NCBI GenBank assembly: GCA_945860955.1
Contig: CAMATH010000050.1
Location: 1 to 55,343 of the forward strand
Length of the DNA: 55,343 nt
Origin: Planctomicrobium piriforme
GTDB taxonomy: Bacteria > Planctomycetota > Planctomycetia > Planctomycetales > Planctomycetaceae
Direction of reading: 5' to 3'
Part shown: one piece after another, positions 1-55,343 of the stretch
Numbering within the stretch: position 1 is the stretch's first letter
Layout of the letters: every line of letters starts with the position of its first letter
Notes under the pieces: generated by a model
What the model was told of the DNA's origin: nothing
Seen by the model: only the letters and a program-made list of their open reading frames with translations
Databases searched by the model: none
Program-made: the position numbers and the translations under genes

Positions 1-79
1 GTGGCGTCTGCTCCGCCGCCGGGATCTCGATTCCCGCGATGACGATCGGTTGGATTGGCTGGGGGTCTGACTGGCTCAT
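1..79 (-). CDS. N-terminus of a protein cut off by the window edge
   Basis: An open frame on the minus strand begins with ATG and runs off the left edge after 26 codons (MSQSDPQPIQPIVIAGIEIP, then AAEQTP). A GGGGAA stretch lies about 9 bases upstream of the ATG and could serve as a ribosome binding site. The start of the peptide (a Gln/Pro-rich leader, then a hydrophobic strand reading IVIAGIEIP) faintly recalls the leader of succinylglutamate desuccinylase/aspartoacylase-family proteins. This is a weak resemblance over very few residues, and I do not assign a function. The frame has no stop codon and a start typical of the neighbouring genes, which is the whole of the support. Confidence 0.4.
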   Translation of the reverse strand, partial: MSQSDPQPIQPIVIAGIEIPAAEQTP

Positions 80-616
80 GCGCCATACATTCCCCGAAAA
101 ACCGACTTTGAGTAAATACCAGTTTCCGAGGGGTTATTGAGCAGTTACCTTCAACCAACCAATGACAGAATTCTTGGTCATGGAATGCGTTTCCCTCTTG
201 TTTGGCCTGGCGGGAAATCCCACCTCGTATGGAGGTCACCTCCACCTCCACCTCTGCCGGATTGTACGCGAGGGACATGCTGGTATTCAATCGGTCATCC
301 AGATCGCGGTGGGCACCCGAAAATGTGAATTTCGGATGCGATTCCTTCGAATCGGTTTCGGTTTCCGTTCGAATCAAACCCACGCGGGGCATCGGGCGAA
401 CCGGGGAGGACACTGCCTTGTGTTCGTGTCGATTCGAATTCATTTGTCACCATCCCTGGGACAAAAACTTCAATCGGACGCAGATTGAAAATGGCGCCCA
501 GTCGGTTTCATTCTACCTTCGCAGAGAGTGCGGACTGTTCGTTGTATGGCCTGACCGTAACCACGAGATCTGCCAATGACAGCCCCTGGTCGAAACCCGA
601 GATGGAGCGATCCCAA
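80..616. other. Intergenic stretch without a convincing gene
   Basis: Several overlapping short open frames exist here, but none has a family signature, a signal peptide or a plausible start. A small run of CACCTC/CACCTCC units lies near 237-253. It separates the partial gene at the left edge from the decayed formylglycine-generating-enzyme-like gene to the right and may include degraded sequence from the same decay. Confidence 0.4.
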
Positions 617-1034
617 ATGAATGGTTGCCGTCGTCTCGCGCTCCTCGCGAGAAAAATCGTCGCCGCGATCACAATTTGTTTCGTGATGCTTCTTAATACT
701 CCCGCGAGTTCCGTGGAGCCCCCCGACGGGGAGGGGGAGAAGGCTGGGGATTTTCGCGACGACAATGAACTCCAAATGAAGTTCATCTGATGACGACATT
801 CACGGAAACGTCTCGGAATGGTGCGTCGACTTGTACGTCAAAAAGCTGCCGGGACAACGAGACCCGGCCGTGGCGAACCGGGCGGAGATCCCCGCCCGAG
901 TGAATCGCGGAGGAGGTTGGGGCGGCGTGGCATCCACGTTCCGGTCGGCGAACCGCGTGGGAAACACCGTACGCTATCGCAGCGAATTCCGCGGCCTCCG
1001 CGTCGCGTTGTGTCGGACTCGCGCTCAGGAATAG
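617..1034 (+). pseudogene. Decayed formylglycine-generating-enzyme (FGE/sulfatase-modifying factor)-like gene
   Basis: The first frame starts with ATG and encodes a clear signal peptide (basic MNGCRRLALLARK, then a hydrophobic core ending in PASS). It next reaches NELQMKFI, the usual entry into an FGE-sulfatase domain, and stops at TGA 788-790. In another frame the sequence resumes at 789 with DDDIHGNVSEWCVDLY and continues to RVNRGGGWGG, FRSANR and RGLRVAL, ending at TAG 1032-1034. These are the canonical C-terminal FGE-domain signatures (HGNVWEW, RGGSW, R.A.R and GFRV). The roughly 150 residues normally between the two parts are missing. The simplest reading is an internal deletion that also shifted the frame, leaving signal peptide plus domain ends. 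A functional short gene in either frame is unlikely. Confidence 0.75.
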
Positions 1035-1114
1035 ACGCGGGCTCGCGATGAATACCCTCTGGAGATCGGCCCCCGTCGTCTGGTGAAAATCCGGACGTTC
1101 GCCGGATTGATCTT

Positions 1115-2710
1115 TTAGCTCCGGCCGACCAAATCCCGCATCGGCACTTTCAGCAAACCACACGCCTCTTCGTAACCCGGGGCGGGGGTGCCGAATTCGC
1201 TGGCTGTCACCCGGGCCAGACCCACAAGCTGGCGGGCCTGATGCTGTTTTCGCGACCGGGCGAGCTCATCAGTGGTGGTGCGATAGTACTTCTCGGCGTG
1301 CAGAGCTCCGTCCTCGCTGGTCGCGTAACCCAGCAGCAAATCGAGGACCGGGCGGTGGGAGTGGCCCAAATCGCAATAGCGTCGGACAACGCCACAGACC
1401 AGTTCCTGGTTCTTCTCGCGAATCGCGCCGTCGAGTTCGACCAACAGCGTTTTCGGATCCTCCGAGGTAACCGATTTCAGAACCTCGGCGGTCGGCCGGG
1501 GGGACCAGGCGCGCACACTTCGCGTCGATTCGTGGTAATCCATCGCGACGTGATACGCCGAGAGGATCAGGCTGGCGAAGCAGTTGCGGTCACTGCTGGC
1601 GGCGGCAATGTAACGCCAGGCATTGGCGGCATCGCTGGCGTGAACGCCAATTGAATCACCATGCACGCTTCCCACCGGTTTGTTTGGCTGCGCCCATTGC
1701 GGCGGCCGGCCTTCATCCCGCAGCACCAATTCGTTCGCCGCCAGGGCGATCGCCTCAGTGATGGCATTGGGCGAAAACCCTTCCGCCAGCGCGGCGGCAA
1801 CCAGTCCCGCCGCCTCGGCGGGTGCGAGAGTGGTCAACGCCCGGAACGTCGATTCCAGCCACGTATCGTCCGCCTCGCGGGTGCCGCGCTTCTTGCCCGC
1901 CAGTCCGTGCTGATCGAACAGCTTCGGGAGCAGTTCACGCAACGGGGCGAACCGCTTGGCGGCGTACTCCTCATTCTTCCAGCAGTAGTGGACCGATTGC
2001 CGCAGCAGCGTGTTGGCATGTTCCGGCCCGACCAGCGTCAGCATGTCCCAGGCGCGGTGAGCCAACACGGTCCGATGTACGTCCAAACCGTCGTGAACGG
2101 TCGGCAACAGATCGTTCCATGCCGACTCGGGCGAACCCGCCGAGAGGCCGGCGAAAACCTGCTCGGCGGCCTTCAAATCGCGACCCCGCACCGCGTCTTG
2201 CAGCGCGACGGCGCTGGATTTCACTCCATCAGTCGCGGCGACCAGAGTCAGGGTGTCGCCAGCCGAACTTCCCCCGCGTTCTTCGAGACAGCGGGAATTG
2301 CGATGCAGCACTTTGAGAATCGGCAGCGGCTTACGTTCGCTGGGCAACTCCCGCGACATCTGCAGAGCCGGGGCCAACGCCATGAACGTGTGGAACCCGA
2401 CATAGTCCTCGCCACCGCACGCGCGGGCGTTGGCCAACGCCGCCGCTGCCACGATCTGCCGCAGTTCTGTCCCTTGATGGATCAACGGAACCACCACCCT
2501 CAGGATCTTGTCGGGCGCGGTTTCGGCGAGGAGGGCGGCGAGCGGCTCGAGCGAACCGAACGAGAGGCGGGTGTTTCCGTCGGCCCAGGCGCTCGCCAGC
2601 CCGGGAACCAGGCCCATTTCGTGAGCTGTCGTGCCCCCCACACCTGCCAGCAACATGTCACGTCCCAGAAACGACAAGAACTCACGACGATTGGTGACGG
2701 ACGCTGTCAT
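1115..2710 (-). CDS. Secreted Tat-signal protein of unknown function
   Basis: This 531-residue protein opens with a twin-arginine-type leader: NRREFLSFLGRDML at residues 7-20, followed by a Gly/Ala-rich hydrophobic stretch. Export across the inner membrane in folded form, possibly with a cofactor, is therefore inferred. The body is mostly alpha-helical and Ala/Leu-rich. It contains several conserved-looking His-rich pieces, such as VHYCWKNEEYAAKRF and VHGDSIGVHASDAANAWRYI, that would suit metal or cofactor binding, but I do not recognise a named family. It looks like one of the long planctomycete-restricted hypothetical proteins. The next gene on the same strand starts about 140 bases upstream, so co-transcription is possible. 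The downstream side faces the pseudogene in convergent orientation. Confidence 0.7.
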   Translation of the reverse strand: MTASVTNRREFLSFLGRDMLLAGVGGTTAHEMGLVPGLASAWADGNTRLSFGSLEPLAALLAETAPDKILRVVVPLIHQGTELRQIVAAAALANARACGGEDYVGFHTFMALAPALQMSRELPSERKPLPILKVLHRNSRCLEERGGSSAGDTLTLVAATDGVKSSAVALQDAVRGRDLKAAEQVFAGLSAGSPESAWNDLLPTVHDGLDVHRTVLAHRAWDMLTLVGPEHANTLLRQSVHYCWKNEEYAAKRFAPLRELLPKLFDQHGLAGKKRGTREADDTWLESTFRALTTLAPAEAAGLVAAALAEGFSPNAITEAIALAANELVLRDEGRPPQWAQPNKPVGSVHGDSIGVHASDAANAWRYIAAASSDRNCFASLILSAYHVAMDYHESTRSVRAWSPRPTAEVLKSVTSEDPKTLLVELDGAIREKNQELVCGVVRRYCDLGHSHRPVLDLLLGYATSEDGALHAEKYYRTTTDELARSRKQHQARQLVGLARVTASEFGTPAPGYEEACGLLKVPMRDLVGRS

Positions 2711-2850
2711 GACAGGACTCCAGGGGACTAGAATTTCCGGGTGTTCACAGGAATCACACTCTCAAGGTAGCCAACCAATTCGTGAAACGCCACGAAATTC
2801 TCTGATGGATCCTGATTGGGAATGAAGTCCGTTCGGTTTCGGCTCGCCAA

Positions 2851-4629
2851 TCATCGGGAGTGCTGTTCGCCAGTTCCCAATCCGCCTCCGAGGCGAATCC
2901 GGTACTCAAACCCGGATTCCCGCAACTGGCTCTGGCTGGAGATCGAGTCGAGCTGCTGCAGCAGCGTCAGGAAGAGATCGACCTCACGTTTCGCTTCGGC
3001 CGGACCGAGCTGTTTGTCCCGCACGACGTTGCGTTCCAGTTCCTGCCGGAACTGGGCGAAGAAGTCGGCGATCGCCATCAGGGATAGCCGTTGCTCATCG
3101 GTGGTGGCGGCCGATGCGGCGTCCGGACCGGAGGGCCGACGATCGACTTCGTCAAACACACCGACCGCGAATTCGTTGGAAGTGGCCACCAGCAAATAAC
3201 CACGACCGGTCAATAGTGTCGGGTTGATCGCCTGGACAACCGATTCGGGAAGAACGTTTTCCGGAGTCGCTGTGAGCCGCAGTGTTATCGCGGTGACCCC
3301 GTCCTTTGTGGACGATTCCACATCTCCCCCGACACTTCCGGCGACCACCCGCAACAGGACTGTCAGCGGATCGACAAACCGCTTGTGAAATGCCTTGGGA
3401 TCGCGGAGATCGATCGTGAATGCCGCGTGGGGCCAGTTCATTTCTCGTGCGTTGTCGCCAGCCGCGCGGGCCACAACGAACCGGAAGTGTGGCCCGAGTT
3501 GTTCGAGTAGATCGACGACCCCAAACCGCATTCCCGCCTTCCGTTGGCGTTCGTTTTCCGTTTCCAATTCCGCGATCACGTCCGGAGTCAACCAGTGTCG
3601 TCGCGCTTCCCAAAGCTGCTGATAGTCACGATACCAGCTCGCGGTGTAGACCGTGCCCGGAGGATTGAGCGCGGGCCAAGCACGTGAGTTCACTCCGTCG
3701 GCGAAAAAGCCCTTCCACTCGGGAGGCCGTTCCGTGGAGCCCGCGTCGACGCGGCAGCAGAGTTCGGCCCCCTCCTGATCGACGGCGACGTCCAGCTCGG
3801 CGACCGTCCCCCGTCGAAACAGATCGAGGTAGCCGCCAAACAGCAACTGCCCCGCCGGCTCGGTCGCGGGGACTCGTAACGCCGTCGCGATCTCGGGAAT
3901 CCCCCGCAGCCACTCCAGTGACACAAAGCCCCGGACCGCCGCGAGTGGTTCAGAAGATTGCGACCTGTCGGACCGATTCGGCACTGGGATCCGTCGTTTT
4001 TCCACTGCCGCAGGCGGACCGGCGCGGTCGAGCGATTCGACCAGCAGGCGGCGACTATTCGAAGCCACCAGAGTCTTGTCGGTTTGAGCGTAGAACGCCT
4101 CCCCCGTGCGATAGTACGTCATCCCGTGGTGAACCTGGCTTTCGATGGCGGTCGCATCCCGCAGGGCGAGTTCCGTGTGGATCGTGGCGACAAACGATCG
4201 CAACGTCTCGGCGTCATCCGCCTCGACGAACAACAGCACATCGGGCGGAGTGGCCTGCGCGGTCGGGACAACCGCCAGGACAACGCCGCCCGCAGTCAGG
4301 CGATCGAGGGCATTCTTCCAATCTGTCTTCAGACTTTGTTCCAGAAACTGGGCCGCGTGCCGCCAGCGGTCGCTCTCTTGGTCGGCGAGCTTTCGACTCA
4401 ATTCACTGGACTGAGAGGCCGTCTCCCACAGCCGGGCGAGATATTCACTCTGCAGCCCCCGTGCCGGGTGATCCATCTCAACCACCAGCACCGCCTCGGC
4501 GGGAACCCGCGTCCATCGATCGTCGGCACGCACTGCGCTGTTGGGCGTGGACCAACAGCTCAACAGCCAGACGGACAGTAACCAGACCCACCGGGGTCGG
4601 AACGGATCGATGCCGGGGGAGAAACGCAT
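2851..4629 (-). CDS. Secreted hypothetical protein, DUF3352-like
   Basis: I chose the start at MRFSPGIDPFRPRW because it places a single signal segment (WVWLLSVWLLSCW) directly after a basic N-terminus, with cleavage likely near AVRADD. The frame stays open 32 codons further upstream, but that part is Pro/Ser-rich and looks non-coding. The mature part of about 560 residues alternates strands and helices, with phrases such as AVLVVEMDHPARG and VLLFVEADDAETLRSFV. This resembles periplasmic proteins grouped as DUF3352, in which a repeated module reports per-item 'resource' domains, but the link is tentative. The C-terminus ends in an amphipathic helical region and a Gly-rich tail. No catalytic motif is visible. 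A perfect TTGACA box lies upstream. Confidence 0.7.
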   Translation of the reverse strand: MRFSPGIDPFRPRWVWLLSVWLLSCWSTPNSAVRADDRWTRVPAEAVLVVEMDHPARGLQSEYLARLWETASQSSELSRKLADQESDRWRHAAQFLEQSLKTDWKNALDRLTAGGVVLAVVPTAQATPPDVLLFVEADDAETLRSFVATIHTELALRDATAIESQVHHGMTYYRTGEAFYAQTDKTLVASNSRRLLVESLDRAGPPAAVEKRRIPVPNRSDRSQSSEPLAAVRGFVSLEWLRGIPEIATALRVPATEPAGQLLFGGYLDLFRRGTVAELDVAVDQEGAELCCRVDAGSTERPPEWKGFFADGVNSRAWPALNPPGTVYTASWYRDYQQLWEARRHWLTPDVIAELETENERQRKAGMRFGVVDLLEQLGPHFRFVVARAAGDNAREMNWPHAAFTIDLRDPKAFHKRFVDPLTVLLRVVAGSVGGDVESSTKDGVTAITLRLTATPENVLPESVVQAINPTLLTGRGYLLVATSNEFAVGVFDEVDRRPSGPDAASAATTDEQRLSLMAIADFFAQFRQELERNVVRDKQLGPAEAKREVDLFLTLLQQLDSISSQSQLRESGFEYRIRLGGGLGTGEQHSR

Positions 4630-4696
4630 GGAGGACACAGTCGGCAGGAAGGCACCGGGCGGGGTATTGGAAGTCGGAGGAGGACGACTGGAGAGG

Positions 4697-4725
4697 ATAC
4701 CGATTTTCCCCGGGTGTGGTGTCAA
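4697..4725 (-). promoter_or_regulatory. Candidate sigma-70-type promoter
   Basis: Read on the minus strand, a perfect TTGACA (-35, at 4720-4725) is followed after 17 bases by CGGTAT, a poor -10. The site lies about 70 bases upstream of the chosen start of the DUF3352-like gene. A short CCCGGGT/ACCCGGG inverted repeat flanks the -35 box. The -10 match is weak, so this is only a candidate. Confidence 0.25.
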
Positions 4726-4845
4726 GGAATTGGTATTACCCGGGAGTTGAGATCACTACCTGTCGGTTTCGTTATGGTCCACGCGAGGAATCGAGCGGCA
4801 AATCCCTCCCCACCTCCCCTTGCCTCCATTTACGCCTCCGTTACG

Positions 4846-6162
4846 ATGGCTCTCTCCCCTCGACGCGATTTCCCCAGCGATTCCGAACACTCCATGCCGC
4901 TGCCCCTGCAACTTCCGACCCTGCAGAACTGGAGTTGCCACAACTGCGGCGGTTGCTGTCGACAGCACGAGATTGAAATCACCGCCTCCGAACGCGAGCG
5001 GATCCTCGCCCAAAACTGGACGGTGGCCGATGGAATCCCCGCAGGGAGTCCCGTGATCGAGCGAATGGGAGCTTTCCCCTGGAATCGCCGCTGGCGTCTG
5101 GCTCATCAACCGGACGGGGCCTGCGTGTTTCTGGACGACAAGGGATTGTGCCGAATTCACGCCAAATTTGGCGAGCCGGCCAAACCGCTCGCCTGCCGGG
5201 TGTATCCCTTCGCGTTCCATCCCGCGGGTCGCAAGATCGCCGTCGGGTTGCGTTTCAGTTGCCCGTCGGTGGTCGCCAATCGCGGGGCGTCCATGTCCCG
5301 GCAGCAGGGGGAGTTGAAGGAACTCGAGCGGCTGGTCGTTCCCGAGTCGGCGCGGGAATTCCCCCCGCCCCGCCTCTCGTCGAAACAGCAACTCGACTGG
5401 CCCGACACGCTGCAAATCGTCGAGGCGCTCGATGCCACGCTGGCGACCGCAGGCGAACCGTTTGTGTTGAAAATGTTGTGGTCTCTCGGGGCGGTCGATT
5501 TGATCGATCAATCGAGTTTCGAGCGAGTGCGCGGACCTCGGTTGACCGACTTTCTATCGATCGTCACGCAGGCGGTGAAGTCGGAGCTGCCGACGCTGCC
5601 CAGGCAGACCGCGCCACCGGGCGCGATCGCCCGTCAGTTGTTTCGCATGCTCGTCGCGCAATACGCCCGGCGCGACACGTTTCGTTCCGACCAACGGGGA
5701 ATTGGTTATCGGTGGAAACTGCTCCGCGCGATCTGGAGTTTCGCCGCCGGCCGGGGCGAGTTGACACCGTTGCAGGAGGGATTTCAGGCGGTCCCCTTCG
5801 AGGCACTGGAGACATCGTTTGGTCCGATACCAGCGGAGTCAGAAGAGGTGTTGACCCGTTATGTGCGAGTGAAGCTGCAGAGCCTGCACTTTTGCGGGCG
5901 GGCGTACTACGACGTCCCTTTGGTCGAAGGATTCGCGTCTCTGGGACTGGCGGTCGTCTGTGCCTGCTATCTGGCGCGCTGGCTCGCCCGTGGCGCGGGC
6001 CGGGACGTCTGGACCGCCGACGATTTCGCCCGCGCGGTGACGGTGGTCGACCATCACCATGGCTATTCACCGGCACTGGGGATGGGAGCGTTTCGGCAGC
6101 GACAACGGCTCTTGTGGAAGCAGAAGGAAGTGACGCGCCTGTTGGCGCATTACGCGAACTGA
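4846..6162 (+). CDS. YkgJ-family cysteine cluster protein
   Basis: The protein carries the CxxCxxCC signature near its start (SCHNCGGCCRQHE). It is followed by the family's second set of cysteines, in GLCRIHAKFGEPAKPLACRVYPF, which together are expected to bind zinc or an iron-sulfur cluster (PF03692 family). Family members are small metal-binding proteins of uncertain role. This one is much longer (438 residues), with a helical C-terminal region of about 280 residues that is typical of planctomycete homologues. The start at MALSPRRDF is a choice: a second ATG at 4894 (MPLPLQLPTLQNW) lies closer to the domain, and neither has a clear ribosome binding site. It is transcribed divergently from the DUF3352-like gene. 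A short hairpin follows the stop codon. Confidence 0.75.
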   Translation: MALSPRRDFPSDSEHSMPLPLQLPTLQNWSCHNCGGCCRQHEIEITASERERILAQNWTVADGIPAGSPVIERMGAFPWNRRWRLAHQPDGACVFLDDKGLCRIHAKFGEPAKPLACRVYPFAFHPAGRKIAVGLRFSCPSVVANRGASMSRQQGELKELERLVVPESAREFPPPRLSSKQQLDWPDTLQIVEALDATLATAGEPFVLKMLWSLGAVDLIDQSSFERVRGPRLTDFLSIVTQAVKSELPTLPRQTAPPGAIARQLFRMLVAQYARRDTFRSDQRGIGYRWKLLRAIWSFAAGRGELTPLQEGFQAVPFEALETSFGPIPAESEEVLTRYVRVKLQSLHFCGRAYYDVPLVEGFASLGLAVVCACYLARWLARGAGRDVWTADDFARAVTVVDHHHGYSPALGMGAFRQRQRLLWKQKEVTRLLAHYAN

Positions 6163-6183
6163 CACCCCACCGGGTAAGGGGTG
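6163..6183 (+). terminator. Possible terminator hairpin
   Basis: Immediately after the stop codon, CACCCC pairs with GGGGTG across a 9-base loop. There is no T-run, so this is a weak terminator candidate at best. Confidence 0.3.
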
Positions 6184-6358
6184 ATGAAGATTCGGACCTG
6201 AATCGTGTTTCGCAGGATCAGGATTGATGGCAGGATCGAGTGCCGACACCACGCTGGCGAACATCGGTTTGGCCATTGCCGTCGGGCCACCGCTGTTCTA
6301 GTCTACTTTCGCATTTCCCAACCCGGCGTTTCGCCGAATTTCCCCGAAGAACCGCTCC

Positions 6359-8737
6359 ATGCCGACAATCATGACGATTGAGGTGACCAGCCTTGTTGCG
6401 ATTGCCGCCCTCCCCGCGGAGGGTGCGAACGGCGGCTGGCCCTGGTGGGGTACCGCCTTGGCCGTCTTGGCTGGACTGATCGCGGCCATCGTCGTTCCGT
6501 TCCTGGTCGCACCGTGTCTGGCGAGCCGCTGGCTGCTGTTTTTTATCACTCGGCTGATGTACCGGATTCGGATTTACGGCCTCGAAAACGTCCCCAAACA
6601 AGGCGGGGCACTGCTGGTCTCGAACCACGTCACATGGGTCGATGGAATTCTGCTTGCGGGCAATCTTCCCCGGCATGTGCGGATGATTATCTACGCCGAC
6701 TATGCCAAAGGAGGGCTGCTGGGCTGGCTGATGAAGCAGATGGAAGTGATTCCGATCAAGACATCGGAAGGCCCCAAGTCGATCATCCGGTCGTTGCAAA
6801 CCGCCCGCGAGGCGATCAAAGAGGGGGCGCTCGTCTGCATTTTCGCCGAGGGACAATTGACCCGCCTGGGCCAGATGCTGCCGTTCCAACGCGGAATGAT
6901 GAAAATCATCGATGGATCGGGCGCGCCGGTCATTCCCGTTTACCTTGACGGTCTCTGGGGAAGCATTTTCAGCTTTTTCCAGGGGAAATACTTTTGGAAG
7001 TGGCCGCAAAAGTGGCCCTATCCGATCGGGATCTCGTTCGGCAAACCACTCCACGACCCGAAAACGGTCCACGAAGTCCAGCACGCGGTCGCCGCGCTGG
7101 GGGTCCATTCGCTGGAAGTTCGCAAGAATCTCGACCTGACGCTCCCTCGTCGATTTCTCCGCATGTGTCGCAAGTCGATGTGGCGGACAAAGCTGGTTGA
7201 CAGTTCCAACCAAGTGGTGACTGGCGGACAACTTCTGCTGCGATCCTTGATCTTGCGGCGATTGCTGGCGCGGAAAGTCCTGGCTCCCGACGAAAAGTTT
7301 GTCGGCGTGTTGCTGCCACCGGCGGTTGGGGGGGCGATCGTCAATGCGACCCTGTCGTTGATGGGGCGGGTGGCGGTCAACCTCAACTACACCGCGTCGC
7401 GCGAGACGATCGCCTCGTGTATCAAGCAGGCGGGCATCAAACACGTGCTGTCGAGCCGGCTGTTTCTCACCAAGCTGAAAATGGAGGTCGATGCCGAGGT
7501 GGTCTACCTCGAAGACTTGCGTCCGACGGTCAATTGGGTCGACAAAGCGACCGCGGCGATTCAGACCTACGTGACGCCGGTCTCTCTGCTCGATCGGCTC
7601 TTTGGACTGACCCGGATCAAAGCGGACGACCTCGTGACCATTGTGTTCACCTCCGGTTCGACGGGCGAACCGAAGGGGGTGATGCTGAGTTACCACAACA
7701 TCGGCACCAATGTGGACGCCGTGGGACAGTTGATTCAGATCAAGCGGTCGGATTGCGTCATTGGCATTCTGCCGTTCTTCCACTCGTTTGGATTCATGGG
7801 CACTCTGTGGATGCCGCTGGTCCTCGAACCGCGAGCCGTGTACCACTACAACCCGCTCGACGCGAAAATCGTGGGCGAACTGTGTCAAAAGAATCGCGGG
7901 ACGATTCTGATGGCGACTCCGACGTTTCTGCGGACGTACATCAAACGGTGTGAACGGGAGCAACTGCAGACGCTGGAGATCATCGTCGTCGGGGCCGAGA
8001 AAATGCCGATCGAACTAGCGGCGGCGTTTGAGGAGAAGTTTGGCGTTCGACCGATCGAAGGGTACGGCGCGACCGAGACGTCACCCGTCGCGGCGGTCAA
8101 CGTTCCCGATCATCGTTCGCCGGTCGTGACACAAGTCGGGACCAAAGAGGGAACCGTGGGACGGCCGATTCCCGGGACACTGGCCCGTGTCGTGGATCAG
8201 GAATCGGGGGCGGTGCTGGGACTTGACCAGCCGGGAATGTTGCAGGTCTGCGGACCGCACATCATGCAGGGATATCTCCATCGTCCCGAACAGACGGCGG
8301 TGGTACTTCAAGACGGCTGGTACACGACCGGCGACATTGCCAAGATCGACGCCGACGGCTTTATCACGATCACCGACCGGGCGAGCCGATTTTCCAAGAT
8401 CGCGGGGGAAATGGTCCCGCATATCAAGATTGAAGAAGTTTTGCGGGGGATCACAGCGGGCCCGCCGGGTGAAGATCCCGACCTCAAGGTCGTTGTGACC
8501 GCAGTTCCCGATGAACGGAAGGGAGAGCGGTTGGTCGTCGTCCATAAACCGCTCACGCAGTCGATTGAAGATGTCTACGGCCAGCTTTCGTCTGCGGGCC
8601 TTCCCAACCTGTGGATTCCCGGCCGCGACAGTTTTATCGAAGTCCCGGAAATTCCCATTCTGGGGACCGGAAAAGTCGACCTGCGGGGGGTGAAGGAAAT
8701 CGCACTGCAGCGATTTGGCCCGAATCGGCCTGCGTAA
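6359..8737 (+). CDS. Aas-like fusion: 1-acylglycerophosphate-type acyltransferase and acyl-ACP/CoA synthetase
   Basis: The 792-residue protein combines two enzymes. After one N-terminal membrane segment (about 28-58) comes a PlsC-type acyltransferase, with the H-x4-D motif NHVTWVDG (His90, Asp95) and the FAEGQLTRLG block (about 162-171) in place of the usual FPEGTRS. The second half is an ANL-superfamily adenylating domain, with the AMP-binding P-loop TSGSTGEPKG, the YGATETSP block, YTTGDIAKIDADG and a C-terminal GTGKVDLRG lysine region. This is the arrangement of Aas, which re-acylates lysophospholipids at the inner membrane using free fatty acids. Activity on those substrates is inferred from the family. 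A second ATG at codon 5 is an alternative start. No Aas partner gene such as lplT is adjacent. Confidence 0.85.
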   Translation: MPTIMTIEVTSLVAIAALPAEGANGGWPWWGTALAVLAGLIAAIVVPFLVAPCLASRWLLFFITRLMYRIRIYGLENVPKQGGALLVSNHVTWVDGILLAGNLPRHVRMIIYADYAKGGLLGWLMKQMEVIPIKTSEGPKSIIRSLQTAREAIKEGALVCIFAEGQLTRLGQMLPFQRGMMKIIDGSGAPVIPVYLDGLWGSIFSFFQGKYFWKWPQKWPYPIGISFGKPLHDPKTVHEVQHAVAALGVHSLEVRKNLDLTLPRRFLRMCRKSMWRTKLVDSSNQVVTGGQLLLRSLILRRLLARKVLAPDEKFVGVLLPPAVGGAIVNATLSLMGRVAVNLNYTASRETIASCIKQAGIKHVLSSRLFLTKLKMEVDAEVVYLEDLRPTVNWVDKATAAIQTYVTPVSLLDRLFGLTRIKADDLVTIVFTSGSTGEPKGVMLSYHNIGTNVDAVGQLIQIKRSDCVIGILPFFHSFGFMGTLWMPLVLEPRAVYHYNPLDAKIVGELCQKNRGTILMATPTFLRTYIKRCEREQLQTLEIIVVGAEKMPIELAAAFEEKFGVRPIEGYGATETSPVAAVNVPDHRSPVVTQVGTKEGTVGRPIPGTLARVVDQESGAVLGLDQPGMLQVCGPHIMQGYLHRPEQTAVVLQDGWYTTGDIAKIDADGFITITDRASRFSKIAGEMVPHIKIEEVLRGITAGPPGEDPDLKVVVTAVPDERKGERLVVVHKPLTQSIEDVYGQLSSAGLPNLWIPGRDSFIEVPEIPILGTGKVDLRGVKEIALQRFGPNRPA

Positions 8738-8878
8738 CAGACTTTGCCCAACGGTGTGTCGCGCCGGTGTTCCCAAAGTTCGCGTTTGGCGATACCGATT
8801 CGTTCGCCATTCAAGAGTTGTGTGTCGTATGATCGTTCACGACCACTTCAACCTGAACATTCCCCCGAGCATTCTTGC

Positions 8879-10843
8879 ATGACACTGTGGATCTGGCTCT
8901 GCGCCGCGGCTGTTGGGATCGGCCTGTTGTTGCTCACCCGCCGCCGGCTGGGATGGGTTGGGAGCGCGGTTGTCGCAGGCGGTGTCGCGTTGCTGACGGG
9001 GGCTGGTCTTGAGTACGTCGCGGGATCGGCGAGGCAAACGGAGCTACCCCCTCTAACGAAGGAAGAGTTCCAACGGCTGGTTCCCGACGAAGTGCTGGAC
9101 GCCGGTTACGTCGGCTCGAACGAGTGCCTGGAGTGTCACCAGGAACAGCACAAGTCGTGGCACAACTCGTATCATCGCTCGATCACCCGCCGGCCGTCGG
9201 AAGAGGCCATTATCCCCGAGTTCAGTGATCACGAGTACCGGATCGCACCACAAAAATTCAAGCTGTTTCGCAAGGGGGACGAGTTCTGGATGAACTTTCA
9301 GGATCCCGATGAGTTGCGTCTGAATCCCAAAACACCGGTGCCGTTTGTGGATCGGCCGGTGGCGCTGGTCACGGGATCTCACTATCAGCAGATCTTCTGG
9401 TACCCGACCGGTATTCCGCGAATTCTGGGGCAGTTGCCGATCTACCACATTCTGGAAACAGAAGAGTGGGTTCCCGCGACCGCCGCGTTTCTGACGCCAC
9501 CGACCCCCGCTCAGCACACAGCGACCGGCGAGTGGAACGCGAACTGTGTGGAGTGTCACGCCACATTCGGTCGCCCGCGCCCGACCGCCGACGGAGAAAT
9601 TGACACCCTGGTCGCGGAATTCGGTGTTTCGTGCGAGGCGTGCCACGGTCCCGGCGAACGTCACGTCGCGGCGCGACGCAGTCTGCCCGCCGGGCAGGTC
9701 TTGGACCTCGACGCCGACCCGATCGTCAATCCCCGACGATTGGACCATCGTCGGAGTACCGAGGTCTGTGGTGTCTGCCACAGTTACAACGTTGCGCGAA
9801 CCACCGATATCCGCGCCCGCGAAAAGCAGGAAGGGCAGAAATACCGGCCAGGTGATGACTTCAGCCTGACGCGTAAACTGCTGCGTCCCACCGATGACAC
9901 CCTGGTCGACATCCGCCGGGCCGATGGCGACCCCGACAAGTTTTTCGAACAGCGGTTTTGGCGTGACGGCATGGTGCGGACCGGGGGGCACGAATTCAAC
10001 GGACTGGCCGAGTCGGCCTGCTTCAAAAAGGGGGAAATGTCGTGCCTCTCGTGCCATGACATGCATCAGCGGTCGGACGACAAGCGTCCCGCGAAAGAAT
10101 GGGCGAACCGCCAGATGTCCCCAACCGGCCTGACCGACGCCGCCTGCCTGGGATGTCACGCGTCCGAGAAATTCGCCACCAGCGAACACACGCACCATTT
10201 GACCGACTCAAGCGGTTCGCGTTGTGTGAATTGCCATATGCCGCATACGGATTACGGTCTGCTGCATGTGCAGCGCAGCCATCAGATCAGCAGCCCCCGC
10301 GTCGAAACGCAACTGCATTCGGGACGACCGAACGCTTGCAATTTGTGTCATCTTGACCAAACGCTTGGTTGGACTGCGGACCGGTTGCGGGAATGGTATT
10401 CGCATCCGCGCCCCAAACTGGATACGAATCTGGAAGAGGTCTCGCAGGGGGCGTGGCTGGCCCTCGCGGGAGACGCCGGCCAGCGGGCGCTGGTTGCGTC
10501 GAGTATGGGCTGGGGACCGGCCCGGGAAACGGCGGGAACCGACTGGACACCTCCCATCCTGGTGCAGTTATTGCTCGATCCGTTTGATGCGGTCCGCTTC
10601 ATCGCACGGCGCACCTTGCGGGAATTTCCCGAGTATTCCGACATGAGAATTCACTTGGGTGGCCCCCCTGATGAGCAGTCGGCGGCCGCGAAAGAAGTTC
10701 TGAAACGCTGGCGTTCCAATCCCCCCGCGCCGGCGACCGGTCGAAAACGGGTGTTGCTGGACGAAATGGGAAAATTGATCGATCCTGAAATGAGCCGGCT
10801 GATGCGCCTGCGGGATAACAACGGAATCGAACTGGCCGAATAG
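8879..10843 (+). CDS. Membrane-anchored octaheme cytochrome c
   Basis: From the start at MTLWIWLCAA the protein is 654 residues. It opens with two hydrophobic helices (about 1-20 and 27-46), so it should be membrane anchored with its heme domain outside the cytoplasm. Eight CXXCH heme-binding motifs are present at 83-87, 223-227, 252-256, 297-301, 389-393, 423-427, 449-453 and 487-491. The layout resembles cytochrome c554/NrfB-type multiheme electron carriers. From about residue 520 to 620 there is no heme; the sequence there is helical and includes LLLDPFDAVRFIARRTL, which looks like a HEAT-type repeat. An open frame extends 45 codons upstream, but it lacks any signal-like sequence. The redox partner cannot be told from the neighbours. 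Confidence 0.85.
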   Translation: MTLWIWLCAAAVGIGLLLLTRRRLGWVGSAVVAGGVALLTGAGLEYVAGSARQTELPPLTKEEFQRLVPDEVLDAGYVGSNECLECHQEQHKSWHNSYHRSITRRPSEEAIIPEFSDHEYRIAPQKFKLFRKGDEFWMNFQDPDELRLNPKTPVPFVDRPVALVTGSHYQQIFWYPTGIPRILGQLPIYHILETEEWVPATAAFLTPPTPAQHTATGEWNANCVECHATFGRPRPTADGEIDTLVAEFGVSCEACHGPGERHVAARRSLPAGQVLDLDADPIVNPRRLDHRRSTEVCGVCHSYNVARTTDIRAREKQEGQKYRPGDDFSLTRKLLRPTDDTLVDIRRADGDPDKFFEQRFWRDGMVRTGGHEFNGLAESACFKKGEMSCLSCHDMHQRSDDKRPAKEWANRQMSPTGLTDAACLGCHASEKFATSEHTHHLTDSSGSRCVNCHMPHTDYGLLHVQRSHQISSPRVETQLHSGRPNACNLCHLDQTLGWTADRLREWYSHPRPKLDTNLEEVSQGAWLALAGDAGQRALVASSMGWGPARETAGTDWTPPILVQLLLDPFDAVRFIARRTLREFPEYSDMRIHLGGPPDEQSAAAKEVLKRWRSNPPAPATGRKRVLLDEMGKLIDPEMSRLMRLRDNNGIELAE

Positions 10844-11353
10844 TGGTCAACCCAGCAAAAAACGAGTTCTTCGAAACCGGACCGATTTGGTAACCGTGTG
10901 TCGAGTCGTTGGTGGATAAGGCGGATTCTCACCGAGACGACTGCATAACGATCGAATCAAAGCGAGGCAGTTTCGTTTGTCCTTGGGAGGAAAATCGGGC
11001 GTTAATCGAAACCTGTCGTGAATTGCCTTCATTTCTTCACGGACACCGTCATTGACCCCAATCCAGCCCCTGGATAATCTCGGATTTCTGTTCGTAAGCC
11101 TCAACGAATCCAGAAGTGCTTCTCCGGGCTCTTTCTCTCGACGGATCAAACCAACGACCTGGAAGTCAGCCGTGCCATGGTGGGCGTGGCGATTCCTCCT
11201 GTCTTCTCCTGCGCGTTTCGTCGTTTACTGAATCCCGGCCAAACCTCGCGACGCGCGTGTCGTCGATCCACTGGCTCGGTTCTTCCCCTGGTACTTCCCT
11301 CCTTTGTGAATTTGGAAGGAGGGACCGTATCTCACGATTGAAGGATGTTTTGC
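10844..11353. other. Intergenic stretch, no gene seen
   Basis: About 500 bases with only short unconvincing open frames on either strand. The right end holds the hairpin at 11296-11324 and the ribosome binding site of the following gene. Nothing else is identifiable. Confidence 0.5.
11296..11324 (+). promoter_or_regulatory. Leader hairpin upstream of the SnoaL-like gene
   Basis: TCCCTCCTT pairs with AAGGAGGGA over 9 bases with an 11-base loop, ending about 30 bases before the ATG. The right arm is itself a Shine-Dalgarno-like AAGGAGG, which the left arm masks. It may be a leader structure or a chance palindrome. Confidence 0.3.
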
Positions 11354-12322
11354 ATGCGAAGTCTGATTGTTCTTCTGGTCGTCGCGACGACACTGTCGAT
11401 CGCCGATCGGGGGATGGCTCAAGAGAAGTCCGGAGCGAAACCGGGCGCGAAACCGGCCCCCGCCAAACCCGTGGTCAATTCGGCGACCAGCGATCTCGAC
11501 GTCATCAGGCAGGCCGCCGCCAGTTACGCGAAGGCGTTCGATGAGGGAGACGCGAAGGGGGTCGCCGCCCATTTCGCGCCCGACGCCGAATACGTGGACG
11601 AAGAGGGAACAGTGACAATCGGTCGGACGGCGATCGAAAAAAACGTCGCCGACACAATCACCGCGAATCCCGGTTCCAAATTGACGATTGTCATCGACAC
11701 GGTCCGGTTTGTCGGTGGGACGCTGGCATTTGAAGAAGGGGCCGCGACCGTCACCAGCGCGAAGGGGCTGGCCACTGAGACCCGCTATGTGGCGACACAT
11801 GCAAAGTCCGACGGCAAATGGCTGCTGGCGAGCGTGCGTGATCAGGCTCCGACGACACGTGCCCACGACCGCGAACTGAAAGCACTGGAGTTTCTGGTGG
11901 GCGACTGGGTTGATGAAGGACCGGATGGTGTCACCCAGTTTTCGTGTCACCACAGCGCGAAGGGAAAATTCCTGATTCGCGACTTCAACGTGAAAATCGA
12001 AGGACACGCCGCCCTCAATGGCACCCAACGGATTGGTTGGGATCCGCAGGCGCGCAAATTGCGCACCTGGGCCTTCGATTCGGAAGGGGGATTCAATCAG
12101 GGGGAATGGCACCGCGACGGAGAGAGTTGGGTGCTGAAGGCGAGCGGCGTCACGGCCGACGGCGAAACCAGCGTTTCGACCGGCATCTTCACCCCGGTGA
12201 ATGATCACACGATGACCTGGCAGGCGATTGACATCACGATCGGCGGTCGTCGCCTCCCCGACACACCGCAGATCCGGATCGTACGCCGTCCGCCAACTCC
12301 GACCAAGAAGCCGGTGAAGTAG
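11354..12322 (+). CDS. Secreted SnoaL-like (SgcJ/EcaC-type) protein
   Basis: I chose the start at MRSLIVLLVV because GAAGGA ends about 8 bases before it; an ATG three codons upstream sits on that site. A signal peptide (about 1-23, ending in GMA) is followed by a Lys/Pro/Ala-rich linker. A cone-shaped NTF2/SnoaL-like domain (about 45-170) comes next, with the phrases AAASYAKAFDEGDAKGVAAHFAPDAEYVDEEG typical of SgcJ/EcaC-type proteins (DUF4440). The remaining 150 residues form a second beta-rich domain (FLVGDWVDEGPDGVTQF and later strands) of the type that follows SnoaL domains in many planctomycete proteins. Catalysis is not implied. The gene is about 95 bases from the next one on the same strand. 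Confidence 0.8.
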   Translation: MRSLIVLLVVATTLSIADRGMAQEKSGAKPGAKPAPAKPVVNSATSDLDVIRQAAASYAKAFDEGDAKGVAAHFAPDAEYVDEEGTVTIGRTAIEKNVADTITANPGSKLTIVIDTVRFVGGTLAFEEGAATVTSAKGLATETRYVATHAKSDGKWLLASVRDQAPTTRAHDRELKALEFLVGDWVDEGPDGVTQFSCHHSAKGKFLIRDFNVKIEGHAALNGTQRIGWDPQARKLRTWAFDSEGGFNQGEWHRDGESWVLKASGVTADGETSVSTGIFTPVNDHTMTWQAIDITIGGRRLPDTPQIRIVRRPPTPTKKPVK

Positions 12323-12418
12323 GCGCATCGTTCAAGGCGAACCGCCAGACCGTGGCGTTCGAACAAGGTGGCGTTCGAACACAGTCAGTCCCAAATCATC
12401 CAGCACAAGACAACAGTC

Positions 12419-14101
12419 ATGAATAAAAAAACAGTCCGTTGGAAACTCGTGGTGGCGTGCGGTCTGTCGCTCGCCCTCTGCACGCATGAGGCATTCGCCT
12501 TTGGACGCGGCGGCGGAGGCGGGCGGCCTCCCGGTGGTGGCGGTGGTTCGCGACCGCCGGGAGGTGGTGGAGGCTACCATCCCCAGGGAGGCGGTGGTGG
12601 TGGCCGGCCGCAATCGGAAGGTGGGTCGCGTCCCCAGGGGAACGAAGGGGGACGGTCCCCTAATGGCCAGTCGAATGGCTCCCGGCCAGGCAACACGGAA
12701 GGCAGTCCTTCGCGGTCGGGCTACTCTCAGTCGGGGAGCGGCTACCACGCGGGAGGATACAGCCAGGCGGGCGGAAGTTCCGCGGCCCGCTCCCCGTCAA
12801 TGACCAACGCGGCGTCAAATTCACGCACTTCGGGTGAATACAACCGCAATAATGTCGCCGGCGGAAACCAGGCCAATGTTTCGGGGAGGAATCTCTCGGG
12901 GAACACCAACGTTTCCGGCAATACCGTCAACGTTGCCAATCGCAACGTGAACGGAGCCGGCGCGTACGGCGCGGCGGGTTACCACCCGAGCTACGCCAAC
13001 CACGGGTATTATAACGGCTCGTGGAACGGTCACTATGGAGCTGCCTACGGCCTGGGTGCCGCTTCGACGGCTTACCGTCCCGCGGCCTGGGGGGCCGCCG
13101 CTTGGGGAATGGGGGCGGGCATGTACTCTATGGGCTACGCCAGTTACAGCAATCCGTACTATGGATCGGGGGGAGGCGGTGGCGGAGGGTACAACTACTC
13201 GCAGCCGATTCCGGTTCCCGCGCCGACGCAATCGGCTGCCGCTCCGCAAGACGACAACGCCGGTTCCGCTCCGGCCGACGCTGCTCAACCCAGTGATCCC
13301 GCGACGCCACCCGAAGCGGGGAACGCGGAAGAGCAATTGAGCCCAGCGATTGATGCCTTCAAAATCGGCGACTTCGAGACAGCCCTCGCCAAGGTGAATG
13401 ACGCGATCACAGCGACCCCGACCGATGCGGTCGCCCATGAGTTCCGGGGACTGGTGTTGTTCGCCAAGAAAGACTACCAGCAATCCGCCGCGACAATTCA
13501 CGCGCTGCTGGCGGTCGGCCCCGGGTGGGACTGGACGACACTCAGCAGTTTCTACAATAACATAGCCGACTACACCGATCAGCTTCGGGCGCTGGAAACT
13601 TATGTGGAAGCTCATCCTCAAGAAGGCGCTCCCCGGTTTTTGGCCGCTTACCACTACCTGACCTGCGGACATCCTGACGCGGCGGCCACCCAATTGAAGC
13701 TGGTGGTGAAGCTCGTTCCGGGAGACAAACTGGCCGCCGACCTGTTGAAGATGGTTTCGCCCCCGCCCGCTGGCGGTACCGCTCCTCCCGAACCCAAGTC
13801 TGACGCCACTCCTGTTGACTCAACCCAGGTGGTCGGTGACTGGAAGGCCTCTCGCGACGACGGGTCGCGGTTTGAATTGACGTTGACGGACGATGCGCAG
13901 TTCACCTGGACGTTCACCGCGAAGCAACAGCCCGCCTCGACGATGAGCGGCAGCTACACGCTCGACGGCGCGTTGCTCGAACTGACGCCGCAGGGAGGAA
14001 ACCCCCTCGTTGGTCAATTGACTTTCGGCGGAGACGGCGGCTTCAACTTCAAGATCGTCGGCTCACCGCCGGACGACTTGGGTTTGAACTTCGCGAAGTA
14101 G
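12419..14101 (+). CDS. Secreted Gly/Asn-rich protein with TPR and lipocalin-like C-terminal domain
   Basis: The start MNKKTVRWKLVVACGLSLA gives a clean signal peptide that ends near HEAFA. The mature part begins with a low-complexity block of Gly, Arg, Pro and Ser (about 26-130), then an Asn-rich part with NVSGN-like units and a Tyr/Ala/Gly-rich stretch (about 150-260). After a Pro/Ala linker comes a TPR-like helical region (about 300-450, with FKIGDFETALAKVNDAI and VAHEFRGLVLFAKKDY). Last is a beta-rich domain (about 475-560, WKASRDDGSRFELTLTDD) of the kind found in lipocalin-like stress proteins. Cell-surface or matrix association is inferred from composition only. The gene ends at a strong bidirectional terminator shared with the metalloprotease. 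Confidence 0.7.
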   Translation: MNKKTVRWKLVVACGLSLALCTHEAFAFGRGGGGGRPPGGGGGSRPPGGGGGYHPQGGGGGGRPQSEGGSRPQGNEGGRSPNGQSNGSRPGNTEGSPSRSGYSQSGSGYHAGGYSQAGGSSAARSPSMTNAASNSRTSGEYNRNNVAGGNQANVSGRNLSGNTNVSGNTVNVANRNVNGAGAYGAAGYHPSYANHGYYNGSWNGHYGAAYGLGAASTAYRPAAWGAAAWGMGAGMYSMGYASYSNPYYGSGGGGGGGYNYSQPIPVPAPTQSAAAPQDDNAGSAPADAAQPSDPATPPEAGNAEEQLSPAIDAFKIGDFETALAKVNDAITATPTDAVAHEFRGLVLFAKKDYQQSAATIHALLAVGPGWDWTTLSSFYNNIADYTDQLRALETYVEAHPQEGAPRFLAAYHYLTCGHPDAAATQLKLVVKLVPGDKLAADLLKMVSPPPAGGTAPPEPKSDATPVDSTQVVGDWKASRDDGSRFELTLTDDAQFTWTFTAKQQPASTMSGSYTLDGALLELTPQGGNPLVGQLTFGGDGGFNFKIVGSPPDDLGLNFAK

Positions 14102-14141
14102 TGCGGAGTGAATGAAGAATTTCAGACAGGATGACAAATGA

Positions 14142-14177
14142 CAAAAGGCCGGATAACACGTGTTATCCGGCCTTTTG
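14142..14177. terminator. Perfect 36-base palindromic bidirectional terminator
   Basis: The sequence is a perfect palindrome centred between 14159 and 14160, with 18-base arms of GC-rich core (GGCCGGATAACAC) flanked by AAAA on the left and TTTT on the right. Because the flanks mirror each other, it gives a hairpin followed by a T-run on both strands. It sits between two convergent genes and would terminate both. Confidence 0.8.
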
Positions 14178-14266
14178 CATTTCACTCATCGGATCGCGTT
14201 CGCCGTGAATGTGGAACACGAATCACGTTGAAGACTCGAATTCACCCCAGCGAACTCTCCTGGCGA

Positions 14267-16909
14267 TCAGTCAATCGATTGCAGCACCAGTTGGGCCGTC
14301 AGCGCCTTCTTGATCCGTTCCTGGCTGTCTTGCAGGTGAGCGCGGGTGTAGTCGTCCAGCTTCACATCCTGTGCCGCCAGCAGCGCGGTGATCTGCTTGT
14401 CGAGATCGACCAGGTGCATGCGCACCAGCGTCCGCACATCTTCAGGCACAAAGCCGCTGCCACCGTTGACCGTGCCGGCGAGCCGCTTGAGGGCGTTCCG
14501 CTGCAGGTTCCGTCGCAGGCTGCCGATGTACGGCTTGCGATTGGTGTATTCTCCCGGTTTATGTGCTTCCCGCACTTCCGTGAACACGCCGTCGACCAGC
14601 ATCCGCAAGTGTTCGGCCAGAGTGTACAGGTCGGCGTCCGGCGCGACTTTCAACTCGGTGTCAGACAACCGCGTGAGCGTGTTGGATGCCAGCAACTGCG
14701 TCAGAATGTTGTTCTGTGCATTGGCAATTTGCGAGTGAACCGGGTAATCCAACCGGGCCACGTCGCGCGTTCCCCAGTGACTCCACCGGCTGCTCGAGAG
14801 AGAGTTCAGCACAGCGGGCGGGGGCAATGCCGGGACGTTGAACGCCGATTCCGTCAGCAGCTTCATCGCGTCGCGCTGTCTGGCTGCTTCGACCGGGACG
14901 AACGGTGTCCGACCGTTCGGATCACCCTTGTGATCACGATGGACGTAGATTCCGCCGGGGAATCGCGAGACATACGCCAACGTCTGCCAATACTTGCCGA
15001 ACAGCATTCCAAACGCCTGCCGGGCGTGCTGATAGCCGTCACCGGGGGTGACCGCGCGGTCGACGACCTGACTCCACAGCTCGGCGGAAGTCTTCGTCTC
15101 GCGACGAGCGAACTCCAGCGGATCCTTTCCGAGGTCGAACCGATTCGACAACGGGTCGGAATCCACACTGCCACGCGTGTCTTCGTCGGTCAAGTAGTCG
15201 AGACCCGGTTCGCCACAGCGTGACGCGATCTTCTTCAGTTCTTCCGGCTCATTTCCCATGATTGGCTTGTAGCCGTACTCGATCGCCCAGTAGTCATAGG
15301 GACCGAGGGTTCCCGTGTAATACAGACCCTGCTTCTGACCTTTGGGGGCGATATTGGTCGGAGTGTAATCCATCACGCTCGCGACGGTCGCTTCGCCGAC
15401 TGCGAGGGCCGGGTTGTCGATCTCGGCGAGAGTCTTCCACGAACTCGCCTTGAAGTTGTGCCGCAGGCCCAGGGTGTGACCCACTTCGTGCATCACAACT
15501 TCCTTGAGCCCCTGAGCGATCAGATCGTCGGGCAATCCACCGACGGGAGCCTCGACATCGCCCCGCAACAGCAGGGTGGTCGCCGCGAAACCCATCTGTC
15601 CGCCCGCCGCCATGCAGTAGTCACAGCGTTCACCATGCCGATGATTGTGGGTGTCCCCCTTGAGGACATCGCCAAAGGCCTTGAGGCCCGGGTCGACCGG
15701 CTGCCCCATCAGGGCGGCCATGTCGGCGGAAGTGAACGTTTCGTACTGCTGCTTCCAGGTACTCAGGAAGTCGGCGTCGAAAATGATGTCGGCGTCGAGA
15801 ATCTGTCCGGTGAAGGGATTCACGCGGGACGGTCCCATCGCGAAGCCGGCGTTGGCGGTGATCCAGCGGAAGAAGTTGTAACGGACGTCTTCAGGATCGA
15901 TGTCGTCGTTGTCGCGCTGATCGCGAACCTGGACGGCGGTGTCGTAGCCGAGCTTGGCGAATGCTTTGTTCCACTCTTCAATGCCGGCCCGAATGTACGG
16001 ACGGAGATTGATGGGGGTGGTCTTTTCGATGTAGAAGATGATCGGTTCTTCGGGGGGAGACAGCTTCGCCGAGGGATCTTTCTTCTTGAGGTGCCAGCGG
16101 TTGACATACCGCTGGAAATTTTCGTCCTGCTTTTTGTCGCTGAAGTCCTTCACAACCGTCAGGAAGTACCCCACGCGATCGTCGGCGACACGGGGACGAT
16201 AGTCATTCTGGGGCAGCCGGCTGATGCTGTAGTGAACCGTCACCTGGGCACCCCGGGCATCCGGCACGGTGTCGATGTCGCCACCACCCGCGTAGACCGC
16301 GTTGATTTCAATCTCGGTGTTGGTGGGATACGACTTCACTTCACCAACGGTGGACCGATCGCCCGCGAAGCTCATTCCGATCGAACGGCCGATCATCTGA
16401 TCGTCGCTGAGGAAGATGCGGGTCATGTCGACCACCATGCCGCCACTGGGGCTGGTGGTGATGATCGGCAGCGCGTAGAGAATGCTGTCGTTGTAGGCCA
16501 TCTTGACGGCGGCCGCCTCGGGGCTGCCGGGAGCCGCCCGGAAGCGCGGATTGCGCCGGACAACTTGCAGCTTCTCTCCCTGTTTGACGAACGACCAAAC
16601 GGCGTCGTCACCGAAGCCCCAGCTCATCCCCCCCAGAACCTGCCCCTGGCTGATGCCGCGGGCGATCGAGGTGAGAACGATCAGATTCTGGTTGAGCGCC
16701 GAGGGGGGAACCTCGACCAGCAAACTCTGATCTTTGTAGTAAACATTCAGCAGGCCCTCAGCTTTTTTCGCACCGGTCGTGGCGACTTCGAAAGGGCTGC
16801 GTTGCGGTGCGCCGGGGGCGGCCCCCGGCCCCTGGGCGAACGCGGGGCTCGCCAGCAAGGTGCAGGCGGTCAGGCCGGCAGCGGTCCATTTGAGAAAACG
16901 CGACGTCAT
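14267..16909 (-). CDS. Secreted zinc-dependent metalloprotease (DUF5117/DUF4953 type)
   Basis: The 880-residue protein starts with a standard signal peptide (MTSRFLKWTAAGLTACTLLA, cut near AFAQ), with GGAG about 9 bases before the ATG. A DUF5117/DUF5118-like N-terminal part, with VVDMTRIF and VADDRVGYFLTVVKDF, precedes the catalytic core. The metzincin-style motif HEVGHTLGLRH at about residue 473 supplies three zinc ligands and the catalytic glutamate. A later SVMDYTPTNIAP would act as the Met-turn region. A C-terminal helical region with basic residues follows. The family is common in bacteroidetes and planctomycetes as exported proteases; the substrate is unknown. It is convergent with the Gly-rich TPR gene and divergent from the zinc-ribbon gene. 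Confidence 0.85.
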   Translation of the reverse strand: MTSRFLKWTAAGLTACTLLASPAFAQGPGAAPGAPQRSPFEVATTGAKKAEGLLNVYYKDQSLLVEVPPSALNQNLIVLTSIARGISQGQVLGGMSWGFGDDAVWSFVKQGEKLQVVRRNPRFRAAPGSPEAAAVKMAYNDSILYALPIITTSPSGGMVVDMTRIFLSDDQMIGRSIGMSFAGDRSTVGEVKSYPTNTEIEINAVYAGGGDIDTVPDARGAQVTVHYSISRLPQNDYRPRVADDRVGYFLTVVKDFSDKKQDENFQRYVNRWHLKKKDPSAKLSPPEEPIIFYIEKTTPINLRPYIRAGIEEWNKAFAKLGYDTAVQVRDQRDNDDIDPEDVRYNFFRWITANAGFAMGPSRVNPFTGQILDADIIFDADFLSTWKQQYETFTSADMAALMGQPVDPGLKAFGDVLKGDTHNHRHGERCDYCMAAGGQMGFAATTLLLRGDVEAPVGGLPDDLIAQGLKEVVMHEVGHTLGLRHNFKASSWKTLAEIDNPALAVGEATVASVMDYTPTNIAPKGQKQGLYYTGTLGPYDYWAIEYGYKPIMGNEPEELKKIASRCGEPGLDYLTDEDTRGSVDSDPLSNRFDLGKDPLEFARRETKTSAELWSQVVDRAVTPGDGYQHARQAFGMLFGKYWQTLAYVSRFPGGIYVHRDHKGDPNGRTPFVPVEAARQRDAMKLLTESAFNVPALPPPAVLNSLSSSRWSHWGTRDVARLDYPVHSQIANAQNNILTQLLASNTLTRLSDTELKVAPDADLYTLAEHLRMLVDGVFTEVREAHKPGEYTNRKPYIGSLRRNLQRNALKRLAGTVNGGSGFVPEDVRTLVRMHLVDLDKQITALLAAQDVKLDDYTRAHLQDSQERIKKALTAQLVLQSID

Positions 16910-17279
16910 CGGGTGTACTCCAAAGGATGGGGAAGTGGACCAGTTGTCAACTCAGACAGAATGTATTAAGTCTAATCACGTACGTCAGTCTACGCCACAG
17001 ATTGAGAGAAAATTGGAGATCTGCGGTAGATTAACAGAATATCCGGTGTGGCGACGACTGCGGCGAAAACTCCGAAATTGCCAGTCGATTTGCCAACCTT
17101 CCCGCCGAGTTTGACGATTTCTCCGATTCAGTACACCGAATTTACCACAGGATTCCCTAGTTTGCCCATTCTCCTGGGGTTTCCCGCTGGATTTGCGTCG
17201 CCCCTCTGATACGATGGAGTTTCTGGTCTGACGTTTGGTTCGCTCGACTGTTTCGCGTGCTGTGCGGAGATTGCGATCG
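16910..17279. other. Divergent intergenic region
   Basis: About 370 bases between the metalloprotease and the zinc-ribbon gene. It must hold promoters for both, but no good -35/-10 pair stands out. The minus-side ribosome binding site (GGAG) lies just left of 16930. No gene is seen. Confidence 0.4.
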
Positions 17280-19100
17280 ATGGAAGTCGCCTTGCGGGAT
17301 TGTCCGGCGTGCAGCGCCGTGATCATGGGGAACGAGACAGTCTGCCCAGACTGTGGTGCGGAACTGCACGCCTTCGCGGCTCCCGCGGCTCCCCCGCCTC
17401 CGCCCGTATCACCCATGGTCGCCTCGCGTGGCGGCCGGGTCGCAGCCGCCGAAACTCCCTGCCCCGGATGCGGCATGATGCTCCCGCCGGGAGTCCTTCG
17501 CTGCCGTGACTGTGGGGCGTTCACCACGCTCGAAGTCGAACAGGCCGCGATGGCCAAGATGGCGAGCCGAATGTACGGCGGGACGGGCGGTGCCCCGGTC
17601 ACGGGTGTCCCCAGTCAGTTTGGCACCGGCTTTTCGAACAGTGGATTCTCCACTGTCGCTGACGACGATGACTTTGATCTGAATCCGAATTTCGGCTTCG
17701 CGGAAAGCACGATTACCAGCGACTTCTCCGTGCCGCTGATGGGGGATTCGACCGTCGCGTCGGAGTCCGATTTCGAGATGCCGGCCGTCGGGGGAGGGGG
17801 TTACGACCTGACCGAGTCCTCCCCGGCTCTCGAAACATCTGCGGCACCAGTTGTTCCCGTCGTCCCGGTTGTTCCCCCCTTGACGGTCGCGGTGGAAGAG
17901 ATTCCGATCGCCGAACCGGAGCCTGCCGCGCCAGCCGGTGGAGAGTCACGTGACCAGCGAGTCACCGAGGCCACCAGCGACGTCGATCATTCGGTCAACA
18001 CCGCGGGCGAGGCACTGCTGAATACCGCGCTCGAAGAGCAATCGGAATCGCAGAACCGAGCCAAAGGAGGCCGACGCAAACTGCGCAGCCAAACCATGGC
18101 GGTGGCCCCTGGCCGATTTCTGGTGTTTTGTCCGAAGGGACATCGGGTCCAGGTTCAGGAAAAGCACCGCGGTCGCACCGGTCGTTGCCCCAACTGCAAA
18201 ACGATGTTCTTCGTCCCGATGGCGGAGACCAGTCAGACCTCGGGCGAAACCGGGACACCCTCCGATGTGGCACCGGCTGCCGCTCCTGATGCGCCTGCCG
18301 CTTCCGCTCCGGGCTACACGAAATGGGTGACCGATGTGTTGCTGCATCGGATGGTCCCCAAAAACCTGAAGCTGCTTCCCGCCAGTTTGCTGGCCGACGG
18401 TTTGCCAGTGGACCTGGGAGTCGCGGCGGACCACATTCTGGTAGCGGTTCTGTTCAACGGCGGTGGGCCGTTCCGCTCGATGCAGGAGCCGAAGCAGAAG
18501 GCTGCCAACCGCAAGACGCTTCTGGAGCATCTGGCGGCGAACAAAGCGCTCGTCGAACTCAAGCTCCCGGCGCAGCACACCCTGTCGCGAGATCACTTGC
18601 AGCAGTTGCGAATCGTTCAACCCTCGATTCCGACCGAGGAATCGGTTTTCGCGGACGTACCTGTGTTTGGAGAGGGACGCATCGCCGTGCGGGTCAGCAG
18701 CCTCGACACCCCCAGTGACCGGGCGTACCTGTCGTTCACACTGGGACAGTTCCGGCAGTTTTCCGAGGCACTGGGCGAAACGTTCGGGTTGGCCGACTTC
18801 GGATCCGGGACCGCGATTCCGATGCAGGACGAGTTTGTCGAGATGAAGTGTCACTACAGCGACACTCTCATGCAGACCGTTACCGCCGCCCGGCTTCCGT
18901 ACTACAAGGCCGATACCACTCGGAAACTCCAGGTGCTGGGACACCAGTGCGAAAAGTGCGGCCTGATTGTCAGTGAAGACAGCCGAAAGAAGGAAAAGGT
19001 CGGCGGAAAAAATCCCGACAGCGTCGCGAAGTCGAAGTGCCCGAAATGCAAAGCGAAGATGGGCAATCACACGCTGTTTGGGTTCCCGACGGGGTCGTAG
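17280..19100 (+). CDS. Multi-zinc-ribbon protein of unknown function
   Basis: The start MEVALRDCPACSAV is chosen because the first ribbon begins at once and GGAG lies about 10 bases upstream; the frame is open 15 codons earlier. There are four cysteine pairs that look like zinc ribbons. They are C8-C11/C22-C25, C61-C64/C75-C78, a third near residue 285 (CPKGH..CPNC) and a fourth at the C-terminus (CEKCG...CPKCKAKMG). Ribbons 1 and 2 are separated by a Pro/Ala linker, and a long acidic low-complexity tract joins ribbons 2 and 3. A folded region of about 250 residues before the last ribbon contains no motif I can name. There is no signal peptide, so a cytoplasmic scaffold or nucleic-acid or protein-binding role is possible but unproven. 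Confidence 0.7.
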   Translation: MEVALRDCPACSAVIMGNETVCPDCGAELHAFAAPAAPPPPPVSPMVASRGGRVAAAETPCPGCGMMLPPGVLRCRDCGAFTTLEVEQAAMAKMASRMYGGTGGAPVTGVPSQFGTGFSNSGFSTVADDDDFDLNPNFGFAESTITSDFSVPLMGDSTVASESDFEMPAVGGGGYDLTESSPALETSAAPVVPVVPVVPPLTVAVEEIPIAEPEPAAPAGGESRDQRVTEATSDVDHSVNTAGEALLNTALEEQSESQNRAKGGRRKLRSQTMAVAPGRFLVFCPKGHRVQVQEKHRGRTGRCPNCKTMFFVPMAETSQTSGETGTPSDVAPAAAPDAPAASAPGYTKWVTDVLLHRMVPKNLKLLPASLLADGLPVDLGVAADHILVAVLFNGGGPFRSMQEPKQKAANRKTLLEHLAANKALVELKLPAQHTLSRDHLQQLRIVQPSIPTEESVFADVPVFGEGRIAVRVSSLDTPSDRAYLSFTLGQFRQFSEALGETFGLADFGSGTAIPMQDEFVEMKCHYSDTLMQTVTAARLPYYKADTTRKLQVLGHQCEKCGLIVSEDSRKKEKVGGKNPDSVAKSKCPKCKAKMGNHTLFGFPTGS

Positions 19101-19170
19101 CGCGGTTCAGGTTCGTTTCTGGTGAAGCGGCTTCGCAGTCTCCACGCCGCGTCTGTCGTGATTCCGTTGA

Positions 19171-21015
19171 TCACTCGCCGCTCGTGTTTTCCACGAAGCT
19201 CCGGCACAGTTCGGCGTACTGCCCGCCGTGCGCCACCAGTTCGTCGTGTGTCCCCCGTTCGACAATTCGCCCCTGACTGAGAACCAGCACGACGTCGGCG
19301 TGCCGAATGGTACTGAGGCGGTGGGCGACGACGAAACTGGTTCGTCCCGTGAGCAATTTCGCGAGCGCCCGCTGAATTCGAACTTCGGTCAGTGTGTCGA
19401 TCGCGCTGGTCGCTTCGTCGAGAATCAGGATCCGTGGGTCGGCCAGCATCGCCCGGGCGAAACAGACCAATTGCCGCTGACCCAGCGATAGCTTGGCTCC
19501 GCGCTCTCCCACCACGGTATCGAATCCATCCACCAGGGATTCAAACACATCCAGGCAATCCAGCCGTCGCGCGGCGTCGATCACCTCGGCGTCGCTCGCC
19601 CCAGGCTTTCCCACGCGGATGTTCTCCTTCACCGTCCCTGTGAAGAGAAAATTGTGCTGGAGAACGATCCCCATCTGGTGATGCAACGAGTCCCCCGTCA
19701 CGTCACACAGGTTGTATCCATCAATACAGACGGTTCCCTGAGGTGCCTGATAAAACTTCGCGATCAGGCTGATGATGGTGGTTTTCCCGGAACCGGTTTG
19801 CCCCACCAGGGCCACCGTCTGACCGGCGCGAATCTCGAATGAGACGTCGTGCAGAACCGGCCGTTCAGGCAGGTAGCCGAACGTGACGTTTTGGAATTCG
19901 ACCCGTCCTTGAATCGCGGGGAGTTCCACCGCCTCGGAAGAGTCGCTCCACTCGGGAGGGGTGTCGATCAACTGAAAGACCCGTTCAGCCCCGGCCATCG
20001 CCGTCAGTGCCTGGTTGTACTGGTTTCCCAGCATCTGAATCGGATTGAAGAAAATATTGGCCAGGAAAAAGAACTGGATCAGGTCGCCGGGGGCCATTCC
20101 CGGGTCGGCGTACAGCACGCGATAACCACCGATCAGCAACAGTGCCGCGATAAAAAGCTGCGCGTTCGTCTCCAGCAGCGGCATGAAGACTCCCGCGGTC
20201 CGTGTCGCCCGCATGTTGTACCGGGCATGATCACGAATGAGGTCGCCAAACAGCTCGGCGTTCAAGTCTTGACGTACGAATCCCTGTGTGACCCGAATGC
20301 CGTTGACCGACTCGGCGAGTGTTCCGGTCACACGGCTGAAGCTCTCTTGAATCGCGCGGTACGCGCGGCTCAGGCGTTTGCGAAAGTAGCGATTCAACGC
20401 CCACATCGCCGGGGTCATCGCGAGTACGAACAGGAACATCACCCAGTCGTAGTACAGCATGAAGATCGCCGAGACGATCATCTGACCCGCCCCGACCAGC
20501 GTGACAAACAGCACATCCTGAACCCCGACCCGCATCGCCTCGCAGTCCGAGGTCACCCGACTGATGATCCTGCCGATCTTGGTGCGGTTGTACCATTCCA
20601 TCGGCATCTTCTGGATGTGTCCGAAAATCTCCTGCTGAAGGTCGTGGACCACCGCTTCACCGAGTTCGAGCGCGAACCGTTGTCGAAAGTGAAAATTCAA
20701 ATTGGTCCACATCGAAAGGACCAGCAACCCCCCCGCCCCCAGCAGCACCGACGAAAACGGGGCATGTCCGGCAATCGGGCCGTTGATGACCGAGCCAATG
20801 GTCCAGGCGACCAGCGGCAATTGAATCGATCGGACCAGCACGGTGAACAGCACCCAGTTCCGCCGCCGCGCGTACGGTTTGGTGTAGGAGTAGAGTCGGC
20901 GGATCAGGCCAAAGTCGAGTGGCCGTTCCCGCGCCTCCCGCTCTGGATCGCGGCGGATATTCGTCAAGGAGACGCCGCGGCCACCTGGGTCGGCGGTCAA
21001 AGGTACGGTCGACAT
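19171..21015 (-). CDS. MsbA-like ABC exporter (fused permease-ATPase)
   Basis: The 614-residue half-transporter begins at MSTVPLTADPGG, after a frame open 31 codons upstream that looks non-coding. A type I exporter membrane domain of six helices (about 55-330) is followed by a nucleotide-binding domain. The latter has Walker A GQTGSGKTTII, a Q-loop, the signature LSLGQRQL, Walker B ILILDEATSAID and an H-loop in VVAHRLSTIR. It is expected to act as a homodimer exporting lipids or drugs. The N-terminal 50 residues before the first helix are cytoplasmic and charged. It is convergent with the zinc-ribbon gene (70 bases), and about 590 bases separate it from the DUF1501 gene transcribed away from it. 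Confidence 0.9.
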   Translation of the reverse strand: MSTVPLTADPGGRGVSLTNIRRDPEREARERPLDFGLIRRLYSYTKPYARRRNWVLFTVLVRSIQLPLVAWTIGSVINGPIAGHAPFSSVLLGAGGLLVLSMWTNLNFHFRQRFALELGEAVVHDLQQEIFGHIQKMPMEWYNRTKIGRIISRVTSDCEAMRVGVQDVLFVTLVGAGQMIVSAIFMLYYDWVMFLFVLAMTPAMWALNRYFRKRLSRAYRAIQESFSRVTGTLAESVNGIRVTQGFVRQDLNAELFGDLIRDHARYNMRATRTAGVFMPLLETNAQLFIAALLLIGGYRVLYADPGMAPGDLIQFFFLANIFFNPIQMLGNQYNQALTAMAGAERVFQLIDTPPEWSDSSEAVELPAIQGRVEFQNVTFGYLPERPVLHDVSFEIRAGQTVALVGQTGSGKTTIISLIAKFYQAPQGTVCIDGYNLCDVTGDSLHHQMGIVLQHNFLFTGTVKENIRVGKPGASDAEVIDAARRLDCLDVFESLVDGFDTVVGERGAKLSLGQRQLVCFARAMLADPRILILDEATSAIDTLTEVRIQRALAKLLTGRTSFVVAHRLSTIRHADVVLVLSQGRIVERGTHDELVAHGGQYAELCRSFVENTSGE

Positions 21016-21603
21016 GGAACCTGCGAAAGTGAATTCGAACGCCGAAGTATGCCCCGGATTATTACACTGTATTCGTGGTTGACGCCATGGCGGTGGAGCC
21101 TGAGCCATCCAGAATGTTCCATGAACGACCTGGTGAGTCCACCGACCGGATGACAGTTCGTCGCAGCGGCCAGTTCACCGCGTTCTGGGTCGGGCGTCTC
21201 TGCTCTCAGAACAGTTCGGCGAATGGGCGGACTATGAACGTGCTGGCAATGCGGCAGCGCCTCGGGTTGTTCGTATGGCCCAGGGGCGCGTTTATTCGCA
21301 TCGAACGCACATCGGGGCCGGCACTCAGAGAGTGCCGCCTACGTAGCCCGCATTTTCTAAATGCGCGGCCCGCTGGGCGGGCGCGAGGACCGGGCCACCC
21401 ACCAGCCGCCATCCGGCTTTCGCAAAACCCCTTCCGACTCGGGCGCAATGTCTCGATTTCGGCCGTGTGGACTATAAAATCCACGCTTCCCTCCCCCTAT
21501 CGCACCTGCCGCGCAAGAACCCGTCGATACGACATGCATATTCCACCGTGGCGGATTTTCAGGATTATTGTCAGGACTCGACTGGTTTGGGACAATTGCC
21601 GCC
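21016..21603. other. Divergent intergenic region with repeat remnants
   Basis: Nearly 590 bases between the ABC exporter and the DUF1501 gene. It holds a 38-base element (21305-21342) that recurs at 52179-52216, and a short hairpin GCCCGC/GCGGGC near 21368. Only short shadow-like open frames are present. A TATAAA at about 21474 might belong to a promoter for the DUF1501 gene, but no matching -35 is clear. Confidence 0.5.
21305..21342 (+). repeat. Interspersed repeat copy, CACTC-GAGAGTG family
   Basis: Thirty-eight bases that match 52179-52216 at 31 positions. The core GCACTCxGAGAGTGC forms a small hairpin in both copies and is followed by a similar CxxxCTAC end. It is a decayed interspersed repeat. 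Confidence 0.5.
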
Positions 21604-23001
21604 ATGATCTCCATCACATTCGCCACACGCCGTGAGTTCCTGCAAGCCGCCTCGGGTGGGTTCGGGGCAGTCGCGCTCGCGGGTCTGTTGAATGACGCCC
21701 GGGGGGATGTGGTCGACCCGCTGGCCCCGCGTCCGGGTCATTTCCCCGCGAAGGCCGACCGGGTCATCTTCCTGTATTCGACCGGAGGAGTCTCGCAGGT
21801 CGATACATTCGACCATAAGCCGCAGCTTGCCGCCGACCACGGCAAGAAGATTACCGCTTCGCGCTGGCTGAACAAACCCGGTCAGTTCGAACGGTTTCTC
21901 ATCCGGCCCCGCTGGCCGTTTCGTCAATACGGCCAGAGTGGCACGTGGGTCAGCGATCTATTTCCGCATCTGGGATCGGTCATCGACGATGTCTGCGTGC
22001 TGAACGCGATGCACTGCGAAAGTGACGGACACGACAAGGCGACACTCGCGGCTCATACCGGTTCCGCCCAGTTCGCCCGTCCGAGTGCCGGGGCCTGGGT
22101 GAGTTACGGATTGGGAACGGTCAACAAGAATCTCCCGTCGTTCATGGTGATTGCACCAACGGCTCCCTACGCCGGCGCGACGACGTGGGGGAGCGACTTT
22201 CTCCCCGCCTGTCACCAGGGGACGCATGTCGTTCCGGGGAACGAGCCACTGCCGAATTTGAAGCCGCGGGTTCCCGGTGTAGAATTGCAGCGGCTGGAGC
22301 TAGACCTGCTGGCCAAGCTCAATCGCGGGCATCTCGAACGGCGGGCCGCCGACCAGGCGCTCGACGCACGAGTGCGATCCTTCGAAACCGCGTTCGGAAT
22401 GCAGCGTGAAGCTCCGGAGGCGTTTGACTTCTCGGGGGAAACCGAGGCGACGCTCAAACTGTACGGCCTCGAACGGGGTGCGACGTCGGGGTTTGGCTGG
22501 CAGTGTCTGGTCGCCCGCCGACTGGCCGAACGGGGCGTGCGGTTCCTGGAGTTGATTGACGTCGGTTCCAGTTCCAACTGGGATTCGCACGGCAACATGG
22601 CCGACCACGAACGGCTGGCAAAAGCGATCGATCAACCCATCGCCGCCCTGCTGACCGATCTGAAGCAGCGGGGGATGCTGGAGCGAACGCTGGTTGTCTG
22701 GACAACGGAATTTGGTCGGACCCCCTTTCATCAACAGGCCGATCACGCGGGACGGGAACATCACAACCTGGTGTTTTCCTCGTGGATGGCGGGAGGGGGA
22801 GTGAAAGGGGGCTTTGTCCACGGGAAATCCGACGAATACGGGATTCTCCCGGCCGAGGGGGCCGTCCACACCCACGATCTGCACGCCACCATCCTGCATC
22901 TGCTGGGGATCGACCACGAACGACTGACCTATCGCCACGCCGGCCGCGATTATCGGCTGACCGACATTGCCGGCCAGGTGGTGGAAGAGATTCTGGCATG
23001 A
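21604..23001 (+). CDS. DUF1501 protein with Tat signal
   Basis: The 465-residue protein starts MISITFATRREFLQAASGGF, a twin-arginine signal (Arg9-Arg10), so export in folded form is inferred. The body matches DUF1501, a branch of the alkaline-phosphatase/sulfatase fold. Recognisable pieces are FLYSTGGVSQVDTFDHKP, DGHDKATLAAHTGS, the VVWTTEFGRTPF block and HTHDLHATILHLLGID near the end; the Asp/His clusters would bind metals in that fold. The DUF1501 gene usually sits directly downstream of a DUF1549/DUF1553 gene on the same strand. Here the DUF1549 genes face it in the opposite direction. Function is unknown, though a role in handling sulfated or phosphorylated polymers has been proposed for the group. 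Confidence 0.9.
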   Translation: MISITFATRREFLQAASGGFGAVALAGLLNDARGDVVDPLAPRPGHFPAKADRVIFLYSTGGVSQVDTFDHKPQLAADHGKKITASRWLNKPGQFERFLIRPRWPFRQYGQSGTWVSDLFPHLGSVIDDVCVLNAMHCESDGHDKATLAAHTGSAQFARPSAGAWVSYGLGTVNKNLPSFMVIAPTAPYAGATTWGSDFLPACHQGTHVVPGNEPLPNLKPRVPGVELQRLELDLLAKLNRGHLERRAADQALDARVRSFETAFGMQREAPEAFDFSGETEATLKLYGLERGATSGFGWQCLVARRLAERGVRFLELIDVGSSSNWDSHGNMADHERLAKAIDQPIAALLTDLKQRGMLERTLVVWTTEFGRTPFHQQADHAGREHHNLVFSSWMAGGGVKGGFVHGKSDEYGILPAEGAVHTHDLHATILHLLGIDHERLTYRHAGRDYRLTDIAGQVVEEILA

Positions 23002-23023
23002 GTGGCGCTTCGGCACCACGTGT

Positions 23024-23195
23024 TATACTCCACGCGGCTTGAATTCAGACGTTGGACACTGGCCGCCGTAGGACGGGTCTCTGACCCGTCCGGAGCGGCA
23101 GCATCTTAACCGCATCACCAAGCACCATTTTGGGCGGACGGGTCAGAGACCCGTCCTACTAAGCCAACGTCTCGTTTTCGGCCGCGTGGAGAATA
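23024..23195. repeat. Nested inverted repeat between convergent genes
   Basis: An outer inverted repeat pairs 23024-23055 with 23164-23195 (32 bases, about 8 mismatches). An inner perfect 25-base inverted repeat pairs 23068-23092 with 23135-23159. Each inner arm is itself a hairpin (GGACGGGTC, TCT loop, GACCCGTCC). The element lies between the convergent DUF1501 and DUF1549 genes and may act as a terminator or be a small non-autonomous mobile element. Confidence 0.6.
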
Positions 23196-23221
23196 GCGCC
23201 CGAGAATCACGCGTCAGAAAA

Positions 23222-25483
23222 TCAGTGGTTGAACAGGAACTCGCGGGAGTTCAGCAGAACCCACAGCAGATCTTCAACCGCCGGTTGCCGCTGGGGAGCC
23301 AATTCAATCAGCGCGACAGCATCGAACCTTTCGGCATCGGTCGGAAACCGGGACAGCGTTCGCAGATAGAGGTCGTCCACGATCTCGGTCGGAGGTTTGT
23401 TTTCCTTCACCAGACTGGCGACCACTCCCTCGGGCTGCGCGATCGCCTGTTGTACTTCGGGGGCGAACAGCAGAAACAGCACCTGCGACAGATTGGGTTC
23501 CAACCGGGTTTCACAGACGCACGGCGTGTCGCGTTTCGAGCGGCCAAAGATATCGAGGAAGTCGTTCTGTTCGAATTCGTTGGGGATCTGCAGCGCCCGG
23601 GTCGCCGTTGGAAACTGATTGAATTTCGTCTTGTGGCCGGTCGCCGCGTCGATCGCGTCAAGCAAGACATGCGGCGCGAGACGCTGCGGAATATGACGGG
23701 CGTAGTTCTGCCGGTCTCCCGCGTTCTCGTCCCGTGGCAGGGAACTTAAGCCATAGACCCGCGATGACAGAATCATCTTCGTCAGTCGCTTGATGTCGTA
23801 CCCACCGGCGACGAATTCCATCGCCAGAGCGTCGAGCAGCAGAGGGTTGGTCGCGGGGTTGGTCGCCCGTTGATCATCCACCGGTTCCACCAGTCCCCGC
23901 GTCAAGTAATGGCCCCACAGCCGATTGACGAGGGTTCGGGCGAAGTACGGGTTCTCGGGAGCGGTCAGCCAATCGACCAGTTTGACGCGCGGATCTTCCC
24001 CTTTGACATACGGAACTTCCACGCCGCCAAACGCCCGGGGGACCAGCTCCTGTCCGGTGCGGGGATGCATCGTCGCACCTTCGTCCTTCACGCCGACAGT
24101 TTTCACCGTCCCGTAGGGCATCGCGTCGACCCGCGCGAAAAATGCCGCGAACCGCCAATAGTCTTCCTGGGCGATTCGCTCCAGGGGATGGTTGTGGCAA
24201 TTGGCGCACGAAACGCGCATTCCCAGAAACACCTGGCAAGTGTCTTCGACACGGTTTTGAGGCGAATTGAGCTGGCGATACCAGTCGATTTGAGGCTGTT
24301 CTTCGAGCTTGCCGGTGACGGCGATCAGCGAGCGGGCGAACTGATCGAACCGCATGTTCGTGGCGAACGCGGTCCGCAGCCACTCGGTGAACTTCACACT
24401 GTTCTCCTGCTGCGCGCCGTCGTTCTGGCGATTCCGCAGGATGTCGCCCCACTTCTGTCCCCAGAAGAGTGCGTATTCCGGACGTTCGAGAAGCCGGTCG
24501 ATCAGGCGGGTTCGTTTGTCTGAACTGGTATCCGCGAGGAATTCGCGGACTTCCTGAGGGGTCGGCAGCGTGCCGATCGTGTCGAGGGAAATGCGTCGCA
24601 GAAAAACCGCGTCACTCGCTGGCGGACTGGGGGCGATTCCCAGCTTCTTCCACCGGGCGAGCGCCAGTTCGTCAATCCGGTTCACCGGAGAAAAGTCGGC
24701 GTACAGGTCAAGGGAGAGATTCGCCCGATAGGGAACGAGCCACCGCGAAATCGCCACCGCCCCCTGATATCGCACCGCGATAGCGCCTTCCCCCGCTCCG
24801 CCGAGCAGTTTGACCTGGCCGGTCGGAGCGACCTCGAGCAGACCGGGATGCTGGTTCAAATACTCGGTGGTCGCAGTGACATCGCGTGTTGAACCATCGA
24901 AGTAATGGGCGGTCACCTGGAGGGAACCGGTCTGACCCGCGACCCCGACCTGTTCGCCAGGTTCGACCACAATGTGTGCTAGAGTGGGAGCCGAATCGCT
25001 TCCCCAGGGAGTGCCGGCCGCGATCCACTCAGACAGGAGCCGATAAGCCGACGAATCGGCGTCAAACCGCGCTCCACCACCGTGGGGAACCTGGGCCGTC
25101 GCTTTGCGAAGCAGCAGCGACTCCCCCGGCGCGCTCCACGAGACGCGGCGTCCGAGACCAACTTCCGAAATGGCAGCGAAGTCGGCGGCGGGATCGAAGC
25201 CAAACAGCGAGAGTTTGAAACCGTTTTGCCCGTTGGCCCGCCCGTGACAGCCACCACTGTTGCAGCCGTGGCGGGTGAGCAGGGGGAGGATGTCGATGAC
25301 GAAATGTGGCTCGGGAATCGCTGGTTCCGCTGCGGCGACATTCGTCTGCGCGGCGGCGGTCACGGGGGGATCGGCGTGGATTGTGCCGACTGTCGCGACT
25401 TGCGCTACGATCCACAGGCACGCGGTGGGGGAGAACCGCAGTCGAACCCGAACACTCTTGGGGAGGTTGGTGGCGAGTGCCAT
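23222..25483 (-). CDS. DUF1549/DUF1553 protein with Big2 domain
   Basis: Starting at MALATNLPKSV gives 753 residues; the frame upstream lacks features. After a signal peptide (about 1-36) comes a c-type-cytochrome-like motif CNSGGCHG (74-81) whose spacing differs from CXXCH. A bacterial Ig-like domain (about 168-250, with VTAHYFDGSTRDVTATTEY) is followed by DUF1549 (about 265-470), which includes the second heme-like motif CANCHNHPLE. DUF1553 (about 500-740) comes last, with NPATNPLLLDALA and the C-terminal LLWVLLNSREFLFNH, an unusually constant family ending. Such proteins are exported and highly paralogous in planctomycetes. The larger PSD1 protein gene lies 75 bases upstream in the same direction, so the two are likely co-transcribed. 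Confidence 0.9.
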   Translation of the reverse strand: MALATNLPKSVRVRLRFSPTACLWIVAQVATVGTIHADPPVTAAAQTNVAAAEPAIPEPHFVIDILPLLTRHGCNSGGCHGRANGQNGFKLSLFGFDPAADFAAISEVGLGRRVSWSAPGESLLLRKATAQVPHGGGARFDADSSAYRLLSEWIAAGTPWGSDSAPTLAHIVVEPGEQVGVAGQTGSLQVTAHYFDGSTRDVTATTEYLNQHPGLLEVAPTGQVKLLGGAGEGAIAVRYQGAVAISRWLVPYRANLSLDLYADFSPVNRIDELALARWKKLGIAPSPPASDAVFLRRISLDTIGTLPTPQEVREFLADTSSDKRTRLIDRLLERPEYALFWGQKWGDILRNRQNDGAQQENSVKFTEWLRTAFATNMRFDQFARSLIAVTGKLEEQPQIDWYRQLNSPQNRVEDTCQVFLGMRVSCANCHNHPLERIAQEDYWRFAAFFARVDAMPYGTVKTVGVKDEGATMHPRTGQELVPRAFGGVEVPYVKGEDPRVKLVDWLTAPENPYFARTLVNRLWGHYLTRGLVEPVDDQRATNPATNPLLLDALAMEFVAGGYDIKRLTKMILSSRVYGLSSLPRDENAGDRQNYARHIPQRLAPHVLLDAIDAATGHKTKFNQFPTATRALQIPNEFEQNDFLDIFGRSKRDTPCVCETRLEPNLSQVLFLLFAPEVQQAIAQPEGVVASLVKENKPPTEIVDDLYLRTLSRFPTDAERFDAVALIELAPQRQPAVEDLLWVLLNSREFLFNH

Positions 25484-25557
25484 GGGATTCACTGGGGTTG
25501 AGTGATGGGGGGGACGGCAGGGGGCTGACGCCGCCCCGCTCGCCTGACGTGTACGAA

Positions 25558-28500
25558 TTACTTGAGGTAGAGGGTTTCGCTGCCTGCGAGCAGGGACTGA
25601 CACAGGTCGCGCCAGGCGCGCTGTCGGCCGTCGGTCGGATCGCCGTAGGCCTGCGTTTGTTCATTCAGGAACTGGAGCGCGTCGGACCGCTCGTCGGGCT
25701 GCGGAAGTCGGCTGTAGCAGAGACGCCACACCGTCTCGATCCGCGCCGGGTCGTCGGGAGCCGCCTTGGTCACCCGCTCGGCCAGCTCCTGAGCGCGGGC
25801 GACCGCGAATTCCCCATTCAGCAGACTCAGCGATTGCAAAGGAATCGTCGAACGCGGCCGGCGGGTGGAATTGAACACGATCTGCGGCGCGTCAAACAGT
25901 TGCAGCATGCTGACGATTTGAGTCCGCCGCTGGTACATGTAGAGCGCCCGGCGTCGCGATCGCGCGTCGGATTCCGGGACCACCACCTCGCCCGTTCCAA
26001 TGCGTGTGCTGGCGACATACGGCCCGCCGACGGTGGGATCGAGCGAACCGCTGACGGCGAGCATGGTGTCGCGCACCGCCTCGGCGTCGAGGCGAACCGG
26101 GGGAAAACGCCACAGCAGGCGGTTGCCAGGGTCGGTGGTGAACGACTTTGCGTGGGTGGCACTCGATTGTCGAAACGCCCGCGAGAGGACCAGTTCCTTC
26201 AGCATCGCCTTGTGACTGAAACCGCTGGCGATAAACCGCGCTGCCAGCCAGTCGAGCAACTCGCCATGACTTGGTTCCGAACCGCTGTAGCCCAGGTTCT
26301 CGGTCGTGATGACGATCGCCGACCCGAATGTATGCTGCCACATCCGATTCATCTGCGTCCGCGCCAGGAGCGCCTGCGCGCGGGGACTGCGGCGGGTCAC
26401 CCAGTCGGCGAACGCCAGTCGCGTGCCAGTCGTGGGCGAGTTCTCGGGAACGGCGATTTGCAATTCCTGCCCCGCATCGGTGAGGAACGCGAACGCCCCC
26501 GGAGTGACCACATCGCCAGGCGTCGAATAGTTGCCCCGGACCAGCAGGTGGACTTCGGGCGAAGGGGCCGCCAGATCGGTCGTCCAGGCGAGTTTGCCCG
26601 GTTGCTGCTGTTCCAGATCCTTCCGTTGTTTTTCGAGATCGGTCAGCTTCTTCTTGCGGGCATTCACATTCTCAACGAATTCCGCCAGTTGCGGGCTGGA
26701 CTCGGCCGGCGGAAACGTCTCGACCACCACGTTGTCCACCACAAAACTGCGATTGCAGCAATACTCAAAGCCGAAGCCGCCATTGGGCAGATCAGTCTCC
26801 AACAGGTCGATTGTCTTCTCCTCCTGGATGAAATCGACCAGGTGTTCCAGTCGAAACTTGCCCTCACCGAGCGCGGTGATCCGGACTCCATAATTGCGTC
26901 CTGGAGCGTAACCGGTCGTTCCAATCACACCGGCTGACTTGGAATCGGTCCCGGGATAATCGAGATGGACCGCGGTGCTGGTGGTGGGATGTCCGTCGAC
27001 CAGAATATTCCCACCCGCGACGGCGCTCGAATCGTCGAAGTCGTGCAGTGCCAGCAGGAAGCCAATTCGCTCGGCGGCGGCCCCCTGTTCGTCAAACCGA
27101 TTCGCGACGAGGTCGAACGTCACCTGGATCGACGCTCCTTTTTCCGCGGGGGTCCAGTCGAACGATGTCGAAGAACACAGGGCGCTGTCCCCTTGCGTGT
27201 TCCCCTCGGCGATCACCAGCGCCCCCTCGCGAACGAACGCACCGGGGCGCTCGGTCGAGTCGACACGCACGGGAACTTTGCCCGCGGGTGTGTCGTCCCC
27301 TGGGGCCGTGTTCGACCAGCGGGGTGCCAGCGGGACTCCGTTCTCGAACGAATCGCTGAACAGAACCTCGCCTCGCGGGCGTTGCTGCCGGACAATGTCT
27401 TTGAAGTCCCGTTGAACCGCGCGCGACGCTTCCGTGAGTCGATCGAGTTCAGCTCTCCAGCGTTCGGTTTCGCCCGTGGGTGGCGCATAGACGAATCGCT
27501 CGTTCGGCTTCTTCCAGTTTTCGATCGGGAACGCGGGATAGAACACCGCCTGCAAACGGTAAAAGTCGAGCTGAGTGATTGGCTCGAATTTGTGATCGTG
27601 GCACTTGGCACATTGAATCGTCAGCCCGAGCAGGGACGACACGACGTTTTGTTGACACGATTCGAGCGCGAAGTACTTGTCGGCTTTGACTTCATCCGGG
27701 TTGCCGTCGCTTTCCCCGGTGCCATCCTGGCCGTTTCGCAGATAATGCGTGGCAGTGAGCAGATCGATCGTCTCCTGCGTCGCGGGTTCACCACTGACGT
27801 GCCGGGCGATTTCATCGCCGGCGATCTGCATCCGCACGAACTGGTCGAACGGCAGGTCGGCGTTGAACGCCCGCACCACCCAGTCGCGATAACGCCAGGC
27901 GATGGGACGGTCGGAGTCGGCGTTGAAATACCCATTGCTGTCGGAATAGCCCGCCGCGTCGAGCCAATACTTCCCCCAGCGCTCACCAAAATGCGGAGAG
28001 GCGAGATACCGGTCGACGGCGTGTTCCACCGCCCGGGGGTCATTGTCGGCTAGAAACGTGTCGAGTTCGGCGAGTGTGGGGGGTAGTCCCGTGAGGACCA
28101 GACTCAGCCGGCGGAGCAACGTCCCCCGGTCGACCGATTCTCCCAACGACAACCCTTGGTCCTCCAACTTCCCCTGGAGAAATCGATCCACCGCATGGAA
28201 GTCGGGAGCGGTTGTTTTCGGGGAGGGAATCTTCGGTTCTGCGAGTCCGCGGAACGCCCAATGGTCGCTCGCGTCACCCGTCGACACATTGGCCGGTAGT
28301 CCCGGCGCACCCGCTTCGATCCACGCCTTCAGCAAACCCTTTTCGTCGGCTCCCAACGGCTCTTCGGGGGGCATTTCGTCGGCGGCGACACGCCCCCAAA
28401 GTGAACTCGCAGCGAGGTCATGTGCCGCGACCACGGGGCCCTCCTTCGACCCTTTTCGGACCCCGGCGGCTGTGGCCAAGTTGAGGCCCCCCTCCCGTTT

Positions 28501-28632
28501 GGCCGGCCCGTGACATTTGACGCAATGCGTCTTCAACAATGCGGCGACCGCCTCGTAACGGGGTGGATCGGCCGCCTCGCACGGGAGGGCGAATCCGAAA
28601 ACAACAACGGCGAGAAGGGCTGGGGTTCGCAT
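25558..28632 (-). CDS. PSD1-type protein: planctomycete cytochrome c, DUF1549, laminin-G-like insert, DUF1553
   Basis: The 1024-residue protein has a short signal peptide (about 1-20, CEAAD) and a planctomycete cytochrome-c domain with heme motif CVKCHGP at 37-43. DUF1549 follows (about 140-370), with FGERWGKYWLDAAGYSDSNG and a further CAKCHDHKFEP motif. A beta-sandwich of concanavalin/laminin-G type (about 425-640, FSDSFENGVPLAPRW) is inserted in the middle. DUF1553 closes the protein (about 730-1020), with PSHGELLDWLA and LLWRFPPVRLDAEAVRD. The protein should be exported and bind heme. The insert suggests carbohydrate or other ligand contact, which is inference. It is the upstream gene of a two-gene unit with the Big2-containing paralogue. 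Confidence 0.9.
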   Translation of the reverse strand: MRTPALLAVVVFGFALPCEAADPPRYEAVAALLKTHCVKCHGPAKREGGLNLATAAGVRKGSKEGPVVAAHDLAASSLWGRVAADEMPPEEPLGADEKGLLKAWIEAGAPGLPANVSTGDASDHWAFRGLAEPKIPSPKTTAPDFHAVDRFLQGKLEDQGLSLGESVDRGTLLRRLSLVLTGLPPTLAELDTFLADNDPRAVEHAVDRYLASPHFGERWGKYWLDAAGYSDSNGYFNADSDRPIAWRYRDWVVRAFNADLPFDQFVRMQIAGDEIARHVSGEPATQETIDLLTATHYLRNGQDGTGESDGNPDEVKADKYFALESCQQNVVSSLLGLTIQCAKCHDHKFEPITQLDFYRLQAVFYPAFPIENWKKPNERFVYAPPTGETERWRAELDRLTEASRAVQRDFKDIVRQQRPRGEVLFSDSFENGVPLAPRWSNTAPGDDTPAGKVPVRVDSTERPGAFVREGALVIAEGNTQGDSALCSSTSFDWTPAEKGASIQVTFDLVANRFDEQGAAAERIGFLLALHDFDDSSAVAGGNILVDGHPTTSTAVHLDYPGTDSKSAGVIGTTGYAPGRNYGVRITALGEGKFRLEHLVDFIQEEKTIDLLETDLPNGGFGFEYCCNRSFVVDNVVVETFPPAESSPQLAEFVENVNARKKKLTDLEKQRKDLEQQQPGKLAWTTDLAAPSPEVHLLVRGNYSTPGDVVTPGAFAFLTDAGQELQIAVPENSPTTGTRLAFADWVTRRSPRAQALLARTQMNRMWQHTFGSAIVITTENLGYSGSEPSHGELLDWLAARFIASGFSHKAMLKELVLSRAFRQSSATHAKSFTTDPGNRLLWRFPPVRLDAEAVRDTMLAVSGSLDPTVGGPYVASTRIGTGEVVVPESDARSRRRALYMYQRRTQIVSMLQLFDAPQIVFNSTRRPRSTIPLQSLSLLNGEFAVARAQELAERVTKAAPDDPARIETVWRLCYSRLPQPDERSDALQFLNEQTQAYGDPTDGRQRAWRDLCQSLLAGSETLYLK

Positions 28633-28717
28633 GCCGAGAGTATAAACGGCAGGTGATGGGTTGTCGAAGTGAAGTGATGGCGCGATTCAGCAAAGTGGAT
28701 GATGCGACAAGGAATCC

Positions 28718-28742
28718 GAGCCGCGCCCGTCGGGAAGAGGCT
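28718..28742 (+). repeat. Decayed half-copy of the GAGCCGCGCCCGTC hairpin repeat
   Basis: Twenty-five bases match the left arm of the hairpin repeats at 33906-33965 and 55292-55343, with only a few differences. No right arm is present. It lies upstream of the CotH-type gene. Confidence 0.45.
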
Positions 28743-28814
28743 CCACACGGCGTTCATGACTTCAGGCAGGCCATTCAGAATTTCGACTGGTCGGTCGCAA
28801 GCGAGGACTTTACG

Positions 28815-30395
28815 ATGAGTTGCCGACGATTTCTGAACACCAGCCAGGCCGCTGGAATCTCCATCCCAACTCGTAAACAGATGTTGCTTACGCACCCGAC
28901 CGCCTCCGAATTCCACCGCGCCGTTTTGTCAGCGAATCCTCAAGGCGGGCCTGGCCGATACAGCACGAGTGTTCTGCGCATACGGATCGTTCTGGCCCTC
29001 TTGGTCGGATTAGCACTCGGGCGCGCGACTGCGCACCAAGTGGTTCAGGCCGACGAGCCGTCCCTACCGAAGACCTCCGCGGAACTGTTTGAACTCACCA
29101 AAATCTGGAACATCGAGTTGACCTTCTCGCCCGAGCAATTCGCGGCGATGGAGCCCAAACAGAATTCTAGCGGCCGTCGGTTCGGTGGCATTGGCCGCGC
29201 CGGAACCGGCGGGTCCTTTCTGCAGGGAGCGCTGGGAAAGCGAAACGGAATCGCGTCGGCCATGGGGGTCGAATTCGAATACGTCCACGGCGAACTCGAA
29301 TTTGAAGGAGTGCCGATTTACGACGTGGCGGTTCGCTACAAGGGAAACGGGACGTTTCTCGAAGCGCGGGGGATCTTCAAGCGTTCCTTCAAAATCGATC
29401 TGAATGACTTTGTTTCCGATCAGAAGCTCGCGGGGCAATCGCAGCTCAACCTCCACAATGGGGTGACCGACCCCACCTTGATGAATGAAGTCCTCGCGCA
29501 CCGGCTGTATCGCGACGCGGGGGTGCCGGCACCTCGGACCGCCTATGCCAAGGTGTATGTCAACGTGATTGGCAAACACGACCATCGCTACTTCGGGCTC
29601 TATTCCGTAGTGGAGGACATTGGTGGCGAATACTTGCGGCGACAGTATGGAGAGAACCGCGGCGCGTTGTTCAAGCCGGTCTTGCCCAGCCTGTTCGATG
29701 ACCTGGGTGACGATTGGAACGTGTATCTCCAGGCGTATGATCCCAAAGGCAAAATCTCCGTTGACGACCAGAACCGGGTGATTGAATTCTCGCGACTGGT
29801 CACGAAAGGAGAGGACGCCGAATTCGCGAGGCGATTGCCGGAATTCGTCGACCTCGACAGTTTCGCCCGCTACATGGCGGTCACGACGTGGCTGGCCGAC
29901 ATGGATGGGATTCTTGGCCCGGGGCAGAACTATTACCTGCACCTGGGCTCCAATGACCGCAAATTCTCATTCATCGCCTGGGATCAGGACCATTCGTTTG
30001 GACAGTTCGGGATGCGGGGGACGCCCGAACAGCGTGAGAACCTGAGCATCGATCACCCCTGGCAGGGAGGAAATCGCTTTTTGGATCGAGTCTATGCGAT
30101 CCCGGAGTTTCAGAAGCTCTACCGGGAGTATTTCAAGAAGTTCAGCGAGACGATATTCGAGCCAACCCGGCTGGCGAAACAGGTCGACGAGCTGGCCAAG
30201 GTGATTCGGCCGGCGATCGAAGAAGAATCGAAGGCGAAGTTGGCACGCTTCGAAAGCGCGGTGGAGGGAAAGCCGATCTCGACGGGGGGATTCTTCGGAC
30301 AGAAACTGAAGCCCATCAAGCCGTTCGCCGAGGTCCGGACGAAATCGGTGACCGAGCAACTGGAAGGGGTGTCGCAGGGGAAGCGGCTGGATTAG
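28815..30395 (+). CDS. CotH-kinase-family protein, exported
   Basis: The start MSCRRFLNTSQAAG is preceded by GAGGA with a 7-base spacer; an alternative ATG lies at 28881. A hydrophobic segment at about 53-78 (IRIVLALLVGLALGRATA) would act as a signal or anchor. The family core follows: VAVRYKGNGTF, KRSFKIDL, the helical LMNEVLAHRLYRDAGVPAPR, FGLYSVVEDIGGEYL and the active-site-like block FIAWDQDHSFG. CotH proteins phosphorylate protein substrates on spore coats or the cell surface, and related bacterial secreted versions are common. The C-terminal 150 residues are helical and charged. The next gene on the strand starts about 120 bases downstream, past a hairpin. Confidence 0.85.
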   Translation: MSCRRFLNTSQAAGISIPTRKQMLLTHPTASEFHRAVLSANPQGGPGRYSTSVLRIRIVLALLVGLALGRATAHQVVQADEPSLPKTSAELFELTKIWNIELTFSPEQFAAMEPKQNSSGRRFGGIGRAGTGGSFLQGALGKRNGIASAMGVEFEYVHGELEFEGVPIYDVAVRYKGNGTFLEARGIFKRSFKIDLNDFVSDQKLAGQSQLNLHNGVTDPTLMNEVLAHRLYRDAGVPAPRTAYAKVYVNVIGKHDHRYFGLYSVVEDIGGEYLRRQYGENRGALFKPVLPSLFDDLGDDWNVYLQAYDPKGKISVDDQNRVIEFSRLVTKGEDAEFARRLPEFVDLDSFARYMAVTTWLADMDGILGPGQNYYLHLGSNDRKFSFIAWDQDHSFGQFGMRGTPEQRENLSIDHPWQGGNRFLDRVYAIPEFQKLYREYFKKFSETIFEPTRLAKQVDELAKVIRPAIEEESKAKLARFESAVEGKPISTGGFFGQKLKPIKPFAEVRTKSVTEQLEGVSQGKRLD

Positions 30396-30443
30396 CCGGC
30401 AGGGCGTTGTTATGTTCTTGCTGCCACTCGACCTACGATTCCT

Positions 30444-30470
30444 CCACCCGCGCCCAATCCGGGCGGGTGG
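30444..30470. terminator. Hairpin after the CotH-type gene
   Basis: CCACCCGC pairs with GCGGGTGG, with further CC/GG pairing around a small bulge and an AATC-containing loop. There is no T-run, so termination is only possible. Confidence 0.3.
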
Positions 30471-30515
30471 GACCGGGCAACAGCCCGTCCACATACCCCT
30501 GTCCCAACGGCGCCG

Positions 30516-31463
30516 ATGAGCCTGCTGGAAGTCGAACATCTTCATAAAAAATACGGTGACTTCGTCGCTCTGCACGATTTGAGCTTCGAAGTCATCGCGG
30601 GTGAAGTGCTGGGACTCCTGGGCCCGAACGGAGCCGGCAAATCGACGGCGATGATGATCCTGGCGGGGTTGCGCACGTCGGACGGCGGTGTGGTCCGCAT
30701 CAGTGGGGAGCGGTTGGACCAGAACCCGGACAAACTGAAGCGGATGATGGGGGTCGTCCCGCAGGAATTGGCGATCTATCCGGACTTGACAGGGCGCGAG
30801 AACCTGATGTTCTTTGGCAGTCTTTACGGCTATACGGGCAGCCGGCTGAAGGGGCGGGTCGAAGAGTGTCTCAACGTGGTCGGGCTGGCGGAATTCGCAG
30901 ATCAGCATACTGCGACGTATTCGGGGGGGATGAAACGTCGCCTGAATTTCTCTGTGGGAATTCTGCATGAACCAGAGCTGGTGGTACTCGACGAGCCGAC
31001 GGTCGGCGTGGATCCGCAGTCGCGCAATCACCTGATCGAATGTGTGCGAAAACTGGCGCAAAAGGGGGTGGCGGTCATTTATTGCAGCCACTACATGGAG
31101 GAGATCGAGTCCCTCTGTCGGCGAGTGGCGATTATCGATCACGGCAAGCTCCTGGCGTATGGAGCCCTGGAAGACTTGCTGGACGGTTCCCGGCTCGATC
31201 TGGAGATGCGGGTGCGGGGGTGGTCGGTGGAACTCGGTTCCAAGCTGGAGAAGTTGGTGAAAGTCACCTCGGTGGAGGGGGTAGACGCCCATCTGATTGT
31301 GCCCCGGGTCGCCGGCGAAGGACGCAGCAATCTGACGAATCGGCTGGCGCAAGTGCTGGATGTGATTCGTGCCGCCCAAGCGGAAGTGCAGACGATTCAA
31401 ACAAAAGAACACAACCTCGAGCGGCTGTTTCTCGAGATGACCGGTCGCAAACTGAGAGATTGA
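30516..31463 (+). CDS. ABC transporter ATP-binding protein, ABC-2 type
   Basis: A 315-residue cytoplasmic ATPase. The nucleotide-binding domain fills about 1-225. Walker A is GPNGAGKST, the signature SGGMKRR, Walker B LVVLDEPTVGVD, and the H-loop lies in IYCSHYMEEIESLC. The C-terminal 90 residues (LDGSRLDLEMRVRGWSVELG onward) are the regulatory extension common in NatA-like and drug-export ATPases. The gene ends 4 bases before the permease gene, so the two form one transporter. The substrate is unknown; export of ions, drugs or lipids fits the family. Confidence 0.9.
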   Translation: MSLLEVEHLHKKYGDFVALHDLSFEVIAGEVLGLLGPNGAGKSTAMMILAGLRTSDGGVVRISGERLDQNPDKLKRMMGVVPQELAIYPDLTGRENLMFFGSLYGYTGSRLKGRVEECLNVVGLAEFADQHTATYSGGMKRRLNFSVGILHEPELVVLDEPTVGVDPQSRNHLIECVRKLAQKGVAVIYCSHYMEEIESLCRRVAIIDHGKLLAYGALEDLLDGSRLDLEMRVRGWSVELGSKLEKLVKVTSVEGVDAHLIVPRVAGEGRSNLTNRLAQVLDVIRAAQAEVQTIQTKEHNLERLFLEMTGRKLRD

Positions 31464-31467
31464 TAAC

Positions 31468-32748
31468 GTGTGGGACGCCTGGTACATCACCCTGAAGGAT
31501 CTGCGGTTGCTGTGGCGCGATCAGCGCACGCTGGCGATTCTGCTGCTGTTGCCTCTGATTTTCATCACGATTCTCGGAACCTCCACCGGTCAGTTGTTCG
31601 CCCTGAAAGAAAAGGCGAAGAAGATCAAAGTGGGGATCGTCAACGCCGACCAACGGGAACTGTCGGCACTGATTCTCACCGAAGTCGAATTGGTCGACGC
31701 GCTGGCGGTCGAGGAATTCCCCGACATGGAGGCGGCCCGCAAGAAGATGGAGCAGGGGGAGTTCGACGTCACGGTCTACATCGGCCCTGAATACACCGAC
31801 CGCGTCGAAGCGCTGCGGCTGGGTGATCTGCTGGCGAAGAAGGGGCTGCTGAAAGATGAACTGACCAGTCTCGACGTCAAAGTCGAATCGAGCGCCTACT
31901 GGGCGACCGCCAAGCAGGTCGTCGAAAAGCTGGTCTTTGGATTCGCGTACAAGACGTTCGTCCCCCAGATTTTAAGGCGCGATAAGGCCAAGCTCGCTCT
32001 CGAGCTGAAGCGCGAAGCGAACAAGATCGACGAGGAGTACGACGCAGCAGAAGCGGCGGCCGCCGCCGCGGGGACGGCCGACACTGCCAAGACAGAACTT
32101 CAGCAAATCGCGGATCGGATTGGCGAGCAGAAGTCCCCCATCAACGAATCAAATTTCGTCTACCAGATCATTGTCCCGTCGTACACGGTGATGTTTGTCT
32201 TCTTCATCGTGATGTTGATGGCGCGGTCGATGATCGAGGAACGGGATCTTGGTACGCTGAACCGGCTGAGGATGTCTCCCGCGACCCAGGCGGCGACGAT
32301 CATTGGCAAGACCGTTCCCTTTCTGCTCGTTTCGGTCATCCAGACAATTCTGCTGTTCATTGCCGGCCGGGTGTTCTTCTCGATGTCGTGGGGCGTGCAG
32401 CCGTGGGTGCTGCTGCCAGTCATCGTTTGCACCTCAATGTCCGCCGTCGGCTTGGGCCTGCTCGTCGCGACCACTGCCCGAACCGACGCGCAGGTGTCGG
32501 CGTACGGCAACTTTCTGGTACTCACCATGGCGGGTCTCAGTGGCTGTATGATGCCCCGCCAATGGCAACCGCCGCTGATGCAGAAGCTCGGCCTGGTGAC
32601 GCCGCACGCGTGGTCGTTGATCGCCTACGATCAGCTTCTCACGAAACAGTACCCGGATTTTCAACAGGTGGCACAGAGCTGCGGAATGCTGCTCGCGTTT
32701 GCCGCCGTTTTCTTCGCGTTGGGCTGGTGGCGGTTCCGGTCACTGTAG
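31468..32748 (+). CDS. ABC-2 type permease
   Basis: The 426-residue membrane protein starts with GTG, four bases after the ATPase stop, so translational coupling is likely. One N-terminal helix (about 20-38, TLAILLLLPLIFITILG) is followed by a large periplasmic domain (about 45-225) and a charged, Ala-rich coiled segment (EYDAAEAAAAAAGTADTAK). Five or six C-terminal helices follow (from about 230, IVPSYTVMFVFFIVMLMARS). The pattern, with MIEERDLGTLNRLRMSP after the second helix, is that of NatB/DrrB-type export permeases. The pair is the likely functional unit. Confidence 0.88.
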   Translation: MWDAWYITLKDLRLLWRDQRTLAILLLLPLIFITILGTSTGQLFALKEKAKKIKVGIVNADQRELSALILTEVELVDALAVEEFPDMEAARKKMEQGEFDVTVYIGPEYTDRVEALRLGDLLAKKGLLKDELTSLDVKVESSAYWATAKQVVEKLVFGFAYKTFVPQILRRDKAKLALELKREANKIDEEYDAAEAAAAAAGTADTAKTELQQIADRIGEQKSPINESNFVYQIIVPSYTVMFVFFIVMLMARSMIEERDLGTLNRLRMSPATQAATIIGKTVPFLLVSVIQTILLFIAGRVFFSMSWGVQPWVLLPVIVCTSMSAVGLGLLVATTARTDAQVSAYGNFLVLTMAGLSGCMMPRQWQPPLMQKLGLVTPHAWSLIAYDQLLTKQYPDFQQVAQSCGMLLAFAAVFFALGWWRFRSL

Positions 32749-32768
32749 CCAGCAAGTGCCGACTGGGG

Positions 32769-32793
32769 AACTTCAATCTGTGGAATTGAAGTT
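32769..32793 (+). terminator. Hairpin after the ABC-2 permease gene
   Basis: AACTTCAAT pairs perfectly with ATTGAAGTT (9 bases, 7-base loop), 20 bases after the stop codon. The bases after it are G/T-rich rather than a clean T-run. Confidence 0.4.
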
Positions 32794-32921
32794 GGGGGTT
32801 TGCGCAAGGTTTGCCGGGTTCGGGGATTTCTCACGAATTCTCTTCCATTTCGAACCGGCAAGTGGTACCGATGGTGGCTGATGAAAATCACGGCAGACGC
32901 GTCACCCATTCGATAGAACAG

Positions 32922-32990
32922 GCATCCATCGGTGGATGCAATGCACCCTCCCAGCCGAGCGAGCTGCGATTCGATCTATTCTCGAATCGC
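32922..32990 (+). promoter_or_regulatory. Pair of perfect stem-loops in the leader of the lipoprotein gene
   Basis: GCATCCA/TGGATGC with a 4-base loop (TCGG), then GCGATTCGA/TCGAATCGC with a 7-base loop. They lie about 70-135 bases before the ATG. A regulatory leader or small RNA is possible; nothing else identifies them. Confidence 0.35.
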
Positions 32991-33056
32991 CAGACGAAAT
33001 ATGATGGGAGGCCGACGAGATGGCCCGGGACGGGTCGCAAAGGAAGGATGGATTCG

Positions 33057-33368
33057 ATGAGACGGACAATTCCAAAACTGCTTGCGGTGCTGTGCGCGGT
33101 GTCCCTGGCGGGGTGCGTCTCGTCACAACGAACGCGGCTGCCAACCGTTGGGTACAACCGACCTGATGTCGAGCGACGGTCGTACGAAGTTCACGATCCG
33201 TCGCCAGACCATGACGCGGGTCCCGCGATCGAGCGGCCGCGTGGCTTTGATCAGCAGCGCGCCGAGCCTCGGCGGATCATGGAACAGTCGGTCAATCAGA
33301 CCAGCGCGGGGGTCCAGTCGGGCCTGCGGCCATCGGCCGCGAAGTACCCCAATAGCGTCACTGAATAA
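33057..33368 (+). CDS. Small lipoprotein, hypothetical
   Basis: The start MRRTIPKLLAVL is chosen because AAGGAAGG lies about 9 bases upstream; an in-frame ATG three codons earlier overlaps that site. The signal sequence ends in the lipobox LAGC, so Cys19 should be lipidated and the protein anchored to a membrane. The mature part of about 85 residues is polar, rich in Arg, Pro and Gln (DHDAGPAIERPRGFDQQR), with no predicted fold or known family. It is convergent with yraN, 45 bases away. Confidence 0.65.
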   Translation: MRRTIPKLLAVLCAVSLAGCVSSQRTRLPTVGYNRPDVERRSYEVHDPSPDHDAGPAIERPRGFDQQRAEPRRIMEQSVNQTSAGVQSGLRPSAAKYPNSVTE

Positions 33369-33413
33369 AGTTCCGACCTTGGCACAAGCCTCCACACGTG
33401 TCGGGGCAGTCTC

Positions 33414-33869
33414 CTACGAGAACATTTGTCCCTCGCCGCGTGCTTCGAATGCCGCGCGGTAGTAGGTGATCTGCGGAGCCACGTTTTCTTTGGGCCAGAC
33501 GATCGCCACCACGTCGAATCTCGCCCGATGATTCAGTAACTGATAGTGCTTGAGAAAACTGAGCGCGAGCCGGGTGAGTTGCTTTTGTTTGGCGTCATCG
33601 ACGGCATCGGCGGGGGGGCCGGTCCACGTTCCACGCCGGGTTTTGACTTCAACGAACACCACCGTGTTCCCGTCCCGCGCGATCAGGTCGATTTCGCCCA
33701 AAGGCGTCCGGTAGCTTCGGAAGAGAATGCGCAGCCCCAAGGAGCGGAGATGTTTTGCGGCAAGTCGCTCCCCGGCGTTACCTAACCGCCCCGCGAGCCA
33801 GCCAATCTCCGCGGTTCCGCCCTTCAAAAACCACCGCCGGATCAAGTCTTGCAGGCTGCGCCACCACAT
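33414..33869 (-). CDS. yraN: YraN family (UPF0102) endonuclease-like protein
   Basis: From the start MWWRSLQDLIRRWF the protein is 151 residues, about 30 longer at the N-terminus than typical members. The frame upstream runs through a repeat and rplS in another frame and is unlikely to be coding. The family block begins at GNAGERLAAKHLRSLGL and keeps the PD-(D/E)XK-like core: GEIDLIARDGNTVVFVEVKTRRG, in which Asp and the E-x-K pair match the nuclease pattern. The C-terminal half has LNHRARFDVVAI as expected. Function in the cell is unproven. It is the last gene of the ffh-rpsP-trmD-rplS run and is separated from rplS by a 60-base hairpin repeat. Confidence 0.88.
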   Translation of the reverse strand: MWWRSLQDLIRRWFLKGGTAEIGWLAGRLGNAGERLAAKHLRSLGLRILFRSYRTPLGEIDLIARDGNTVVFVEVKTRRGTWTGPPADAVDDAKQKQLTRLALSFLKHYQLLNHRARFDVVAIVWPKENVAPQITYYRAAFEARGEGQMFS

Positions 33870-33905
33870 GACTTGCCCCCGGGCCGAACGCAAGAGGTTC
33901 CTCCG

Positions 33906-33965
33906 CAGAGCCACGACCGTGGGGAAGCGATCGCCGGTAATCGCTTCCTGACGGGCGCGGCTCTG
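33906..33965. repeat. Hairpin-forming interspersed repeat between rplS and yraN
   Basis: Two 26-base arms (33906-33931 and 33940-33965) with 4 mismatches and an 8-base loop. The arms carry the motif CAGAGCC..GAAGCG, also found at 55292-55343 and, as a half, at 28718-28742. Confidence 0.65.
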
Positions 33966-33975
33966 TTTTGTACAA

Positions 33976-34368
33976 TTACGAAGCAGGGACTTCGGGAGTG
34001 TCTTTCTTCGTGGCGCGGCGTTCGACCAGCCGGGTCTTCTTGCCGACGCGATCACGCAGGAAGAACAGCTTCGCCCGGCGGACCTTACCGTGCCGCACGA
34101 CTTCGAGCTTCGAAATCTTGGGGGAGTGCATCGGGAAGGTCCGTTCGACCCCTTCACCGGCGACGATGCGCCGGACGGTGAACGTTTCGCGGGTTCCACC
34201 ACCGCGCTGGGCGATCACGACCCCGGTGAAAATCTGGATGCGTTCTTTGTCGCCTTCCAGAATACGGGTGTGGATGTTGACCGTATCACCAATTTCGAAC
34301 TTCAATGGCTCGGCGCGCTTGCTGGACGCCTCAACCTTGTTCAGCAACTCAACAGCTCTCAGGGACAT
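33976..34368 (-). CDS. rplS: 50S ribosomal protein L19
   Basis: A 130-residue protein that matches L19 throughout: the FEIGDTVNIHTRILEGDKERIQIF core, GVVIAQRGGGTRETFTVRRI and the basic FFLRDRVGKKTRL. L19 lies at the interface of the two ribosomal subunits. The C-terminal extension (VERRATKKDTPEVPAS) is slightly longer than in the usual bacterial protein. Its start overlaps the end of trmD by 10 bases, so translation is coupled; the start is preceded by GGGAGC within trmD. Confidence 0.97.
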   Translation of the reverse strand: MSLRAVELLNKVEASSKRAEPLKFEIGDTVNIHTRILEGDKERIQIFTGVVIAQRGGGTRETFTVRRIVAGEGVERTFPMHSPKISKLEVVRHGKVRRAKLFFLRDRVGKKTRLVERRATKKDTPEVPAS

Positions 34369-35075
34369 GCTCCCGGTTCCTTTCTCTCATCTGCAAGGGG
34401 GGTGTCTGGTCCGCGACGTTCGCGGGTGCGAGACAAACTGGCGGCGGACCGCCAGTGGGCGATTTCGGCGTGGTTTCCGTTCAACAACACATCGGGAACC
34501 GTCATCCCGCGAAACTCGCGGGGGCGAGTGAATTGGGGATATTCCAACACACCCGATTCAGCGAACGACTCGTACTGACTGCTGGTTTCATCCCCCAGCA
34601 CGCCCGGCACAAGTCGAATCAATGTCTCAATCAACACCATCGCCGGCACTTCGCCACCGTTGGTGATGTAATCTCCGATCGAAATCTCCAAAGGAGCCAA
34701 TCCCTGGCGAATCCGATCGTCAAATCCTTCGTAGCGACCACACAACAACACAAACCGTGATTCGTGGGACAACGACTCCACCAGTCTCTGGTCGAGCGTC
34801 TGACCTGCGGGGGTCAGCATGATCAATCGGCCGGGAGCAGCCCCCTGGCATTGCACATGTTCCACACAATCGAACACCGGCTGACAGCGGATCAGCATCC
34901 CCGGTCCGCCGCCGTACGGTTTATCGTCAACGGACTGGTGTCGACCGGTCGCCCAGTCGCGAAAATTCCAGCGATGAATTTCCACCAGTCCCCGATCGAT
35001 CGCTTTTTTCAGCAAACTTTGCTGCAAATAGCTTTCGAATAGATCGGGAAACAACGTCAACAAGTCAAAACGCAT
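34359..35075 (-). CDS. trmD: tRNA (guanine-N1-)-methyltransferase TrmD
   Basis: The 238-residue enzyme methylates G37 next to the anticodon of certain tRNAs, using S-adenosylmethionine bound in a deep trefoil knot. Seen in the sequence are the N-terminal MRFDLLTLFPDLFESY, the GGGPGML loop, GRYEGFDDR, the knot segment SIGDYITNGGEVPAM and VLLNGNHAEIAHWR near the end. A Arg/Pro-rich tail of about 25 residues extends beyond the usual C-terminus. It lies 98 bases after rpsP and overlaps rplS. The rimM gene that usually stands between rpsP and trmD is missing. Confidence 0.97.
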   Translation of the reverse strand: MRFDLLTLFPDLFESYLQQSLLKKAIDRGLVEIHRWNFRDWATGRHQSVDDKPYGGGPGMLIRCQPVFDCVEHVQCQGAAPGRLIMLTPAGQTLDQRLVESLSHESRFVLLCGRYEGFDDRIRQGLAPLEISIGDYITNGGEVPAMVLIETLIRLVPGVLGDETSSQYESFAESGVLEYPQFTRPREFRGMTVPDVLLNGNHAEIAHWRSAASLSRTRERRGPDTPLADERKEPGACP

Positions 35076-35173
35076 GGATGCGACTCAACAAGTGCGACGC
35101 TCCGCTGGCGGATCGAGGACCGTGGTTTTAGGAACCTACGCCCGCAGCGTTGAGCGCCTGGCAGGTTGAGCGA

Positions 35174-35530
35174 TCAACCTTCGGCGTCAGGCTCGGCGGC
35201 AGCCTCACCTTCCGCAGCGGGGGTCTCGACCGGCAACGGCTTGGGAGCGACGCGCTCCGGTGCCGGCTTCGCCGACCCGAAGTCATTCGCCTTGATCTTC
35301 TTGATCAGCGTCGCGACGCGATCGCTGGGGAGCGCGCCCTTCGAAATCCAGAAGTCCACCCGTTCCATGTCGAGTTTCACCCGGGCCGCCTTGTCGCGAA
35401 CCATCGGGTCGTAAGTCCCCACTTCCTCGATCGGCAGCCCGTCACGGGCCTTTTGACGATCGATGACGCAGATGCGGAAGAATGGCCGGTGCTTCCGACC
35501 ATGAAGTCTCATGCGAATACGAACAGCCAC
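35174..35530 (-). CDS. rpsP: 30S ribosomal protein S16
   Basis: A 118-residue S16 with the conserved start VRIRMRLHGRKHRPFFRICVID and IEEVGTYDP. The start codon is GTG, with GAGGAGT about 9 bases upstream. Bacterial S16 is usually near 80-90 residues; here an Ala/Pro/Glu-rich tail of about 35 residues (from SAKPAPERV) follows the domain. S16 is needed for 30S assembly. It lies about 100 bases downstream of ffh and upstream of trmD. Confidence 0.97.
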   Translation of the reverse strand: MAVRIRMRLHGRKHRPFFRICVIDRQKARDGLPIEEVGTYDPMVRDKAARVKLDMERVDFWISKGALPSDRVATLIKKIKANDFGSAKPAPERVAPKPLPVETPAAEGEAAAEPDAEG

Positions 35531-35633
35531 GAAGACTGACTCCTCAGTTCAAAAAACGGAACGACTGTCTGGTTGTTGTCAGGGACTGGTTGGGGCTACG
35601 AATCGGTGTCACGCGTGGGGAATCTGCCCAAAA

Positions 35634-37109
35634 TCAACGGCGGTTTTTCTTCCGCTGCTTTTTGGCATCTTTCCGCTGGCGCTTCTTCTTTTCTTTATCA
35701 ATCTCGGCTCGGGCGCTGCGGTTTTTGCCGAACGAAACCTCGGCTCCCGGGTCGAACGCCCCCATACTGGCCATCTGCTGCAACGACCGCAAGCGGTCGA
35801 GGTGGCTCTGGCCAGCCATGTTCTGCATCATCTTCTGCGCGTTGGTAAACTCTTTGAGCAGCTTGTTGATCATCGACGGTTCGGTACCGCTGCCGGCGGC
35901 GATGCGCCGACGCCGACTGATGTCGATGATCTCGGGATTTTCCCGCTCCGCTTCCGTCATCGAGCTGATGATCGCTTCGATCTTCCCCAGATCCTGCTCA
36001 GGATCCATGTCGGCGTCGTTCATCATCTCCGAGATGCGCCCCATCCCTGGGATCATCTTCATGATCGACGAAAACGAACCGAGCTTCTTGACTTGCTGCA
36101 TTTGATTGCGGAAGTCAGTCAGCGTGAATTTGCCCTTGCGGAGTTTCTCCTGCTGGGCCGCCATCTGTTCGGCGTCGAAGTGCTGCTGTGCTTTTTCAAA
36201 CAGCGTCAGCACGTCGCCCATGCCCAGAATCCGGCTCGCCATCCGATCGGGATGGAACATTTCGAGCTTGTCGAGCTGTTCCCCCACGCCGATGTACTTG
36301 ATCGGCACTCCGGTGACCGACTTTACCGACAACGCCGCCCCGCCCCGGGCGTCGCCATCGAGTTTGGTCAACACGACGCCGTTCAATTCCAGTGCGGCGT
36401 TGAACACCTTCGCCGAATTGACCGCGTCTTGCCCGGTCATTGCGTCGCAAACCAGCAGCACCTGGTCCGGCTCGACGGTGCGGTCGATCTGCTTCAATTC
36501 CTGCATCAACTCGTCGTCGATGTGCAGCCGGCCCGCGGTGTCGAGAATGACGACGTCGACATCCCCCTGCTTTCGGGCCAGAGCGACCCCGTTCTGACAC
36601 ACCTTGACCGGGTTCGACGTGGGAGGTTCGGTGTACACCGGAACCCCAAGCTGCTCGCCGATGATTCTTAACTGATCAATGGCGGCCGGTCGCTGCAAGT
36701 CGGCGGCCACCAGCAGGGGACGCCATCCCTCCCCTTGCAGCATTTTGGCCAGTTTGCCACAAGTTGTGGTTTTTCCACTCCCCTGCAAACCGCACATCAT
36801 GATAACGCCGACCTGCCCCTTTGCCAGATTCAACGTGTGATCGACCGGACCCATCAACTGGATCAGTTCACGGTGGACCACGCCGACGAACTGCTCGAAC
36901 GGCTTTAGGGAATCAAGAACTTCGGTCCCGACCGCGACGCGCGCAACCCGATCGCAGAACGACTGGGCGACGTCGTAATTGACGTCGGCTTCCAGCAGCG
37001 ACTGACGGACGGCCTGAAGCGCCTCCCGGATGTTCTTTTCGGTCAGCTTCGTCTGACCGCGAAGAAACGACAGGGCGCCTTCAAGTCCTTTTGTGATGCT
37101 CTCGAACAT
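35634..37109 (-). CDS. ffh: Signal recognition particle protein Ffh
   Basis: The 491-residue GTPase delivers nascent membrane and secreted proteins to the translocon with 4.5S RNA and FtsY. Visible are the N-domain helices (about 1-90), G1 [40 protein letters not shown] and the methionine-rich M-domain (about 320-450). The C-terminal 35 residues are very basic ([18 protein letters not shown]), as in several planctomycete Ffh proteins. It heads the run ffh-rpsP-trmD-rplS-yraN. It is divergent from the GYD-domain gene. No SRP RNA gene was seen in the window. Confidence 0.97.
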
Positions 37110-37342
37110 GGAAGGAACTCGGTGTGGGGCGAATCGCGGATTGTATCGTGTCGCCCCTGCGCTGACAACGGCTCAAGAACGGTGGAGATCAAACGTTCAG
37201 ACGGGATTTCACAAGGTCTGTGCGGAAACTCGGTTCCGGTGACACAAAACCCTTCGAAACCGACCGATCCTACCTCGATTCTGTCGATCACGATAAGATC
37301 GCACCCGTCGCCCGATGTTTTCATCTCCCAGGGATTTCGCAC

Positions 37343-37639
37343 ATGGCCACGTTCATCAGCACCATCATTTTCACCGCCCAAGGACTGCAGGGGATCGACG
37401 AGACCACAAAACGAGCCGCGGCTCTCAAGGCGGCCGCCAAAAAACGGGGCGTCAAGATCACCAACATCTTCTGGACGCTGGGGGACCACGACGGGGTCTT
37501 GATTTTCGAAGCCGCGGACGATGAAACCGCCGCCGCGTTTCTGCTGCACGTCACGTCGCTGGGCAATGTCCAAACCAGTACGGTGCGGGCATTCACGGCC
37601 GCCGAGATGGATGCCATTCTAGTCAAGGCCAACGGTTGA
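37343..37639 (+). CDS. GYD-domain protein
   Basis: From [14 protein letters not shown] the protein is 98 residues; AGGG lies about 9 bases upstream. It matches the GYD family (named after a conserved Gly-Tyr-Asp; here the corresponding loop reads [18 protein letters not shown]). It has an alpha-beta fold resembling dimeric alpha-beta barrels or ferredoxin-like proteins. No role is known. It is separated by about 165 bases, including a strong hairpin, from the ArsM-like gene on the same strand. Confidence 0.8.
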
Positions 37640-37736
37640 TATGTGGCGTCGCGACCAAGGGTGTCAGTCAGCCACACTGAACACGCGTTTGTGCCGGCGG
37701 TGGCGACGTCGTGCCATGTCGGCGATCCCAACACGT

Positions 37737-37772
37737 CCCGCGGGTGAGGCAAGGAACATCCTCACCCGTGGG
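37737..37772 (+). promoter_or_regulatory. Strong hairpin between the GYD gene and arsM
   Basis: Thirteen base pairs (one G-T) of CCCGCGGGTGAGG against CCTCACCCGTGGG, with a 10-base loop, ending about 33 bases before the arsM start. It may be a terminator for the GYD gene (TTT follows) or a leader structure for arsM. Confidence 0.45.
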
Positions 37773-37805
37773 TTTCCGACAACAGACAAACGAGACGGAA
37801 GCAGC

Positions 37806-38687
37806 ATGTCGACAGCGGGAATTGAACGGATTGTACGCGAGAAGTACGGGCAGGCGGCGGCGAGCGGACTCTCTTCTCGTAACGAGGGGGTGCGCGGGGT
37901 CGCCGAGGCGTTTGGCTATTCTGCGGAAGAACTCGCTTCAATCCCGGCGGAGTCGAATCTGGGGCTTTCGTGCGGCAATCCCACCGCGTTCGCGTCACTG
38001 CGGCCCGGTGAGGTGGTTGTCGATTTGGGAAGTGGGGGCGGGTTGGATGTGTTCCTGGCGGCTCGGAAGGTTGGGCCGAGCGGGAAGGCGATTGGGATCG
38101 ACATGACCCCCGAAATGGTCGAACTCGCCCGAAAGAACGCCACGACGGCGGACCAGGGGAAACCGCTTTCCAATGTCGATTTTCACCTGGCTCAAATCGA
38201 CCGGCTGCCGCTCCTTGACGCGTCGGTTGATTGCGTGATCAGCAACTGTGTGATCAATCTCGCCACCGACAAGCCAGCGGTCTTTCGCGAGATCGCGAGG
38301 GTGTTGAAACCGGGGGGGCGTCTGGCAGCCAGCGATATTGCGCTCAAGCAGCCTCTGCCGGAGGATCTCGCCCGGGATCTGATGGCGTATGTGGGATGCG
38401 TTGCCGGCGCGATTCTGGTCGCGGACTATGAGGCTGGTTTGAAGGCGGCCGGTTTCGATGAGGTCGCGGTCGTCGACACGGGTGCCGACCTCAATGCGTA
38501 CACCCAGGTGGAGAACCAGGCGGGCTGCTGTTCGCCCGCGATGACGTCGGACTCGGGGCTGACCGTGGTCGATTCCGGTTGTTGTTCCACAGCCCCGACG
38601 GCCCACGTTCCCGGTTGGGACATGCTGAAGAACCACGATGTGAACGCCTACGCGATGAGTGTGCGGGTGTATGCTGTTCGACGGTAA
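37806..38687 (+). CDS. arsM: Arsenite methyltransferase ArsM
   Basis: The 293-residue protein methylates arsenite with S-adenosylmethionine, giving methylated and volatile arsenicals. The SAM-binding motif is [11 protein letters not shown] (73-83), followed by [10 protein letters not shown]. Conserved cysteines at 56 (LSCGNP) and 198 (YVGCVAG) are the arsenic-binding pair expected in the family. The C-terminal part has two further Cys-Cys pairs, at 241-242 and 259-260 (QAGCCSP and DSGCCST), which could bind or hand over metalloid. No arsR or other ars gene is next to it. The start [10 protein letters not shown] is preceded by GGAAG; the frame extends upstream through non-coding sequence. Confidence 0.9.
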
Positions 38688-38739
38688 GAACTTCTAGAAC
38701 AAGCGCGTCGATTGCCGAAACGAGTCAATCAAACAATTG

Positions 38740-38880
38740 ACAGTTCGTTTCTCCCATTCGCCCAGGATGCAACCCTTTCAGGGTAGGTAGCTGCCCGTCG
38801 CGTGACCCAGGGTAGATCTCGCTATGCTCGACCAACCCTGGGATTTGCTCTAAAACCCCCTCGGGGTAGAACACTTGACG
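38740..38880. repeat. Interspersed-repeat-like block
   Basis: A block with ACCC-TTTCA-GGGT, CCCAGGGT...ACCCTGGG (8-base arms, 21-base loop) and CCCCCTCGGGG. The order of these elements resembles a family of repeats scattered in planctomycete and other environmental genomes, which also gives rise to spurious protein calls. The recognition is from memory and not checked. Confidence 0.4.
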
Positions 38881-38956
38881 GACCAATGTGGCGGTGATGC
38901 AAAACAACGCGATTGTCACGCATCTGAGCGCAGATCTGATTCACCTGCCGGACGAG

Positions 38957-38984
38957 CCGGCAAGGGGTCTTCGCCCTTTGCCGG
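38957..38984. terminator. Stem-loop between convergent genes
   Basis: CCGGCAAGGGG pairs with CCCTTTGCCGG (11 pairs, one G-T, 6-base loop). Its place between two convergent genes fits a terminator, although a T-run is lacking. Confidence 0.45.
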
Positions 38985-39101
38985 AAGGGTGTTAGCCTTC
39001 GATCGGATTCACCCGCCCCGCAAGGGGGCAGGGGTCTTGGGCGAGAAATTTCTCAATTCGTGCCGCGCACGGCATAAAGATCTGTTGCTGGCCGACCGTC
39101 T

Positions 39102-39713
39102 TCAGTGCCGACTCTCAACTACCGTCCATTCGAATCCATAGTCGTCACACAAGCTGCGGAGCTGTTCCCCCAGCCAGTCGGAATGCCGGAGGTCATCGTG
39201 GGTAAACCCAAAACAGACTCCGTCATCACGCCGCACCAAAAACGAGCGACTCTTCACGGTGGGACCGAGTTTTTGCAATTGTCCCGAGAGAATCGGCAGG
39301 TTTTCGACAACGATCGTCTCGCGGACACTCGCGATCCGCGTCCACAGAAACGTGGCATCCCCCTCACGGCGGTGGACGTACAGTCCTTCCTGATGGAGAT
39401 CGACATGAAATCCGATAAGTCCACGAATCCGGATGTAAGTCACCCACCCGAGCCACGCGAAAACGAAGCCCACGAGCATGACAAAACCGGCAGCGACCCA
39501 ATTCCAGTTGTTGGCGTGATAGAGCGGCATTCGTCTCCAGCCGTACCTCGCGCTGTTGTGGTAACAGCCCCAACCAATCCCGATCGCCAACAACTCGAGG
39601 ATCACGACCAGGATGACACCGGCGTAGAAATTCGCACGTCCGGGATGGAGCGGCTGCAACAGCTCGTCGAGCTGGCCGGCATCGTCATCCGCCGGTTTGC
39701 GTTGTGATTCCAT
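39102..39713 (-). CDS. Two-helix membrane protein, hypothetical
   Basis: A 203-residue protein with a short acidic N-terminus, two strong membrane helices (about 30-50, VILVVILELLAIGIGWG, and about 72-95, VAAGFVMLVGFVFAWLGW) and a soluble C-terminal region. That region begins with IRGLIGFHVDLHQEGLYVHRREG and resembles a PH-like fold. No family is recognised with certainty. It follows the SRPBCC gene by 57 bases on the same strand and may be co-transcribed with it. Confidence 0.7.
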   Translation of the reverse strand: MESQRKPADDDAGQLDELLQPLHPGRANFYAGVILVVILELLAIGIGWGCYHNSARYGWRRMPLYHANNWNWVAAGFVMLVGFVFAWLGWVTYIRIRGLIGFHVDLHQEGLYVHRREGDATFLWTRIASVRETIVVENLPILSGQLQKLGPTVKSRSFLVRRDDGVCFGFTHDDLRHSDWLGEQLRSLCDDYGFEWTVVESRH

Positions 39714-39770
39714 GATGTGCGATCCAGGTGGTGACCTGCAGGTGAATCAACTGTTTCTGGTGTCGAGCGA

Positions 39771-40232
39771 TCAACGAACCGGGCGGATCTCCAATTCGCC
39801 AGCCTCCAGCTTGTCCTTGAATCGGGTCAGGTCGGTCAGCAGCCGTCTGCGGATCATCCCTCCAATAAACAGCCCCATCACGCGCATCAGCAACCCCCTG
39901 AACTCAAAATCCACATCGACGGTCCACAAAGTCTGGTCACGAGACTTTTCGTCGAAGCGATTTTGGATCGAGTTGGTGCCGTGGCTGGTGACGTAGCGTC
40001 CTGAAAACTCCGCCCGTTCCCGCCGGGTTTCCACCGTCTCGATCATCTCAATGGTTCGGCCGTTCTCGATGTAAACCAACTTCGACGTCGCCCCCGGTTC
40101 CCCGGGCCTTCCTGAAAGAGGCTCGAAACTCACAAACGTGGGCTGCCACCGCGGAAGATTCGCGAGATTGTGGAACGCCCCCCAGACGTCGTCGCGGGGC
40201 GCGTTGAGTTCGATTTCGAAATGCAGACGCAT
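39771..40232 (-). CDS. SRPBCC-family protein
   Basis: The start MRLHFEIELNAPRDDVWGAF has GAGGAA 5 bases upstream; the frame is open further but not convincingly coding. At 153 residues it has the START-like SRPBCC layout: an N-terminal strand with the APRDDVW signature, a strand-rich middle and a long C-terminal helix (RVMGLFIGGMIRRRLLTDLTRFKDKLEAGE). Such proteins bind hydrophobic ligands in a helix-grip cavity. No ligand can be told. It lies between purH and the two-helix membrane protein. Confidence 0.82.
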   Translation of the reverse strand: MRLHFEIELNAPRDDVWGAFHNLANLPRWQPTFVSFEPLSGRPGEPGATSKLVYIENGRTIEMIETVETRRERAEFSGRYVTSHGTNSIQNRFDEKSRDQTLWTVDVDFEFRGLLMRVMGLFIGGMIRRRLLTDLTRFKDKLEAGELEIRPVR

Positions 40233-40389
40233 GGGGATTCCTCGCTCTCGGGTCCGAAAACCATTCTCATGGGAGTTCGATCGAAAGGATCGTCTCAACA
40301 ACCACGGGGCAGCCTCGTGCCGCGACTTTCCAATCCCGGCGTTCTCGCGGGCATTCCTGCCCGGCCTGAAACATGGAGGGATCGCAAAA

Positions 40390-41982
40390 TCAGTGTCGAA
40401 AATGCCTGCGGCCCGTGAACACCATCGCGACTCCCAGTTCATTGCAGGCCGCGATGACGTCGGCGTCGTTGCGGCTGCCCCCCGGCTGGATCGCGGCGCG
40501 AACCCCCGCCTGGGCAGACAATACCAGTCCGTCGCGAAACGGGAAAAACGCGTCGGATGCCACCACGGCACCGGCGCTCCGACCTTCCGACTTGCGCGAC
40601 GCGATCATCACCGAATCGACCCGGCTCATCTGGCCCGCCCCGACCCCCAGAACCGCGCCCTCTTTTGCGAAGACGATCGCGTTCGATTTCACGTGCTTGC
40701 ACACCTTCCACGAGAACCGCAGGTCGATCCACTCCTGTTCCGTCGGTGCCCGGTCGGTGACAACCTTCCATTCGGTTTCGGGATCCGCGACATCGTCCGC
40801 CTGCTGAACCAAAAGCCCTCCGGAAACCCGACGATAGTCCCACATGCGCGGCCGCTCTTCTCGCAGTCCATGGCAGGTCAGCAACCGCACATTGGCCTTC
40901 CACTTCGGCCGCGTCGTCAACGCTTCCAGTGCCGAGTGTTCAAACGCGGGAGCGATAATCGCCTCGACGAATCGATCGGGAACGCAGAGCAGCTCGGCTG
41001 TCGCCAGATCCACCGGCCGATTGAATCCCAGAATGGATCCAAATGCGCTGACCGGATCCCCCGCATAGGCCCGGTCGAACGCGTCAGACAAGTCGCTGGC
41101 GATCGCGGCACCACACGGATTGTTGTGCTTTAGCACCACGGCGGCCGGCTCGCGGAATTCCCGCACAAGCTGCAGCGCCGCGTCGAGATCGAGCAGGTTG
41201 TTGTACGACAGTTCTTTCCCATGAATCTGCTCGGCGGTCGCCAGCGTTCCGGCCGCCGGGTTCGGTTCGACGTAGAATGCCGCGAGTTGCTGGGGATTCT
41301 CGCCATACCGCAACTGTTCCCCCCGGCGGATGAACAGCGGTGCCATGGTGTGGGGAAACGTCTCGTTGGGGTGGCACGCGCGTTCGACGTAATTCGCGAT
41401 CGCGCGGTCATAACGCGCGGTGGTTTCGAACGCGGCAGCCGCCAGTCGCTTTCGCAGATCCGTGGTGAGCGTGTTCGTGCGCAGGGCCTCCAGGACCGTG
41501 TCGTATTGACCCGGGGAGGTGACCACCGCGACAAATTCGTGGTTTTTCGCCGCCGAGCGGATCATGCTCGGCCCCCCGATGTCGATGTTTTCGACCGCGT
41601 CATGCCATGAGCAATCGGGGCGGGCGACGGTCGCTTCGAACGGGTAGAGGTTACACACCACGATTTCGAACGGCAGAATCCCGTGTTCGCGCATCGCTTG
41701 TGCGTCGGCCGGCAGTGTCGGCCTTCCCAACAACCCCCCATGCACGCGGGGATGCAGCGTCTTCACTCGGCCATCCATCATTTCGGGAAAGCCGGTGTAC
41801 TCCGAAATGTCGACGACGGGCAGCCCCTGCTCCAGCAGGAACCGGCGAGTCCCACCGGTTGAAACGACTTCAAATCCCAGTTCGTTCAAACCCGAGATGA
41901 AGGGGAGCAATCCATGTTTGTCGCTGACACTGACCAGCGCGCGACGGGGTGAAGTGGCGGAAACCGTTGAAGAAGTCGACAT
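40390..41982 (-). CDS. purH: Bifunctional AICAR formyltransferase/IMP cyclohydrolase PurH
   Basis: From MSTSSTVSATSPRRALVSVS the protein is 530 residues; the frame upstream is Arg-rich and not coding in appearance. It carries out the last two steps of purine synthesis, from AICAR to IMP. The N-terminal MGS-like IMP cyclohydrolase domain has VSVSDKHGLLPF, STGGTRRFL and DGRVKTLHPRVHGGLL. The C-terminal AICAR formyltransferase domain has LRYGENPQQ, the catalytic VLKHNNPCGAA, NAIVFAKEGAVLGVGAGQMSR and, near the end, DAFFPFRDG. All key residues appear present. Two small genes (SRPBCC and a membrane protein) follow on the same strand. Confidence 0.97.
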   Translation of the reverse strand: MSTSSTVSATSPRRALVSVSDKHGLLPFISGLNELGFEVVSTGGTRRFLLEQGLPVVDISEYTGFPEMMDGRVKTLHPRVHGGLLGRPTLPADAQAMREHGILPFEIVVCNLYPFEATVARPDCSWHDAVENIDIGGPSMIRSAAKNHEFVAVVTSPGQYDTVLEALRTNTLTTDLRKRLAAAAFETTARYDRAIANYVERACHPNETFPHTMAPLFIRRGEQLRYGENPQQLAAFYVEPNPAAGTLATAEQIHGKELSYNNLLDLDAALQLVREFREPAAVVLKHNNPCGAAIASDLSDAFDRAYAGDPVSAFGSILGFNRPVDLATAELLCVPDRFVEAIIAPAFEHSALEALTTRPKWKANVRLLTCHGLREERPRMWDYRRVSGGLLVQQADDVADPETEWKVVTDRAPTEQEWIDLRFSWKVCKHVKSNAIVFAKEGAVLGVGAGQMSRVDSVMIASRKSEGRSAGAVVASDAFFPFRDGLVLSAQAGVRAAIQPGGSRNDADVIAACNELGVAMVFTGRRHFRH

Positions 41983-42285
41983 GGCGGCCAAAAGGAGACA
42001 TTCACAAGAACCGCAAGCCCCAACTCCACGCCCTCGCGTCGGGACTCTGTTGAGACTTGCGCCCGAGACCCGACTATGGCAGATATTTCCGCCGGTCGCC
42101 AGTCGGCATTCTGGTTTGGCGGGATAGATCCTTGGAGTACGGCAGTGAGGTGAATCGCGATTGGCGGATCCCCCGTTTTCCCTTTCGGCAGCAAAGAGAT
42201 ATTCCACCGCCGTGGCCCGTCTGTCGTCATGAACCGTTCCAGGTCATCTGGAGGGCAACCCCGCTCTTTCCGAAACCCGTTGAGA
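41983..42285. other. Intergenic stretch, no gene seen
   Basis: About 300 bases between the multidomain kinase gene and purH, both on the minus strand. It should carry the purH promoter, but no convincing boxes are visible. No repeat was recognised. Confidence 0.4.
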
Positions 42286-45200
42286 TCACTGGGTCAATTC
42301 GAGCACATACACCGGAGACGCACGCGGCGTCGTCCCCGGCTGGCTCGTGGCGAACTCGTCAAACGCCAATGGTTGCGGACGGGGATGCAGTCGCGCGCCC
42401 GCTTGCCGAGCGGCGGCGACCACGTTGCCGTTGTCTCCCACCACGTCCGAGACAAACACCCGCGGGCGGTCACTGTCGGGACGCTCGTCGGCCGCCTCCA
42501 GTAGCCGTTCGGCGATACTCACTGTTGATCCAAAGTAGTCGAGATGGTCGTTGATCGTCGCGACCAGGGCCGATCCCTTATGCACCGACACCCGCAACGC
42601 CGGCTCATTCAGCGCCCGCATCGCGAGCGCGGCCCGCATCGCCATCACCGGTTCGGTGAATACCGCCCGCACCCCTTCTCCCACCGTCTTGATCAGCGAC
42701 CCGCCCTCCCGGCGGATGATCTCGTCGAGTTCGCGGAAGTGGGCGTGCAGTCGGCCGAACGCCGCCGAGTCTCCCAGCTCGAAATACAACCCGCCCGCAT
42801 GTTTCAGGCAGGTGGACAACAGCGTCACCTGCTGCACATGCACCAATTGTTCCGGCGCGAGACACTCGTTGGGAAACAACTCGCGAAAGATGGGGGTCGC
42901 CGCCGCTCGGGCCGCCGTGCAGGCGTCGGAACGACTCGCGGTCCGTTCCACCCGGGCGACCACTTCATGGGGCGCGTCATTGGACAATACGAAGAGTTGC
43001 CCGCCTGGTTTTAACTGCCGGGGGAGTTCCGGCTCGGGACCCCGGGCGAGGGCCAGTTCCCAGCGCGTCGCGTGAGCCTGGGGGACGACCCGAAACTCCA
43101 CGACGTATGGCAATTGCGGTCCCCGCAGTCGATACGCCCCCTCCGCCAGACTCAAGTCGAGCAGAAAGCGTTCCCCCGGCGCGAGTCGCACCTGCGCCAC
43201 CACGTGCGGCGAGTGGGCCGGCCCGCCAATGCAGTACATCCCCGTTTCAACATCCTGTATCTCCGACGAAATGCGAAAAATCAATTCAATCGAATTCGCG
43301 AAATCAAGTTCAAAATCCGCTTGGCACGCCTCGCATTCCCCATGCTCGCGAATCGTCTTGAGCGAGTCTTTCACCTGCGACGGAATGCGGCAAATCGGAC
43401 AGACAATGTCCCACAACATGGTCAGCAGTCCCTCACGCGCGCCGATCAGACACGCGGTGAGTAACTGCCGTTCGTCGAGTGAGAGGCGATTGGCCAGCGC
43501 GAGTGGCCGGATGCGACTCAACTCCTGCGCGGGAGCGGTCGCCAGAAACTCCCCCAGACGTTCGACGACGAACGGGTCGGCGCCCCGGGCGATCACCCGC
43601 TGCAACCGCTCTTCAAGCTTGCGATTCACCTCGGCGGGCAAATCATGAGCCGCCTCGAACGGGTCGGCGAGACTCCCGAGTCCTCCCGAAAGTACGGTGT
43701 CGATCCGCTGATACACTTTGTCGAGCGCCTTTTTGGTTTTCGACCCCACTTCAATCTGGGCGGCGACTTTTCCCACCAGATTGGCGGGGAGGAGTCGAAT
43801 GCGATGGGTCAGCGTGGTCCCTCCACCTGTGCGGGGAATCATCTCGACCACACTCGTGAACCATTTCCAAGGCCCCTGATGAAACTCGCGAAAGACCCCC
43901 AGTCGGCGTCCTTCGATCCATTCGAACGGATGTTCGCGCCAGGCAATGTTCATTCCCATCTTGCGAAACTGTGCGAACCGCTTCACTCCTCCCGCCGACT
44001 CCGGCTGGGCGGAGTAATCGATCGCCGGCAGCCCGATCGCGCGGTTGAGTCGCTCGGTGTTCGAAACATGCGGCCACAACGACTCAGGCGAACTTTTAAG
44101 TTCCCAGGTGAAATCGTAAGCAAGGACGTGGCGGGCGTCGGCGGTTGGAAGTTGAGGATGGGCGGCGATGCGGGTCGGTTCACCACGCAGCAACCGGTCA
44201 AGATCGTCGAGCAGACTCGACGCGTTCTCATACCGCGATTCGGGACTTTTTTGCAGGCACTTTGCGACAATCTCTTCGACGGCGTCCGAGAGTTCTGGAA
44301 CCTGGGTGCGAACGCGCGGCGCGGGTTCGTTCAGGTGCTTGTTGACAAGTCCCAGGATCGATGTTGAGTCGAATGGCGGTCGTCCCACCAGCGTGTGATA
44401 CAGCGTCGCCCCCAGCGAGTACACGTCGGCTCGTACGTCGACGTGACCCGAGCCGGAACATTGTTCGGGAGAGAAATAGAGTGGCGTCCCCAGTACCGCA
44501 CCGGCCGCCGTCAGTAGCATCGATTCGGTCTCGTTCACGTGCCGGGCGAGTCCGAAATCGGTCAGCTTCACCCGCGGAAACTCGGGAGAAGGGACGTCCG
44601 GCTCCTCGCGGCGGATGAGAATGTTTTCGGGCTTGAGATCGCGATGAACGATCCCCCGTTCGTGAGCTTCCAGAAGAGCGCGTGCGACGTCGGCGGTGAT
44701 CGAAGCCGACTCCCGCTCCGACAACCGCCCCCGTTCGCGAATGAAATCGAGCAGGTTCCGACCGTCGACGAATTCCATCACGAAGTAGTGGGTGTTTCCG
44801 TCGGCGTTCACTTCCAGCATGTTGGCGACGTAGGGGTTGTTCACCTCGGCGAGCATCCGCGCCTCGCGATGGAACCGCTTCAGCATCATCGCGTCGCGGG
44901 CCCGGTCGGCGCGCAGAATCTTGATCGCGACAATCCGCCCGTCGACCGGATCCTCCCCTTTCCAAACCGTCCCCATCCCCCCTTCACCCAGCTTCTCCAG
45001 CAGGCGAAACCGGCCCAGTGTCGTCGGTTCTACTCCTGAGCCAAAACCGCTGGCACCCTGTTGCGGAAATGACTCTTCGTCAAAGTGCGGACTGGAATTC
45101 GCGTGGCGCCCCTTCGTCCCCGGAAACTCCTCTTCCAATCGCTCTTTCGATCCAATCAACGTGTGCTGCGAGTGAAGATCCCCCGTCGTTGTGGAACCAA

Positions 45201-46113
45201 TGCCGTGCGCCGCAATCGAGGGATCGTTCCCCGAGAATTCCACCGGATTCTCCGATTGCTGCAATTCGGCGAAGCTGACCGGACCGGGGAGAGTTTCACT
45301 GAACGCGTCGGGCGAATGGGATTTTGCCGGCGGAGTCGCGACGACTGTCCCCGGCTGTGCCGCCGGGTTGAGAATGATGGTCGAATTGAGCTTCAGCCAG
45401 TCCCCCAGATACGTGCGGATGGTGTCAGCCGACGGTCGGTCGGAAGGATCGGCGGATCCCATCTGCTGATAGAGCCGATCCATCCCCGGGGGGACTTTTT
45501 CCAGCGGCACGCCGGTGGTTCCAATCAGCCGGCTCCACAACTCGAACAATTGCAGAATGTCGACCGCCGTGTCATTCCGGAAATCGTCCGGACAGATGGT
45601 GTAGTCCAAAACACAAAACGCCGTCGCATCGTCGAGCGGTCCCGACCAACCGAGATTCCCGGCTGTCAACCGCCCATGACTAAGTCCTATTCGATGCGCC
45701 GGCACCAGCGCCCCCGCGACCGCGTGAATGACCCGCACGGTGTCGTCGACGGCCATCGAATGCCGAAAATCAAACAGGCCGTCCAGGGTGAATCGGGGTG
45801 GGGGCGCGACGACATAAAACGGACGCGCGGTCTCCCATTCCAACGTCAACAGCCGCCGGGCGAATGCTGATTCCACCAACCGCACCATTCTTAAGCGGCG
45901 TAACACAGCGCGCCACTGCAACTCGTCTTCAGTCCGGGGAAACCGCAATTCCACGGGCGTATTTGTTTTTTGGTCGACCGCGCGGTAGGCGGTTCCCTGG
46001 GCGTTCGCCCACAACTGCTCCTGCAATTCGTAGCGGAGTGTCAACACGCCGATTCCCGTTCTGTCATGAGGGCCAAACCCGGAAACCGATCGTAACCGGG
46101 GGGGAATGGGCAC
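42286..46113 (-). CDS. Multidomain signalling protein: kinase-like domain, Ser/Thr kinase, SRPBCC, DUF5939, degenerate class III cyclase
   Basis: A 1275-residue cytoplasmic protein with five domains. Residues 25-240 are a kinase fold that lacks the glycine loop and has HGRLTAGNL (146-154) where HRDLKxxN belongs. Residues 369-643 are an intact Hanks-type kinase: GEGGMG 376-381, Lys398, HRDLKPEN 490-497, DFG 519-521, SPE 548-550. Residues 664-805 are SRPBCC-like (FREFHQGPWKWFTS). Residues 825-1012 match DUF5939, with a CxxC pair at C905/C908 and another at C927/C930. Residues 1093-1225 align with class III cyclases: LGDSAAFGRLHAHF and LDYFGSTVSIAERL. The expected metal-binding aspartates are Cys1102 and Glu1146, and the catalytic Asn is Ser1199, so cyclase activity is unlikely. 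The GTG start at 46113 gives the longest form; another GTG at 46047 begins right at the first domain. Confidence 0.88.
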   Translation of the reverse strand: MPIPPRLRSVSGFGPHDRTGIGVLTLRYELQEQLWANAQGTAYRAVDQKTNTPVELRFPRTEDELQWRAVLRRLRMVRLVESAFARRLLTLEWETARPFYVVAPPPRFTLDGLFDFRHSMAVDDTVRVIHAVAGALVPAHRIGLSHGRLTAGNLGWSGPLDDATAFCVLDYTICPDDFRNDTAVDILQLFELWSRLIGTTGVPLEKVPPGMDRLYQQMGSADPSDRPSADTIRTYLGDWLKLNSTIILNPAAQPGTVVATPPAKSHSPDAFSETLPGPVSFAELQQSENPVEFSGNDPSIAAHGIGSTTTGDLHSQHTLIGSKERLEEEFPGTKGRHANSSPHFDEESFPQQGASGFGSGVEPTTLGRFRLLEKLGEGGMGTVWKGEDPVDGRIVAIKILRADRARDAMMLKRFHREARMLAEVNNPYVANMLEVNADGNTHYFVMEFVDGRNLLDFIRERGRLSERESASITADVARALLEAHERGIVHRDLKPENILIRREEPDVPSPEFPRVKLTDFGLARHVNETESMLLTAAGAVLGTPLYFSPEQCSGSGHVDVRADVYSLGATLYHTLVGRPPFDSTSILGLVNKHLNEPAPRVRTQVPELSDAVEEIVAKCLQKSPESRYENASSLLDDLDRLLRGEPTRIAAHPQLPTADARHVLAYDFTWELKSSPESLWPHVSNTERLNRAIGLPAIDYSAQPESAGGVKRFAQFRKMGMNIAWREHPFEWIEGRRLGVFREFHQGPWKWFTSVVEMIPRTGGGTTLTHRIRLLPANLVGKVAAQIEVGSKTKKALDKVYQRIDTVLSGGLGSLADPFEAAHDLPAEVNRKLEERLQRVIARGADPFVVERLGEFLATAPAQELSRIRPLALANRLSLDERQLLTACLIGAREGLLTMLWDIVCPICRIPSQVKDSLKTIREHGECEACQADFELDFANSIELIFRISSEIQDVETGMYCIGGPAHSPHVVAQVRLAPGERFLLDLSLAEGAYRLRGPQLPYVVEFRVVPQAHATRWELALARGPEPELPRQLKPGGQLFVLSNDAPHEVVARVERTASRSDACTAARAAATPIFRELFPNECLAPEQLVHVQQVTLLSTCLKHAGGLYFELGDSAAFGRLHAHFRELDEIIRREGGSLIKTVGEGVRAVFTEPVMAMRAALAMRALNEPALRVSVHKGSALVATINDHLDYFGSTVSIAERLLEAADERPDSDRPRVFVSDVVGDNGNVVAAARQAGARLHPRPQPLAFDEFATSQPGTTPRASPVYVLELTQ

Positions 46114-46297
46114 TCAAGTGCTGTCGGCGCGATGGTCAACAACAAACCGACGTGGAATCCCAAACTGCCTACGATCGAGAGAAAATTCCCGTCACGTATT
46201 GGCATTCGCCGACCGCGAATCAGCGAAACTGGCACGGGCGGGTTGGCTGCCGTAGAATGGTCGCTTCGCTCCGGATCCCCTCCCGACACCGTCACTT

Positions 46298-47335
46298 GTG
46301 GGCCGAATTCCCTTGGCTGCCGAACAGCGTGATTTCGACGAGTTCCTGGAAAAGTTCCGCAAACATCGCGATTTGATGACCGAGGAGTTGCACAAGGTCA
46401 TCATCGGGCAGGATGTGGTGATCGAGCAGATTCTCGCCGCCATTTTCACCGGGGGACACTGCCTGCTGGTCGGCGTGCCCGGGCTGGCAAAGACGCTTCT
46501 GGTCAGTACGATCGCCCGAATTCTCGATGTGAAGTTCAAGCGGATCCAATTCACCCCCGACCTGATGCCCTCGGACATCACCGGAACCACGGTGCTGGAA
46601 GAGACCGAAACCGGGGGCCGCAACTTCCGATTTGTCGAAGGGCCGGTCTTCACCAATATTCTCTTGGCCGACGAAATCAACCGGACCCCGCCGAAAACCC
46701 AGGCGGCCCTGTTGCAGTCGATGCAGGAACATGAGGTGACGATCGGGCAGACCACCTACCCGCTCCCCGATCCGTTCTTTGTCATCGCCACGCAAAACCC
46801 GATCGAGCAGGAAGGAACCTACCCGCTGCCCGAAGCGCAGCTCGACCGGTTCATGTTCAACATCAAGGTCGACTACCCCTCGCTGGCAGAGGAAGAGAAG
46901 ATCCTGAGCGCGACCAGCAATGCCGAGAAGCCCGAGATTCGCAAGGTGCTATCCGCCAAAGCGATTCAGTTTCTGCAAAAGCAGATCAACCAGATCCAGG
47001 CAACGCCGCTCACGATCAACTACGTCGCGCGACTGGTGCGGGCGACCCGTCCGGGAGATCCCTCGGCTCCCGCGTTCGTCAAAGAACTGGTCGACTGGGG
47101 GGCGGGGCCGCGTGCCGGCCAATACCTGATCGCCGGGGCTCGCGCCGTCGCCGCCATGGATGGCCGGCCCAGTATCTCCGTCAAAGACGTTCGGCGGGTC
47201 GCCGTCCCTGTCTTGCGACACCGCCTGTCGACCAACTTCCAGGCGCAAGCCGAGAATATGCGGTCCGAGGATGTGATCGAGCGGCTGCTGGTCGAAGTCC
47301 CCGAGCCACCGATCCCCAAATACGAACGGGGCTGA
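46298..47335 (+). CDS. MoxR-family AAA ATPase
   Basis: The 345-residue ATPase starts with GTG; no strong ribosome binding site is visible, and a TTG near codon 6 is an alternative. Walker A is GVPGLAKT (59-66), Walker B LLADEIN (123-129), with the sensor region FVIATQNPIEQEGTYPLPEAQLDRF typical of MoxR. The C-terminal lid contains VARLVRATRP and SVKDVRRVAVPVLRHRL. MoxR ATPases act as chaperones that mature or activate protein complexes, usually next to DUF58 and von Willebrand A genes. Those are absent here. It is transcribed divergently from the multidomain kinase, with 184 bases between them. Confidence 0.93.
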   Translation: MGRIPLAAEQRDFDEFLEKFRKHRDLMTEELHKVIIGQDVVIEQILAAIFTGGHCLLVGVPGLAKTLLVSTIARILDVKFKRIQFTPDLMPSDITGTTVLEETETGGRNFRFVEGPVFTNILLADEINRTPPKTQAALLQSMQEHEVTIGQTTYPLPDPFFVIATQNPIEQEGTYPLPEAQLDRFMFNIKVDYPSLAEEEKILSATSNAEKPEIRKVLSAKAIQFLQKQINQIQATPLTINYVARLVRATRPGDPSAPAFVKELVDWGAGPRAGQYLIAGARAVAAMDGRPSISVKDVRRVAVPVLRHRLSTNFQAQAENMRSEDVIERLLVEVPEPPIPKYERG

Positions 47336-47433
47336 GCGATACGACATCGGAATCGAACAGGGGCGACAGTCCCTCGTCCGTCTGAGAACGGTTCATCGAA
47401 AACTCCCCGAAGCGCACTCGAGAGTTCTCGCGC

Positions 47434-49911
47434 ATGCCGCCGCTGTTGCGACTTCAAAACATCACCCGTCGATTCGGAGGGGCGACTGCGCTCGACACCG
47501 TCTGTTTTGACTTGCTGCCCGGCGAAGTCCACGCGCTTGTGGGAGAGAACGGCGCGGGCAAAAGCACGCTGATCAATCTGGTCTCCGGACTCCTCGCTCC
47601 CGACTCCGGGGAAATTCTGCTCGACGGTCAGCCGACCACGCTCGAAAGCCCTGTCGCAGCCCGGCGACGGGGGATAGCCGTCGTGCATCAGGAGCCGGAC
47701 GTCTTCGAGTCCCTCTCCGTCGCCGAAACCATGGCGCTGGCACATGGACTGCCGACCGGCCCCGCGGGCTGGGTCCGCTGGCGAGAGGTGGACCACTCGG
47801 CCCGCGCCGCCGTCGCGACAATGGGAGAACCGATCGATGTCCTCGCGCCGGCGGGCTCCTTGACGGTCGCCCGGCGACAAATGATTCAGATTGCGGCGGC
47901 AGTCACCCGACGGTCGCGAATCGTGCTGCTGGATGAACCAACCAGTTCGCTCTCGCGAGCGGAAAGTGAATGGTTGTTTCAGCAGATCGCCCGTTTGAAA
48001 GCGGACGGCGCGGGGATTGTCTACATCTCGCATCGTTTCGAAGAGATCGCTCGGCTGGCAGACCGGGTCACGGTCCTGCGCGACGGGCAGGTCGCCTGGA
48101 CCGGTCAGGCGACCGCGATCGATCACGCGGGAATCGTGAAAGCGATGGTGGGACGGGAGACAACTCTGGTCCTCCACACGGCCTCTGCCTCCCGTGGGCC
48201 GGTGCGACTTCAGGTTGATGGGGCGACCGATTCGGATGGACGATTCGAAGACATCTCGCTCGCGGTGCGAGGCGGAGAGGTGTTGGGAATCTATGGTCTC
48301 GTCGGTGCGGGACGGAGTGAATGGGCGCAGGGATTGTTTGGATTGCGGGCATTGTCCGCCGGCACGATCGCGATTGACGAGCGCACGGTCACGATTCGCA
48401 CTCCCACCGATGCCGTTCGCGTCGGGCTGGCGTATGTGCCGGAAGACCGATTGAGGCAGGGAGTGTTTCCCACACTCCCCATCCGGGTGAATCTCACGAT
48501 CGCCTCCCTGACGCGGTTCGTTCGCGGGCTGTTTCTCTCACGGCGCGACGAACGGTCGGCGAGCGAAGCGACGATCGCGGCGCTCGCCGTCAAGTCGCAG
48601 TCGATCGAGCAACCGATTCAGCAGCTTTCGGGTGGCAACCAGCAAAAAGTGGTTTTTGGTCGTTGGCAATTGGCCGACCCAAAAGTGCTGCTTTTGGATG
48701 AACCGACCCGGGGAGTCGATGTCGGGGCGAAAGGGGAGATTCATAAGCTGATTCGCGAGTCGGCGGAGACGGGACTGGCGGTGGTGTTGATCAGTTCCGA
48801 TCTCCCCGAGGTGCTGGCGCATGCCGATCGTGTCGCGGTCTTTCGCACTGGGCACCTCGCCGCGTTGTTCTCGCGTGACGAGGCGACCGCCGAGAATGTC
48901 CTCGCAGCGGCACTTCCGCTGGCGGGCGAGCAGTTACAGGCAGTCCGCTCGCGCCGCCGATTCATCGATCCACAGGTAGTCAGCCGGGTTGGCTTGCTGG
49001 CGGTCATTGGCGGACTGGCGCTGGTGCTGTCGCTCACCACTGGCGGGCGGTTCGCGACGCTGGGGAATTTGTTGGGGCTGTTAGAGAAAGTCGCCGTCGT
49101 GGGGTTGTTGTCGGTCGGGGCGGCGACCGTGATCATCGCGGGGGGAATCGACATCTCGGTCGGGTCGCTGATGGCGCTGGCGGCCGGCGGGGCGGGACTG
49201 GCGATGCGGGCGACTGGAGGAACGTTTTGGGGAACCGCGCTCGGAGGGACGGTCGCCTTGGTCACGGGACTGGTCGGGGGACTCCTCAACGCGACGGCGT
49301 CGCGGATCGGGCGGATTCACCCGGTTGTGGTCACATTGGGGGCGATGACGATTTACCGCGGGCTTTTGCTGCATCTGACCGGAGGCAACGTGATTGGCGA
49401 CCTCCCCGCGAGTTTCCGTTCGCTGACCGTGGGCCGCTTTTTCGGAATTCAAGGGGCGGCGTACGTCTTGATCATGACGGCTGGGGCGGTTTCCGTCTGG
49501 ATGGGATGGATCCGGTCGGGGCGACACAACTTCGCGTATGGTTCGAATCCGCGAGCCGCCCGGTTGGTGGGAATCAGCCAGAACCGCACGTGGATGACCG
49601 CGTTTGGGATTGGCGGATTGTGTGCCGGTCTGGCCGGGTTGATGGAACTGGGACAGAACGGATCGATGCAGTCATCAATGGGGGCCGGCTATGAATTGAA
49701 AGCCATCACCGCCGCTGTCATTGGTGGGACGGCCGTCACCGGCGGCCGCGGGTCCGCCTGGGGGGCGGTGCTGGGGGCGATTTTGCTGGCACTGGTTCAG
49801 AACGGTCTGGTCCTGTGGGGCGTTTCCTCCTACCGGTACGACCTGGTGATTGGGGGCTTGCTGGCGACGGCGATTCTGGTCGAGCGATTCACACGGAGGA
49901 ACGCCGCATGA
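47434..49911 (+). CDS. Sugar ABC importer: ATP-binding protein fused to permease (autoinducer-2/rhamnose type)
   Basis: An 825-residue fusion. The first 500 residues are the two-domain ATPase of ribose-type importers. The first domain has Walker A GENGAGKST (37-45) and Walker B IVLLDEPTSSLSR. The second has a typical degenerate Walker A (GLVGAGRSEW), the signature LSGGNQQKV and VLLLDEPTRGVDVG. From about 505 to 825 follows an RbsC-like permease of 8-10 helices with the family segment IIAGGIDISVGSL. In most bacteria these are two proteins. The fusion stop codon overlaps the start of a second permease (ATGA), and the substrate-binding gene follows. The likely substrate class is a sugar such as rhamnose, or autoinducer-2. 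Confidence 0.9.
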   Translation: MPPLLRLQNITRRFGGATALDTVCFDLLPGEVHALVGENGAGKSTLINLVSGLLAPDSGEILLDGQPTTLESPVAARRRGIAVVHQEPDVFESLSVAETMALAHGLPTGPAGWVRWREVDHSARAAVATMGEPIDVLAPAGSLTVARRQMIQIAAAVTRRSRIVLLDEPTSSLSRAESEWLFQQIARLKADGAGIVYISHRFEEIARLADRVTVLRDGQVAWTGQATAIDHAGIVKAMVGRETTLVLHTASASRGPVRLQVDGATDSDGRFEDISLAVRGGEVLGIYGLVGAGRSEWAQGLFGLRALSAGTIAIDERTVTIRTPTDAVRVGLAYVPEDRLRQGVFPTLPIRVNLTIASLTRFVRGLFLSRRDERSASEATIAALAVKSQSIEQPIQQLSGGNQQKVVFGRWQLADPKVLLLDEPTRGVDVGAKGEIHKLIRESAETGLAVVLISSDLPEVLAHADRVAVFRTGHLAALFSRDEATAENVLAAALPLAGEQLQAVRSRRRFIDPQVVSRVGLLAVIGGLALVLSLTTGGRFATLGNLLGLLEKVAVVGLLSVGAATVIIAGGIDISVGSLMALAAGGAGLAMRATGGTFWGTALGGTVALVTGLVGGLLNATASRIGRIHPVVVTLGAMTIYRGLLLHLTGGNVIGDLPASFRSLTVGRFFGIQGAAYVLIMTAGAVSVWMGWIRSGRHNFAYGSNPRAARLVGISQNRTWMTAFGIGGLCAGLAGLMELGQNGSMQSSMGAGYELKAITAAVIGGTAVTGGRGSAWGAVLGAILLALVQNGLVLWGVSSYRYDLVIGGLLATAILVERFTRRNAA

Positions 49912-50897
49912 GTCGCGAACGTGCCCGCCGACTGGTGGCGAACCTGTTTCCCTGGATCCTGTTCGCACTCGCGGTCGCGCTGGTCTTCAGCCGCCTGCCG
50001 AACGCGCGATCGATCTTGTCGCTGTGGCGGCCGTGGGGCGAGATTGGAATTCTGGCGCTCGGAATGACGGCGGTCCTGTTGACGGGGGGAATCGATCTGT
50101 CGGTGGGATCGATCGTGACGTTGTCGGGGATGACGCTGGGGTTGCTCAATCAGCGTGCCGGTTGGCCGCTGGTCGCGTCGGCGATCGCGGCGGTCGTCAC
50201 AGGAACGCTCGCTGGAGCGATCAATGGCCTCTTGGTGACAATGGGAATTGTCCCGCTGCTGGCGACTTTGGCGACGATGGCCTTGTACGCCGGCCTGGCG
50301 ATGGCGCTGTCGGAAGGAGAGCGGATCGCGGGTTTTCCAGAGGAATTCGGTCAGTTCGGTCAAAGCACGATCGCAGGGATTCCCAGTCAGCTTGGGTTAT
50401 TGTGCGTGGCGTGTGTGGTCCTGGGGCTGTTGATTCATGGAACCCGTTTCGGGCGGGCGCTGTTTGTGATTGGAGACAATCGCCGGGGGGCGGAATTCGC
50501 CGCCGTCCCGGTTCGAAAAGTCGAAGCGGGGCTGTATGCGCTCAACGGATTTCTCGCCGGCCTGGTGGCTGTCTGGTTTACAGCCCGGCGTGGAGCGGCG
50601 GTCCCGGATGCGGGGCTGGGGCTGGAACTCCAGACCATCGCCTGCGTTGTGCTGGGGGGAACCCGCGTCACCGGGGGATCGGGGAGCGTGGGGCGAACGT
50701 TGCTGGGATTGGGTGTTCTCGCGAATCTCGAAATCGGGTTGCGCCTGTGGGGCAACCAGAGTTTGGGAATTCCGGGGACTTCGATGAGTTTCGTCCTCAA
50801 TGCCAATGCCCGACTGATTCTGGTCGGAGTGCTTTTGATCTTCGTGGCGACGCTGAACGAACGGCTCGCCCTCAACACCCGGGAGTCCAACCGATGA
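49908..50897 (+). CDS. Sugar ABC importer permease
   Basis: From MSRERARRLVANLF the protein is 329 residues, with GGAGGA about 7 bases upstream, one of the best ribosome binding sites in the window. Eight or more helices and the segment LLTGGIDLSVGSIV place it in the RbsC-like permease family. It pairs with the permease half of the preceding fusion, so the transporter is presumably a heterodimer of one free and one fused permease. The ATG overlaps the stop of the fusion gene by 4 bases, and its own stop overlaps the start of the binding protein in the same way. Confidence 0.93.
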   Translation: MSRERARRLVANLFPWILFALAVALVFSRLPNARSILSLWRPWGEIGILALGMTAVLLTGGIDLSVGSIVTLSGMTLGLLNQRAGWPLVASAIAAVVTGTLAGAINGLLVTMGIVPLLATLATMALYAGLAMALSEGERIAGFPEEFGQFGQSTIAGIPSQLGLLCVACVVLGLLIHGTRFGRALFVIGDNRRGAEFAAVPVRKVEAGLYALNGFLAGLVAVWFTARRGAAVPDAGLGLELQTIACVVLGGTRVTGGSGSVGRTLLGLGVLANLEIGLRLWGNQSLGIPGTSMSFVLNANARLILVGVLLIFVATLNERLALNTRESNR

Positions 50898-51919
50898 TCC
50901 GTTTCAAACAGTTTCTGGCCGCCAGTCTGCTGCTGACCCTGCTGGGCTGCGGTGTCGAAACCACCACTCCCCTGGCCCCGGGGAAAGGGGCCTCGGGAGG
51001 GAGCGCGGGCAAGAAGCTGCGTGTTGGAATGATGCCCAAGCTCGTGGGAATCGATTACTTCAACGAATGCAAAAAGGGGGCCGAGGAGGCGGCGCAGGAA
51101 CTGGGAATCGAGTTGACGTACGACGGACCCTCTGAAGCCAAAGTCGAACTGCAGGTCCAAATGATCGATGAATGGATCGCGCTGGGATACGACGTAATCG
51201 CTGTTTCGCCGAATGACCCCGAAGTGATCTCCGCTGCCCTCAAACGAGCCAAAGACGCGGGGATCATCACCCTCACGTGGGACGCGGACGCCAACCCGGC
51301 TGCCAGTGGCCGGGAGGTGTTTGTCAATCAAGCTCCGGTGAAAGCGGTGGGGGAAAAGCTGGTCGATCTGATGGCCGAGGCGATTGGACGCGAGGGGAAA
51401 ACGGTGATCGTCACCGGGTCGGCGACGTCGCCCAATCAAAACGCGTGGATGAAGGTGATGAAGGAACATCTCGAAACGAATTATCCCCGGATTGAACTGA
51501 TCGAGACACTGGTTCCCGATGAAAACCAGAACCGCGCCCGGCAGATGACATTGGACGTTCTGACGGCTCATCCCGATCTGGCGGGGGTATGGGGGATTAC
51601 GTCGGTCGCGCTCCCCGGGGCGGCGGAAGCGGTCCGGCAGGCGGAAAAGACCGGCAAAGTGTATGTGACCGGACTCAGTCTTCCCTCCACGGTGCGGAGC
51701 TACGTAAAGGATGGCACGGTTCCGCAGTTTGTGTTGTGGAGTCCCGCCGACCTGGGGTATCTCACCCTGCATACTGCGAAGGCGCTTGCGGACAAGAAGC
51801 TGTCCCCCGGGGAACAGGCCTTCGGCCGGCTGAGAGGGATTCAGGTGCTGAAAGACCAAGTGATTCTGGGGCCGCCTCTGGTCTTTAACCAGGACAATAT
51901 CGATCAGTACGAGTTTTGA
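50894..51919 (+). CDS. Sugar-binding lipoprotein of the ABC importer (LsrB/RhaS-like)
   Basis: A 341-residue binding protein with a lipoprotein signal (MIRFKQFLAASLLLTLLGC, Cys19), a Gly/Ser-rich linker and a two-lobed periplasmic-binding fold. The stretch VGMMPKLVGIDYFNECKKG and YDGPSEAKVELQVQMIDEW, with ITLTWDADANP further on, closely follows autoinducer-2-binding LsrB and rhamnose-binding RhaS proteins. Which of the two ligands is bound cannot be read with confidence. The gene is overlapped by the permease gene (ATGA), so the three genes form one translationally coupled operon. No kinase or lyase for the sugar is next to it. Confidence 0.92.
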   Translation: MIRFKQFLAASLLLTLLGCGVETTTPLAPGKGASGGSAGKKLRVGMMPKLVGIDYFNECKKGAEEAAQELGIELTYDGPSEAKVELQVQMIDEWIALGYDVIAVSPNDPEVISAALKRAKDAGIITLTWDADANPAASGREVFVNQAPVKAVGEKLVDLMAEAIGREGKTVIVTGSATSPNQNAWMKVMKEHLETNYPRIELIETLVPDENQNRARQMTLDVLTAHPDLAGVWGITSVALPGAAEAVRQAEKTGKVYVTGLSLPSTVRSYVKDGTVPQFVLWSPADLGYLTLHTAKALADKKLSPGEQAFGRLRGIQVLKDQVILGPPLVFNQDNIDQYEF

Positions 51920-51942
51920 TGGACACGACCGCGTGAATGTAG

Positions 51943-51971
51943 GCATCTTTCTCCGAAAGACTGCCTCCGCT
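51943..51971 (+). repeat. Repeat unit, first copy
   Basis: GC-TCTTTC-C--AAAGACTGCC-CCGCT pattern shared with 52220-52248 (24 of 29 bases alike). A decayed interspersed repeat. Confidence 0.45.
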
Positions 51972-52178
51972 GTGCTTCCATCGTCCCAACACCGCACTGG
52001 GGGCAGCCCCAGGACTCACACCGAATATCATCCTGTTAAAAAACAACACGACGAGGGGCGTCGCGGAATGGCGAGAGTCCCGGCGAAGAGGCGAAGCCTT
52101 GACAATGTCCAATTCATCTCGCGACGGACGGCTCGCTTGTGAGGTTGCGCCAGCCCCGAGTGCGTCGACCGACGGACT

Positions 52179-52216
52179 ACGCACATTGGGCCGCGCACTC
52201 GGAGAGTGCGGGCTAC
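52179..52216 (+). repeat. Interspersed repeat copy, CACTC-GAGAGTG family
   Basis: Matches 21305-21342 at 31 of 38 bases. The core CGCACTC/GAGTGCG forms a 7-base stem. Confidence 0.5.
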
Positions 52217-52219
52217 ATT

Positions 52220-52248
52220 GCGTCTTTCCCAAAAAGACTGCCCCCGCT
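52220..52248 (+). repeat. Repeat unit, second copy
   Basis: Second copy of the unit at 51943-51971. It directly follows the 38-base element, suggesting the two belong to one longer ancestral repeat. Confidence 0.45.
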
Positions 52249-52408
52249 ACGGCAACAACGTCACTACGACATACACGGGGTATCAACGCCGCGCCAGACG
52301 AATTCGACGCGACGGTAGAGACGTTCTACAATCCCTATTGCGCCCCTGCGAATTCCGACAACGCGTCGCCAAGTTGCATCCTTACACTTCCCACGTGAGA
52401 CCCCAGTC

Positions 52409-52804
52409 ATGACCCGAGTCGTTGGAATTGGCGGAATCTTCTTCAAGGCGAAAGATGCCCCGGCACTGCGCGAGTGGTACCGCCAGCACTTGGGAATCGA
52501 CGTGCAAAGCTGGGGAGGCGCGACGTTTCAGTGGCAGACACCCGAACGCCCCAACCCCGATGGCGCGACGGTCTGGAGCGTGTTTGATATGTCGTCAAAG
52601 TACCTCGACCCCAGCCCGGCACCGTTCATGATCAACTACCGGGTGGAAGATCTGGACGCGGTGCTGGCGGCCCTGCGAGCCGAAGGGTGCACCGTCGACG
52701 ACAAAACTGAAGATTCGGAATACGGCAAATTTGGCTGGGTGATGGATCCCGAGGGAAACCGCGTGGAACTTTGGCAACCGCCGACGACACCGGTCCCCGA
52801 GTGA
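52409..52804 (+). CDS. VOC-family (glyoxalase-like) protein
   Basis: A 131-residue protein with the two-beta-alpha-beta-beta-beta layout of the VOC superfamily. IGGIFFKAKDAPALREWYRQHLGI forms the first unit and YRVEDLDAVLAALRAEG the second, with the C-terminal DPEGNRVELWQPP usual in glyoxalase-like proteins. Members bind a metal through residues on the strands; here the Glu in NRVELW is the clearest candidate. The substrate is unknown. It stands alone, with about 230 bases to the next gene on the same strand. Confidence 0.88.
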   Translation: MTRVVGIGGIFFKAKDAPALREWYRQHLGIDVQSWGGATFQWQTPERPNPDGATVWSVFDMSSKYLDPSPAPFMINYRVEDLDAVLAALRAEGCTVDDKTEDSEYGKFGWVMDPEGNRVELWQPPTTPVPE

Positions 52805-53033
52805 GGGGTGGCCACTTGTGCCTGGAAGTGGCGAAGTGGGAAAATAAGTCGATCGTTGACGTTTGCAATGAGACAGGCAGCTAACGCTCCCCGCTCGCCT
52901 GGGCCGCGACAGAAGGGGTCGCAAACCTGGCGTTTACATCCCTCCCCTGGATTTGGTATGTCGCCCCGTCACGCCGTTTCCAGATCGGTCCCGCGCTCGC
53001 CTTGCGCACGGGACTCCCCTTCCGTTCGTCCCC

Positions 53034-55253
53034 ATGGAACCAGCCCAGTTACCGCAGGTTGCCAAACCGGGTCGCCCCTGTCCGGTGGCGATGCGGGGGG
53101 ATCTGATCGTGCGGGGTGCGACCTTTCAGGGAGAAGCGTGCTGGCTGGTGAAGAACCCGCTGTCGCTCGAATACCATCGGCTGCACCCCGCCCAATACCG
53201 CATCCTGTCGTTGTGCGACGGGCGGCGGTCGCTGGAGCGGATCCGGTTGGAGTTCCTGCGCGAATTCCCAATGCAGCGGCTGACCCCCTGGGATCTGCAG
53301 ACTCTGATCGGGGAATTCCACCGCCAGGGACTGGTTGTCTCCGACCGTCCGGATCAGGCCGAAACACTCGCCCTGCGAGCGGCGACCACCCGCAGCCGCG
53401 AGTTCTGGCAGGCGGCTCGCAACGTGCTGTTCCTGCGTCTGCCGGGTTGGAACGCCGAGCCGTTGCTGAACCGCCTGCAACCGTGGGTTGGCTGGCTGTT
53501 CCGCCCGCCGGGAGTGCTGGCGGGTTGCGCGCTCATCCTCGCCGGCTGGCTCTTGCTGGCGATCCGGTCGCAGGATCTGGCCCAGGACTGGACGCTGTTC
53601 CGCCAGCATTTTGGCCTCTCGAATTTCGTCTGGTTGTGGGTGACCCTGGGAACCGCGAAGGTTCTGCATGAACTGGGACATGGCCTCTGCTGCCGAGAGA
53701 TGGGGGGGGAATGCCACGAGATCGGTGTCGCGTTTCTGGTCTTCAGCCCCAGTTTGTATTGCGACGTTTCGGATTCTTGGATGTTGCCCCAAAAATGGCG
53801 GCGGATCGCCATTGGTGCCGCCGGCATGTACGTGGAACTGATGATCGCGTCGGTCGCGTTGGCAGTCTGGGCGACAACGCGTTCGGGGTTGATTCACTTT
53901 CTGGCGCTCAACACGTTTTGCGTCACGACACTGACGACGATTCTGTTTAACGCCAATCCGCTGTTGCAGTACGACGGTTACTACATGACCGCCGACTTGC
54001 TGGAGATTCCCAATCTCCGTTCGCGGTCCGACCGCCTGCTGGGGCGGTTCTGTCTGAAACAGTTTCTGGGAGTTGAAACGCCCGCGGATCCGTTTCTGCC
54101 CGGTGCCGGGCGGGGCTGGCTGGCGATTTACGCCGCCGCCGCTGCGATCTATCGCTGGGGGATGCTGTTCTCGCTGGCGTTCGTGCTGCACGATGTGTTG
54201 TCGCCGTGGGGACTGGGTGGAATCGGAACCGCGTGGGGATGTCTGTCGGCGGTCATCGCACTCGGACGAATTGGCTGGAACACGGGGCGAGCTTTGCAGG
54301 GTCAGGAGAGAAATTCGATGCGACCGTTCCGAATCCTCTGCACCGCACTCGCGGCGGCTAGCGTGGCGGGGGTGATTTTTCTGGTGCCGATTCCCGTCCG
54401 GAGCGAATTGCCGATTGTGGTTGAACCGCACGACTTCCGTGCAGTGTACGCGCAGGTTTCCGGCGAGCTGGTCGAACAGCGGGTCGAACCGGGCCAGCGT
54501 GTTGACGAGGGGGATGTGCTGCTGGAGCTGCGGAATTTCGAACAGGCCGACCAGTTGGCCCGCCTGCGGACCGCGCGGGACACCCAGAAGATCGAATTGA
54601 AGATCCAGCGGAAACTCAATCAGGCGGCGGGGGTCAAACTGGCCGAGGAGACGCTGGAACGATTGGAGTCGCAGATCACGGAACTCGAATCGCAGCAGGA
54701 TCGACTGATCATCGTCGCGCCCTGCGCCGGCCGGGTCATCGCCTCTCCCAAGCGGCCGGCGGCACCCGAGGGGCGCGATCGGTCGAGCGCCCGTTGGAGC
54801 GGTTCGATACTCGATCGTCGGAACCATCTTGCTTGGATTGAGACCGGCACCCATCTGTTGAGTATCGCTCCCGACGACCGGTTCGAGGCTCGCGCGTTCA
54901 TCGAGCAATCGCAACGCAACGACGTCGCCAACCAGACTCAAGTTGCGTTGAAGCTGGAATTCCAGCCCGATCGGAAACTGCCAGCGGCACTCACGATGAT
55001 CTCCGAACGCCACGTCGACACGGTCCCCGACGCGCTCTCCAATAAATTCGGCGGCCCGCTCGCCACCCAGGTCGACGCGGCCGGTCACGAGCGTCTCCCC
55101 TCCGCCGCTTTTGTCGGGCTGATCTCGCTCCCCAACGATGCCACCGCTCCACTCCCCGGCATGCGCGGCCGGGCGCGGTTTAATATCGAACATCGCACCG
55201 CGGCGCAGTGGATCTGGCGACTGGTGCGAGCCACCTTCCAATTCCGCCTGTGA
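53034..55253 (+). CDS. Site-2-type M50 protease fused to an HlyD-like domain
   Basis: From MEPAQLPQVAKPGRP the protein is 739 residues. Residues about 15-108 look like a PqqD-type winged helix. A membrane region with several helices follows (about 155-430), carrying the zinc motif HELGH (212-216) and the distal NANPLLQYDG (306-315) with Asp314 as third ligand, as in site-2 proteases. After another helix (about 440-460) comes an HlyD/lipoyl-like domain (about 475-730): YAQVSGELVEQRVEPGQRVDEGD, a coiled hairpin (about 515-565) and a second beta half. Related proteins in planctomycetes sit with efflux or secretion systems. The start is a choice, with no clear ribosome binding site. Partner genes would lie beyond the right edge. 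Confidence 0.88.
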   Translation: MEPAQLPQVAKPGRPCPVAMRGDLIVRGATFQGEACWLVKNPLSLEYHRLHPAQYRILSLCDGRRSLERIRLEFLREFPMQRLTPWDLQTLIGEFHRQGLVVSDRPDQAETLALRAATTRSREFWQAARNVLFLRLPGWNAEPLLNRLQPWVGWLFRPPGVLAGCALILAGWLLLAIRSQDLAQDWTLFRQHFGLSNFVWLWVTLGTAKVLHELGHGLCCREMGGECHEIGVAFLVFSPSLYCDVSDSWMLPQKWRRIAIGAAGMYVELMIASVALAVWATTRSGLIHFLALNTFCVTTLTTILFNANPLLQYDGYYMTADLLEIPNLRSRSDRLLGRFCLKQFLGVETPADPFLPGAGRGWLAIYAAAAAIYRWGMLFSLAFVLHDVLSPWGLGGIGTAWGCLSAVIALGRIGWNTGRALQGQERNSMRPFRILCTALAAASVAGVIFLVPIPVRSELPIVVEPHDFRAVYAQVSGELVEQRVEPGQRVDEGDVLLELRNFEQADQLARLRTARDTQKIELKIQRKLNQAAGVKLAEETLERLESQITELESQQDRLIIVAPCAGRVIASPKRPAAPEGRDRSSARWSGSILDRRNHLAWIETGTHLLSIAPDDRFEARAFIEQSQRNDVANQTQVALKLEFQPDRKLPAALTMISERHVDTVPDALSNKFGGPLATQVDAAGHERLPSAAFVGLISLPNDATAPLPGMRGRARFNIEHRTAAQWIWRLVRATFQFRL

Positions 55254-55291
55254 CGCCCAATCGTCACGCGATTCATGGGCGAAAACGTGGT

Positions 55292-55343
55292 GTAGCCGCA
55301 GAGCCGCGCCCGTCAGGAAGCGGTAACCGACAACCGCTTCCTG
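55292..55343. repeat. Hairpin repeat cut by the right edge
   Basis: Starts GTAGCCGCAGAGCCGCGCCC and continues to an 11-base perfect inner stem (CAGGAAGCGGT at 55314-55324, ACCGCTTCCTG at 55333-55343, 8-base loop). The outer right arm should lie just outside the window. It belongs to the family at 33906-33965. Confidence 0.65.

Follow-up and report, generated by a model that had tools for sequence, protein, structure and literature searches.

What does a bacterial protein do with an intact-looking Ser/Thr kinase and, behind it, a nucleotidyl cyclase fold whose active site appears to have decayed? The question is raised by one gene of Planctomicrobium piriforme in the window (the whole stretch of DNA analysed, 55,343 nucleotides). 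The gene is a single ORF of 1275 amino acids with a GTG start (Table 1). AlphaFold models reached a pLDDT of about 92-93, with 91.6 for the pseudokinase model. Eleven of 59 genomes, belonging to 10 of 52 genera, gave matches to the C-terminal half, the window's own genome counted in. The domain order is the same in all nine orthologues readable over their full length, one of which is without the pseudokinase, and a congener (G002) has this order in pieces 91-97% identical to the window protein. An accident or artefact is ruled out by this recurrence. The original prediction had considered that the fusion might be an isolated accident; it is conserved in relatives, and no split into separate proteins was noticed among the fused loci, leaving aside the upstream ORFs of 19 relatives that lack the pseudokinase. 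The ORF and its domain order are thereby confirmed as real.

Table 1. Features of the gene and its product, in positions of the window.
Feature	Position	Strand	Basis
Whole ORF (pseudokinase - kinase - SRPBCC - DUF5939 - pseudocyclase, as predicted)	42286..46113	-	ORF call, Pfam, orthologues
Predicted pseudokinase, residues 24-243	45385..46044	-	Arg for VAIK Lys; HGR for HRD; DYT for DFG
Poorly conserved linker, residues 244-365	45019..45384	-	poor alignment; dN/dS
Predicted Hanks-type Ser/Thr kinase, residues 366-632	44218..45018	-	all catalytic motifs; Pfam Pkinase
SRPBCC/Bet v 1-like domain, about residues 664-808	43690..44124	-	model; Foldseek row
DUF5939 core, residues 837-956	43246..43605	-	Pfam PF19363
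Cys4 motif CPxC...CxxC (C905, C908, C927, C930)	43324..43401	-	invariant Cys
Beta-rich stretch between DUF5939 core and cyclase fold, about residues 971-1057	42943..43203	-	model secondary structure
Predicted pseudocyclase, class III nucleotidyl cyclase fold, residues 1090-1275	42289..42846	-	structure and profile
C1102, first metal Asp position	42808..42810	-	aligned to Asp of Ma1120
K1142, base-recognition Lys (Ma1120 K101)	42688..42690	-	conserved, entropy rank 9 of 127 columns
E1146, second metal Asp position	42676..42678	-	aligned to Asp of Ma1120
D1192, base-recognition Asp (Ma1120 D157)	42538..42540	-	conserved, entropy rank 11 of 127 columns
S1199, transition-state Asn position	42517..42519	-	entropy rank 89 of 127
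R1203, transition-state Arg position, retained in window	42505..42507	-	R in 24/75 fused

Two kinase-fold regions in one chain had been predicted, and both were recovered, one at residues 24-243 and the other as a Pfam Pkinase match at 370-629 (E 4.3e-53; 180.8 bits against a cut-off of 31.7). The second, which had been called complete, carries the Gly loop, VAIK, HRDxKxxN and DFG, and HRDxKxxN is present in all 76 kinase domains scanned, so that residues 366-632 have every sequence mark of an intact Hanks-type Ser/Thr kinase. The N-terminal region matched the family's kinase profile when searched alone (E 3e-7), a profile built from 44 such regions matched PknB (E 1.4e-27), and the best structural matches of its model were NEK7 (Z 21.9) and PknA (Z 21.3). 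It was said to be without glycine loop, HRD and DFG. HRD is indeed gone (it reads HGR, and VAIK reads VELR), but the Asp of the DFG position (D-Y-T) and the third glycine of the loop are present. Among 51 N-terminal regions picked by length, of which 32 match the kinase profile alone at E under 1e-3, the VAIK Lys occurs in none and the HRD Asp in four; the DFG Asp is found in 40, and the eight residues most often seen at the DFG Gly position do not include Gly. Residues 24-243 are thus predicted, from motifs and model, to be a kinase fold that has lost its catalytic motifs. Since it is missing in 19 relatives whose complete N-terminus measures 45-131 amino acids, the pseudokinase, a putative internal regulator in the original prediction, is not essential to the design.

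Behind the kinase, the tentative SRPBCC assignment is based on a model whose order of secondary structures fits a helix-grip fold and on a Foldseek row for the PR-10 protein 3e85 (E 3.4e-7), obtained with a query wider than the domain and given without an aligned range; the Pfam scan of the window protein gave no SRPBCC match. DUF5939, also predicted, was found above its curated cut-off (PF19363; E 7.3e-17, or 2.0e-17 in a second scan; 61.9 bits against 22.5), although the match spans only positions 7-127 of the 281 in the profile. All four cysteines of the Cys4 motif are invariant across 63 aligned sequences, and the motif is probably a zinc ribbon that would bind zinc.

The C-terminal part scored below the Pfam cut-off for Guanylate_cyc (residues 1119-1208; E 0.0014; 18.7 bits against 21.9). 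The class III cyclase fold that had been proposed for it was borne out by comparison with the cyclase Ma1120, with which the tail gave a phmmer E of 1.6e-6 and a profile E of 4.4e-22, and the model of residues 664-1275 a Z of 21.6 (rmsd 1.8 over 155 residues). Ma1120 has adenylyl cyclase activity and recognizes the base through K101 and D157 (PMC4215837). In the window protein the counterpart of the second, D1192, sits in a conserved DYFG turn that is possibly structural. Cys1102, Glu1146 and Ser1199, singled out in the original prediction, align with the two metal-binding Asp and the transition-state Asn of canonical cyclases. Of these changes, the one from Asn to Ser is real but is by itself weak evidence of a dead enzyme, because active Ma1120 carries Ala at the aligned position.

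The loss of the metal site is a property of the family. Both metal Asp are found in none of the 75 readable kinase-fused relatives, which come from Planctomycetota and Myxococcota, but in 57 of the 58 readable proteins in which no kinase is visible, drawn from three samples. This agrees with the expectation that SRPBCC and DUF5939 normally accompany a cyclase with a canonical, and presumptively active, site. In 14 such kinase-less proteins of 608-703 amino acids (L121-L134), described as SRPBCC-DUF5939-class III adenylate/guanylate cyclases, the six active-site positions read D/K/D/D/N/R without exception. They share the order SRPBCC-DUF5939-Cys4-cyclase with the window protein, and the whole tail is homologous; they differ from it in that no kinase was seen in them and the metal pair is kept, whereas the window protein has a kinase and no metal pair. 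When the cyclase columns were left out of the tree, a fused clade of 29 rows (support 100/99) nested among the kinase-less proteins. Several independent catalytic losses were hinted at by L144/L145 and L122, but the losses cannot be counted as several separate events because a tree with every fused form in one clade was not rejected (AU p 0.172).

With C1102 and E1146 in place of the metal Asp pair, the window cyclase has very probably lost catalysis, as had been proposed. The alternative that it is still weakly active through substituted acidic residues draws on the 15 of 75 fused proteins in which both metal positions are E or D, and on the second position, which is E in 32 and D in 27 (acidic in 59; entropy rank 43 of 127). 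At the first position, however, the window has Cys and its relatives have mostly non-acidic residues (R in 22 of 75, Q in 12, Asp in four), and we regard residual activity in the window protein as very improbable. Some fused relatives might keep activity: of the 15 with acidic pairs, L113 departs from the canonical site only by Glu at the first metal position and Glu at the base-recognition Asp, with Asn and Arg present.

As far as can be read from the alignments, the decay of the site is selective. The first metal, Asn and Arg positions drift (entropy ranks 92, 89 and 83 of 127 columns; Asn in 10 of 75 and Arg in 24 of 75 fused proteins), the second metal position does not drift freely, and the base-recognition pair is retained, with K in 64, D in 63 and both together in 57 of the 75. 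That the dead domains are mere remnants on the way to loss, with the kinase and SRPBCC/DUF5939 doing the work, would suit the drifting positions and the relatives without a pseudokinase. Between the congeners, however, dN/dS is 0.077 for the pseudocyclase and 0.157 for the pseudokinase, against 0.404 for the linker (residues 244-360) and 0.00-0.16 across domain segments. Purifying selection acts on both dead domains, and the tail can still be aligned in the 75 readable fused proteins, which belong to two phyla; we consider loss in progress very improbable, and the pseudocyclase probably has a regulatory role.

In mammals, C2 domains are without the metal Asp and retain the base pair, and a C2-type partner requires Asn and Arg. 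The tail could accordingly be a C2-like half-site completing an active heterodimer with a metal-bearing cyclase of the cell, and the window genome does have four other cyclase matches (L148, L149, L150 and L151). By eye, three of these (L149, L150 and L151) retain the metal Asp, Asn and Arg and L148 is without the metal Asp, so that a clear metal-only type was not seen among the four. A C2-like half defined by absence of the metal Asp and retention of Lys, Asp, Asn and Arg does not describe the window protein, which has S1199, or a family in which Asn and Arg drift. This reading is disfavoured and, in our judgement, highly unlikely.

The most serious alternative is that the pseudocyclase is purely a dimerization or spacer scaffold passing the SRPBCC/DUF5939 signal to the kinase without any nucleotide. 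F1152, G1138, HxG and DYFG are conserved in the manner of a fold core, and in 20 relatives grouped as lacking the pseudokinase, one of which (L107) has a pseudokinase-like region missed by the length filter, the base pair is weaker (K in 15, D in 12). It is nearly invariant in the 48 relatives grouped as having the pseudokinase (46 and 47, respectively). A fold-core role also fits poorly with K1142, whose column entropy is 0.67 bits against 1.60 and 2.63 bits for its direct neighbours, and with the co-occurrence of K1142 and D1192 in most fused proteins. We judge the pure scaffold somewhat unlikely. A nucleotide-binding role is favoured over it because the base pair is retained while the first metal, Asn and Arg positions decay, and the pseudocyclase may, with a near-even chance on sequence grounds, bind an adenine nucleotide. 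The persistently acidic second metal position is a counterpoint to that role.

Our preferred explanation, held with modest confidence, is a swap of outputs in which a sensor for cAMP synthesis became a sensor for a kinase and the dead cyclase a dimer switch that perhaps binds adenine nucleotide. The ancestor would have been an SRPBCC-DUF5939-class III cyclase of the kinase-less type still extant with a canonical active site, and it would have gained N-terminal kinase domains. Of these, the inner one would have remained intact as the output and the outer one become the pseudokinase, while the cyclase lost its metal site and kept its fold as a non-catalytic module. A dimer state set by nucleotide is proposed because class III cyclases bind nucleotide at their dimer interface. 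An adenine nucleotide (ATP, AMP or cAMP) would be read by Lys1142 and Asp1192 but not converted any more. Jointly with an SRPBCC/DUF5939 ligand, it would determine whether the protein dimerizes and thereby whether the two kinases trans-activate each other. The phosphorylation would have a likely target or reader, in a single planctomycete subclade, in the product of a co-directional gene: an FHA-EAL protein with a phosphothreonine reader and a cyclic-di-GMP phosphodiesterase fold. The domains, folds, residue patterns, selection, phylogeny and gene neighbours are observed; that the kinase is active, that a nucleotide binds, that the dimer switches and that FHA-EAL is linked to the kinase is what we infer here. 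More tentatively, the family may be nucleotide-gated Ser/Thr kinases, in which the former cyclase site reads adenine nucleotide, possibly the cAMP of other cyclases, drives dimerization, and signals in one subclade through the operon-coupled FHA-EAL protein. If so, adenine-nucleotide state would be wired to cyclic-di-GMP turnover in that subclade.

Regulation of live enzymes by dead kinases is a familiar theme; to our knowledge, there is hardly any description of a dead class III cyclase regulating a live kinase. Membrane receptor guanylyl cyclases (GC-A, GC-C) likewise have a kinase fold and a cyclase fold in one chain, one of them dead, and their pseudokinase is described as a scaffold and transducer to the cyclase (PMC10400071). 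The window protein is bacterial, with the kinase intact and the cyclase dead, and would be their mirror image if the dead cyclase is an allosteric regulator of the live kinase. Catalytically inactive cNMP cyclase domains, suggested to bind nucleotide or act as dominant negatives, are reported from vWA-MoxR conflict systems (PMC7159879); these are fused to vWA proteins, and the available part of that account has neither DUF5939 nor a Hanks kinase in the order of the window protein. With PknB/StkP-type kinases the window protein has in common a kinase domain bearing all motifs. Unlike them, it showed no PASTA in the Pfam scan (PknB_PASTA_kin, 305.9 of the 450 bits required), and it adds the pseudokinase and, behind the kinase, SRPBCC-DUF5939-pseudocyclase. 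The TOMM kinase/cyclase (TIGR03903), with kinase and cyclase in one chain, is alike by name; it was rejected at 122.3 of the 705.75 bits required, with matching in the kinase only. Planctomycetes are rich in kinases, with 60 Ser/Thr kinases listed for Rhodopirellula baltica (PMC1183210). In the mostly non-subscription literature searched, we found no paper on DUF5939 or on a pseudocyclase, on a planctomycete kinase with a cyclase or pseudokinase, on a fusion of a degenerate class III cyclase with a kinase, or on FHA and EAL with a threonine kinase. The loss of the metal pair is near-absolute across the family and selective, in that the base-reading residues are retained. This pattern hints at the conversion of an ancient second-messenger enzyme into a kinase switch, and it makes testable the question of whether a bacterial Ser/Thr kinase has a former cyclase site as its nucleotide receptor.

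The gene neighbourhood points to a candidate output in relatives. An FHA-EAL gene lies downstream on the same strand at 20 of the 78 fused loci, or at 19 of 65 when only those with at least 900 bp of downstream sequence are counted, and DUF6666 lies near 24 of the 78 fused genes; DUF6666 is present in 8 of 14 fused genomes in one or two copies each, with one copy near the fused gene in all eight. For the window itself an FHA-EAL output is unsupported, because neither a full-length FHA-EAL gene nor DUF6666 was detected in its genome: the FHA-EAL query gave 10 matches there, all FHA segments, and the DUF6666 search, whose controls were silent, gave none, its model having matches in other planctomycetes. 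In the cultured planctomycete Blastopirellula marina (L100) the FHA-EAL gene adjoins the fused gene and is a candidate target. The window gene has purH 79 bp downstream and a MoxR AAA gene 185 bp upstream on the other strand, with no conserved neighbour among the adjacent genes. An ABC transporter located farther away belongs to a family common to three other loci.

The minus-strand reading frame of the window protein opens with GTG and encodes 1275 aa. Its second kinase region, described as complete in the original prediction, is matched by Pfam as an intact kinase, and residues 1102, 1146 and 1199 are found where they had been placed. The cyclase fold proposed for the tail was borne out by structure prediction. 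AlphaFold models, for which only the window and related-locus sequences served as input, were confident for residues 664-1275 (pLDDT 93.2, pTM 0.88) and 24-243 (pLDDT 91.6, pTM 0.88). The modelled tail aligned with Ma1120, a class III cyclase of Mycobacterium avium, with Z 21.6 and rmsd 1.8 over 155 residues; PDB searches matched the same protein from the single sequence (E 1.6e-6) and from a profile (E 4.4e-22). The SRPBCC label is based on the model and a single PR-10 row (E 3.4e-7). The modelled N-terminal domain is kinase-like (NEK7, Z 21.9; PknA, 21.3; PknB, 20.9), and 44 N-terminal regions combined in a profile matched PknB in the PDB (E 1.4e-27). The claim that this pseudokinase lacks catalytic motifs held in part: among 51 N-terminal regions selected by length (200-420 aa), Lys (kept in 0/51) and the catalytic Asp (kept in 4/51) are lost, but the DFG-position Asp is kept, as D-Y-T in the window and as D in 40 of the 51. 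Thirty-two of these regions, window included, match the family's kinase profile alone (E < 1e-3); the other 19 do not. The predicted Asn-to-Ser change at 1199 is also present, but says little alone because Ma1120, credited with adenylyl cyclase activity in a kinetic table (PMC4215837), has Ala at the aligned position.

Coordinates of the window gene, its domains, and related or neighboring features
Feature	Position	Strand	Remarks
Window gene	42286-46113	-	
Kinase, intact	residues 370-629		Pfam E 4e-53
DUF5939	residues 837-956		Pfam E 7e-17
Guanylate_cyc	residues 1119-1208		Pfam, sub-threshold
MoxR-type AAA ATPase	46298-47335	+	divergent from kinase gene, 185 bp between
Small SRPBCC protein	39771-40268	-	Polyketide_cyc2 E 1e-10
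FHA-EAL gene, examples	L099:7932-9044; L084:7839-8924	same as fused gene	18 further loci
DUF6666 gene, examples	L057:3205-4203; L070:7967-8872		22 further fused loci
C-terminal-kinase proteins	L144:3759-6584; L145:3790-6696		
DUF5939-cyclase, canonical	L140:3610-8064		1484 aa
Second cyclase, window's genome	G000:C136:15174-18710 (L148)		

The C-terminal half used as query found matches in 11 of 59 genomes, its own included; of 392 genomes sampled from the phylum, 49 contain DUF5939. When an alignment of the C-terminal part was run against GTDB species genomes, 126 relatives matched; the 80 best of these were combined with the window and two more orthologues into a set of 83. This set, including the best 80 of 126, comprises 69 proteins of the fused type, with kinase and SRPBCC-DUF5939-cyclase fold in one chain, and 14 kinase-less proteins of 608-703 aa (12 from Verrucomicrobiota, one from Myxococcales, one from Anaerolineales). 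One fused member, L060, was so classed by its 68% identity to the window, since its contig begins within the SRPBCC part and the kinase is unseen. Among 58 DUF5939 matches listed, two (the window and G049) had been included before, and L137 and L170 end before the cyclase motifs; the 54 read, among the matches listed, were 10 fused and 44 without visible kinase. For L127, L049 and L167 the contig ends N-terminally, so that a kinase there is possible.

Both metal aspartates are present in none of the 75 readable fused proteins (0/65 + 0/10), four truncated ones (L069, L093, L112, L120) having been left out before the count, and in 57 of 58 without visible kinase (14/14 + 28/29 + 15/15), or 54 of 55 once the three N-terminally cut proteins are removed. 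The one protein that departs from this is L038, where Glu replaces Asp at the second metal position. Kinase motifs behave in the opposite way: with L060, L086 and L147 set aside (kinase missing, partial or matched in pieces only), HRDxKxxN occurs in 76/76 domains and DFG in 75/76. All four motif patterns matched in 64 of the 76; most of the other domains are cut short or carry variants, AAVK for example. Two SRPBCC-DUF5939-pseudocyclase proteins, L144 and L145, carry the kinase C-terminally rather than N-terminally; their cyclases are degenerate too, which extends the metal-site rule to this arrangement. The simplest history would be an output swap, in which a sensory cyclase acquired a kinase and abandoned cyclisation.

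Judged from the aligned residues, decay of the cyclase site is selective. Across 70 fused proteins, the base-recognition residues Lys1142 (62/70) and Asp1192 (60/70) rank 9th and 11th in entropy among 127 columns; the first metal position, 1102, ranks 92, Asn 1199 ranks 89 and Arg 1203 ranks 83. Lys1142 has an entropy of 0.67 bits, and the flanking variable columns have 1.60 and 2.63. Asp1192 sits inside a conserved DYFG turn, and structure may therefore explain its retention. In all 75, Lys is found in 64, Asp in 63 and both in 57. By raw counts, uncorrected for relatedness, the pair is near invariant in the pseudokinase-bearing group (46 and 47 of 48) and stands at 15 and 12 of 20 in the other; one of those 20, L107, has a pseudokinase-like region outside the length filter, and moving it gives 47 and 48 of 49 versus 14 and 11 of 19. 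At the second metal position (rank 43), an acidic residue persists in 59 of the 75 (Glu in 32, Asp in 27), which counts against a simple decay story. Residual activity is a rival to be weighed: both metal positions are acidic in 15 of 75, and L113 (CP036526.1, Planctomycetes bacterium K23_9), reading E/K/D/E/N/R, has the most canonical tail among fused proteins and, with acidic residues at both metal positions plus Asn and Arg, might retain cyclase activity.

In class III cyclases the nucleotide sits at a dimer interface, and kinases of the PknB type become active on dimerising. On these grounds we propose that the pseudocyclase site may read adenine without turnover, as a putative ligand-controlled dimer switch; a pure scaffold, a C2-like half-site and a relic are its rivals. 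When the window protein was compared with its counterpart in the congener G002 over 1130 codons (NG86; the G002 gene is fragmented in a draft assembly, with two overlapping reading frames and two contigs), dN/dS was 0.000 and 0.061 for two kinase segments, 0.021 for SRPBCC, 0.073 for DUF5939, 0.077 for the pseudocyclase, 0.157 for the pseudokinase and 0.404 for the linker. The low values in pseudocyclase and pseudokinase indicate that the dead domains are maintained.

When trees were restricted to the columns of SRPBCC and DUF5939, the main clade of fused proteins was nested among the kinase-less ones, both in an 84-row subset (61 rows in the clade, SH-aLRT 99) and in a second tree (29/46 rows, support 100/99). 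A canonical kinase-less Myxococcales protein, L122, and L147 lie near this clade (97/96), and L144/L145 branch separately, placements that hint at more than one loss of catalysis; a single clade of all fused proteins was not rejected (AU p 0.172). Nineteen relatives have no pseudokinase; their N-termini are complete and 45-131 aa long.

An FHA-EAL gene lies downstream on the same strand in 20 of 78 fused loci (window excluded), within 150 bp in 18 of the 20 by match position and in some cases overlapping; of the 65 loci whose sequence continues for 900 bp or more downstream, 19 carry it. It is a probable operon partner tying Ser/Thr phosphorylation to cyclic-di-GMP. The 17 such loci placed on the 84-row tree all fall within one 27-row subclade, where the putative output would be phosphothreonine read by FHA together with a cyclic-di-GMP change. 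A crude motif search found all EAL motifs sought in 4 of 16 EAL domains (L084, L099, L100, L108), the rest being without one or more. In 24 of 78 fused loci a DUF6666 gene is found no more than 1.2 kb from the fused gene, on either side and in either orientation, and in two cases another gene stands between; the DUF6666 products appear by eye to be beta-rich with a signal peptide. Genome-wide counts covered 14 of a subset of 20 fused genomes: DUF6666 occurs in eight, in one or two copies, one of which is near the fused gene in 8/8, and FHA-EAL homologues (E < 1e-15) occur in nine, five adjacent to the fused gene. Neither was found in the window's genome. The purH and MoxR genes beside the window gene are not conserved among related loci, whose neighbors include no MoxR AAA ATPase relative. 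A separate small SRPBCC protein is also encoded near the fused gene in the window.

Precedents are known for parts of this design, and the evolutionary evidence here is unusually clear. Passages of PMC7159879 describe vWA proteins whose cNMP cyclase domains are inactive and proposed to bind nucleotide, a likeness to the pseudocyclase, and receptor guanylyl cyclases, as outlined in part of PMC10400071, are the mirror arrangement, a pseudokinase there serving a live cyclase. In the open-access set of papers searched, no mention of DUF5939 or of a pseudocyclase was found.

Other cyclases were noticed. The long N-terminal part of the L140 protein gave no kinase match. The window's genome encodes a second cyclase, L148, with HAMP-like and sensor parts by eye; a cNMP-binding match lies nearby on the same contig. 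L148 is probably another dead cyclase, because its metal positions read E and A. Three further proteins of this genome (L149, L150, L151) have by eye an FHA-GAF-cyclase look with the metal Asp kept, and are possible phosphothreonine-regulated cyclases of the same cell.
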